Origin: Watersipora subatra | Taxonomy: Eukaryota > Bryozoa > Gymnolaemata > Cheilostomatida > Watersiporidae | Assembly: GCF_963576615.1 (NCBI RefSeq) | Contig: NC_088711.1 | Location: 13,625,869 to 13,689,868, forward strand | Length of the DNA stretch: 64,000 bases | Direction of reading: 5' to 3' | Shown here: positions 1 through 64,000 of the stretch, piece by piece | Position numbering within the stretch: position 1 is the stretch's first letter | How the letters are laid out: every line of letters begins with the position of its first letter | Position numbers and translations under genes: made by a program | Notes under the pieces: model-generated | Seen by the model: the letters and a program-made list of their open reading frames with translations, nothing else | Database searches by the model: none | Told to the model about the DNA's origin: nothing

Positions 1-121
1 GAGTTGTCTGCACTTACACCATCATATAATGATCTATTTGTCCATTTCTTTATTAATAAATAATAATTATTGAACCAGTTAATAGAACAGACTACCGATA
101 AAACAGTGTATATTCACTCAC

Positions 122-2327
122 CCCTCGGCACTATAACATCTGCGTGTCTCATGGTGGGAGCAATGCAGTGGTCATAGGACGGCTTCACAAACTTGCTATA
201 CTGCTTAAGCACACTGTCAAGGTCACGACTTCGCTCTGTTATATCACGACTTAATCTCCGAGCCAACCGTATGTCTGGATCAGTGTCAACGAATACTTTC
301 ATATCACAGAGCTACAATGGCATACCCTAGATAGTGAGAGGTCAAAGGTTCAGTGATATGTCTGATTCTTATTCAGCACAAACATTGTCAACAAAGCTTG
401 CCTCTATCAGTCTTTCATCGCAGAAAGCAAGGATTCCTTCAAAGATGACCACAGTTGCTCCATACAGGATTTTCTACAATATCAAATGCTAAAAGTTACA
501 GCCGGCCATTTTTTCTGGTAGTCAAAGTACGACACTAGACAGTAACTAAACCTTACTGTTTGTCGCTCTCTACTGTGAGTAGAAAAGTTATATAATGGAA
601 TCTCCACTTTTTTGCCTGATTTGAGTCTTTTTAGTGTGTCAACTAAAAGGTCAATGTCGAAGGCATCTGGATGATCAAAGTTATACTCGGCAGCATTTGC
701 CTTGTCATGCTGCTCTTCTGACAAGACCTACAATGAGTATAGCATAAGCTGGGCACATACTAAAGAAAAACAGCAGCAAATTACGTGAAAAACAACTACC
801 TTTAAGAACTAGGTTCACGTCAACATATAAAGATGCTACATAGATGCACGGAGCGTCCCCAGATAAAAAGATCCAATTGTAAGGAGATTTTGTGGAGTCT
901 GTATGATAAGCACTATAAAATTGCTAGTGTCAATATCTCTCTGAGCAGAAAGTATTGTTAGCCCGAGGCTACACAAGGAGACAACTCCAAATATCACCTT
1001 GTAAAAGCTGTCCATGCTGAGCAGACTAATCCATTGCACATCTAACTCCTGAATTATTTTCTTTGCTACAGTTGTCTTGCCAGATGCACTGCCTCCACAT
1101 ATTCCTGTTCAAAAAATACAGAGAATCACTTACTACACGGGTAACTTTTAACCTGTATACATGAAGTAACTTCACCAATTGACACAGTCACCTTGGACTT
1201 GTAATCAAGATGACAGCATGTAACATGACAACATGTAACGTGACAGCAAGTAACGTGACAACATGTAATGTGACAGCATGTAATGTGACAACACGTAACA
1301 TGACAGCATGTAACATGACAGCATGTAACATGAAAGCATGTAACATGACAACATGTAACATGACAACATGTAACATGACAACATGTAACATGACAACATG
1401 TAACATGACAGCATGTAATATGACAACACGTAACATGACATCAAGTAACATGACAACATGTAACATGACAACATGTAATATGACAACACGTAACATGACA
1501 ACACATAACATGACAACACGTAACATGACAATACGTAACATGACAACACGTAACATGACAACACGTAACATGACAGCACGTAACATGACAACATGTAACA
1601 TGACAACATGTAACATGACAACACGTAACGTGACAACACGTAACATGACAACACTTAACATGACAGCACTTAATATGACAACATGTAACATGACAAAATG
1701 CAATGTGACAGCATGTAACATGACAGCATGTAACATGACAACATGTAACATGACAGCATGTAACATGACAACACATAACATGAGCCATAACATTTGATGA
1801 GCCATAGAACATATGACTTTGATAAGCCAGAGAACATGTCAGAATATTTGACATAAAATCTGCTTGATTCAAAGAAGAGGTGGTTTGAAAAGGAGAACCT
1901 GGATTGCGGAGACATACCAATAACAAACGCTTCCTTCAGTTCACCTGTTACATCATACCATGGAGGTCGGCCAGCAGTGTATATAGTCCTCTTTCCTTGT
2001 TGCATCACATCTTGAACATTTTCTAATCAGAAAGATTAGCATACATTAGTGGTCAGCTAGTTACTTGTGTACAATTGGCTATGAGGGGCTTGAGAAATAT
2101 TTTAACCAACTCGAAGATGACAAGCAAGACTGTATATTTGGTTGTAATGAAAGAAAGTCAATTGAGTACAAGTTGATGGATGATATGCACCTCCAATGGA
2201 GTAATTTAGACTATGTGTACGCAAGCGTCTTTTCTGCGCTGCGCCGGCCTTAGAGCTCGGGCTTTTAGGCGGTCTATCTGCAGGTAGGCCTTCTGACGAG
2301 CTATTTGATCCAAATGGTTCTTCATCT
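122..2327 (-). CDS. UCKL1: Uridine-cytidine kinase-like 1, 5' part (partial gene)
   Basis: Phosphorylates uridine and cytidine in pyrimidine salvage; the vertebrate UCKL1 protein also has a C-terminal UPRTase-like domain, which would lie left of position 1. Exons read on the minus strand: 2327-2191 (Ser/Pro/Lys-rich N-terminal linker, less certain), 2022-1918 ([13 protein letters not shown], diagnostic for UCKL1 rather than UCK1/2), 1104-998 (Walker [10 protein letters not shown], then LLSMDSFYK), 727-557 (NFDHPDAFD and THSRER), 473-402 ([15 protein letters not shown]), 311-122 ([32 protein letters not shown]). All junction phases agree. The 473-402 exon ends in a GC donor (AG|GCAAGC), and using it keeps the length equal to human UCKL1 there. 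The intron 1105-1917 holds a 15-bp minisatellite. The initiator Met exon was not found; it should lie right of 2327. The exon-1 donor at 2190 is a choice between two weak sites. Confidence 0.9.
1205..1797. repeat. 15-bp minisatellite in a UCKL1 intron, about 39 copies
   Basis: Tandem copies of acatgtaacatgaca, exactly four per 60 bases, with scattered g/a and t/c variants. Because 15 is a multiple of three and the unit lacks stops in several frames, it yields long open frames on both strands; these are not genes. It lies wholly in the intron between the UCKL1 exons at 1918-2022 and 998-1104. Confidence 0.95.
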
Positions 2328-4261
2328 CTACCAAAATGCAGAATAAAAAGTTGAAGTCCTTAACAAAGATAACATACACAATAGATAACAATGGATAACT
2401 ACCCTAAATATTATATGCCTGGCTGATTTTCATGGACGTTCAATCTTGCTTTAAGATTTTTTAGTATATTAGCCAACAAGTAGGCTGGCTTTCAGGTGAT
2501 ATGGAGAAATTGGAAATAAACTTTCTCCAGTGCCCCTACTTTCAAATTTAGGGGGGGTTTGGTCTGTCTGTACCTCGTATAGCTTCACCTGCAGTGAAGT
2601 GCTACATACCAAATAGAGAAACTGTCTCTCCACTGCAGCACATGAAAAGAACCAGTCTTAGGTCTGTCGTCACAAGGACTGCTGTCACAAGTTTATGTAA
2701 TTAAACTACATGTATATACGCTTATAAACTTATAAGCTTCCATGTTGGCTAGCAAGTAACATGATTGAACAGCTAGATTGTGTGGGACAGCTTAAACTAA
2801 TCAGACTTCATCAACTCAGATAATGAAAAATATGCGACGAGCGCCACCATCTGCCTACCTAAGTCCAGTAGGCTGTCAAAAAGATAATATTAAAACTTGG
2901 CTGTTAGACTGAGAAGCGAAAAAGAGTAGGTACATCTGGCATGCATCAAGACTGATTCTGCAGTGCCAATTGCAAGTGTTTTATATATTGATAAGAATAA
3001 AGATAGTTGTGCACTAATCAGAGCACTGTAAAAAGTAGGTATTATAAACATCACAATGGAAAGCTGCACACATGTGTACACCTCATTGCAGAAATATAAT
3101 GGTACCAAAGTTTTCCAAATCTACTTATGACTGCATTAGGCAATCCAAGTTAAAGTTTGTGCAAAAAAGGGTTGCAAAAGTGCTGCGCAAATTTACTATG
3201 ATATATCATAAAAAATAGCTAGCAGTTACCTAGACTTTCATGAAAAATGTTGTAAAAAATGTAGGCCACACAGATAGTGAAGCTTGTTTTTGAATTCATG
3301 TTTTACGTAAAGGCATAACTTTGCTCGGCCAAGTTCTAGAAAAGAACTATCGAGAGATTATAAATAAAAGTTATGCAAAAGTGATAAACACGAAACAGCA
3401 CATTCCAACACCTTAACCATAACAAGTCATTCCATGCAAGTTAATATAGCTCGGCACCTAAACCCTGTTAAAATGTAGCAAAGGATTCGAGTTTAGGTAG
3501 AAAGATTAACATGGATTCATACGAACCTGGCAGACTTGCTACAATATACACGTTGAAGACGCGCATAAAATGCAAATATAATACAAACTACTACTAGCTT
3601 TTTTAATAAATAAACTAAAACACACACATACACATATATAAATAATAATAGGATCCGTGATTTATCGAAATAACAACGCTAACTATATATGTGAAATAGA
3701 CCGCAATAATACATATTTGATTAAACCAAATAGTTATCACTTCTTAGCTATCGGTGTATATTATGTAAGTTTTCTAAAAAAAAATTGAGATGAACTATTG
3801 ACTTTCGTTTCAGCCATAACGCCACATATTGCTTACTCATTACTCGATGTACAGTCTGAATTAGAATCAATCATTGTTCTTCAAATAGCTGGCACGAAAT
3901 GCTAAACTACAAATGCTTTAGCGGAAATCATTTGGCGATCTCATTTCAGTGGACGCTAGTAACAATATTAGCTTTTTACCCCCGGCTGATTAAGCCGAAT
4001 TAGAGGGGTGTAGGAGACACGACACACTCACTGGGCAAGGCCGAATAACTGAGCAATAGGGTGTGTCTTCTAAGAGTAGCATTTGCCAGAGCCGTATAAT
4101 TTCACATGAAATGTGAAGGTATACGACTCGGCATTTGAGTCCTGTGCCTTGAGTTGTAATGCATTTGAGTTGAGTTTTAATCCATTTGAGTTTAATGCAC
4201 GTACCGTAATTGAATTTTTTACGACGATCTTTTATACCTGTAAAAATGCGAAGAACACATA
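2328..4261. other. Non-coding stretch upstream of the last recognised UCKL1 exon
   Basis: AT-rich sequence with no ORF that resembles a known protein. It must contain the UCKL1 start exon or 5' UTR if the gene is intact, but I could not identify it. No strong repeats seen. Confidence 0.5.
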
Positions 4262-4621
4262 ACAGCGTTGAAACTGGCTCTTCGAATAGGGATTCGTTAA
4301 GAGCAGCACTTCGAGGCAGTTCAATTAGAGGTTTTACGGTACATTGTATATCACTCACCACGTGAATAATTGTTGTCTTAAAACGTGTTGAATGTGTAAA
4401 ACGTTGTTGTAATTGAACGTATACGTTGTCTTAGCTAGAGCGCTATCGTGTCACGTAGAGAAACTATTAATCGTTTGACCTAAACACAGAATATATTCAA
4501 TAAGTATCCATTCAAAAGGCGTGAGTGATATTATAGTGATATACGATGTAGTGTACCGTAAAACCTCCAATTGAACTGCCTCGGAGTTCTACTCTTAACG
4601 AATCCCCTTCGAATATGGACA
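4262..4621. repeat. Inverted-repeat element (arms 4262-4362 and 4521-4621)
   Basis: The left arm is the reverse complement of the right arm. Both contain gtgagtgatat, then accgtaaaacctc, then aattgaactgcctcg and cttaacgaatcc. The roughly 160 bases between them include aacgtatacgttgtctta. A third, direct copy of the right arm plus the spacer lies at about 15604-15830 inside the DIRAS intron. The organisation fits the end of a pogo-like DNA element that has inserted twice or rearranged, but no transposase is visible. Confidence 0.65.
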
Positions 4622-4904
4622 TTTTATTACCGTATGAGAGTACAAAAGATTTTGCTGCATAGAGTATAAACTATAAAGCAGCACGAAACTTTATATAACC
4701 TGAAAACTTTGACTCTGTAGACCGTTACAATCAAATTTCATATTGTTTTTTAATTTGTTTTTTTCTTTAAGTTAATTTTAGGTAATCGTCGCATAGACAA
4801 CTGAAAGAGAATTCTATATTGATAGTAGCAACGCTTTATTGTCTGAAGTAAATTTCACTAGACAAGGATAGACGACTCCCAACTCAAGAGCGAGTTCACG
4901 CAAA

Positions 4905-5335
4905 CTCGATAAACAGACTCGTGGGTGAGCCGATAAACAGACTCGTGGGTGAACCGATAAACAGACTCGATGGTGAGCTGATAAACAAACTCGTGGGTGA
5001 GCCGATAAACAGACTCGTGGATGAGCCGATAAACAGACTCGATGGTGAGCCGATAAACAGACTCATGGGTGAGCCGATAAACAGACTCGTGGTTGAGCCG
5101 ATAAACAGACTCGTGGGTGAGCCGATAAACAGACTCGTGGGTGAGCCGATAAACAGACTCGATGGTGAGCCGATAAACACTCGAGGTTGAGCCGATAAAC
5201 AGACTCGTGGGTGAGCCAATAAACAGACTCGTGGATGAGCCGATAAACAGACTCGATGGTGAGCTGATAAACACTCGAGGTTGAGCCGATAAACAGATAC
5301 AAGGGCCAGCCGATAAACATACTCGATGGTGCCTT
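4905..5335. repeat. 24-bp minisatellite, about 17 copies
   Basis: Units read gataaacagactcgtgggtg followed by agcc, with variants gatggtgagc and gaggttgagc and some shortened copies (aaacactcgagg). Open frames on both strands (for example repeated GEPINRLV) are by-products of the 24-bp period. Confidence 0.95.
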
Positions 5336-8300
5336 TTCTCAACTGTTACACCCTAGTAAGCCAATCGCAATAATTCTTGATATTCGGTCAATAACACTTA
5401 TAGTGAATGCAGCTATGATACGCTGGCTAATATCACAATGCTAAAGTCAGAAACGATGACAAGAATTTTCTACACTATTTGCCTTGGGAAATCAAGCAGA
5501 GCTATTGTAAAGAACGCAGTATCTTTATTGGTGTTTTATCTCACAGTACCAAGCAGTAACATAACAGCAATGACAAAACTGAAAGGTTATATAGCAAACC
5601 AAGGGAAAAATCTACAGTTGATTGGCTGCACAATAATTAGGTCAACCATTGCCACAATAAAATATTTCGAATACAAAAACGATAATATTTGTCATTAACT
5701 AATCACGCAATACGAGTATTAACAATTTTCTGAGTATTGGCAGTATTTATATAGTAACATGCAAATCTTAAAACAATATGGTAATAAATGGTTAACATAA
5801 AAATCTGCTAATGTAAAACATACATATAATATTATACTACAACGAACATGCATTAAGCGAGCGCATTATAATTGACTGTTCAAATTTGAATCCACGGTGA
5901 TAAATTCAAAGAACTCTATTACGCACGTTAGCAGTCTATAAATACGAGTACCGACTGATAGTCACTTCATTAGTTCCCCTCTCCCATCTCAGCTCTCCTC
6001 GGGGCCACTATTCCATCTAAAAAGCTCTGTCCTGCGGTGACAATGGTGGGAATTCCGTGTCACAATTACCGCCAACCTTTTTTATTACATGTCAAAGGTG
6101 CTGCTTGCTGCTCTCTTTTGCTTGATGCATCGAAAAACTTAATGGAGGCACTCTATCATACGTTGTACGAGTTGAGGGTCATAATAGCAAGACTATTATT
6201 GTACAGTTTTAACCTACACCAAAAATCTACTTTCAGAGTATGCAGGGCTTGATTAATTAAATAGTCTTCCTTTGGTTCATCAGTGGAAAAAAAGAAAAGT
6301 TTTTCTTCCACAAAGTTTGTTGAATCAGCAATGACCGTGTAAAAAGCCAGATGTTACAAGGATACAAAAAGCCTCATCAGTTACATGTTAAGTTGTTTGA
6401 TAGATCAGTATTTGGTATGAATTGTTTAGCAGAGCATAGAGACGAAACACTCTAAGTCTGATTATTTCAGCACTCTGCTTAAAATTTAAAACAAAGAGCT
6501 TTTACGATTGACCCTGCTATCAGTGTATAAACTGGTAGAAGGGTCAGTTTAGATATTATCTGAAAACAGCTAGAGTTTATGCTCCTATCTGATGACAATG
6601 ATTGAAACTTGATTACTAGCAAACATTTGATTGCGGATTAGGCCTAAAAACGTTGGCATTTGCAGTCTAATAAGGCAATACCGTAATAGACAACAACAAA
6701 TGAGAGTATGTCTCCAGTGTCTCAGAGCAAATCTCTAGTCTGCATAATAATTAACAACAAAAAGCACTAGTACCACATCATGTAAATTGACAACATAATT
6801 GCCCTCATCATCCAAATAAACAACTAAGAGACACATAAAGCCTGTAAATTCAATGAAATATTTTACCATAACACCAGAAAAGCAAAAAGAAACTTTTATA
6901 TTACGCCAAGTGTAGTTTTGTAACCCAGCTCAATGTACATTCATAGCAAAAAGCTCATTTTGTACATTCATAGAAAGGTGAATTCAAAATCAAATTATAA
7001 AATCAATATACTATTTATTACAGGCGGATGCTCGTTTGGCGACTAATAGCCCTCTTTGTTTTTTCCTACTGGTCTTTTTCATCTTGCTTGGTCTACATGT
7101 GTACATAACATGTACTTACATACAAACTCATATCGCATATAGCTCATATAACATTCTATGTCTTTTGTGTATTGGCAATAGTTAGCTAAAAAAACTCCAT
7201 ATACTTTTATATTTATTTCAAGCATTTGGTTAGTTTGGCCTGGTTTATTTCAAGTTCATAATAATATCGTTCTGTATTCAAGTTTTCTAACGATAATATC
7301 TGTTATCATGTCATCAGACCTTCAAAGATTTAGTTGTAGTTTTTTAATAATTAATCAAAATACACAACCTCACCAGCTATTTATTTAGCTAGAAAAATTC
7401 TTAGCTTAACAGAGAATCCAAAACAAGAAGAAATTTTTGTTTAAGATTGTATTGGTCATCAACATATAATCAATGGTTCTGAGTTGATACCTTTAAAATA
7501 ACAAAACATTATTTAAGCTCTTCCAAGATCAATAAAGGGAACCTGCAGTATCATTGTGACCGACTCATTAGTGATAGTTTTGTATTTTTGTTTGCAAAGA
7601 GTAATAGGTAAAAAGAATTGCCCAATTTGTCAGTGTATTTTGGTTTTAAGATGATTCTCTTTAGTCAAACCTATGAGTCGTTACGAAAGTATAAAATATA
7701 TATGAACACAACCATCATCGTTCATTTATTATCATGCACACGATTTTCTATACAGTAAATTTGTCTTTAAAATTGCTGTCTGTTCTTGTACTCAGTAATG
7801 GTTACTGTCCGACTGTATGAAACGGGATTTGTCCAATAACATCATGCTGTAAATATTTAATATGTAACTTGAAGTTTGAGTTATCCGTGTTTCACTGTAT
7901 ATACTACGCAAAGCTAAATTATAGCTGAGTTAGTAATTTGCTTACAGGTATTCATTGAAGAACATGCAATGGCACACATTTGACATTTAACAAGTTGGTA
8001 CATCAATAAAGTCAAGAGTTCATTGTTGCTTTGCATCGAGTTGTTTACACATGAGTAAGGAGTTGGCCACTCATTAAGCTTTATTTGAAGTTGCATGTAC
8101 AAAGGGAGAACAACTCTGTGTATTTTGTTATTAATTTTTCAGTTGACATTTATTTTACTGATTACTACCTACCTGTTCGTAAAGTTACTTCAAATCTATT
8201 GCAATTACTAAAAAAGTGTGGGTGCAAATATATGACAGATTTTAATGCTTTTGATGAATTTGTGTTTATTAATTTTTACGATACAATATTATATACTTCA

Positions 8301-8353
8301 GATGTGTTGACTAGTCAATACTAAGTCTACTCTATGCCCACAGTAAGAAAGTA
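5336..8353. other. Intergenic region with no recognised gene
   Basis: AT-rich, with short ORFs only. A tataaata box-like sequence at about 5938, followed by a pyrimidine-rich stretch and an ATG at 6037/6043 opening a 70-codon frame, could be a promoter with a short ORF. The predicted peptide has no recognisable domain and I do not call it a gene. Confidence 0.4.
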
Positions 8354-8358
8354 AAGAG

Positions 8359-8574
8359 TGTAGTGTATCAGGGTCATAAGTATGCCACCTGAATCACACT
8401 GTCAACAATTGCAATAATGTGGCAATATGTTTGTTTCTCGGTGCTGTTGTCTTTGCACCTGAAATCGTCACTATGGTGAATCATTGATGACTTGCATACA
8501 CATATATATTGCTTGTAATGTAAAAATAAAACAGTCTTGAATTAGCCAGCCACCAGAAGTCTTGATACACTAAA
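8359..8574 (+). repeat. 5' LTR
   Basis: 216 bp, matches 9697-9912 almost base for base. Contains aataaaa near 8525, a plausible polyadenylation signal about 45 bases before the LTR end. Confidence 0.88.
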
Positions 8575-8586
8575 TTGGCGACGAGG

Positions 8587-9356
8587 ATGCCAGATAATAA
8601 AGCTATGGCTAATTTGTCAGAATTTGACAACTCTACGAGTGTTGAGTCATATTTGGAGCGGTTGGAGATATATTTTGCTGTGAACAAGGTTACGGGAGAC
8701 TCTCGTCAGTACATGCTGCTCATGGGCTTGAAAGGCTATCAATACGATACAATACGAGATCTGGCAGCCCCACAGAAGCCTAAGGATTTGACATACAGTG
8801 ACCTAGTTGACCTTGTATGCAAGCACTTTGGTACGTCAAAGCACTGGCTGGTGGAACGACTTTCATTCAGAGAGATGAGACAGAATTCGGGTGAGAATCT
8901 CAATGAATATGTCAGCCGCTTGAAAAGGACAGCTCGCCAATGTGAGTTTGCCAGTAGTCTGGACGTCAACCTAGTGGAACAATTTCTACGTGGCATGCGG
9001 GACACAATGCTGAGGTCAAAGCTGATCGCACTTGAGGAATCAAAGCTAACTGATATTACTGTGTTATTGCAAGAAGCAAATGCCAAGGTCGCTATAGAGC
9101 AGATTACACCTCCAGATGTGAAATCTGAAATGAATGCAGTCAAGAGGAATTGTTTCAGCAAGGACAAGCAATCTGTGGTGATTGTGGTTTAGAGCAACGG
9201 ATTAACCACAAGTGCCCAGCAAAAGGGCGCACATGTTTTAAATGTGGGGGCAACGGTCATTTAGCAAAAGCCCCTGCCTGCCCAAAGAATAACATCAGAG
9301 CTGTTGAGAAGGCACAGAAATTATTTGACTACGAGGACGACGATTCCCTGTTTTAA
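8587..9356 (+). pseudogene. Ty3/gypsy-type Gag, frameshifted before the zinc knuckles
   Basis: The first frame (8587-9192) resembles retrotransposon Gag capsid: acidic N-terminus, SYLERLEIYF, a QYMLLMGL helix, FGTSKHWLVERLSFR, and NLNEYVSRLKRTARQCEF. It then runs into a stop at 9190. The continuation with nucleocapsid zinc knuckles (CGDCG...HKCPAKGRTC and CFKCGGNGH) lies in another frame, overlapping from about 9150 and ending DDDSLF at 9356. The usual Gag is one frame, so an indel near 9150 is likely; a programmed shift is not excluded but no slippery heptamer stands out. The second knuckle has H-x6-C instead of H-x4-C, suggesting a further two-residue insertion. No pol follows. Confidence 0.8.
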
Positions 9357-9696
9357 GTCAGTCAGCTTAGCCAGTAAATCTACTAGTCAGTTAGCCAGTC
9401 AGCAATGTTTGCTCAATTTTGAAATGTGACGTTATTCAGCCATTCACTGTGTGTGATGTCTCTCTGCTATCTACTGTGTGTAGTGTTTCTAGTTTAGTCC
9501 AGCCAGAATTTGAGTTAGTACTGTGTGAACTTCTCAACAGATCTTGCATATGTTTCATGTGAATATTTCTGCTTTTGGAAGAAAAGGAAGGAATATGTTT
9601 ATATGTTTATTGAATTGTCAAAAATTGTCATATCCTCCTTTGTAGCCTATGTACCTGTATTACGTAAGCTTTCAATTTTGTAAAATTGGTAAGGGA

Positions 9697-9912
9697 TGTA
9701 GTGTATCAGGGTCATAAGTATGCCACCTGAATCATACTGTCAACAATTGCAATAATGTGGCAATATGTTTGTTTCTCGGTGCTGTTGTCTTTGCACCTGA
9801 AATCGTCACTATGGTGAATCATTGATGACTTGCATACACATATATATTGCTTGTAATGTAAAAATAAAACAGTCTTGAATTAGCCAGCCACCAGAAGTCT
9901 TGATACACTAAA
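9697..9912 (+). repeat. 3' LTR
   Basis: 216-bp direct copy of 8359-8574. Followed immediately by the target duplication aagag. Confidence 0.88.
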
Positions 9913-9917
9913 AAGAG

Positions 9918-12139
9918 TAAACAAGCCAAAAGTGATATTTAATTACGTGCAAATTAGTTTCGTATTGAAATGCTCAATTCACAGCTTCATAGCTGAACAG
10001 AATAAGAATGCTAGCTTTTCACAAAATCAAAATTTCAAAGTGGTACAGTAGAAGCAACCATAGAGCAACCTTTGGTAGCAACCATAGAGAACTCAAGCAA
10101 ACTAGAAACGGTTCACTTGTGAAACTGCATCTGTTTAGTGCTTTCCTGATATGTTAATTTAACAAGTATGCTAAGATACTGTTTGATCTGTGAGAAATGT
10201 TGTTTATACTGAGATCAAAGCAAGGCAGAGGAACAACTTCATTTAATTTGAAAAGCTATGTAAAGCCAACGAGTCCTTGAAGTACATATGGATGTAAACA
10301 TCTGTCAGGTATCAGAACTAGCATAGTTTGATTACAATCTTGTTATGTAGATCCTTGCTTTCCGCACAGCTTTTTAGAAATGTGTGTTTACCGATGAGCT
10401 CATGTTGTTATGAATACGAGATATGTGCTCTTCTCAAACTTGCACATGTAGGTAATTTTTGTATCTGTTCCAGTTTAATGAGACAAAGCTACAAATTTTA
10501 AATTCTGTTGACAGAGAAAAGCTGGTTACAGGCAATACAAATGTATCTCACATATAAATACAAAATGACTCTCCAATTGGAGGGAGCAGCAAGAGTGAAG
10601 GAGTAAAAGTGAACTGGGATGATGGAGTAAAAGCGAACAGCGAGATTGAAGACGGAAGACGTAAAAGAGAACAGCAGGAGTGAAGGAGTAAAAAAAAACA
10701 GCGAGAGTTAAGGAGTAAAACAGAATAAGAGTGAAAGCATAAAAGGGAACAGCAAAAATCAGACAGCGAGAATCAAAAGGTGAGAACTTCCGGAACCAGG
10801 TGTCTGGGTCCTGTAACTAGACACCTGGTTTCGGGAAATGTATTATGGAAATTTGGCATTTCTCAATGCTACTGGGATGCGTTGTCTAGTTTTAAACTAT
10901 CTGGCAGTTCCTTTGCTAATATTAAGTTTGTTTTCTTACACATGTATTATGATGTATCATCTCATTATAACGCAATAAACGAATGCGCGCATACACACAA
11001 AATGTGACCTAACACTGCTCTAAAAGCATTATTTCAATGTTTGGTAAATGTGTGAGGAATTCCTTAGTGCTGAAAGTTTCACAGCTAAGTATGTCTCATC
11101 TAAAGTTCTGTTACTGATGGCCACTGATTGCAGTAATCACTAACATGAGGTCACCTGATTTAGAAATTGCTGACAGCTTGTTCACACCTGCTAATAGAAT
11201 GTATGAAGCGTGTACTTGTTATGTATCTGGAGGATGGATTGGGTGGCGGCTGTGTCGTCATACTGCAGCTTAGTGAAAACACAACTCCTTTTATTAGAGT
11301 CAACTCTGTTTGTGTTGTCAAGGGTATTGATGAAGATCACACACTGTGCAAGTTGATGCAGGCTTATAAACTAAGTGTCTATGTAGCCCACTATATTATA
11401 TAATATATACAGTGGTGATACAAATTATGGAACCGCCTTTGTGTTTTAGTGGATAATGCGCTATAACAGCTTTCATATTCGCTGTTTTTGGTCTGGATAT
11501 AGAAAATTATGTCATTAGAAAGGAAATTTTATCAGCTGTCACATTATCAAATTTTCTTTTGCATCCAAGTATAATTCCATTTTTAAAGCAGTTGAAGGTG
11601 CATCTAATCAGGGTGTCCTATAAATAGTCACTCTATCTCATAAATAGCAGTCTAATGAATGTTTAGAATTCCTAAAAAATTTAAGCAACTAAATTTAACA
11701 AACATTTAAGACAATACTTGCATTGAGTGAGACATTGCGCATTACATATTGTAACCCATGTAATATTAAAAAGCCCTTTTGCTCTGTGTAGAAGTCATTC
11801 TAGTAACTTCACGATTATGCCTCAACATCTCACAAAAGAAAAGCATGCTGTAATGATTCATACTATATACTATCATGATATATACTAAATATACTATTTA
11901 CCAAACTGATCAGACGTCACTATTGTATGAATTGGTTTTATAAAACTTTGACAGGTATATTGCATGTCATAATTGTCAATAATTGTATTAATTTGTTCTT
12001 TGTGGTGTTACCAGAATGACAGCAAGCCATTTCCAGACGGCATGAAGCATTATGGATTAAAAGCTCCATTGTTCGCCATAGGCCTGCTCTTGCTTGACCT
12101 CATAGCAATGATATGAATGTACCTAGTGTCTCTTATTCA
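9918..12139. other. Intergenic region, no recognised gene
   Basis: Contains a degenerate A/G-rich tandem segment at about 10588-10775 (agcgagagtgaaggagtaaaa-like units of roughly 27-35 bp, five or six copies) and a dispersed repeat at 10845-11107. Other ORFs are short and unmatched. Confidence 0.5.
10845..11107 (+). repeat. Dispersed repeat, copy 1 (copy 2 at 17215-17477)
   Basis: Shares with 17215-17477, in the same order and orientation: ctggcagttcctttgctaat, cataacacaataaac, gcgcgcatacacaca, cctaacactgct, aaaagcattatt, and gtttcacagctaagtatgtc. Divergence is moderate with small indels. No ends or ORF identify the element class. Confidence 0.75.
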
Positions 12140-12335
12140 TTTGACAGTACCAAATGTCCTTTATTTCTATGAAAAGACACCTGGTATATCTTTCTCATTT
12201 AGAGTTACCTAATATCCTTTATTTCTATGAACAGACACCTGGTGTATCTTTCTCATTTAGAGATACCTACTACCCTTATTTCTATGAAGAGACATCCAGT
12301 AAATCTTTCTCATTTAGAGGTATCTAACATTCCTT
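12140..12335. repeat. 58-bp tandem repeat, about 3.3 copies
   Basis: Units contain cctttatttctatga, agacacctgg, and atctttctcatttagag. Copies have diverged by substitutions and small indels. Confidence 0.8.
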
Positions 12336-13260
12336 ACTGATATAATAGTACCTAGTGTCTTTCATAGGTAAACGTCTGTACCAGATGTTGCCACTAGATT
12401 TTTGTGAAGTGATATGAAATACTAATGGCGCAAATCGTAAATATTTTTTCTCATGGAAACAAAATCTTTTTGAAGTTGTGCCAGAGAAACTTGGTTTTAC
12501 ATTTAAAATCTTAATAAATATACAATTGTGGCAAATAGATCACAGAAGATCATCATCCTGCATTTTTTAGCTTTTTTGATTTGCCAAATGAGTTCAACTT
12601 GAATGTCATACCAATTGCCATATGTCCTACCTCACGACAGCCTAAAGTGTCTATCTACCACTTGCAATCTAATTCATATTACCTTTAGGTGATAATCGAG
12701 AGCCATGATAGGTAAACACAGAAACGCTTCAATATGCTTAACAAAATAGTGCCAGCTGCAACTGCCTGCTTTGTAAACTTCAAACCAACATGACAAGTCA
12801 ACTTCTAACATACCATACATATATTAGAGGTGGACATGTAATATCAATTGTAAAAGTTTTTCCCTAAAATAGACATAAATCACTCGATAAATAAAATATA
12901 TAAATATTTAAAAAAAAACTACAAGAAAGAACATACTTTGCTCGATACATATCTGGTCCACCGAAAGTAATAAAATAATGCTCACTAGGAAACATCAATA
13001 AATGTAGAATGGAATTCGGGAGAAGATTAAAAAGAAAATGAGTACTACAAATGCAGAATATCAGGAATACAGAATACATGGAATTTCAACTATGCTAATA
13101 CATTGAATGTTTCAGAAATACAATTTCCAAATACTTCTGTATTGATGTGGTGCCATTTTAAGTTTGGTCGTTAGGTTCATAGACATGACCTACATGGGCG
13201 AGAAAATTAAACTGCTAATATGGTTTTGAATTAAAAATGAATATTGATTACTGCTGTTAA
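12336..13260. other. 3' flank of the DIRAS gene, no recognised gene
   Basis: AT-rich. No obvious minus-strand AATAAA within the first few hundred bases after the stop codon at 13261. Confidence 0.4.
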
Positions 13261-16200
13261 CTACATCAGCATGCATTTATGTAGTTGAGACTCGGGCTGT
13301 TTATGTAACTGGGGTTCGGACTGTTGCACCGGTTTTTGAGGTCGTGTTACTTGAGATTTCTTACCCTTGCCTTGCCCAACTTCTAAGGTCATCGAGTGCC
13401 GCTTTTCCAAGTACAAAAGTTCCTCAAAAAGTTTTCGAACTTGGAAATCATGTTTAGCAGAAGTTTCAATGTACGAACAGCCCCATTTTTTAGCTAAGGC
13501 TAAGCCTTCGGACTCAGAAACCTCTCGCTCCTTAATGTCACACTTATTACCGACGACCATGAATGGAACCATGCTTAATGTATTCCTGACAGACACGATC
13601 TCTGCATGGAAAGTTTCCAAACTTAAAAAAGACCTTCTATTTGCAAGTGAGTAAACGACCAGAAAAGCATGTCCTCGTTTGATAGCTAGATTCTTCATAG
13701 CGGGAAAGTGGTGACTTCCTCCAGTGTCTGTAATGTGCAATGTGCACACAGAACTGTCCAACGTCACAACCTGAAATTGAGCGTTGTTTTACGGAAGAGG
13801 GAAAAAATAGATATACAAGTGAAACCGCAATTACGAAAAACGATTAGTGTAAAAAGCTGTTAGACTCATGTCCAGCTGCAACTCTGTTCTAAAACATGTA
13901 AATTAATGGCAATACTAACAAACACTAGAAATCACAAAAAAGATAAACCAGCACATTTTGGATGCTTTTAAATTCCATTTGTTTACCCGAGGGAAATACA
14001 CAAAGATATCACTGTTGAATAGGGGTGCATGATCAGCAAGTTCTCCTCTATACGCTTCTTTCAAATGTATCTGATTGATATGGTAATTATTCTATTGATT
14101 AGAGGATAACTTGAGAATGAATCCAATAAAAACATGTTTTACCTTCACCGAGCACAATTGTTATGCGAAAAGTGTTCAGCTATCGGAGCCTACAAACCCA
14201 TATATTGATGCATAATTTTTGACAAGCATTGAAAGCAATATGCTTACCCGCTGTCAACAAGGCCGACCCGATTTGGTCATCATCAACAAATGCGTAGGGG
14301 GAGGGGGGGGGAAGGGGGGAGGGGGCCTACTTCATTCAGAGCATAAACTACTATAAAGAGCTGTGAGGGAAATGCTACTAGAATCAGAACAACACTGGCG
14401 TATCCCACACACATACTCATATGAATAGAGAATCTGAAAGCACCTTTTGGGGAGTAAACCTTTAAGTAATACTATGATCTAGGAATGAGTGACAAGGTGA
14501 GATTATATATACAGTATATACATAAGTATGTAGATTATATATACATAGATACTTATTTTATAGTATATATAATATAAAATAATATACAGCAATATATATA
14601 TAATGTAATTCTCATATATAATATGGTATTTATATTATATATAACTTTATCACTCACCTCATTATCACCTGATAAGAGCAGATCTGTATCTGCTTGAAAC
14701 AAATTTGTAGCATTTGACTAATCGCTAAGTCCTCTATAGATTTTATATTATATATAAAATAAGATATATACCTCTATATATCATAAAATCTATAAAGGAC
14801 TTACCGATTAGTTAAACACTACAAATTTGTTTCAAGCAGATACAGATCTGCTCTTATCAGGTGATAATAAGGTGAGTGATATAACGTACGATTTAATGTA
14901 TATAATCTTACTTAATGAGATGTGTGTTAAAGATTATATATATACTCTCATTTTATCACTCACCTCATTATCACATGAGATCAGATCTATATCTGCTTGA
15001 AACAAATTTGTACTGTTTGACTAATTGCTAAGTTATCGTTATATTTTACACTGTAGGCTAGTATCTACATAATATATAATAATATTATATATAATAATAT
15101 TATATATATAATATTATTATATACAGTCAAACATGGATAACTCGTCCACGGATAGCTCGAACACATGGTTAATTCGAACATTTCCTTTGGTCCGTTCCCA
15201 CGTAATGATAAATTGCTATAGATAACTCGAACTCAACACTGTTAAATCGAACTGTTTTTTTGCCCAACAGCTACCGAAACGGTTGTTTTCGCTTTAGAAA
15301 ATCACTATTCAAAGCCATAGAGGTAAACATCATCTTTTCGTAATTCATAAGCGTCGTTATTACCACCATCGGCAAAATAGTTTTGTCAACGACTTTTCTA
15401 AAAGTTTGGTGAAATTTGATTTATACTGCGATACGATGAATAGCACGGGTTAGCCGGGTCACGCGCGCAAGAATTTTCGCCACGCACATACAAAACAAAA
15501 ATCGCATGTTGTTTTGTATGTGCATGGCGAAAATCCTTGAGTGCGTGACTCGGCTAGCCCGTGATGAATAGTTTTCCGACGTTGATTCCGTGTTGAATCA
15601 ACGTCGGAATGTTGAATGTTTAAAACGTCTTAAAAAATGTTGTAATTAAACGTATACGTTGTTTGAGCTACAAAAAACTATTCATCGTTTGACCTAAACA
15701 CAGAATACGTGTGTACATTCAATAAGTATCTATTAAAAAAGCGTGAGTGATATAGAATGTACCGTAAAACCTCGTAAAACTTCTAATTGAACTGCCTCGG
15801 AGTGTTGCTCTTAACGAATCTCAGGTAAAGTAAGGTAATCTGCATAAACTTCAAGAAAAAACGGCAAAATTGATCGTGGGTAAAACCCCAAAAAAAAAAG
15901 TCTTTTCTTTTGAGCATTTCAACAACGATCAAGTTTTGCCAATGTCAATCTGAAAAACGTCCTGGCAATAACATCACCTCAAACAACAAACCAATCTCAA
16001 GTGATAGAAAAATCTCTATACTTTTTCATGAAAACGTTTTAAACTTTACATTAGAAGCATTTAATTTGAAACAAGCCATTTGTGCTTTTGATTTATATTA
16101 TAGTTTGTATATGTACATGTATCTACTAATAAATAAGTAAATATATGGACTTGTGACAGTGCTCTGATAACTTGAATGCTCTGATAATTCGAACACTTTT

Positions 16201-19200
16201 GCTCGGTCCCTTGAAGTTCGAGTTATCCATATTTGACTGTATATAATAATATTATATATATAATGTTATTATATATATAATATATATAAAATATACATAC
16301 TACAATGTAAAAGCTAAAAAGGACTTGGCAATAAGTCAGACATTACAAATTTGTGATTGACTCATCAGAAATTTGCAGTGATTAGTTTATATATTATATC
16401 TATTATTTATATAAATAAATGATATATATATACTATATTATGTATCTAGGTAGGTATTTATGTACATACATATAGATTATATATAATCTCATAATCTATA
16501 AATATAATCTATATGTATAATCCATATGTATATAATCTATATATATAATGTATATATAGATTATATATAATTTATATGCATAGTCTTGTCACTTAATTCT
16601 AGATTATACTATGACTTATCAATTACGCTGAGTTATATTCCTTAAAACTTTAAGTGTGTGAAAAGATCCTACCAAGTTCCTGTTAAATAATCATACATAT
16701 GGTTTAACTGTGATATGGCATAGAGATTGTTTTCACACTGCAACCATAGCAATTGCTGGTCATGTGTTAGAGCTGATTTAAATGTATAAATCATTTTCGA
16801 GTTAATTTTACATATGATACTGATGCAACAAGCATCTTTTAGAGATACAGCACAGCTCTGAGTTGTAAGAGAATACCTCCCTCTCAATAAGTTATGATGA
16901 TACTACAAGCCAGGCATACCTGGAGTTAACTTTTATAAAAACATTTTTACTAATCCAATAACAAATGTAAAAATAAAGAAATGTAGCCAACATTCACTGT
17001 AACGATCAAATCATTTTTGAGCTGATGAGATAGTTTTCATTTAGTTGAAGAGATGTCAGCTCTTTAATTAATGCAATCATAATCAAACTCACAGACTCCA
17101 CAAACTGTAAATAATCAAAAACTAATTTCGACAAAAATTAAAAATTTTCTATTGCATAGATTTAAATGGACCGAGGTTCATGACATGCTCACAGCCTATT
17201 TCGGGAACTTTATTTATTATGGAAATTTAGTATTTTTGAATGCTGTTGAGTTGTCATGTCTCTAGTTTTTAACTATTTGGCAGTTCCTTTTGCTAATATG
17301 TTTTTCTTATATTTTGATGTATTATCTCACTATAACACAATAAACACGCGCGCATACACACACACAAACTGCAACCTAACACTGCTATAAAAGCATTATT
17401 CCAATGTTTGATGAATGCGTGAAGAATTCATTAGCGTTGAAAGTTTCACAGCTAAGTATGTCTCATCTAAAGTGGTGATTAAAACCAAACTCTCACAATC
17501 ATTCCTTCAGCCATTCTAGCTTATGCCAAAAGAAACGCACGACAACATGCAAAGATAAAACCACATGATCTTCTTCTTGGGATTTTTATGGTGCATAAAA
17601 AATTTCATAGGTGATGGATGTGATGGTATAGTGTATAAGGTAGACCAAAGGGTTACATACGTGATGGATGTGATGGTATAGTGTATAAGGTAGACCAAAG
17701 GGTTACATACGTGATGGATGTGATGGTATAGTGTATAAGATAGACTAAAGGGTTACATACGTGATGGATGTGATGGTATAGTGTATAAGGTAGACCAAAG
17801 GGTTACATAGGTGATGGATGTGATGGTATAGTGTATAAGGTAGACTAAAGGGTTACATACGTGATGGATGTGATGGTATAGTGTATAAGGTAGACTAAAG
17901 GGTTACATACGTGATGGATGTGATGGTATAGTGTATAAGGTAGACCAAAGGGTTACATACGTGATGGATGTGATGGTATAGTGTATAAGGTAGACCAAAG
18001 GGTTACATACGTGATGGATGTGATGGTATAGTGTATAAGATAGACTAAAGGGTTACATAGGTGATGGGTGTGATGGTATAGTGTATAAGGTAGACTAAAG
18101 GGTTACATAGGTGATGGGTGTGATGGTATAGTGTATAAGGTAGACTAAAGGGTTACATAGGTGATGAATGTGATGGTATAGTGTATAAGGTAGACTAAAG
18201 GGTTACATACGTGATGGATGTGATGGTATAGTGTATAAGGTAGACCAAAGGGTTACATACGTGATGGATGTGATGGTATAGTGTATAAGGTAGACCAAAG
18301 GGTTACATACGTGATGGATGTGATGGTATAGTGTATAAGATAGACTAAAGGGTTACATAGGTGATGGGTGTGATGGTATAGTGTATAAGGTAGACTAAAG
18401 GGTTACATACGTGATGGATGTGATGGTATAGTGTATAAGGTAGACCAAAGGGTTACATACGTGATGGATGTGATGGTATAGTGTATAAGATAGACTAAAG
18501 GGTTACATAGGTGATGGGTGTGATGGTATAGTGTATAAGGTAGACCAAAGGGTTACATACGTGATGGATGTGATGGTATAGTGTATAAGGTAGACCAAAG
18601 GGTTACATAGGTGATGGATGTGATGGTATAGTGTATAAGGTAGACCAAAGGGTTACATACGTGATGGATGTGATGGTATAGTGTAAAAGGTAGACCAAAG
18701 GGTTACATACGTGATGGATGTGATGGTATAGTGTATAAGATAGACTAAAGGGTTACATAGGTGATGGATGTGATGGTATAGTGTATAAGGTAGACTAAAG
18801 GGTTACATACGTGATGGATGTGATGGTATAGTGTATAAGGTAGACTAAAGGGTTACATAGGTGATGGATGTGATGGTATAGTGTATAAGGTAGACTAAAG
18901 GGTTACATAGGTGATGGGTGTGATGGTATAGTGTATAAGGTAGACCAAAGGGTTACATACGTGATGGATGTGATGGTATAGTGTATAAGGTAGACCAAAG
19001 GGTTACATAGGTGATGGATGTGATGGTATAGTGTATAAGGTAGACCAAAGGGTTACATACGTGATGGATGTGATGGTATAGTGTAAAAGGTAGACCAAAG
19101 GGTTACATACGTGATGGATGTGATGGTATAGTGTATAAGATAGACTAAAGGGTTACATAGGTGATGGATGTGATGGTATAGTGTATAAGGTAGACTAAAG

Positions 19201-19537
19201 GGTTACATACGTGATGGATGTGATGGTATAGTGTATAAGGTAGACCAAAGGGTTACATACGTGATGGATGTGATGGTATAGTGTATAAGGTAAACCAAAG
19301 GGTTATGATCTGGAAACTAAACTTCAGGCAAATGAATTAGCTAAAAGACCAAATCGATGAGTCAGAATACGAATCGAAACTCACCCTCCTGTAAGTGTCT
19401 TCCACTGTCGGACTATAGCTGTCCTTAAATGTGCCATGTATAAACCTGGTCAGTAGAGAGGACTTGCCAACGGCAGCACTGCCTAGCACCACTATTCTGT
19501 AGTCATTCTTATCCTGTGATATGCTCCGGTTTGTCAT
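13261..19537 (-). CDS. DIRAS: Di-Ras-type small GTPase (220 aa, two exons)
   Basis: A Ras-superfamily GTP-binding switch protein, probably at the plasma membrane. Exon 1 is 19537-19385 (51 codons) and exon 2 is 13770-13261. The junction [17 protein letters not shown] aligns with vertebrate Di-Ras EDTYRQVISCDKSICTL, with donor AGG|GTGAGT and acceptor TTTCAG|GTT. Motifs: P-loop GSAAVGKSS (residues 19-27), switch I PTVEDTY (43-49), DTGGSHHF in place of DxxGQ, NKCD, ETSAK, and the C-terminal CaaX box CMLM (Met favours farnesylation). The switch-II Gln of Ras is Ser here; vertebrate Di-Ras also lacks that Gln. The P-loop positions equivalent to Ras Gly12 and Gly13 are both Ala, which is unusual. 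The Gln/Pro/Lys-rich tail is about 20 residues longer than in vertebrate Di-Ras. The orthology call to DIRAS1 versus DIRAS2 cannot be made. Confidence 0.92.
14290..14330 (+). other. G-run tract, quadruplex-capable
   Basis: Runs of 5, 9, 6 and 5 G separated by one or two A lie between tgcgta and cctact. This fits the G3+N1-7 pattern on the plus strand. Lies in the DIRAS intron, so the minus-strand transcript carries the C-rich complement. Confidence 0.8.
14648..15030. repeat. Palindrome 14648-14746/14783-14881 with a third copy 14955-15030
   Basis: The left arm tcactcacctcattatcacc is mirrored as ggtgataataaggtgagtga at the right end. Both arms also share gcagatctgtatctgcttga-type and aaacaaatttgta-type segments. 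A direct third copy follows with atgagatcagatcta variants. The loop and flanks are TATA-rich. Likely foldback MITE derivatives. Confidence 0.85.
15444..15563. mobile_element. 120-bp hAT-like foldback MITE with 8-bp TSD
   Basis: Two arms of about 55 bp, starting cacgggttagccgggtcacg on the left and ending cggctagcccgtg on the right, fold onto each other around a loop of about 10 bases. The insert is bounded by atgaatag at 15436-15443 and 15564-15571, an 8-bp direct duplication typical of hAT transposition. It sits inside the pogo-like element at 15124-16239. Confidence 0.88.
15582..15610. repeat. Short perfect hairpin
   Basis: ccgacgttgattc and gaatcaacgtcgg surround a loop of about five bases (cgtgt-like). 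It lies just right of the hAT-like foldback and is probably part of the pogo-like element's interior. Confidence 0.7.
16243..16610. repeat. TATA-rich simple repeat
   Basis: Long runs of tatata and taatata with imperfect palindromes, such as tataatctatatgtataatc. Low-complexity intronic sequence; similar tracts lie at 14500-14645 and 15060-15122. Confidence 0.8.
17215..17477 (+). repeat. Dispersed repeat, copy 2 (copy 1 at 10845-11107)
   Basis: Direct copy of the segment at 10845-11107, in the DIRAS intron, ending at the shared agctaagtatgtctcatcta. It lies immediately left of the 50-bp array region. Confidence 0.75.
17611..19305. repeat. 50-bp minisatellite, about 34 copies with higher-order structure
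   Basis: Each unit runs gtgatggatgtgatggtata, gtgtataagg, tagaccaaag, ggttacatac. Variants are confined to a few sites (acc/act, aagg/aaga, atac/atag, gatg/gggtg). The rare variant gtgtaaaagg occurs at 18681 and 19081, exactly 400 bp apart, and neighbouring variants follow the same spacing. The aaga variants at 17731, 18031 and 18331 are spaced 300 bp. The array ends 80 bp from DIRAS exon 1. Confidence 0.96.
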
Positions 19538-21094
19538 GCTATTGCATTATCAGGGTATATCTGCATTAAACACTTTCAACTTGTTAGTGGTTGCACTTTA
19601 CCCTGTTAACATACTGCAAATATTAGTACTTTATCCGCAAGGGCGGCGTTGTTAGCTAACCCCCAAAGGCGCTGGAATTGCTAAGTGACGTCACAAAGGT
19701 CACTTAATTACTCACAGAGCAAGCGTTAAAATAATAGATGCCAATCTAGGCCCAGAAAATAATGATACCATATGACCAGTAATCACGCTTCACAATAAAT
19801 TTCATGTAATACGGAAAAAGTTGTTACAAAAAAAATTAGAATTAAGATCAGCGATTTCCTAGAAAGAGCACAGTAGCCTATTGATATGATAGTTTGCAAG
19901 TTGATACAGCAGACTATAAACAGAACTTACTAGTCTATACAAAGATATGCAGCTTGGAACGATCCATACACCTACACCTACCCTCATGCACTACAACTAA
20001 TAGTTCATAACCCATACATATGCTGTCTATTGAACGGGTAGTGAGAAGTATAGTTTATGATTCGGTCTCCTGAGAATATTAGAGATAAATAAACAAAGTG
20101 AGTGATAATTACATTGTAGCAGCAAATACAGGCTTCCCTTCGATGTTATTGGATGTATAAATAGCGTGAAACAGGAGTATCATGTAACAGGCTTGTGTTT
20201 ATTTAGCCATAAAATATAGAGAATACGAGAAAATGAGCTCCCATTACAACCCTGATTAACAATAAATCATTTGAAATGTGACAGCGAGAAACCCCTAGTC
20301 TAGCTCGAGGCAACGGAATGGAAAGAGAACAGCTAGGAAAACAATACTAACTCACTAGATTAGCAGTGTGTTCGGTTCCATCATTACTCCAACACGCTTT
20401 TTAAATCAATGTTGTCGACTTTTTGGTGAAGAGAAAATCAATGCGCAAGCATGATGCTGTTGGGGTATTACTGGTAGACTTCTGCGAGTCCCGTTGTACA
20501 TTCTATATAACCATGTAATGCCTAAGCATTCTCAATGCGTGCTGCCTACAATTCATGTGCACGAGTCCCTCGTCAGACGCTCATGCGTGCCTCTTTAATC
20601 ATTACCAGAACTTATAAGTCCTAAGGCTAACGTAAGTAGATTTTCTTGTGCAAGATGTGGAGGACAGTAGAGATCAAGCGGATCAATAATTGAAGAGCAT
20701 TATGGTAAATTAATCCCTTAAACATATAATTAGAAAGGATTACATTTCTTTATGCGTTACAATTGTGACGAATTAGAATGAACTAGGCTGCAGTCGATAG
20801 ACATGGATAGCTGTGAAATTATAAATACAAGGAACGGTATGCAATGCATATAATCAATAAATACTGTTCACTGAAGTTTTTAGTTCTTTGGCCACAACTA
20901 AAGACGCGATAACATTAAACAATCAAAGACCATTTTGCTTAGATTTTATTCTTTAATTATAACTAAATTTTAGTAAAATCTTATCAGTAAATTTGACGAG
21001 CGACGACACTAGTGACCACTAGTGGGTACATAACATTGTCACACCCAATATTACATTATGCGGCAGAAAACATTTAATTTCAATGACCTATATT
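19538..21094. other. 5' flank of DIRAS, no recognised gene
   Basis: Putative promoter side of the GTPase gene. No clear TATA box can be assigned. cactagtgaccactagtg near 21008 is a short palindrome. Confidence 0.4.
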
Positions 21095-23806
21095 TAACCC
21101 TTTGTGTGCTATTTTTGACCTACTTCACAAACGCTTGCATGACGCTAGTACTATATTTGTATCTCTGCGAATCTATGCATGGGCCTCCCAATCTCTAAAA
21201 TTTATTCACTGTGAATAAGCTCATGTTATTAAAATGACTATAAACCTGGTATATTCACAATAGAAATATGTTTATATTGCATATGAAACTTTTTAAACAC
21301 TGGGAACGGGCATTTGCTAAATATGGCAATAGAAGTGGATAATGGCAAAATTATACACATTTCATTGCGATGCTTCAAATGTTACCTAAATATTAAAAAA
21401 ATTATGTATTAAAAATATTTCAAACCTTTGTGCTGAACTTTTCAACTCAGGTTTTAACGCACTATAAACATCTAGATATTCCTAAAACGTTAAAAAAACT
21501 TCATACTTCTTTGCAATTGCTGGTCTAACCAAAAAAATTGCTGTTTTGCAAACACAAGTAAACCAAAACCTTTTTTTATGTAAACAGGAGGTACATTTTT
21601 GTATGGTGTTTTCTGTTAGAATGTCTATTGAATTACGTTTAAAGCTTTATTCGTTGAAGCCTTCATTTTTATTCATTAGTTTTATTTTCCCTTCCTTCAT
21701 TTTCTGCTAATCATATTTATATTTTGAACGATATAATTTTAATTGTTAGCCGATAATACAGTTTCAGTATTCTCCCACCAATTTGTTGCATACTCATATT
21801 GCGTTATATACCTCTGCATTAAATTATTCTCATTTTTCAAACAGCTTTCAAGCTATCTTACCACTTTTTCCAGCTAAAAAAAAGTAGCAAGCACTTTTGC
21901 ATAATGGGCTGGAACACAGACACTGGTAACTTTATTACTAACAACACCTTTTTTTAATCGACTTCATCTTAGTTCGTCTAAGTTTTGTATCGTTAATCAT
22001 ATGGGTTTCGATCTCAGAAACCATAGTTACGTCCCAAATCACTATGTTGAGTTATCCGACTTTGAAGCTGCACCAACTGAATTTATAATATTGGTAACGA
22101 TTTTTGCAACACGTACATCCGGACCAATCAAAGAGTGATTTTTCTGAATATGAAGTCAGTTTAGCCAATAGAAGTCTCCAACCCTCAGAAAAAAAACCTT
22201 AAAACCTTTTCTATGCTAAACAGGAAGTACTAAAAAGTGGCATCCGATAAAAGCGATTGGTTCTTTTTTGCCGATTTTAAGAATATCTCTGACATTTTGG
22301 ACACTTTTAATGAGTCTTTTGGTATTCCAACCAATGTCGAAAGCAAGGAAAGTGAAAGGAATTACAACGAAAATTTCCTAACGATTCTTATAAGATTATT
22401 ACAAGGTTTAATTATAAGAATAATTATTCAAATTTACAAGATCGGAGTATATAGTGTCCGATGGTGTGCAACATGGTACTGTTATTATTTTTCTAAAGAT
22501 TTTGTTGATGATACTACGGCTGTGCCCAATATCGCGGTACTGCCAAACTGTTATTAATATCTGCAAAACTAAGAATAAGTGTAAAGGATTTGTTTTACTA
22601 GTAAAAACGTGATGGCAGCTGCTGCCAGAATGATTAATCATTGGGCTGTCACATAATAAAAAATACATAAATCTGTGGTCTTTAAATGGCAATAATATGG
22701 CAAGTCGATTAGTTGCTTCAGACTTAGTGTTTTACACCCATGTTTATCTCATATTTGTTGGCCTACCAAACAATCATAACTAAGGTCAACACATCTACCT
22801 TTGAGTTCACCAACGCCAGACAGTTACAGCTCAGATTTCAAGAGAGACAGTACGCATATAAACGAAGTAATAGAATAAACTTGATATACAAGGAACAATT
22901 AATTCTGCTTGGACATTCAGCCAACTAATATAATAACTCTCAGGATTAGAAGGCCGCATTAAGGTATTTAAGTTTATAAATTCAATATTGCAATTTTATT
23001 GTATTTGTATCTTTTCTGCAACCACGAACCTGGCATTTTACTGCATGTTAAGATTGTTGTTATAATCAATTTTAACTATTTGCATATGCATGCTGCTGAC
23101 TTACTCTAATATATTACAATATCGTTTACGTTTTCAATTTACCAACTATACTATGTTATAATTTTTAGTGTCACGGTGTAGCCTACTACATGGTAGAAAT
23201 ACATATTGAACAAAATATACAACCACACACCTTTCTACCAGCTTACATCAGTTAACCTTAAAGCTTGACAATCCGGGAGTTGTTACAATAAGTAATACAT
23301 CTTCTGATAGATATACAGCTATTTCTAAGACAGCCAGCAAAAATCTGTTTAGATTTTTAAATTCGGCATAATTTTTTGGATATAAATACAGAAATCTAAA
23401 TAAATATCTCGACTTCTTGATATTGGTTGCTATGACGTTTTGAAATGTAAACAAAATTGTCCATTGGTTTTGGTTTCTCAAACTTTAACACCAGTTTTCT
23501 CAGACTGTTTTCGCACTACTGGTGGACGCGCATTCAGTTTACTGACCATCAAATCTGCTGTAATTAAGCTAGAATCAAAATTATTTTTGCAAAATAACTG
23601 AGAATTTTTTTTTCTGCTAGTGTAGATAACTCCAAATCTCACACATCCGACTTAACCATGGTTCCTGAGGTAGTGACCCATATTTAGTGGTTGCAAAAGA
23701 TATAACAATAATTTGTGCATGCGATAAAAAAGAGATAAAAAAATGAGATAAAAAACCCGCACCAAGGCACTTAGCCCAACAAGTAATGGCGCAGTGAAAG
23801 GGTCAA
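21095..23806. other. Region bounded by piggyBac-like ends; no transposase seen
   Basis: The left boundary reads ttaaccctttgtgtgc (about 21096). The right boundary, in reverse complement, reads ttgaccctttcactgcgcc (about 23805). Both resemble piggyBac TTAA-CCCTTT termini, but they match imperfectly and the right target is tcaa. A 106-codon frame at 22237-22557 (+), starting with GTG, has no recognisable domain. Confidence 0.3.
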
Positions 23807-23924
23807 TATTGCCCTTGGTTCTTCACTCTTTTCTATTGTTGACGACGGAAAGGAAATCGTTGTAAAGAAAGTCTAAACAATGGCTATGAGACAATCTCTA
23901 CTACAAAAATTTTTGTGAAGCTCT

Positions 23925-24191
23925 GGATGCTTACATGAAAGCTCTGGATGCTTATATGAAAGCTCTGGATACTTATATGAAAGCTCTGGATGCTTATATG
24001 GAAGCTCTGGATGCTTATATGGAAGCTCTGGATGCTTATATGGAAGCTCTGGATGCTTATATGAAAGCTCTGGATGCTTATATGAAAGCTCTGGATGCTT
24101 ATATGGAAGCTCTGGATGCTTATATGGAAGCTCTGGATGCTTATATGGAAGCTCTGGATGCTTATATGGAAGCTCTGGATGCTTATATGAA
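23925..24191 (+). repeat. 21-bp minisatellite, about 13 copies
   Basis: Units of gctctggatgcttatatg followed by aaa or gaa. Read on the plus strand they give a heptad ALDAYM(K/E), and the frame opens at 23935 and ends at 24279 (114 codons). Regarded as a repeat, with a possible ORF discussed under findings. Confidence 0.95.
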
Positions 24192-26782
24192 AGTAGAGAT
24201 TTTAGTTACATATTTTAATTTTATTCATAGCAAAATTTCTGTGCTGCGTTTAATATTGTGTGCATTGTTATTTAAATAGTTAGAAAATTTTTGGAAAAAT
24301 ATAAATGCTTAGTATAAACCAGGTAAAGAAATTATTGTCCTATGCTCAACTTTAATGAAACTAAACTTCATTACGCTAAAACTAAAATAAATAATGTGAA
24401 AGATAAGAAATACTGTCATTTTTACTCCACACTATTTCAGTTCATAAAAATCTGCCAACCACCGATAAAGAGTTTTTGTACAATTTGGGGACATTGTGCA
24501 GAATGTCTAGATGCATGGAGGCAATGGCATGCTTTAAAGAGTTTTTGGATAAAAAATTTTCTAATAGAACTATTAACTGGGGAAACATTTTGATGGTCAG
24601 CACAATTACTTGCACTACCTTAAATATTGTCAAGGTTTTCAGCAAAATATTGAATTGATGCATTTAACAACTATATACACATTCAAATTATGATGTATGA
24701 TTAATGATACAAAAATGTTCAAAATAGAGTTGGTACTTGACTTTTTCTAACAATATGCGATCAAAATTTGAATGAAATATATATTGTATGGTCTGTTATA
24801 TTTATATATTCATTAGTTTAGATAAAACTAAATAGGTTTGCAAATAACTTTTATAATATGAAATGACATAAAAATATAAAAAAGTAAGCTTTTGATATAA
24901 TGCTACATCAAAGAAAATAAAGTTATATATAACATCATACAACCAATCTGAACGTAACATAACAAACTAAAATTATATGGAATGTTAAGAAATTAAAGAT
25001 GATTTTAAAAATAGTAGTTTGATTAACCAAAAAGTAGCAAAATCGTAAAAAAAGCAATATTTATAAGCAAAGTTGGGATAGCTTATGAGTTTTCTACATG
25101 TATATATATATATATCAGCGTTTATCAATTGTTATTTTTAGTCTGTTGTTCGTGCGTTGATTTGTACTCTAAGGTTTTAGGAGTGGATTTCACCTGGAAA
25201 ATCCAGGTCTGTGGGCAGACATTTTATTAACTACGTGCTGCCATATTTTTATGCAATGGATTAATTGTGGGCATACTCATTCCACCAGTTGAAATATGTG
25301 CACAAAGCTTTTGAAAAAATAATATTAGTTACTACTAATACGCTTAAAAAATTTCAAATCCAAACAATTATTAAGCTGCCATTCAACTATTATTCACTAT
25401 TATTATGGTGAAGATATAGACAAACTTAAGTTACTAGCTTATGTTACTCAAATTTTTTAGGCTATTATTTTATCACCTGATTAACATCGGGTAATCATCT
25501 AGGTAAAATAAAGAGTGAAACTAGTAAAATACCTGTTAACTAACATGACATAAAATGGTATGTGAAGCTAATAAGCTTATTGTTAATATTTATTGAAGTC
25601 GGAAAGTAGATTTAGGCATAATATAATTCTAACCACAAATATAGTTAACTGAGAACATTTAATCACTTGCAACAGTCTGACTATGGCATTCTTGTATCAA
25701 CCTGAGAGACGCCTGAAACATATTTACTAGGGGGCTTTCATATGGTATTCAAACTAATGTAGGTATACAACAGGCTTTTGCATAGCTATATGTTTCTTTA
25801 GTTTACCAGTTAGACCCTTGGCTAGGCTACAGTTCACAAGTGTCATTACTATATACTTATACTCTTCGGTTGAACACAACAGAATGACGTCAGACAATTT
25901 GATAATTAAAGACATTAATCTGTCAACAATTTCCCGTATTAAATTTCATAAACTGTCAAACATCTAATTACGATTTTCAAATTTTTTCAAAATAGAAAAT
26001 AAAATTTTTTGCAACTATTTGACTTTACACCAGAAATGATTCCCGCAAACGCATACATGTATATTCAAATTTCCAGTTGTGGCAATTTGATAAATGAAAG
26101 TAAAAAAGCTCGCGAAAATAAGGAAAAAATAAAAGACAAAAAATAAAATCTTAAAGTATGTATATACATTAATCTAGTTAAAACTTAACCTAGCTTAATG
26201 TAGAGTAAGTTATCCTACATATCTCTATGACGACCGCTACATCTATACACTGTATATAGATGCCTCTCTAAGGTAAAGTAACAATAAAACTTATTTTTAT
26301 TTACATTTACTTTTTTAATTTACTATTAACATATAATTTAGTTCATTCCAATTAGTTTTTTACATTGTTTTATTTAATTAGTCTAATGCGATTTCTAATT
26401 ACACACAGTATTTATTAAGGAGTTTTTATTGGTTCTAGACTGTGTAACGACTTAAATGAATTCAGGTGTATTCTCGTAGGAGTACATATTTGATACAACG
26501 TTAACATATTTGAACATGTGAAGCAAATCTCGGAAGAATTAACTTTATACGTAGAGAACTATCGCATATGAATTTCTTCTTATAGCAGTTCATGTCTGCT
26601 CATCATGATTTATATTTAATATAATATATAACCTTATATTAGATAATATATATAATATATACATTAATATAATAAATAACCAAATAACTTATAAAATAAT
26701 GTAGTAAGCAATTTTTGCTACCATATGGTTGAGTGTAAAATAATCAATATGATGTTATTTGGTAATCATCTCTTAACCAGGA
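24192..26782. other. Intergenic AT-rich region, no recognised gene
   Basis: Very AT-rich. A segment around 26260-26330 (ctctaaggtaaagtaacaat then T-rich sequence) has a diverged relative near 57743-57800, so it is probably part of a dispersed element. Confidence 0.45.
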
Positions 26783-27388
26783 TCACTCATCAATACATAA
26801 TTTCTGTATGATTGATGTATGATTTCTGCATGGTTTCTGTATGATTGATGTAAGATTTTTGCATGGATTCTGTATGATTGATGTATGATTTATGTAGTAT
26901 GAATTCTGCATGGTTTCTGTATGATTGATGTATGAATTCTGCATGGTTTCTGTATGATTGATGTATGATTTCTGCATGGTTTCTGTATGATTGATGCATG
27001 ATTTCTGCATGGTTTCTGTATGATTGATGTATGATATCTGTATGGTTTGTGTATAATTTCTGCATGATTTCTGCATGGTTTCTGTATGATTGATGTATGA
27101 TATCTACATGGTTTCTGTATGATTGATGTATGATTTCTGTATGATAGATGTATGATTTCTGCATAGTTTCTGTATGATTGATGTATGATTTCTGCATGGT
27201 TTATGTATGATTGATGTATGATATCTGCATGGTTTCTGTATGATTTCTGCATGGTTTCTGTATGATTTCTGCATGGTTTCTGTATGTTTTTTGTATGATT
27301 GATGTATGATTTCTCTATGGTTTCTATATGATTTCTGTAAGATTTCTGTATGATTCTGTATGATTGATCTATGATTTTTGTATTGCAA
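26783..27388. repeat. Compound minisatellite of about 33-bp units
   Basis: Irregular arrangement of three short modules: gtatgattgat, gtatgatttct and gcatggtttct. Most frames on the minus strand stay open (Q/K-SYINHTETM repeats) because modules are mostly 11 bp and combine to 33. Confidence 0.93.
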
Positions 27389-27484
27389 CTTTCGTCATCT
27401 CATGCAGTAAGTTGCAAAGCAGCTTTTCTGTTATTGAAAAATTTTTACTAAAAACTGTTTTAAATAGACATTACAATAGACATA

Positions 27485-27825
27485 GACATTACAATGGACT
27501 GCCAATGTATGTACAGGGTCAATAGACATTACAATGGACTGCCAATGTATGTACAGGGTCAATAGACATTACAATGGATCACTGCCAATGTATGTACAGG
27601 GTCAATGACTTACAATGGATCACTGCCAATGTATGTACAGGGTCAATGACTTACAATGGATCACTGCCAATGTATGTACAGGGTCAATGACTTACAATGG
27701 ATCACTGCCAATGTATGTACAGGGTCAATAGACATTACAATGGATCACTGCCAATGTATGTACAGGGTCAATGACTTACAATGGATCACTGCCAATGTAT
27801 GTACAGGGTCAATGACTTACAATGC
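27485..27825. repeat. 40-43-bp minisatellite, about 8 copies
   Basis: Units contain ttacaatggatcactgcc and aatgtatgtacagggtcaat. Two variants alternate: agacattacaatgg and gacttacaatgg, with or without the atcact insert. Confidence 0.94.
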
Positions 27826-28023
27826 ATTCTGACCCAAGAAGTTAATAACTTGTTGGTCAATGAATGAAGAATGTAAATTTTCTATGCTAGTATCTAAGCA
27901 AGCATACAAACAGTGCTATAGTATTACAATATTGAACAGAATTATGTAAATTAACATAATAGATTTTTAGATAGAAATGCCATTGAAACGATATGGGGGC
28001 TCACCTGTATATATGCTATTAAA

Positions 28024-28025
28024 TC

Positions 28026-28067
<42 letters not shown>

Positions 28068-29040
28068 CAAAGTCTGTGTGTGTATATGTGTCTGTGTATG
28101 TTCAGATATAGCTATAAAAACCTTGGAATTAAAATTCTGCATTCTGATAAACTTGAACTCACCTAGATTGCAACCGCAACTTTGAGACAAGGTGTATTGA
28201 TCAAAGACGTTATCGTAAACCGTATACCGTATGCACAGGCTAAATGACGAATTATTTTAGCATTGCATCCACTTGTTACGATGCCCTTGCTATGAAATAC
28301 TTTATGAAACACGATGCATTTTCGTGTTTTCTTAAACTTCTATTTTTGGTTTCTCGTAAGGTTTAATTGTTATATTGCAGTCAAGGCCGATTCTTTTCAT
28401 GCTGACAATTGTATTATCTCCGTAGGAAGAGCCTCGACATTCTCTCTCCGTTCGGCCAGATGAAAACAGTACGATATCTCATTTTTAAATTTGTGCCAGT
28501 ATCAAGAAGTACCAAGGTATCAAAAGAATCATTATATTCAAAGTTTTGATGAATAGCTTCCGGTGGAACAGTAACCTTTTTTAGTAACACACACACACTT
28601 CTATGCAAGAATTGTTATTATTAATTCAACGTACTCAGGATCTTTATTTCGTTTTCTCAGTTCGTATTAATTGTATCATTACAGAATTATCTTTTATTGT
28701 AACCGTAGCAAAACAGACTTAATTTAGCTATTACTTGCTAATTATTTCTCATTTACATTTAAACCCTATTATAGCTGTTTTATTTTTTAAAATTTATTTA
28801 ATCTGCACAAAACATTTTCCTCATGATATGAATTTTGTAAGTTACAGTTATTTGACAAAGTTTGAAAACTTTTACAATTGTTTTTATTTTCTCTCTTAAA
28901 TTATTTCAATTACAAAAAAATCTTTTCTCATGATATGTAGTTTGAAAGTTAGGATGGAAAATGTTGTTATATGTTAAATACAAATCAATTTTCTGTCCAG
29001 ACTTCTTTATTACCCGGGCATCGCCGGGTAGCACAGCTAG
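28024..29040 (+). mobile_element. Non-autonomous Helitron, 1017 bp
   Basis: The 5' end is TCTTCTATATATATA, then a tctgtgtgtgtatatg stretch typical of animal Helitron starts. The 3' end has the hairpin cccgggcatcgccggg, a short spacer, and terminal CTAG at 29037-29040. The flanking bases are A (28023) and T (29041), matching insertion between A and T without duplication. No Rep/helicase is present. A 64-codon minus-strand frame (28414-28608) inside has no recognised domain. Confidence 0.82.
28029..28062. repeat. (TA)n microsatellite
   Basis: About 17 uninterrupted TA dinucleotides within the 5' end of the Helitron. Confidence 0.97.
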
Positions 29041-29303
29041 TATGTTTATATATGCTATTCTATGTTTAATGAATAGTAATTGCCACCAATAGGCATAACT
29101 TCCGGAAGTCGTTAGAAGAAATCATTTTAAAAATGCCAGTTAAGTTGATGACCTTCAAATGTTCTAAATGTACTTTAGTTGATCAAAATTTAAAGTTCTG
29201 AATGTATAATAAGAATAAAATATGGCGAGAAGTGCAAGTACCAAATAAATTCAAACCACTAAAACCAAACAGAAACTCCAGGCTGATGTTGTAAAAAAGC
29301 AGT

Positions 29304-29309
29304 TTTATT
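29304..29309 (-). promoter_or_regulatory. Polyadenylation signal of ZDHHC4
   Basis: Minus-strand AATAAA (plus-strand tttatt), 54 bases beyond the ZDHHC4 stop codon. Confidence 0.7.
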
Positions 29310-29362
29310 GCGACAAAAAGAGCGAGGTGTAGACATACGACATACCTATAAGTGATCGTAGT

Positions 29363-32300
29363 TTAGTCAGATTTAGCCTCAGTTTCCGAGATAGTCAGTG
29401 AAGCGGGAGCTAGAACTTCCCATATATTCCTCAGCACCCCATTACTATAAGCCTTTCTATGCTGAAGTTTGCTTGCTGGTCCTTCAATGAAATAGACAAC
29501 TCTAAAATGTCTGCAAACAAACATATTTTGGAGTTGTCTTTCCAAACACAGAGGATACAACTTCTTACTCGACAAATCTATATTATGATAGTCTACATAC
29601 ATTTAGCGTAAAATAGCATTTATAGCCCTGCCGGCATGTAGAATGTAGAATTCCATCAAACTAGTAAAGCTTTCTAGTTGATGATTAACTGCGCAAGAAC
29701 CTCATCATAAACTGTCTACACAAATTCAATAGATTAAGTACAGCTGCTCACACTGTTAATACTATTTCTAGAGTAGAGTGACATATGTAATAGTCGAACA
29801 TAATAAAGGCACTGTGTCCTAAGACATGGAGAAGGACTTGATATTACCAATTACTGAATAGTTGAGGCATGACTGATAGGAAATGACGTGAGAACGCAGA
29901 CACTAGGGGAAAGGCAATAATAAGATTGATGAAAATGATTTTATAATATAAACAGTGATTACGTGATGAGTAATCTATTCATAGCGTCAAGAAAAATACA
30001 GATTTAATTATGCTGCAGGCCAATTACTTACTAATATCGATCTATGCATGCTACACCACTTACTAAATAGTGGAGTATGGAGTATGAACTACTTACAAAC
30101 CAATCAAATTAAACACACACGCGATATGTGCAGCACTATACTGTGCGGCATGAGTATGATGCTGCCATGTGATATATTAAGACGCCATGGGAGGAATAAA
30201 AAACTCAGATCTTGACAGCTCTAGTCTGAGACACCCGAGCACAAATCTTCTCATTCTTAAGTACAAAGCAATAGAACTTAGAGGAGTTAGACACATGTAT
30301 TCAAGTGTGGAACTGGCAGTTCAGATGGTACATTGATTAAATAGAGGCTTCTGTTCTTTGACAGGTTCACTCTATTAATCCATCGACAACCAATAAAACA
30401 TCAATAACAAATCAATATAGATGTGTAGGAGAAAGTTCATCACTAGGAGACATCTTCATAGCTAACCAATATATAAAAAAGATATGAGCATCTCAACTAT
30501 GAGGGTAACTTTAGCAACGATTTTTAGCATTCATATTGCTTTTTTCATACGGTATGAGCTAAAGGAAGTACCTCGCATTCAAAAACCTCAGATAGCAGTT
30601 GTGCCAAGGTGACCTTCCTATCACCCTAACAGGAATGGAACTCAGACTACATACATGTATTATGTACAGTGATATGTACTCACTGTCATTTGAAACTAAC
30701 GAAATTTTTGTTAAAAAACAGAAGGAAATCCCTGTTCTAGTAATTTTCCCGTCAAACCTTTTAAATGTTAACATTTATACCGTGTGCAAAAATGAAATGA
30801 TTATACTTTGAATGTGTAGAAATTGTAACAAAGTCGCTAAAGCCATGGTACATGTGAAAGAGCTTGAAAATGTATTGCAAAATGATACCGATGTAATTGT
30901 GTTTGTTAGAAGTTGATGCTCAAGCAAATGAAATCAAATAATAGAACGAAGCTGAATTGCAGATGTAATCAGTGCCGAAAAGTGACGTCATTTTTAAAGA
31001 TATTATATCAACATGTGTATGTTTCCAGTGTAGGGATGATACAGATTTGGAGTTGTGCCCACATTGAGTTACAGTAAGATAAGTGTTTCAATGGACATGG
31101 CATGTTGCTGATCAATGCAGGCGCTTCGTTAAAAAGATGGAATTCTACGCCAGAGGTCATAGCAGTGCGCCCTTATCTAACTTAACAAGCGCGCTTTCGA
31201 AAAAAGGAATGACTAGAGTGTGGAAAATGTTTGAAATGGAATATCTTGCCCGGTTGCACATCACTTGCAAACACTGTTTCCATCTTTCGCAAGCATGAAA
31301 CAATCGTAAAAATTTGCGAGTAACAAAAATTCCTTGACTCGCTGGTTTCTGCCATTTTCATCTTGCGGATGTCGAAATTTGTAGACTAATCTCATCATGG
31401 AAACATAGTGTAACACAGGCTGTTAAACATAGTGTGACACTGGCTGTTAAACACAGTGTAACACAGGCTGTTAAATATAGTGTGACACAGGCTGTTAAAC
31501 ATAGCGTGACACTGGCTGTTAAACATAGTGTAACACAGGCTGTTAAACATAGTGTGACACTGGCTGTTAAACATAGTGTAACACAGGCTGTTAAACATAG
31601 TGTAACACAGGCTGTTAAATATAGTGTGACACTGGCTGTTAAATATAGTGTGACACAGGCTGTTAAACATAGTGTAACACTAGCTGTTAAACATAGTGTA
31701 ACACAGGCTGCTAAACATAGTGTAACACAGGCTGTTAAACATAGTGTAAAACAGGCTGTTAAATATAGTGTGACACTGGCTGTTAAATATAGTGTGACAC
31801 TGGCTGTTAAACATAGTGTAACACTGGCTGTTAAACATAGTGTGACACTGGCTGTTAAACATAGTGTAACACAGGCTGTTAAACATAGTGTAACACAGGC
31901 TGTTAAATATAGTGTGACACTGGCTGTTAAATATAGTGTGACACTGGCTGTTAAACATAGTGTGACACAGGCTGTTAAACATAGTGTAACACAGGCTGTT
32001 AAACATAGTGTAACACAGGCTGTTAAATATAGTGTGACACTGGCTGTTAAATATAGTGTGACACTGGCTGTTAAACATAGTGTAACACTGGCTGTTAAAC
32101 ATAGTGTGACACTGGCTGTTAAACATAGTGTAACACAGGCTGTTAAATATAGTGTGACACAGGCTGTTAAATATAGTGTAACACAGGCTGTTAAATATAG
32201 TGTAACACTAGCTGTTAAACATAGTGTAACACTGGCTGTTAAACATAGTGTAACACTGGCTGTTTAACATAGTGTGACACAGGCTGTTAAACATAGTGTG

Positions 32301-35300
32301 ACACTGGCTGTTAAACATAGTGTGAAGGCACAAAAAGCATTCCTAGACATCTGCAAGTCACTCATAAGAGACCACAATCTATCGATAGAACAATGGTAAT
32401 CTCTGGAAACTATAGTAAAACATGGTTGCTTACTATATACAGGTTATATAGTATATAACACATATGCACGTAAGTAGCAACTAAAAACCAAGCATACCAA
32501 TTTACTGTGTAACAGTGGCTCCAAAAAGAAAACTCCCCAAATCACTGATGTCAAAGCTTACAAATAGACCGAGTAAGATGCGAAGCTATGTTCAACAGCG
32601 ACATTGAGCAGGTGGTGCAGGCAACTCTAAACCATTGCCTCTGCTTAGGTTTGGTTTATTAATTGTGTTAAATTCTGTCCTGGCATATTCTGGCCCTAAT
32701 ACACTTGCTCTCTCATTAACAGCACACAGAGATTACCCTAACAAGCTAATCTAAACATGTTTACACAATAACTGCGCTTCTCCAATCTTTCATTTTCATT
32801 TTATAAAATGACTGGTTGGAGCTACCGCCTAACAATAGCCATAATTTTTAAATAAACACGTGCACGTACCTAACGCATGCAGTTTGTATGCCTCGCTGGT
32901 GGTACGGTTGAGTATGATGAGTTGGATGTGGTAAGAAGCAAAAACTGTAAGTAGGACAGCCAGCAAAACCAGTGTACAGAAAAGGCCGAACACTCGCGGA
33001 AACTCGTAGAACATGTACTGTAACGAAATAAATATGTACTATAACAAAGCGAGCAAGTACTGTAACAAGATGAATATACAATGTAATACAAAAAATATAC
33101 TGTAAAAAAATGATCATACACTGTAACAAAGGGAACATTTACTGTAACAAAGTGAACATCTACTGTAACAAAGTGAACATCTACTGTAACAAAGAGAACA
33201 TCTACTGCAACAGAGTGAACATCTACTGCAACAAAGTGAACATCTACTGTAACAGAGTGAACATCTACTGCAACAAAGTGAACATCTACTGTAACAGAGT
33301 GAACATCTACTGTAACAAAATGAACATTTACTGTAACAAAGTGAACATCTACTATAACAAAGTGAACATCTGCTATAACCCAGTGAACATCTACTGTAAC
33401 AAAGAGAACATTTACTGTAACAAAGTGAACATCTACTGCAACAAAGTGAAAATCTACTGTAACAAAGTGAACATCTACTGTAACAAAGTGAACATTTACT
33501 GTAACAAAGTGAACATCTACTGTAACAAAATAAACATCTACTGTAACAAAGTGAACATCTACTGTAAGAAAGTGAACATCTACTGTAACAAAGTAAACAT
33601 AGAACATATACAGGAGAAAATAGCACTTGAAACAAAAAAGGCAAAAGGAGTGTTGCTGTGATCGAGCAAACATGTTTAGCAATATAATAGGATTATATTA
33701 CAAAAGAGTAAATATATAACATTTAGCAAGCTAGTGTGACTGCGACCATGTTGGATAGGTTGAAATTGAAAAAGCTTAACTGCATGATGACTATTAAAAC
33801 GACTTATAAAGACTATCAGTCTAACCTGAGCAAGCACCATACCACCAACAGATTGTTTCTGACCACTACTATCAATATACTTGAAGACGTGAAGACCTCT
33901 CGCTATGTACATGGCATCAAAGAACTGCCAACACATGACAGCACCGTTGCAGCACATAACAATACCGGTCAGCAATATTGCCACAAAGTAGCGATAGTTA
34001 TTTGCACCGATGCAACAATTTATCCAGGCGCAGTGGTGGTCAAATCTGTGGACACATTTGTTGCACACACCTACAACACATGAGTGAATACTTACACGCT
34101 GATTCAAATGATGAATAACAGACAGCAGTCGTAACTTGATTACCAACCCTGCTGTAATGAGATGGAGCTAAACAAGCTAGCAGAATGTATATAAATGACT
34201 GTCATTTGAACGGCTGAGGGACTCAACAAATAAACGCTGATAGTAATGTGAAGCCTGACATGATGCAATCAATTAAAAGTTGATATTGCTAGGAAAATAT
34301 TAATAGAGTGAATAAAAGAACGGACATGTTGAACGGACATGCTAAGGAAGAAATAGTTTCAAGTTGGTTGCAGAAGGAGATGTTACTAATAAGAGTTCCC
34401 CACAATATAATCTTGATTCATTAGCATATCGGAGGATAAGAGCTGCAACCCTATAGATTTGCTCATTACACTTTTCATTTTGGTTACTCTGATAGACAAG
34501 GTAACAGTCACTATAAAAAAGAGTGTGGTTCAACAGCCAGTCAAATAAGTGATATTAGTTAAAATAGTGTATAATTTTGCAGATTAGGGTAACAACGCAA
34601 ACAGATACAAGTAATTACAGTAGTTGATCATAGACTTTGAAGTTTTAACCGTCTCTAAAGTCCAATAAATAATATAAAATTGTTGCTGACAACCGTCGGT
34701 AGTGAAGGTTCTTTCTCTACGGTATTCTTATCTCTAAAGTAATCTTATCTCTACAGTACTCTTATCTCTACCATATTCTTATCTCTACAGTACTCTTATC
34801 TTTACAGTACTCTTATCTCTACAGTACTCTTATCTCTACAGTACTCTTATCTCTACAGTACTCTTATCTCTACAATACTCTTATATCTACAGTACTCTTA
34901 TCTCTACAGTACTCTTATCTCTACAGTACTCTTATCTCTACAGTACTCTTACCTCTACAGTACTCTTACCTCTACAGTACTCTTATCTCTACAGTACTCT
35001 TATCTCTACAGTACTCTTATCTCTACAGTACTCTTATCTCTAAAGTACTGTTATCTCTAAAGTACTGTTATCTCTAAAGTACTCTTATCTCTAAAGTACT
35101 GTTATCTCTAAAGTACTCTTATCTCTAAAGTACTGTTATCTCTACAGCACTCTTATCTCTACAGTACTCTTATCTTTACAGTACTCTTATCTCTAAAGTA
35201 CTCTTATCTCTATAGTACTCTTATCTCTAAAGTACTGTTATCTCTACAGCACTCTTATCTCTACAGTACTCTTATCTCTACAGTACTCTTATCTCTACAG

Positions 35301-38300
35301 TACTCTTATCTCTACAGTCCTCTTATCTCTAAAGTACTCTTATCTCTAAAGTACTGTTATCTCTAAAGTACTCTTATCTCTACAGCACTCTTATCTCTAC
35401 AGTACTCTTATCTCTACAGTACTCTTATCTTTACAGTACTCTTATTTCTAAAGTACTCTTATCTCTATAGTACTCTTATCTCTAAAGTACTGTTATCTCT
35501 ACAGCACTCTTATCTCTACAGTACTCTTATCTCTACAGTACTCTTATCTCTACAGTACTCTTATCTCTACAGTACTCTTATCTCTAAAGTACTCTTATCT
35601 CTAAAGTACTGTTATCTCTAAAGTACTCTTATCTCTACAGTACTCTTATCTCTACAGTACTTTTATATCTAAAGTACTCTTATCTCTACAGTACTCTTAT
35701 CTCTACAGTACTCTTATCTTTACAGTACTCTTATCTCTAAAGTACTCTTATCTCTATAGTACTCTTATCTCTAAAGTACTGTTATCTCTACAGCAATCCT
35801 ATCTCTACAGTACTCTTATCTCTACAGTACTCTTATCTCTACAGTACTCTTATCTCTACAGTCCTCTTATCTCTAAAGTACTCTTATCTCTAAAGTACTG
35901 TTATCTCTAAAGTACTCTTATCTCTACAGCACTCTTATCTCTACAGTACTCTTATCTCTACAGTACTCTTATCTCTACAGTACTCTTATCTCTACAGTAC
36001 TCTTATCTCTAAAGTACTGTTATCTCTAAAGTACTCTTATCTCTAAAGTACTGTTATCTCTACAGTTCTCTTATCTCTACAGTACTCTTATCTCTACAGT
36101 ACTCTTATCTCTACAGTACTCTTATCTCTACAGTACTGTTATCTCTACAGTACTCTTATCTCTACAGTACTCTTATCTCTACAGTACTCTTATCTCTACA
36201 GTACTCTTATCTCTAAAGTACTGTTATCTCTACAGTACTGTTATCTCTACAGTATTCTTATCTCTACAGTACTCTTATCTCTACAGTACTCTTATCTCTA
36301 CAGTACTCTTATCTCTACAATACTCTTATCTCTACAGTACTCTTATCTCTACAGTACTCTTATCTCTACAGTACTCTTATCTCTACAGTACTCTTATCTC
36401 TACAGTACTCTTATTTCTAAAGTACTCTTATCTCTACAGTACTCTTATCTCTATAGTACTCTTATCTCTACAATACTCTTCTCTCTACAGTACTCTTATC
36501 TCTAAAGTACTCTTATCTCTATAGTACTCTTATCTCTACAGTACTCTTATCTCTACCGTACTCTTATCTCTATAGTACTCTTATCTCTACAATACTCTTA
36601 TCTCTACAGTACTCTTCTCTCTACAGTACTCTTATTTCTAAAGTATTGTTATCTCTATAGTACTCTTATCTCTACAATACTCTTATCTCTACAGTACTCT
36701 TATCTCTAAAGTACTCTTATCTCTACAGTACTCTTATCTCTACAGCACTCTTATCTCTACATTACTCTTATCTCTACAGTACTCTTATCTTTACAGTACT
36801 CTTATCTCTACAGTACTCTTACCTCTACAATACTCTTATATCTACAGTACTCTCATCTCTAAAGTACTATTATCTCTACAGTACTCTTATCTCTACAGTA
36901 CTCTTATATCTAAAGTACTCTTATCTCTACAGTACTCTTATCTCTACAGTACTCTTATCTCTACAGTACTCTTATCTCTACAGTGCTCTTATCTCTACAG
37001 TACTCTTATCTCTACAGCAACAAGATAATGCAGACACATTTAACAAATTTTCCTTTGAATTATAACCACCATCTTTGTTTTGCAAGTTTCAAATAAAAAG
37101 TCACTTGTACATAAAAGAGTAGAATATGCATAAAGCTGAAAATAACAAATTTGCTACTGCCTTTTTATGGTATACAAAATCAAGTGTGGGCTAGAGGACA
37201 AGCAGCAGTCAATCGATATGGTGAGGAATGTTCCATTTCAACTGTGCCAGCTGAAATCACTCTGCTTTTTAAGCAACAGCATTAACATCAATGCTAGTGA
37301 AATCACCGTAAAACATATTTATGGGCGAATTACTACCTTAGTTTTCTTAAGAGTCAAAGGAGGCCGGGCAGACTTCGCTTAGCAACAACTTCTGCATTTT
37401 CCGTTTTACATATTTGGCAAAAAGCAACTAAATTTGGATTTGCCTCCCTTGGACTGCACTTTGTTTGATACAATAAAGAGCAGACAACTACGCTTTTTCA
37501 CTACAGCCTACACAAAAGCTTTAACAAGCTTATTTTATATCAAACCAAAAAATTTAGATGCTTTTGTATTTTGAAGCGTACATTTGTACATTCCATTTCA
37601 CGGACCACAGCCCATTTGTACATTCCATCTCACGGACCACAGCCCAATTGTACATTCCATCTCATGGACCACAGCTCATTTGTACATTCCATCTCACGGA
37701 CCACAACTATGCAAAAAAGCATGACAAGCCAGCACCTATCTGCTTGTTTTTTTTTCAGCTTTTGTCGTAAATCTACATCTTAATATACTAGGAAAATGAC
37801 CTGATAGCTTGCTGTAAATTTAGGTAAAGCATACAAGGGTGAATGAAATAGTTCTTTATATTTCCAAATACACTCCCACAACTCTGCGGGAATGTACCAA
37901 CAAGTTATCATTTGAAAAGTCATTTATCATATTCTGAAATTCTAATATTTAATATCTGTATTACATCAACTAAATAGACATCTAGTCTAACCTTTGACCC
38001 CTAAAAGTATGAAAATTATATATAACAGAACAAAATAAATAACAAAATAAATAACAGAACCATAACGTAATTATAAATAGACTTATTAAGAATAGCTTTA
38101 ACATAGTATAACATAACACGATGTGTAACAGTCTAGCAATATATAGATGTAAATATATTGTGTGATGCATATATAAACCGGCATATATATACCGGTATAT
38201 ATATATATACTGGTATATATATATACTGGTATATATATATACTGATATATATATATACTGGTATATATATATACTGGTATATATATATACTGGTATATAT

Positions 38301-40372
38301 ATACCGGTATATGTATACATATAGTGTTATATAGTTTATAATATATGCTCTTATCCAGCTATGATACACATCACCTTTTCAGTTAAAGATTAGATTTAAC
38401 CACAAGCTGCTAGGATGAATGCAATGTATCACAGGTGAAGATCTAGTGGCTGAACTTGTGAACAAATTTAGTACATAGAAAAGAGATTAACATAAAGCTA
38501 AACAAATCTGCTAAACGACCAGCCTTTTATGCCAGATGTTGGCCAGAATTCTACAAACTTATCAAACTCAATTTAATGCTTTCAATAGACTAACACGCCT
38601 ATAATTACCACATGCTAAGACAGAAGATCATAGTATAAGGCATACCCATAGATATATATACCTATATATATCTATGGGCATACCAATTGATACCCTCAGT
38701 TTTTAACATGTAGAAACATGTCACAAGTATTTGTGTTTAATGAACAAAATCCAAAATAAACCCAAAAGCACAACAACATGCTATTTTTAATATACGCTAT
38801 TGGTGCTAAAAGCATTACCTAAATTTCTTTTAATTTCATGGCATAATCACTATCTATTTATAATGATTGCTACATACTGCAATGCTTGCTGCGAGCAGGT
38901 TTGTCAAATCCACAGGTGACACAAGTTTGTCCCATTCTATAGACTAGACCATCGTAAGAGTAAACTGCTAGAGCGGCTCTATGGTTACGTGCACGAATAA
39001 CTCCAGGGTTTGACACGATACACATAACATAACAGAGAACATGTATGATCCATAGGTGATACATGAGTGCGGGCATATTGATGATGGCGGTAGATTGATA
39101 GCGACCGATGTTTGGCAACACCTCGTATATAGCGGCCATGTGACAGCCGAGGACTACAGCATGATATATCAGCACCATTAACCAGCGGGCCCATCTACAA
39201 ACAAACAAACAGGTCAGACCTAAGTTGAACCTCCTACTCCTCAGGCTACTGCAATATATCATAAGAGTATATTATAAATCTGCATTAAAAAGTTTCTATA
39301 GATAGTGTCTACCTCTGACTTGAAAAGCTGAATGCAATGTTTACAAACTATATGTAAGTTTGAAGACACTCTATAATGCATTTGTGTGGGGCTATGTAGC
39401 TCGCGCGTGCGCACACACACGCACACACACATAAAAAAATAAACAAAAAAAACACCAACAACAAAAAGCAAGAATAAATTAAACAAGGCCTCAGGGTTTC
39501 TTTAAAGTTTCATGATAATGATCGGCTTGCGATAAGAATATCTAGGTTACGACCAGCTGCTAAATGCCCTTAATGCTGAGGAGCTAACTGTGCCATTATA
39601 TATTTGCTGTTTAAAATACTCAAACCATTATCTTCAATCTGCCTGACCATGTATTACATTCCTACTTCCCCAAAATACCACTATACTATACCAGACACCT
39701 TACTAAGTTGCATTATAGACCAGCATTACGCAAAAAGGTTTTCTCTTTCCCATAATGCACATAAATAAATAATTTACATAACTACACATAATTTACTTGC
39801 CGTTACTTTACTATTGATTTACTACTGTCTCGGTTACTACTTCTGTTTTTGTTTTTGCCTCAGAGCCTGAATTGCTTGAAACGGCATTGACTGGTACAAA
39901 TAGAGTTAATATATTTTTACAATTATTTTAGTATAGAATTCTTTATCTATTTTAACTCCTTACTAAAACTGGGCAGTGTGCAAGTAAGTACATATTAAAA
40001 ATCAAACATGTTATAACTTGAGGAAATCGGTGTGTGAGGTTTACTACCACCAGCTAAATATTATGAAAGAACATTGATCACGTACCTAGGCACCGCGGAG
40101 CATCGATAAACATTTGGACAGTTTCTTTGGATCAGCTACAACCAGAAACTGGTTATAAACAAAGTGCTGTGTGAGTCAGATAGACAAACAACAGAAAGGC
40201 CGGAACAGTGAAATGTTATGATTGACTATAGAGTAATCTTGTCTAGTGTTGTAAGACTGACCTGCTCCAAGGCACCTATCAACCCCACATAGTGCAACAC
40301 ACCAGTAAAGTAGAGCAGGGCTAAGGAAGAGCAAATGATAGTGTAGATGAGTAAAGGTAAAACGGGATTCAT
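29363..40372 (-). CDS. ZDHHC4: DHHC palmitoyltransferase, ZDHHC4 type (327 aa, six exons)
   Basis: Integral membrane S-acyltransferase that attaches palmitate to cysteines of target proteins, usually at ER or Golgi. Exons on the minus strand: 40372-40262 ([13 protein letters not shown], first membrane helix), 40135-40086, 39194-38878 (two helices, SNPGVI, then [13 protein letters not shown]), 34070-33826 ([20 protein letters not shown] and a helix), 33017-32870 (helix, then the TTxE motif NRTTSEAY), 29475-29363 ([11 protein letters not shown], matching the human ZDHHC4 tail). Phases agree at all five introns and the joined length is 984 bases. Human ZDHHC4 is 344 residues. The catalytic Cys of DHHC and the zinc-binding Cys/His set are intact. 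Whether a further exon with GRSPWHN at about 30564-30620 is used between the last two exons is unclear; skipping it keeps frame. ATG 40372 is preceded by an in-frame stop, or by a 5' UTR splice acceptor at 40382. Confidence 0.93.
31404..32325. repeat. 24-bp minisatellite in ZDHHC4 intron 5, about 38 copies
   Basis: Units read taaacatagtgtaacacagg then ctgt, with paired variants (cat/tat, gtaac/gtgac, cag/ctg). Variants group in recurring blocks, for example around 31750-31950 and 31970-32120, suggesting block duplication. The 277-codon plus-strand frame at 31434-32267 is a by-product. Confidence 0.96.
33005..33600. repeat. 21-bp minisatellite abutting the 3' splice site of ZDHHC4 exon 5
   Basis: About 28 units. 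In gene orientation each reads TTTGTTACAGTAGATGTTCA plus one base. The exon-5 acceptor itself reads cgttacag|TACATGTTC (33017-33028), so the true splice site is one diverged unit at the array's edge. Copies nearest the exon (33018-33115) are the most degenerate; the core, 33120-33600, is homogeneous. Confidence 0.93.
34726..37015. repeat. 17-bp minisatellite in ZDHHC4 intron 3, about 134 copies
   Basis: Unit tactcttatctctacag, the longest array in the window. Variants (aaag, gttatc, cagc) recur in longer blocks, for instance the stretch near 35150-35340 resembles 35390-35600 and 35690-35890. On the plus strand each unit looks like a pyrimidine tract plus cag, but the host gene is on the minus strand. 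Confidence 0.97.
37584..37705. repeat. 32-bp tandem repeat, about 3.7 copies
   Basis: Units contain ttgtacattccatctcacgg and accacagccca. In ZDHHC4 intron 3. Confidence 0.9.
38180..38315. repeat. TA-rich repeat with tactggtata units
   Basis: Copies of tatatatatactgg with occasional accgg or actga variants. In ZDHHC4 intron 3. Confidence 0.9.
38646..38679. repeat. Perfect AT-rich hairpin
   Basis: cccatagatatatata, a loop cc, then tatatatatctatggg. In ZDHHC4 intron 3, about 200 bases from the next exon. Confidence 0.8.
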
Positions 40373-41377
40373 CTCCACTGCCTAAAACAAAGGATCGATA
40401 TGATGGCTGAGTTACAATTGACAGTTGACTCTGCTAATGCACGGGTAAGCAGCCAATGACAATGCTGCATATGCTCTACAGATAAACCTTGGCTGTAGCT
40501 GCTCTATAATTGATAATTAATACCGTTACATAATACTATAATTATTTTAAATAAATGAGTTACAAATCACAACACTGCAGGATGCAAATTGTAAAATTAA
40601 AAAATTAAAGGTGGACTTGCAACAAAATTCATATTACAGTTATTTGGTATTAAAAAATTCACCATGTCTAACTCTGTTGTGCTGTAGGTGCCAAATATGT
40701 GAAAATGTGATTACAAGCTCTTAAAAGCTCAAAAACGAACAATTAATCACAGCCATCACGAAAATGCCGTAGGTTGGAATCACTCTCCAAAGCGGCTCAA
40801 ATGGGGCGTATTACAAATGGGACCATATTATAAGTTTGTAATCATGCCAGCATACTCATTATAACTGGCAAATAGTTTCATATTATGAGATTATAGCCTG
40901 TGGTATTTTGTACACCGATCAATTTAGTCTCCCACTTATAAACATTAGCAAACTCATTAGCAAGTCAAAACCTGTATGGTGTACATGCTAATTCAGGTAT
41001 ACTTTCCTATTATGCCAGATCCTCACAATAAGCTTATGAAATCACAATGTAAAATAAAAAAAATAAAGTAAAATAGTTGCAACTTTCAAATCAGTTGCAT
41101 AAAATATTAAGGAAAAGGACAGCAGAAACCTTAAAACAAATAAAGTAGTCGTAAATGACCAATGCAGAGGCATGCAAGTACATCAAGTACATCAGTTATG
41201 ACTCGGGTGATCATGCCAGTCTTTCATTATCTTTTATGTGCAAGAATACCTAGCACGAGTGGCGCTAGACTAAACTCTATTAAAATAATCAACAACCCTA
41301 ACGATTAGACAGATAAATGATTTACTTGACTACAGAATATTAGATATTTGCATAAATACTTTTATTACTCATAAGTA
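40373..41377. other. ZDHHC4 5' flank with a partial MITE
   Basis: Contains a one-armed copy of the long-TIR MITE family at 40606-40830 (see separate entry). Otherwise AT-rich and gene-free. Confidence 0.5.
40606..40830 (+). mobile_element. Long-TIR MITE family, single-arm copy
   Basis: Starts aaggtggacttgcaacaaaa and continues with ttacagttatttggtat, aactctgttgtg, tgtgattacaagctctt and aaagctcaaaaacgaac, matching the left arms at 51691 and 62698. No partner arm was found to the right. Confidence 0.85.
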
Positions 41378-42109
41378 CAGTCATACCTTGACATACGACC
41401 TTAATGCGTTCTGGGAATGAGCTCGTATATCAATGTGCTCGTATCTCAATACAATACTTCCTAGATAAAATAACTAAATACAAATTAATTCATTATCATA
41501 CCATAAAAAACATCTAAAAACAGGATAATACAACAGATAAATGTGCTATTAATTGTTGTAATCAAATATCTACGCTCACAAAGTGAAACAATGATCTATT
41601 TAGTGGTTATGATCTGCAATAAAATACAACTTTACTATGTACAGTACTGTATGAAGTTCTTACTTTTGAGACAAACATAGTGGCTAACGCCGGAGTGAGA
41701 GAGACTTGATGGCAACACATTCAGTACATTAGATTTTTGTGACGCTACGTAACACAACATAAACTTACTAAAACCAAACACTTAAAAATAAGTTCTAAAT
41801 TTTACTAGTCTTAACTTAAATTTTGTCATTGGCTTAATTTTTTATTATCTGTTTCAGGCTGGGCGCTTTTTGCCTTGCTTTCACTATAACTGTAAGCCAA
41901 CCTTTTAAAAACTTTTTCCAAACTGATACGACAAGAAAGACTAAGCGATGGTGTTCTTGAAAGCTGCCTCTCGCATACTCGGTCATTTAAGGACCATTGA
42001 GAACCTACTCGTATGTTTGTATCTCAAAGGTTTCTCATATCTCAAAGAAGTAATTTACTCGAAACTTTGTTCGTATACTCGTGCACACTTGTATGTCGAG
42101 GTGTGACTG
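41378..42109. mobile_element. Tigger/pogo-like element, 732 bp, non-autonomous
   Basis: The left end CAGTCATACCTTGACATACG and the right end tgtatgtcgaggtgtgactg are inverted copies, flanked by TA on both sides (41376-41377, 42110-42111). Subterminal gctcgtatctcaa motifs recur internally, as in Tigger-type elements. No transposase remains. Confidence 0.85.
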
Positions 42110-42662
42110 TAACCAGTTGAAGCCAGATTTAAGAGAATTAATGTTTACGTCTAAAATAACAAACATAATTGAAATGATTATGCTATTTTTCACCTTATGA
42201 AATATAGTCATAGCATCTCGCTAACAAATATAACATGCTTATTAGCACTTGTATTTTATTATTTACTGTAGATGTAGCAAGAAATATCAACTAAATAATT
42301 ACTAATTAAATATGTCCAACTTTGATAGATAAATAACACAATACATTAGAGCTTCAACAAAATACTAGACTGCCCTTAGAACTTTTATTAAAAAATAAAA
42401 TGATAAAAGTGCCGATAGCTTTGAAAAAAATTCTTCTATGAATAAAACGGTTTGAAATAAAGATAGGCAAATGGTTTAATGTTATGTTTGGCACACATTC
42501 TGAAACTGAATTTCGCCTAAGTAAAGTTCAAATCACTGAAGTGGCAGACTCATCAGATCAAATCTATCTTCAAAATTATTCAAATCAAGATAGACACTTG
42601 AATGACAAAAAAGTGAGATAACAAAATAATTTGCGGTTTAAAGCATTCTAATCACACGCTAC

Positions 42663-43757
42663 TTTGTAACACACCATTACAATCAAGCTTATCGTCAATA
42701 TAATCCTAGCTATATACACTATTGTTCATGACTAAGAGAGTTTGTAACACACCATTACAATCAAGCTTATCGTCAATATAATCCTAGCTATATACACTAT
42801 TGTTCATGACTAAGAGAGTTTGTAACACACCATTACAATCAAGCTTATCGTCAATATAATCCTAGCTATATACACTATTGTACATGACTAAGAGAGTTTG
42901 TAACACACCATTACAATCAAGCTTATCGTCAATACAATCCTAGCTATATACACTATTGTACATGACTAAGAGAGTTTGTAACACACCATTACAATCAAGC
43001 TTATCGTCAATATAATCCTAGCTATATACACTATTGTACATGACTAAGAGAGTTTGTAACACACCATTACAATCAAGCTTATCGTCAATATAATCCTAGC
43101 TATATACACTATTGTACATGACTAAGAGAGTTTGTAACACACCATTACAATCAAGCTTATCGTCAATATAATCCTAGCTATATACACTATTGTACATGAC
43201 TAAGAGAGTTTGTAACACACCATTACAATCAAGCTTATCGTCAATATAATCCTAGCTATATACACTATTGTTCATGACTAAGAGAGTTTGTAACACACCA
43301 TTACAATCAAGCTTATCGTCAATATAATCCTAGCTATATACACTATTGTACATGACTAAGAGAGTTTGTAACACACCATTACAATCAAGCTTATCGTCAA
43401 TATAATCCTAGCTATATACACTATTGTTCATGACTAAGAGAGTTTGTAACACACCATTACAATCAAGCTTATCGTCAATATAATCCTAGCTATATACACT
43501 ATTGTTCATGACTAAGAGAGTTTGTAACACACCATTACAATCAAGCTTATCGTCAATATAATCCTAGCTATATACACTATTGTTCATGACTAAGAGAGTT
43601 TGTAACACACCATTACAATCAAGCTTATCGTCAATACAATCCTAGCTATATATACTATTGTTCATGACTAAGAGAGTTTGTAACACACCATTACAATCAA
43701 GCTTATCGTCAATACAATCCTAGCTATATACACTATTGTACATGACTAAGAGAGTTT
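42663..43757. repeat. 78-bp satellite, 14 copies
   Basis: Highly uniform units beginning tttgtaacacaccattacaa and including agcttatcgtcaatataatc and catgactaagagag. Differences are few: ttcatg or tacatg, and atataatc or atacaatc. Confidence 0.97.
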
Positions 43758-46700
43758 GAGACTGAAAGTGCTGATGACCTATGACCAATGAAAAAAATAA
43801 ATGCAAGTGAACTCACATTAGTCTATTCTTAATCCTTACTCAGTCTATTAGATGCAATTGATAAAATTGTAAAGGCAACTCGGATGGCTGCTGGAGCGAC
43901 TGCTACGAACACACCGTAAGTAAAGGAATTAGCCCATAGCCAAACTATGATTTTAAAAGATACACGTAGTCCGTGGTGAGTGTTTAAATGTGCATGTAGC
44001 TTGTCCGATCTATTTTATGTAAACACCTTCGTGAATGTTACCAGTACATTTACTCAGGTGGTACAAGTTCATTTTTGTTGCATGACCCTTGGTACGACAA
44101 AGGTTTTTAAAAGTTATTCATGTTTACAGAGTAATCCTCCTTCTTTAAAGTATAACAGTTTTTGGCTACCCACTTGCTTGCATCATGTAAAATATAGTGA
44201 ACAACAGAATGGACAACAGACAACAAAATGGAAGTCAAGGTCTCTACTAGCATGCTAATTACAAGAAGAATTTTTACCGCCATGCAAACATTTACATTGA
44301 TTTGAATCAAAAATATTTATTTAAATTTACCATAAAAACTTCATATAAAAAATCCTGTAATTTTTGCTGAGTAAGCTAACTTGTGAAAATAAAAATTCAC
44401 AGCTCTGACGAGTCTATAGATGACACTTGCAAATAAAAACACTCAAAGATGTAATGGTATTATATATGACCCACATAACTAAAAACCCTAAGTTAACTTA
44501 TGATTCAATGATAAAAACACTTATAAAAGTACTAGCCGACGTTGGGATACATCGCTGTTAATATTGGTAAAACCAATGTAAACAAGGGAACTAAAATTCT
44601 GTTGTCATATAAATTTGTTTTCGTATACATTGACCTACAACTAAATGCCAATCTTAGCAACTGAATTAATACTTGAACACCATAACAATTTAATAGAATT
44701 ACATTGATCAGATCCTGGGAGTGTACAAAAAGAACTTGCAATTAGAATGCATCATGAAAATCGACGAAGTTAGTGCAAAACCGTTGATTAACCAAGATTT
44801 CTTATGGAACCACTGTCCTAATTGTTTCGTCGAGATCTGCAAATATTTACACATTAGCAGATGCTTGTAACAATTTAGGTTACACAGTTTTTTTTTCATT
44901 ATATTTAATTTTTGCACTAACAGTTGTTTTTGTGTAAGACTGTTTGCGTAAGTTAAATTGTGAATTGGAGTCAGCATGCTCGCTTGGCTAATTGTATTCT
45001 ATTTTCAGTGTAATATTCTGGACATAAAAGATTATCTTTTAAAAGCTTCCTTTGGTGTATTTAAATAACATGGAGTGCTTGTCATTCTTTGCATCTGAAC
45101 TTCAACGACGAGATTAGGTCAATTGTTGAATCTAGAAGAGACATCTTGAGAAAACAACTGTTGTCTCTCTTTAGGTGAAAGAATGTTGAATTGACAGGTA
45201 AACAGATACGGCAGTAGCCACTGCATTGACGTGACAGTTCTATTTGGACAGTTCTATGGTGGTTAGTTGATGATGACACATGAAGTGGTTAGGTACTGAT
45301 CAACTCAGTGGATGCTTTGCTGTCAAGCTCTGTTAAAGCTCACCATACAAACTTAAAAAACAATGTGAAAGCGCATTTGAATAGGAGGGTTAGCAACTTA
45401 CTGTGATATCAACTAGAGTTACATCAACTGGTGCAAGTTACTGTAATTCCACAAATAATGCAAATGTTAAAAGCAACTCCCCAAATCGAGTGAATTCACA
45501 CAGCTTGCATGACTTGGTGTAGGCTACATATATATGACATATATGTGAAGTCTTGATCTGTCACCCTCGGGCCAATGTAAAAAAAAACTGAATGGATGAC
45601 AGAAGCAATGAGTCACAATGTGGTCACAAAGAATATCAATTAAGCTACATTAAAAAATGCACGTAAACATAATTTGACAGTAGACTGGTATCCTTGGACA
45701 CTAGGACTTGACTGGCTAGTCAGGGGAAGTTTTGGGTATGGTTCATTCATATACATGTACAGTATCCTCAAGGAATTTCAAGAGAGTTTCATCTTGTGCT
45801 AATTCAGGGTGAATGCAATGCAGTTGAAGCAATCCAAAAACGTGAGGAATTGCCAAACAAACTAACAATACCAATCCAAGACAAAAGGTTCACAACTATT
45901 AATCAAGATATTTCTCCAATTGATCCGACCAAACAAACTGGTCAGAAAATCTTGTGTTATTAGTAACCATACAAACACTAAGCTACTGATGTTCAATAAT
46001 GCAGTCACATTTATACTTTAGGGCTCCTGGTCGAAAATACCTGCCTCAGATTAGCTCAACTCTTCTAGCATGCTCTAAGCTTTTTTAAAGACCAAACTTC
46101 TGTTATATTCAGAAAGGCAAAAAAATAGTGTTAAATTTTCAGAATCTCCAGCTACCTCAGCCTGCTTCCTCACTAACATGCCAGAGTTTGATTGTTGTAC
46201 AGCTAGTTCTTTCATTTTTCCTTCTTTTATTGGAGCTTTGAATGGCAATCTTTCGGAATAACAAAAGCCTTTTAATAGCTCTGTAAAAATTCTCCTGAGA
46301 CAATACAATCCAGTTTTTTATAGAACTTGGCCAAAAATGGCAATCAAAAAATTTGGGACATTGTGCACTCATTGGTTTACTGATTCTTAAATCAAAGAGA
46401 AGTAAAACTTGTAAAGGCTAGTCAGTTTTTTATTCGGCTGGTAAGTGCTCTGTTTATATTTACTTCATCACTGAAACTCTTGCACATAGATTTTGAGAGT
46501 ACAAGGCAATTGTTGGTTAGCCAACCTGTGTTTGTTCCATGACTAGATACATGTATGTATATATGGTTGATCTGCCTGATCTATGCTTAAGTTAGGGCTA
46601 GGTCTTAGCTCGGCTCCTGTGGTTAGGTAGCTTGTTCCACGTTATGTAGCTTAACTTTACAGCTGCTTCAAAACTTTACCTATAATGTCTTTAGGAGCCA

Positions 46701-49700
46701 CCATCTCTTCCATCATTCTCTCTCTTCTCTTCTAGACCCATTGATATTGACACCTTAATGCTAAGCTTGATGGTGATGACAGGTATTACACATCGATTTT
46801 AATCAGTAGTATGTGTGAAATAAAGCAATTGATATCAGCTGCTATTGTTTTTGAGTGGTGTGACAAAGATATATGTAGAAGTTATGTTATCTTTTCTCTA
46901 AGCATAGGCGAAGTTTGAGAGTTATCTTGACCTATTTTAACGAGAGTAGAAAAATCCCAAGTTCAGATTATTTAGTGTAACATAGTAATGTATTAGATAA
47001 TTAGTTTTACAAAACATGCGTAGTTATCTATAACATTATTTATTCCTGTGTAAGTTATATATTGAAGCATTCCCAAAAACGCCGACACGCCCACAACGGA
47101 GATTTCCTTAAATAAGCTATAACAAAACGCAAATGAATCTGAAACACCGTACCTTCTAAAAATAAAAACAAATTAAACGTTATGTGCCATGATACAAACT
47201 GAACGCAACATTAATGCAAAAATCGAGCAAACTATCTTGTCTTAATTAAAATAATCAACAACTGGTGATAAAAGTGGAAAATGGGGCTATCAACTTTTTA
47301 CATTGATGTCTAATTTACATCGATTTTGTTAACTACGATATTTTCTATTACGAAAAACTTAGAGATACAAAATTGACTGATTTTTTACTTTGTTTATGAT
47401 CGTGGAGAACAAACCTTTATCCGACATTACCTTACTGTCAATTTGCTAACCGGAAAATTGCATCAGTCGATTTTTATTACACATGTGTATAGCGGTATTT
47501 TCCATTCATTTGATTAGGTAAAGCGATAGTGCCCTCCAGACACCATAGTCAGGTCTAAACTAGTCTTGCAACAGTACAAATGAATGTTCAAAAATAGTCT
47601 ATGCAGTTACAAATCATTTTGCCTAACAAACATGAACATGTTTTTACGCAGTGGTGTTTTTTAATATGGAGTCCAGATATGGGAGTCGTAGGATTTATGC
47701 TGGAAACTGTTCAACCGAACGCCATTAAGTGAACATACGGACTGCATAAATTTTGATCAAGACACGAGAACTGCATAAGGTGAACGCTTGAGGTTTCGAG
47801 CATGTGAACAATGTCGCTGGTAACATGCATCAGCTCAAACTCGCGTGTCTCTGATAATTCATTGCCAATCGTGCTGTCGCGTCTATAACCAGAAGGGACC
47901 TGATTGGACTTTCATATCCAAAATACTAAAAAACACTATACTTTCATGAAACAGCAATAAGCGAACACTGCTTTCTACTTGTTCCCACATTCATGTACAA
48001 ATAAATTTCGACAGTTTTTACAGATCTCTTTGCTATGCTGTTAAACTTATATTTCATGGTAAATAAACTGAACTATTGTAGATAAACTGAGTTCGTTACA
48101 TTCAAATCAACCAATATCGTTGCCTTGCACGTTGCTTCATATCATCTCGAAAGTGTTCATTGGTGACGTTTGCTTGCAGTTTTCTTAATTAGAGCTGCAT
48201 TTATTTATATAGTTCAGAATATCCTGGTTTGCTGTTCTCATCTCTATTGAAGGTAGATATACTTCTTTCTCGTGGAATGAAAGATATAGCGTAGGAAATA
48301 AACTTACTGCATTTTAACAACTTCTCTTCCAGCTAGTATAATACAATGAGGTTTTATCTCTGGGAAGATTTTGACCTTCATGTGACCAATGCTCTCATTT
48401 TTTGAGATGTTGTAGCACAACACGATCTGTTACAATTGCATTCAACAGCTTTGGCCAGGCTGTAGTCAATACAAATGCGCTATTAAACAACATTGTAGCA
48501 ACTCTTCATCACAAACTTGCTTAATTGCATTAGTTTTTCTTAATATATCAGCTAAACTGGTTTAATTGCCGGGGTTGTGGAAAATCTCATCAATTTCAAT
48601 TTAAGGTTTAGTATAATCATTGATAATTAAGACGAAAATTTTCAAAACCTTTTTTTTTAGTTTGCTGCTAACTAGAAATGGCTAGTTACTGTGCAATGTC
48701 TGATACTTTTTTCCTATCATAGCATACTTCCTGTCATTTTCGTTCTTCTCTCAAAACCATACATACACATTGCCACTTGCTGTTGTTAGAGCTTGAGCCA
48801 TGCAGCACCCATAGCTGACAATATTGCATCTGCCAAGATTCGATGTTTTCTGTTGACAGCAAAAGTGTTTAGCACTGTTGCTTTCTTCAGCTTGTATTGA
48901 ATTTTTTTCTTGAGGTTTTATGAAACCATGGAGAAGTAGAACAATCTGTTAACACCCTTATGCAGTAGTTATTCTAAGTAGATGTTTGACTGTATATGTA
49001 TTTAATCAAAAAGTATATTGTATTTTAAAAGTACACATAGCTGAAAGTGTTAATGTCATGTAATATTAAATGCATATAGCGGCTCAATAAGATGGAATTG
49101 AGGCTTTTGAGGGTCATGTGACAAACGAAATGACCCGCTCTATGTTAAAATTTGAATTGTTCGTAACAACCTGATTGTTTGTTAATTATATTATTGAAAC
49201 AGAAATTTTGAGTAGAATAGTTTTTTATTGAAGCTACACAAAATGGTTTGTTGTTCAGGGAATACAGTAGTACTGATGATAGGTTCTTAGAAGTGAAAGC
49301 TTTCAGTGTTATGCAAATTTTTTGTAATTCTATTTTGTTTTACTAAAGACATTAGAGAATACTCTAAGGAAGCTCATAAAGCCTACGTTTCCTCAGGTTT
49401 AGCCTATGAAATTCTTCAATCAGATCTTTCCTACTCTAAGCTCACCTAAAAACATATATTTAAAATATTTGTCCTGGCAGAAAAAGTTTAACTGTTTCAG
49501 CAGTGCCTCTCACACTTCAAAAGATATGATAAATAGACCAAGACCAATAGTCAAGCAGACCAAGACCAATGCATTGTATAGTTTGCCTACGTTTTATATG
49601 AATATGAAAACCGTCTAGTAATCCAAGTGCTCAAACACTTGAGTAGTACCGGCAAGTCTTCATACCTTTCATTGCATCAAACAATAATAACAAATCAAGT

Positions 49701-50518
49701 CGCTATGAATGGTGTTAACCAACCAGAACTAAGTGAAAAGCCAAAATATTTAACAGCAAGTGAAATGAATGCCTTGTGTCTTTTTTGTCGCTCGGCGCTT
49801 GTCATCTGAGAGTTTGACCTAACTGTGGCCTTTTGTTCAGCTTTCAAACATGGCCATTTCTCCCAAAATAAATTCAAGTTTCACTAGCTGTAGTTTCAAT
49901 TTTTAAGATTTGTTATCAACATTAATTACTGCAAACTGTTGAAAAAGATAAATATGTACAAACAGTTGCCAAAGTTGAGACAAATTCTATCTTCCACTAT
50001 GGCAATACTGCAACCAATATACTACAACTAATATATACTATAGCTAATATACTACAGTCAAATATACTACAGCTAATATACTACAACCAATATGCTACAA
50101 CCAATACTACATACATGTACTTCAACCAATATAGTAGAAGCCATTAACTTGTTCAGTTTAGGACTACTTCCTTAGTTGCCTTATGTCCTAGATCTTGCTC
50201 TACCTGGATTTCACTTGTTTGCATCTTTATAGAGAAATTTGAGAAAAATTACTCGATTTTTCATTACCATTTCACCATGTTTTACTACATCAAATCTTTG
50301 CCAGCAATAGAATATGATTGATTGTCCATCATATGCCAGTCACCATCGGATACTCCTTTTTTAAGCCTGTTGTGTTCAAGTCACATCGACGACGAAATTT
50401 GATAGGTGTGGATGACTCCTATATGTATGAAGAAATTTGTATTGAGTTCATCAAGCGATGTTTGATTTTAACAATGGCTTGTTTTACTCCTTTTGTGCAT
50501 GTAATCACACTTCCTACT
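43758..50518. other. Intergenic region, no recognised gene
   Basis: 6.8 kb of AT-rich sequence with only short unmatched ORFs on both strands. A degenerate tandem of atatactacaactaat-like units lies at about 49995-50125. Confidence 0.5.
49995..50125. repeat. Short tandem repeat of atatactacaa units
   Basis: About eight imperfect copies of roughly 16-17 bp with ccaata/ctaata alternation. Confidence 0.75.
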
Positions 50519-50934
50519 TAAACCATAACTGTCACGTACAACCTTTAACATATTTTCTAAGTAAATCAAACACGCTGATTCCGATTTTGTACTCAAAATA
50601 AAGATTGGTCCACTAACTTTCAGAGTATTGAGGGCTTTTTTACAGCATTTTAATATCCGTCTTGAAAACAACACAATCGGCATAACAAGCTCCGCCCATA
50701 AATATGTGACGAAACCTAGCTTTTTCAGGAACCAAAGTTAGGGACGTTTAGTTCGATTTAGAATAATAGATGGTGTCGTAAATCGCGTTATTAAATAAAT
50801 CCAGCCTGTAAAAAAGCTTTCAATAACCTGAAAGTTAGTGGACCAATCTTTATTTTGAGTACAAAATCGGAATCAGCATGTCTGATTTACCTAGTAAATA
50901 CGATAAAAGTTGTACATGACAGTTATGGTTTAAA
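50519..50934. mobile_element. Foldback MITE, 416 bp with about 120-bp arms
   Basis: The left arm starts aaaccataactgtcacgtac. The right arm ends gtacatgacagttatggttt. Inside, gattccgattttgtactcaa and ttggtccactaactttcag on the left are mirrored at 50830-50880. The unpaired middle is about 170 bases. Confidence 0.9.
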
Positions 50935-51424
50935 TATACCACAGTACAATTAGCCCAACAAAACCCCAGAAAATCGGCAAAACAAAAATCACTACATTTG
51001 TATGCCTAGTTTCCTTGTAATATGCTAATAGGGGTTTAACAGTAAAATGTTAGTTTCATTCGTTGGTTGGTTTTCTTAGGTGTTGGTGCAGCATTATTCC
51101 AATTGTATAAGTTTTATAATGAAATCGCACAGGTACATGTTTTACAACATCTGTTCTCTTTGTTGACGTTTTGTTAACCAAGTTTGAGCTTCTGGTGCAA
51201 ACACAATGATCAGCATGTGGTCATGAAATCCAGCAGTGAAATGCGAAATTTTTCTGTTTGTGTTTACATTACCGCAAGTTTTTTACAAACTACATTTTTG
51301 TTGATATTCCTATCAGTTGGTTACATAGTTGTGAAGATATGTTCATGGTCATTACATACCCCCAACACATGTTATCTGAAACACTGCACTTATGCTTTTA
51401 GGTTAGGTACACATCATTTCCAAA
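50935..51424. other. EIF2S1 5' flank
   Basis: Should hold the promoter and 5' UTR. A possible 5' UTR acceptor (ttatgcttttag) lies about 20-25 bases before the ATG. No core promoter element can be assigned. Confidence 0.4.
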
Positions 51425-54400
51425 ATGGCCAAACTCTCTTGTCGGTTTTATCAACACAAATTTCCTGAGCAAGATGATGTCGTGATGGTAAAGGTGCGAG
51501 ACATAGCTGAGATGGGAGCCTATGTGCATTTGTTAGAGTACAATAATATTGAAGGCATGGTACTACTCAGTGAATTGTCTAGAAGGCGTATTAGGTCCAT
51601 CAACAAGCTCATTCGGATTGGCAGAGATGAATGTGTCGTGGTGATTCGGGTCGACAAAGACAAGGGTATTTAGCTACTCTACAAATTGTTTAAAGGTTGA
51701 CTTGCAACAAAGTTCACATTACAGTTATTTGGTATCAAAATATTCACCATGTCTTACTCTGTTGTGTTGTAGGTGCCAAATATGTGGAAATGTGATTACA
51801 AGCTCTTAAAAGCTCAAAAACGAAAAGCCGCCGTAGATTGGAATCTCTTTACTTCTCTGACATAGTCATGAAATTTGGTTATTGTCTTGTCACGTGATGT
51901 TCTCACGTGAATTGAAAGGGCAATAAAAAGCTCAATATAAAACTTATCGTAGCACTAGTTTATGACAAACACTTCAGGTTTTACCGAAGATCCCGTATCA
52001 AATATAGATGCTCGCTACTTTACAGTTTTGTTTCGGTTTGGTCTAATCGGCAAGTAGTAATCTGATCATGTGACCCAATACTTCGCAAATAATTTCTGCA
52101 GCACCTTTCGATTATCACAAGTGATCAACAGGCTCGTCATGATTATCAGACAATGATATGTACTCCTTCAAGCTAAGGCTAAAAAGTAAACGAATTTTTA
52201 CGGTTAGTTTTAAGATATCACTGATAAAAGTGACAGCATTACAATGGCGAAATTACAAATGCGTGAAGTATATTTGTGAAAGTATTTCGACGAATAAGGT
52301 TGCATAAAAGTGTAAATAGAAACCATCTACCACAGCTACGTCACATTTGAGCCGTTTTGAAAAGAGAATCCAAACTATGGCGGTCTCATGTGGCTGCGAT
52401 TAACTGTTCGTTTTTGAGCTTTTAAGAGCTTGTAATCACATTTCCACATATTTTGTACCTACAACACAACAGAGTAAGACATGGTAAATCTTTTCATATC
52501 AAATAACTGTAATGTGAATTTTGTTGCAAGTCAACGTTTAACAATTATTGACTTGTGCGATTCAACACTTTTTATCCCATCTCATTGCTAATCTAATGAA
52601 GTCCTGACCTAATGAAAAACAGCATCAGCGCTTTCTCATCTGTAAGTAATAGTAAAATTTAAGAATGTTTTGTTTTTATATGTTAGTTTAAGTACCATAA
52701 TAAGCTACAAACAGAGCATCTATTGTTGCTTTCAGGTTATATTGATTTATCAAAACGTCGAGTCGGCCAGGAAGATATTGTGAAGTGCACAGAAAAGTTC
52801 TCTAACGCCAAACATGTAAGTGCAGCATGTTTAAGTATATTCAGCTTATCTAGGTTTTTTGTAAGTACAGCAGATCTACGGACATGTAAATATAGTGTAT
52901 CCAGGCTTATAAGTATAGTTCATCTATGAGTGTATGTATAGTATATCTAGGTATTGTAAGTACAGTGTATCCAGGTTTGTAAGTATAGTTCATCTATGAG
53001 TGTATGTATAGTATATCTAGGCATTGTAAGTACAGTGTATCCAGGCTTGTAAGTATAGTTCATCTATGTGTGTATGTATAGTATATCTAGGCATTGTAAG
53101 TACAGTGTATCCAGGCTTGTAAGTATAGTTCATCTATGTGTGTATGTACAGTATATCTAGGTATTGTAAGTACAGTGCGTTTGGTGTATTTAGGCATGTT
53201 TGTACTGTGTATCTAGCGTGCGTGCGTGTGTGTGTGTTGCAGTGGGTATATGTCCAAGAGTGCAGTGTATCTATATGTATATGCCTAGAATATTTAGGCA
53301 TATACGTACAGTGTGTCTACGTATATATGTACAGTGTATTCAGGCATACATGTACAGTGTATCTAGGCAAGAATGTGTGACGAAACTACTGAGATAGCAG
53401 AATATTCAACTATCTTAGTGGTTGTCACACAATTATATATGTACATTGAATTGTCATTATTAGGTGAACAGTATACTCCGACACGTAGCTGAGCTCCTAG
53501 ATTATACAACCAATGAGCAGCTAGAAGAACTCTATGAAAAGACAGCTTGGTTTTTTGATAGGAAATATGGCAAGACCGGTGCATCATTTGAGGCCTTCAA
53601 GCATGCTGTGCTGTAAGTACAACTGAACTTGATAGTTTTTTTTCCCAGACCTTGTGGTTTAGCTAAGGTGTGGTTACACGGAGCGGTTGATGTTTTAGCT
53701 ATGCTAATATCCCAGCTGTAAAAGGTTGCTGTGTTCGCTGATGTTTATTCACTGATGTTTTATATAAAAAGGTGATTTCTCCCTGACACTGCCGCTTCTG
53801 ACTGTATATATCAGTCAATGCAATCACACTGCTCAGTGTCCTTGAGAAGGAGCTCAGTGTCCTTGAGAAGGATGAAAAGTTTTTTTACCTATGTGGCAAA
53901 AGCTGTTGAGTTGTCTTGAATATTTTTGATGTATTTATCTGTCTTGCGTTGTTCTCATGATTTTTGTCTAGACTTGTCGACTCAGTGGAACCGTGTCATG
54001 TTGTTTATTGTAAATACAATTGCCGCTAAGTTTTATTAAAATTATGGTTACAGGGAGCCTGAGATCCTAGACGAATGTGACATTGATTCTGACACCAAAG
54101 AATGCCTTTTGGCTGATATTAAAAGAAGATTAACACCGCAAGCTGTCAAGATTCGCACCGGTTTGTTATGTTATATTTGTTATGTTTATAGTTGTTAGAA
54201 TAGTAGGTTTAGTAGGTTGTTGTGTACTTTTTCGTAGTGACATTTCAAATCTGCTTGCAGACGTAGAGGTCGCCTGTTACCACTATGATGGAATTGATGC
54301 TGTAAAGACGGCTCTCAAAGCTGGTTTGACTGTTTCAACAGAAGATATGCCTATTAAAGTAAGTTCTTCTGGTCATTAGAAGACGAATATAAATCTATCT

Positions 54401-56227
54401 GCGATACATGTTCACAAATACGATTATTACATGTATGTTATGAGCTGAGCAGTAACCTTAGATGAAATATCTCAGAATTGAACTCAGGTTTTTATCGTCA
54501 TACTAGTCTGTTTTTCGCAGTAAGTCTATGATTACTATTCACTTTTCTTCTATGAATCTGTTCCAAGTTATTATTGTTTCCTATTGCATATTCTCCTTTG
54601 AGCTGGTATTGGTTTTATAACTGCCTTTGCTTTGTATAAGTAAGCTAACACTATAGACTCTTAAGCTATAGGCTAACGTATAGCTTAGGAGGCTCATCAC
54701 TCATGATCTACCCTGATCTTTGTAGAGAAGGTCATTCTTGCTATTTTTGACAAATTTTAGATATGAGCATATAAGACAGCTCTAAATGCGGCAGCTAGGT
54801 GGCCGAGTATGAGTCACTTGGTTTTTTTCGTTTGTCCGATTTGAAAAAGTTTTAAAAAAGGTCGGCTAAAAGTGAAGGTGAAAGTCAGTTGAAAGTTAAG
54901 GTTAAAAGAGTCGGAAGAAAAATAAAAAGCTGAAAAGGAAAACAAACTTAGAAACAAGTTTAGTGTAAGATTAAAACTTACTTTTAAGTGTGCGTATAGT
55001 ATGCTAAATTAATTCAAAGTTAAATTTAAAGTTTATGTTTATTGTCAAATGAGTGTAGCATACCGAACATCAAGTCTCCATTTCACATCACCGTTAGCCG
55101 CCACCGTCTGTCTCAAAGGTAAGAACTTCATACAGTGCTGCACGTAATAATGTCACGTTTTATTACAGCCCATAATCACTAGATATGTACTTGTTACTTG
55201 TAAGTTTAGGTGGAGAATTAGAATAATTAAAAGCATGTTTTTCATTGTAATATTATATTTTTAGCTGCTTTTCAGAGGGTGGGAACGGATTAATATGTAT
55301 TTAGTTATTTTGTATAGGAAAATCTCATTTAAAATACAAGTGAATTGACATACTGCTCGGTTCAGGAACGCATTATGCTCGTATCTCAAGGTATTTCTGT
55401 AGTCGCTATTTACATTTTTTAAGGTGGATATTTAATCGCCAATGCGGGCATAACATGATCTCTATCTGTTGTTTCTTGGTCCTCCAACTTGTATGTGCAC
55501 TACCAACCACACTTTACCAACCGCACTTCCAACGCATTGTTTAATGCAGATTAACCTTATTGCCCCACCAACATATGTAATGACTACGACTACGCTGGAG
55601 AAAGAAGGTGGAATATCAGCTCTCAAGCAGGCTAATGAACTTATCAAATCAGCTATCGAAGCAGCCCGGGGCACTTTCAAAATAAAAATGGAGGTTAGTT
55701 GTCACCAAGTGATGTCAGCAGTTACACTTGAAATGTTCATAGCTTAATGCCTCTCTGTTTGTAGCATAGGAGGTAGTTACCTAATCCTTAGATATTTCAT
55801 CACTTGCTGAATTGTTCCAACAATAGCTGTTAAAGATAGACAAATCCTGGAACCTTTTAAATGGAATGGTTGTGTTATTGCTAGTTCATTCACAACATGC
55901 GCATGAAGTATAAAATTAAAAAAGATACAGCTGGTAAACAAGGCATAGCTGTTTGCTAAATCATATAGCTTAGTTTGGGGGTTTTTATCTTATGACTTAT
56001 GGGTCTACTAAGTTTGTGTTGAACCTTTCATGAATGCCACTGCGATTCTATAAATTGTTTAGCCACGAGTTGTATCAGATCTGGAGGACATGGAGCTGAA
56101 GCGGCAGCTGGCAGAGTTGGAGGAGGCAAATAAGGAGGTGGATGGAGATGATGACGACGAGGATGATGAAGATGAAGAGGAGAGTGAAGAAGAGGAGGGA
56201 GGAGATGGGGATGAAGGGGTTGAATGA
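51425..56227 (+). CDS. EIF2S1: Translation initiation factor eIF2 subunit alpha (327 aa, seven exons)
   Basis: Subunit of the eIF2 GTPase complex that delivers initiator Met-tRNA to the 40S ribosome. Exons: 51425-51665, 52736-52815, 53464-53612, 54054-54160, 54261-54358, 55550-55693, 56063-56227. All phases agree (984 bases). The start [15 protein letters not shown] matches the human start. The S1/OB domain (residues 1 to about 88) contains [16 protein letters not shown] and the regulatory loop [12 protein letters not shown], whose Ser52 (Ser51 in mature numbering) is the stress-kinase phosphorylation site. [11 protein letters not shown] follows across the intron-1 junction. The helical domain includes [11 protein letters not shown], and the C-terminal domain includes [16 protein letters not shown]. 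The acidic tail (about 30 Asp/Glu after residue 290) is longer than the human one (315 aa protein). Intron 1 hosts a MITE and intron 2 a splice-donor-like minisatellite. Confidence 0.97.
51691..52540. mobile_element. Long-TIR MITE, 850 bp, in EIF2S1 intron 1
   Basis: The left arm (aaaggttgacttgcaacaaa onward, about 135 bp) and the right arm (ending ttgttgcaagtcaacgttta) are inverted copies. They share ttacagttatttgatat-, tgtgattacaagctctt- and gctcaaaaacgaa-type blocks. TA flanks both ends. The interior includes cacgtgatgttctcacgtga and a segment also found, inverted, in the copy at 62698-63615. Confidence 0.9.
52816..53375. repeat. Minisatellite of about 23-bp units made of splice-donor-like sequence
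   Basis: Begins at the exon-2 donor CAT|GTAAGTGCAG. Units such as gtaagtacagtgtatccagg and gtaagtatagttcatctatg alternate with gtatgtatagtatatctagg, forming a 70-bp higher-order unit at 52910-53160. The right part (53160-53375) is degenerate, with tacagtgtatctaggcat cores. Confidence 0.9.
55345..55403 (-). mobile_element. Fragment of the Tigger-like family in EIF2S1 intron 5
   Basis: In reverse complement it reads acagaaataccttgagatac, then gagcataatgcgttcc, resembling the left end of the element at 41378-42109. Only one end is present. Confidence 0.7.
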
Positions 56228-56288
56228 ACTGCGGTTCTTCTCAATCATAAAGAATTATTTGTTGAGAAGTTGTCCATGTTTTGTACAG

Positions 56289-56294
56289 AATAAA
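56289..56294 (+). promoter_or_regulatory. Polyadenylation signal of EIF2S1
   Basis: AATAAA 62 bases after the stop codon. Stop codons of EIF2S1 and the convergent SNRNP40 are 285 bases apart, so their 3' UTRs must be short or overlap. Confidence 0.75.
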
Positions 56295-56511
56295 AACATG
56301 TTACATAATATTGATACATATAGGTCTACCTCCTTTATACAAAATTTACACAATACATATATGTACATGTTTTATGGGTTGACCAAACAATATAAACATG
56401 TAATCGCAAATCAGTGTATTGTATCTAATAGCAGCCGATATAAAGCTGGTCTTTTGGCAACGCTTCTGTCAGTTAAAATTATTCTTTAGAGAATGCATGT
56501 CTGTGCGTCTG

Positions 56512-59500
56512 CTATTCTATCTCACCCAGATATATCTGCTTGTCGCTTGATCCTGACATAACTGCAAACAAAAATAAACCATCTGGTACAATTTTAAACA
56601 AAAGACTTGTCTAAAGATGCTAGGCTTGCTAATCTCGTGTCTCGACTACATACTACCTGTCGACCCATCACTAATGACTTGTTTATGTAACCCTGGGTAC
56701 AAGAACGCTCAAGTGTAAAGTAGTATGTAAATGTACTGTCAAGGCCTGTAATGAATTCTAGTTGAAGAATAATACCTATTGGTTCCGTTGGGTGGAAGTC
56801 AACGTCATTCACTGAGCCCTCGTGGCCTGGTAATTTATAGAGGACCCGGCGAGTGGTTGTGTCCCACACATAGACATACCGATCCCCTGATCCTGCAGAA
56901 ACTTTAGAACCATCTGGAGACCAGGCACAGCGCAGTAAATTCTACAATGATAAAAACTGATTCACTGAAGTGTACAAACTGGCCGAAATTCAACAGGCCA
57001 GTTTGTACTAGCCTGCTAAATAATGACCGCATAACCGTTAAGCATCTCAGGACGCTCAACATCTTGAGCAGTGAGAATATGGAATGAGATGTTCAGTTTT
57101 GGGGATAGTATCTAGAAAGGCTATTAGGGAATAGCAAATTTATTTAACTTTCAAATTGAAATAACCGCAAAAAATGACTATTACAAAACACTCAACTATA
57201 TATAACATCAAATGCCACTGACACTAAATCACTAACAATTAAGGACAGAAATAGATTAATGGCCACATAAAATGCATTTGGTGGTATCTTACTTGATAAA
57301 TCCACTTAGTTTCAACGTAACAATCAACTGAAATTAATGAATTTTTGTTCTCTGATGACCTTTAGTGACTATAGAATTTTGCCTGGAGTTATTAGGTATA
57401 CAACTAAAGTTTAACTTATGATCACGTCTACGGTTTTTGACATGTTAAATAAGATTTGAACAAATATTTGTATCGACATGAAATAATTTTCAATATAAGG
57501 CATCCCATTTTTCTCAAAACATTACAGTTTTGCACGTGAATGTAAAAATCTGAAAAAAATAAAATACAAAAAATTAATGACATTGTAAATTACATTTTAT
57601 ATCTAATGTATGTTAAAGCAATGATATACAGCCCCCTGTGTGGGGGCTGTATATCATTAGTTAAAGTAAGTAACGTCACATATTTATGATATTAGCTCTA
57701 CCACTGAACCTACATAATACGAAGCCTACAGTTTTATACACGTGTCTCTAAGGTAAAGGAACAATAGAAACCTTTTGATTAATTACTACTTTATTTTTAC
57801 ATATTTGTTTTTACACTTAGTTGCTGACAATTTTATGGTTTTTCATTTTAATGTTATACGTACCTACACTTGAAGTAATTACCATTTTTTTAGTTCTGAC
57901 ACAAACTAATAAAAACACCATGTGTTCTTATAAAATATCCGCTTCAACATACAAACATTCAGCTCTTACAAGCAAATATTCAAAGAGCTATATGAAGATA
58001 TATGAAGCAAATTACTTCATATTTCAAGGTTCGACTGTACAGACTCTTGTATATAGTACACTCGGTACAAGTACTGACCTTGAAGTTTATGTTAGTAGAC
58101 ATAACTAATTCGTATATTTAGAGCTGACTATCATACCTTTTCAAATGAATGCTTATGTCCAGTAAAGACTTTGGCACAGCGTTCTTGAGGAGCAAAGGGT
58201 CGTACGTCCCAGCATCGAACTTCAAACATATAGATACACCGCAATAAGACTGCATCAAAAAAGCTGCTTATGAGACTAGTAAAGAACCTCAATATCTACA
58301 GCCTGATTAAATGAGTGGTAAGATACCTGAAAACTCTCAAAAACATGGTGATCAGCTCTTAGGATCTGAACTATATCGGGAATTTCTACCAGTGGGTTAG
58401 CAGTTAACATTAAAAAGCAGACAACTCCTGATGGAGAGGTAGAAGAACAAAACGAAACCAAATGTATGATGTAGTGGAGACTAGCTAAGAATTGAAGCTG
58501 TAGCCTCACCTGAATTGTCCATTCCATTGGAGAGAAGGTAGGAGCCGTCAGGTGAGAGGGACAACCCAGTAACGGTGTCAGTGTGGCCTCTCATTTTATA
58601 AACTACTGCATTCTTCCGCAGGTCCCAAACCTTGTCAAAGATTAGCAAGTGTGCGATTAGACAATGTATGAAATTTTGTAGCACAGCAACATAAGTAACT
58701 ATGAAAATATATACCATTCGAATGCAACTTATGCGCATACCTTGATATCGTTGTCTATTCCACCAGAAAATATCTGTTCTGCAGTGTCACTGAAGCAAAC
58801 GGAAGTGACTTGATATGTGGCTTGAAATGTGTTGACAGGTGCCCTTTGACGAGCGTCCCACACCTGAGAGAATGAGAGACAAGCTAATATGAAAATGCCT
58901 TATCAAATGTAAGGCTACAGCGTCTGCACCTTGAGGCTAGTTCGAATAACAATGAAAGCAATAAAAATGAATATATGCTCCTTTGTTTAGACATAATTTT
59001 TATCATTGAATACGTAAAAAATACTTTCATCAGATTAGAGCCATCGGCGTTTTACTAAACATGTCCAAATAAGGCAACCCTCCAATCACCAAACTAAGAA
59101 GCAAGGTAATGTATGCTCAGTAACTAGGACCCTATAGTTTGTGTTCATATGAACTCTTGCACAAGCTGGCAAACTTAACTGAAATAGTTTACGCCGAAGT
59201 TTAGTATTGACTTGACCAAAAAATCAGCAACCAGTTTATATGTAAACTCTGATGACCAATTACTTATACCTGTACATGGAAGTATAACCACTGCTGGTGG
59301 TCTACTTCCTCGCCAAGTACTAGACCCCCTACCTTGACTGTACCATCATCACTTCCACTACAGAGCATCTGAGGCCCGCGTCTAGCGCAGCTCACGCTGT
59401 TCACAAATGCTTGGTGACCTTTGAACCTCTTTATCCTTTCGCAGCTCTCCAAGTCCCATTTGGCGACTGTTTTGTCAGTAGAGCAGGTGTATAGATGACT

Positions 59501-62212
59501 GTAGGAGTAATAAAAATGACAATCTAGTCGCTGCACATATCCTCGGAATAAATTGTGAAAACCCAACATTAGGGAAATAACTTCTAAAGATACTGGATTC
59601 TGTCACGCTTACAAATACTGACAGACCAAACAACCCTGAAAGGATGTTACAAACTTTCACAGGTCGAACCTGCATTCAGCCAGATAGTTGCCGCTAACTA
59701 CAAAATTGCCCCAAATATAACCGTAATGAGCTTAGAATTGTTAGAGCCAAGGCTACTTTGATATCTGAAGTAGCATCAGATGCAAGGAAATCATGGAAGT
59801 CAAAGAACATTATGGAAACTGAGCACCCAGTATGTATAAAGTCACAGTTGATATGAATAGAGATCCCTTTATTTACACAGCTAGCAAGTAGGTTACACCC
59901 AATGATAAGGAATTCGCAATGCCTCAACTCTATTTGATCAATACGAGTCACCTGACCATCTGATGTCAGAGGAGATTTTAAACACGAGGGAGAAGAAAAA
60001 CCTACAAACCCTCAACACAACTTGGAAATTTGGTGACAAATACACGTTGAGAAACTCACAAAACCGAACACCGGCATATAGGTATGTGGATTGACTAACC
60101 TGTCATCCGTCGAATATTGAAGTTCAAGAACTGCACCCGAGTGACCTTTCATTGACATCCAGTTTTCACATTCTCCATAGACATTCCACAACACTGAAAA
60201 GACATAATATTAAAGTATATAGAATAAGACTTTCAACATTCAATGTGAGAAAAAGTTAAACACAAATGTCCGCTATATTTCAATTCCGATATTAATGTCA
60301 ACACTGCCTGTCTCAATAATCAAACATGTTGCATGTCCATTCCAATCAATCATACACAACTGATATATGAATACTGATACATGAACATGATATACGAATG
60401 TATGATCATTTCTAAATAAGAATTTTTTGAAGCACAACCTGAAAACTAGTAAAGGCCCGTGCACACTATCATTCCAATCGACGTTTAGCTATGCGATGGA
60501 CTGCAACGACTAGCTACTATGACATCATTTTGTGATGAGCGGCCAACATACTCATTGCTAGCGACGATGCGATGAACTTTCACAGTGTTGAATCTTGACA
60601 CCAATGATCGCAACTGTTAGCATCTCGATTGGCTGTTTGTTGACGGCATCCAGTCCAATTTCAGCAGTTGTGACGATCGATGTCAATGACATTCGGCAGC
60701 CGAAGAACTACGCTCATGATGAATTAATCAGATAATTAAAAGATAACAAAAAGACTTGCGATATCAAGAATGCAAATTCGTAATTTCTATTGGTTGTTGG
60801 TTAGCAGTCGTATCGATTGACCAGTATCATTAGCTGTTGATCAGTTATTTGCTCATAGTGTGTAGACCTTATCATTGGTGATGATGTCAGAACAGCTAAT
60901 TATTAGGGTCCATCGCAGAGCTAAAGGTTGATTTGAGCGATAGTGTACACAGGCCTATCTATTTCAACAATTATTTAACTCCCAGCGTATGAATACTGAA
61001 GTTTCTCAAATCAATGTAGGAATGTAAATCTACATATACGCACATGGGTCTTCAGAAATCTTGTTTCAAATAATAGTTTGTTTGGTGAATCTTTTAAACA
61101 GTGCTTCCTACCTTCTTTTTATCGTACAAAGAGATGCGTAGACATCTTCAAGTTAACTCTTTAAAAAACTTCCCAAAGCATCTTTTGAGAAGATGAAAGT
61201 GAAAGTGAGACCAAAAAAGGTTAGAATTGAAAGAGGAGAACCTAATGTGATTATCACAAGACAAAAGCAAAAATATGTACGGTATTTTGAGCTATAAAAT
61301 AAATTACATCAAATATAATGTACGCTTGTAAGAATCTTTGCTCCAACATATGATGGTCTCAACATACAAAGTGAACATTAGAACAGAGTAACTTGGTATG
61401 TTGAAGTTTGACTCTAAAATATATATATGCCCATGCCAATATCACAACAACCAGATCAACATACTTCCGTAGCACAAAACTTTGCATACTTACATATCTG
61501 TCGGTCAAAGCCGCTTGATGCTATAAACTGTCCATCATGTGAAAATTTGCAACAAAATATATCTCCTTCGTGCCCTGTCAATAGCATTATAGGTGCGAGC
61601 AAACTGCTCGTTCTCTTAACTCCCTGAAAAAGCACCAAATTGAGCCTGAGTGATTTCTGCGCAAATATATAAATAGTTGTTTAAAGTTTCTTCCATAAAT
61701 AGACATTATGATGGTCCTATATTATACTACATATTATTATATTATCTTATTATTATACTCGCATTATTATTATCTAATAATATATATTATAAATTATATC
61801 ATACAATTTATACATGTATCTACTTATTTCATTATTATATCATATAATATATTATCCTATTATTATACAATTACGATTATCATTGGCTGAGTAGTCAAAA
61901 CAAACAGATGTGAGTGAACTTGAATATATCGCTAAATGTCTAATTAGCTATACGAATATTCAATTGTCTATATTTTAACCTAAATTATATTTACTAAGAT
62001 TGTATGTTGACTTCCACTCACTGAACACAGTTACAAGACAGACAGCTAGTTTATTCTAAAATGATGGAGTGAATCTACAATCTTACAGCTGTCATCAACT
62101 GTTTTTTTGTTTCTGATGTTAAGCCAACAAGCTGTTGGTCATTGCGTGGGGCCTTCGGTGGCGCCATCGGCACCAGAGATCCTTCCTCGGCTTTTCTTTT
62201 TGTTGCTTCCAT
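56512..62212 (-). CDS. SNRNP40: U5 snRNP 40 kDa protein, WD40 repeat (352 aa, nine exons)
   Basis: Scaffold component of the U5 snRNP in the spliceosome. Exons on the minus strand: 62212-62087, 61623-61494, 60193-60100, 59498-59333, 58863-58741, 58630-58510, 58219-58137, 56941-56776, 56561-56512. The joined length is 1059 bases with agreeing phases; human SNRNP40 is 357 aa. A basic N-terminus (MEATKRKAEE) precedes seven WD40 blades: APIMLLTGHEGDIFCCKF, LLWNVYGECENW, KGHSGAVLELQ, DKTVAKWDLES, CSGSDDGTVK, FSGGIDNDIKVWDLR, MRGHTDTVTGLSLSPDGSYL, CWDVRPFAPQERC, CAWSPDGSK, YVWDTTTRRVLYKLPGHEGS. It ends SGSSDKQIYLGEIE, matching human SASSDKRLYMGEIQ. The acceptor-like gttgtag directly before the ATG suggests a spliced 5' UTR. 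Intron sequence hosts a MITE (60452-60957) and a hairpin (57621). Confidence 0.97.
57621..57657. repeat. Perfect 16-bp-stem hairpin in SNRNP40 intron 7
   Basis: atgatatacagccccc, a loop tgtgt, then gggggctgtatatcat. The G/C-rich tip contrasts with the AT-rich surroundings. Confidence 0.9.
60452..60957. mobile_element. MITE, 506 bp, with AGGCCYGTG ends
   Basis: The left end aaggcccgtgcacactatc and the right end gatagtgtacacaggcct are inverted, with nearby caatcgac/gctcaaatc segments less similar. Class is uncertain (PIF/Harbinger- or hAT-like ends); no clear target duplication. In SNRNP40 intron 2. Confidence 0.75.
61700..61880. repeat. AT-only low-complexity tract in SNRNP40 intron 1
   Basis: Mixed attatta, tatata and ttattat runs, with no GC-rich interruption. 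Confidence 0.8.
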
Positions 62213-62697
62213 CTACAACATAACATAGAAGACTTTCTAAAGAATGATGATTACAATGCAGTAATATTGATGTTTCGAAACGATCATTATGCAAAAATGA
62301 TCATTCAAAAAGCGCTACTTGTTTAGAAAAGTGTTTACTTTCATAAACAGATATATATTGACAGTATTGAGCCTACAAACTTGTAAAAGAAAAGATTTTG
62401 CATATTCTTTATTTCCCTTTTCTGATACCAAGGATATTCATTATCAGGTGACTCCTACTCTACCACACCAACTCCTCATCACTTTTCATTGTAAAATAAT
62501 TTTGTTACTATCAACCTCTGTGGTCAAATCAGCATTTCAAAGTCATACTTTTATTTCATAAATTGACAATGTTTGCGATGATTGCAACTGAGTTTAGCTC
62601 CACAGTATATGATTATAATTAAGCCATAAACTTGATTTGCCTCATAAACTCATAAAGTCATAAACTCGATTTGCTTCCTTAGCTTTTGACTAGCGAC
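62213..62697. other. SNRNP40 5' flank
   Basis: Expected location of the promoter or the 5' UTR intron. No core element can be assigned. Confidence 0.4.
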
Positions 62698-63615
62698 AAA
62701 GGGTTGACTTGTAACAAAATTCCCATTACAGTTATTTGGTATCAAAAGGTTTGCCATGTGTTACTCTGATGTGTTGTAGGTGCAAAATATGTGGAAATGT
62801 GATTACAAGCTCTTAAAAGCTCAAAAATGAATAGCTAATCACAGCCATCATGAAAACACCATAGTTTGGAATCCCTCTCCAAAACGGCTCAAATGGGACG
62901 TAGTTGAACACGATGTGCTTCTGTTTACACTTTCATGCAACCTTAATCGTCAAAATATTTTCACAAATATACTTCACGCATTTAATAAAACCATGTCTAT
63001 TATCCTTACCTGTGTATTTCATCATCATTGCAATGCTGTGACTTTGAGCAATGATATTTCAAAACCTAGCCTAAAAATTAGTTTAATTTTTTAACCTTAG
63101 CTCGAAGAAGTGCATATCATCTTTTGATAAACATGAGGAGCCTGTTGGTCACCTACGATAGTCAAAAAACACTGAAGAAATTGTTCATTCTGTTTGTCAG
63201 GAAGTACATATGAGTCACATGATCCGATTACGACTAGATGATTAGACCAAGCTGAAACGGAACTGTAAAGTAGCGAGCATCTATATTTGATAAGGGCTTT
63301 CTGATAGAACCCAAAGTGTTTGTCATCAACTAGTGCTACGAGCCATTCTATATTGAGCCGTTTATTGCCTTTGAATTCATGTGATAACATCACATGTCAA
63401 AACAACCACGTCGAGCTGAGTACCTCGTCGAAATAAAGGGATTTCAACCTACGGCGTTTTTGTGATGGCTACGATTAATTGTTCGTTTTTGAGCTTTAAA
63501 GAGCTTGTAATAACATTTCCACATATTTTCCACCTACAACACAGCAGAGTAAGACATGGTGAACTTTTTGATACTAAATAACTGTAATGTGAATTTTTTT
63601 GCAAGTCAACCTTTA
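62698..63615. mobile_element. Long-TIR MITE, about 918 bp, upstream of SNRNP40
   Basis: The left arm (gggttgacttgtaacaaaat, ttacagttatttggtatc, tgtgattacaagctctt) and the right arm (gagcttgtaataacatttcc, taactgtaatgtgaatt, caagtcaacctttaa) are inverted copies. Same family as 51691-52540 and 40606-40830. Confidence 0.9.
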
Positions 63616-64000
63616 AGGTAATTTTGATGACGGTGAGATGAGATTGTAATTAAGATGTTTCACTATTACTGTTTGGGGACAATGATGCTTCATCCACTAA
63701 CCCATACCTGTTGTTAAAACCACAGTGCTCTCAGCCTTTCTGATTGTAAGCCTTAGCCCCAAAGTCCCTAGCTCTAATTATAAAAAGCTTTCCAAGTATT
63801 GCTTATATTTCCCTGATATGCCACTTTCATGACTAGTGACGTCAAACTATTTCTGGAATACTTTTGAAACTGAAATACCTGTAGCTACAGCAATTGTAAA
63901 TTTATTATAACAACATACATAACTTCACAAATTCTTTATGTATAGCTACGATAGTTTGCCTCTCAAAATCACGCCGCAAATATTTCCTGCCAAATCGTCT
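63616..64000. other. Right edge, no recognised gene
   Basis: No ORF or repeat of note in the last 385 bases. Confidence 0.5.

Follow-up and report, generated by a model that had tools for sequence, protein, structure and literature searches.

Tandem repeats that lie across an intron-exon boundary have been described in amphioxus as mirages, which are minisatellite-like and in many cases carry AG/GT signals. They are known in Adh3 and in the globin genes BflGb6 and BflGb9 and have been proposed as a route of intron gain (PMC3087553). A further report describes a mirage in troponin C, together with similar, imperfect repeats in PGBD5 (PMC3902484). Two human genes resemble these on the donor side. 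The VNTR in intron 18 of ABCA7 sits at a splice junction and opens with the two bases of the exon 18 donor; when splicing shifts to the following donor, a single 25-bp unit stays in the transcript, which is then out of frame (PMC5954066). In IFI6 (6-16), the units of a minisatellite act as several splice donors (PMC4526556).

Here we describe an array at the acceptor of ZDHHC4 exon 5 in the bryozoan Watersipora subatra, within a 64-kb window (the whole stretch of DNA that was analysed). This kind of structure is already described in lancelets, and the bryozoan case adds to it; we found no report of splice-boundary arrays in bryozoans in the open-licence literature, which does not prove that there is none. 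In BflGb6, the repeats comprise the 3′ end of the intron and the 5′ part of exon 2, and the units at the cluster boundary escape homogenisation (PMC3087553), as do the exon-proximal units of ZDHHC4. The bryozoan array differs from the mirages in its 21-bp units, its about 28 copies and the stop codon that opens the exonic part of most of them, whereas BflGb6 units measure 150-160 bp and number 6 and 3 in two haplotypes (PMC3087553) and those of the Adh3 mirage measure 10-72 bp. In amphioxus, RT-PCR and the Adh3 data suggest that splicing is undisturbed. Both human arrays are unlike the ZDHHC4 array in their donor-side position: that of ABCA7 begins at the intron, is strongly length-polymorphic and is linked to disease (PMC5954066), and in IFI6 the downstream units are in use as splice sites (PMC4526556).

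The ZDHHC4 locus and its 21-bp array

The gene lies on the minus strand, and we take it to be the paralogue ZDHHC4 from a tblastn comparison with a provisional human ZDHHC4 sequence. Its membership of the DHHC palmitoyltransferases was clear from the translation of exons 4 and 5, which matched PF01529 (DHHC) over model residues 2-127 of 132 (E 1.6e-22) with a score of 80.4 bits against a cut-off of 28.7; this match spans the join between the two exons. Because the domain crosses the join and exon 4 ends in phase 0, the coding acceptor of exon 5 is placed at 33018/33017, where the sequence reads ...TTTCGTTACAG/TACATGTTCTACGAG in gene orientation (a slash marks the splice point). A probe made from exon 5 had one match in the assembly.

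Table 1. Features of the ZDHHC4 exon 4 to exon 5 region (positions in the window).
Feature	Position	Strand	Description
ZDHHC4 exon 4, bearing the DHHC motif	33826..34070	-	phase 0 at its end; ends ...CTTGCTCAG in gene orientation
ZDHHC4 intron 4	33018..33825	-	808 nt, donor GTTAGA
Intronic part of the 21-bp minisatellite	33018..33600	-	unit ACTTTGTTACAG/TAGATGTTC in gene orientation; 18-nt partial unit and 27 units
Homogenised core	33121..33600	-	one partial and 22 full units with 14 distinct sequences among them; units differ pairwise by 9.5% on average
Decayed exon-proximal units (n=5)	33018..33120	-	13-16 of 21 positions identical to the consensus
Exonic part of the last unit	33009..33017	-	the 9 nt that open exon 5 (TACATGTTC), coding for Y M F; agrees with the unit at 8/9 positions
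ZDHHC4 exon 5	32870..33017	-	148 nt, then donor GTACGT

TRF found an array of period 21 with 28.3 copies and 84% matches at 33009-33600, which occupies the 3′ end of intron 4 over 583 nt and extends 9 nt into exon 5. When the array was read by wraparound alignment from 33600 to 33009, the partial unit and the 27 further intronic units led into the 9 exonic nt with no indel between the last array units and exon 5, so that the register is exact; one unit, at 33099, is 2 bp short. Each copy consists of the 12 nt of the intron end followed by the 9 nt of the exon start. A TTNYAG acceptor-like site ends every intronic unit but the one ending at 33081, and a stop codon opens 21 of the 27 unit starts that follow the first partial unit (17 TAG and 4 TAA). 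The last two units begin with TAC, as does exon 5, and the core carries TAG there.

The copies are not equally well kept. The 9.5% difference within the core is a mean over 231 pairs of its 22 full units, and the four 21-bp proximal units differed from the core by 26.8% on average (88 pairs). The array has all three structural features of mirages that were tested, namely edge units kept out of homogenisation (9.5% in the core versus 26.8% for the proximal units), a repeat unit that straddles the exon-intron boundary, and AG/GT splice signals within the repeats (26 upstream TTNYAG sites and the true one). An earlier note on this DNA had described about 28 copies of a repeat made of the gene's own acceptor boundary, with the true acceptor in a degenerate edge unit. 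The array is real and in register with exon 5, its unit matches the junction at 18 of 21 positions, and the true acceptor does belong to a degenerate edge; the copy number holds, the array edge is corrected from 32998 to 33009, and the period of 21 bp stands although the unit had been quoted with 18 of its 21 bp.

Likeness of the splice junction to the array

The 18 of 21 positions at which the last 12 intronic and first 9 exonic bases agree with the consensus compare with 16 of 21 for the best other 21-mer outside arrays, on both strands of the window. For the exonic 9-mer alone, the 8/9 agreement has a P of about 2e-4 over all 9-mers outside arrays and 3.2e-4 among those that follow AG, and it was seen in 0 of 131 that follow TACAG. 

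We then compared 55 splice junctions with 87 arrays. The junctions, 26 of them acceptors and 29 donors, came from the window and the loci L038-L041 and had a readable boundary; of the arrays, 4 were from L039 and L041 and 83 from a sample of 264 kb, made up of the window and twenty stretches of 10 kb. Window junctions with an unclear boundary and all junctions of L042 and L043 were left out; in L042 TRF found no array, and in L043 it found a single repeat of two copies. The best of all pairs was the ZDHHC4 acceptor with its own array, which ranked first of 87 with no ties. Nineteen junction-array pairs taken to share an intron were ranked, in which some junctions and arrays recur, and sole first place was taken in two of them, by the ZDHHC4 acceptor and by the donor of a myosin gene; the other 17 ranked from 2 to 64 of 87. 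The exon 4 donor agreed with the array at 9/21 positions and ranked 60/87, and the array is therefore not of the donor type, in which the 5′ splice site of the intron adjoins the array or is contained in it.

When one mismatch at most was allowed, the unit was found 16 times in the whole 783.7-Mb assembly, each time inside the ZDHHC4 array. These results indicate that the unit was not copied from a dispersed near-identical repeat.

Acceptor choice and the origin of the array

Because the unit at 33099 is 2 bp short, 24 of the 26 TTNYAG sites upstream of the true acceptor would put exon 5 out of frame. It had been expected that the use of other units would add multiples of 21 bases and keep the frame, which is mostly wrong for this reason; the companion expectation, that TAG in most units introduces a stop, was borne out, as the exon would start with TAG or TAA from 21 of the 26 sites. 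An early stop would arise from 23 upstream acceptors, at codon one in 21 and at the seventh codon in 2. Two of the other three shift the frame without a stop in the stretch examined, and the third, which is the nearest to the exon, is the sole upstream acceptor that is both open and in frame, adding 21 nt and 7 aa. In a small score matrix built from 25 acceptors (its own members scored 0.89 to 10.28, mean 6.43, leave-one-out), the true acceptor scored 5.5; scores of the array sites ran from 1.75 to 8.81, with 12 of the 26 upstream acceptors outscoring the true site. Acceptor strength fails to distinguish the true site, and therefore either its position would have to mark it or misspliced RNA would have to be destroyed. 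Given the reading frame and the domain that runs across the join, splicing presumably chooses the last acceptor of the series.

The array is quite likely a splice-boundary minisatellite of the mirage kind that grew from the exon boundary, and we infer the following order of events. A duplication of about 21 bp, taking in 12 nt from the end of intron 4 and 9 nt from the start of exon 5, would have been followed by further copying, by slippage or unequal exchange. If new copies arose upstream of the previous ones, the exon would retain both its acceptor and its opening bases, and the other copies would turn intronic. The core would have been homogenised around a unit with TAG instead of TAC, while the units adjoining the exon would have escaped homogenisation and then decayed. 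Splicing would normally fall on the acceptor closest to the exon, favoured by exon definition and by the short distance to the exon 5 donor; transcripts joined to other units would begin with a stop and may for that reason mostly be removed by nonsense-mediated decay. Among the points against this explanation are that the exonic likeness spans only 9 nt and that, with 12 of the 26 upstream acceptors scoring higher, sequence leaves the use of the last site unexplained.

The earlier note had offered two origins, growth out of the boundary and adoption of a repeat unit as a splice site, and the first is favoured on balance. Under the second, the array would have been born in the intron, and an edge unit would either have become the acceptor or have converted the start of exon 5, the exon thereby copying the repeat. 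We consider this unlikely, although arrays are common in introns of this genome without touching a junction; at L039, for instance, two arrays lie 27 bp upstream of an acceptor and 122 bp downstream of a donor. Adoption is opposed by the state of the exon-side units, which are the most decayed and not the freshest, and by the exon itself, which shares TAC with its two nearest units and not the TAG of the core. The residues Y-M-F encoded by the exonic array bases, inside the DHHC domain, were also aligned by tblastn with Y-L-F of the provisional human ZDHHC4 sequence, which together with the decay of the nearest units argues for duplication of the boundary into the intron. This alignment is weak: the piece that carries Y-M-F has 24.5% identity (E 9.2e-6) and starts in the translated array before continuing into the exon. 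The proposed direction of change takes its basis from this one provisional human sequence. Eight solved DHHC relatives give no support for conservation of Y-M-F, which speaks for adoption: their individually significant alignments (seen in full for four of the eight) end at query residue 57 or earlier, before Y-M-F.

A chance meeting, in which an independent array with an acceptor-like unit spread as far as the splice site and resembles the exon by coincidence, is very improbable. It would draw on CTACAG, ACAGTA and GTTACA being among the most over-represented hexamers in the 83 array units of the sample, and on the large array at 34710-37017, which has CTACAG on the strand opposite to the gene; but it would have to account for an in-register agreement of 18/21 where 21-mers outside arrays reach 16/21 at most in the window, for 8/9 in the exon part alone and for first rank among 87 arrays. 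A reading compatible with the mirage history is that the copies serve as decoy acceptors, whose number would tune productive ZDHHC4 mRNA because the use of a decoy gives stop-containing RNA. The 26 upstream TTNYAG sites, with 12 outscoring the true one and 23 giving early stops, would suit such a switch, as would the human ABCA7 VNTR, which has a donor at its start, yields a premature stop when one unit is retained and affects alternative splicing through its length (PMC5954066). In amphioxus, however, arrays of this kind are reported not to disturb normal splicing (PMC3087553, PMC3902484), and we hold a regulatory role to be very improbable.

With growth from the boundary as the preferred reading, the mirage type of structure, reported in lancelets and paralleled on the donor side in two human genes, is extended by this case to a distant phylum, and the growth of introns through splice-boundary minisatellites may thus be more widespread. 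The array also places a series of near-identical acceptors side by side in a single intron, a natural setting that offers a good test of positional choice by the spliceosome where sequence does not decide; its value lies in taxonomic distance, high copy number and ease of RNA test. Since public RNA-seq (ERR11641139), HiFi reads (ERR11458812 and ERR11458813) and an alternate haplotype (GCA_963576605.1) exist for Watersipora subatra, the questions of intron growth and acceptor choice can be approached without new samples. A much broader proposal would be that arrays in this minisatellite-rich bryozoan genome repeatedly start from splice junctions, and that such arrays lengthen or create introns and load genes with stop-bearing decoy splice sites whose copy number tunes productive splicing; we regard it as quite improbable.

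Other arrays in the genome

The myosin donor is a likely second case. In a gene with a myosin head at L041 (C3:74184601-74186450, minus strand), an 18-copy array of a 29-bp unit, at 608-1132, adjoins the donor CGGTCAGAG/GTATTCTACC; the TRF edge at 1131 falls within one base of the intron start at 1132, and the reading frame continues across the intron. Units start with GTATATTC in 16 of 18 copies, with GTATTC in the first, donor-adjoining unit and with GCATATTC in one. The junction ranked its own array first of 87 (15/21), and its exon part had no match to the array (5/14), which indicates that the array begins at the boundary instead of spanning it, like that of ABCA7. This locus was chosen for a match within a long open frame and is not a random sample; L038, L039, L040 and L042, chosen in the same way, gave no comparable case.

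A donor-derived origin was also considered for an array in intron 2 of EIF2S1 (TRF rows 52859-53376), in which donor-like GTAAGTACAG units start 43 bp after the donor at 52816. It was unsupported, the junction agreeing with its arrays at 12/21 and ranking 4/87 with 13 ties.

The 264-kb sample held 83 arrays (units of at least 9 bp, at least 3 copies) covering 36.6 kb. Spaced words were counted over the whole assembly, the counts being of matches and not of arrays: three spaced copies of GTAAGT gave 45,653 matches against 13,702 for the backward-read control, and three of TTACAG gave 26,219 against 6,609. The same search gave 10,291 matches for ATCTGA, 25,006 for GATGTA, 30,380 for ATGTAG and 125,891 for AGTCTA. 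A genome-wide enrichment of splice words in arrays was rejected, as GTAAGT and TTACAG are unremarkable beside the four other words. The count for AGTCTA is far above those of the other words and probably reflects an abundant satellite.

Several further repeats were seen in the window. The array at 34710-37017, in intron 3 of ZDHHC4, comprises about 136 copies of a 17-bp unit. Another, at 42663-43758, has 14.1 copies of a 78-bp unit with 99% matches and is probably young, and an array of 21-bp period at 23890-24276 is open in several frames, for example as repeated ALDAYMK/E. Two nearly identical minus-strand ORFs, at 8377-8541 and 9715-9879, flank an ORF region (8566-9353) that appears gag-like by eye, with a zinc knuckle; the stretch from 8377 to 9879 is perhaps a short retroelement with direct terminal repeats. 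Outside the window, 12 matches to Cpn60_TCP1 were found at C3:22.6-30.7 Mb, each 1.1-1.2 kb long and in one frame, 8 of them without an inner stop, which suggests an expanded intronless chaperonin-like family on one chromosome.
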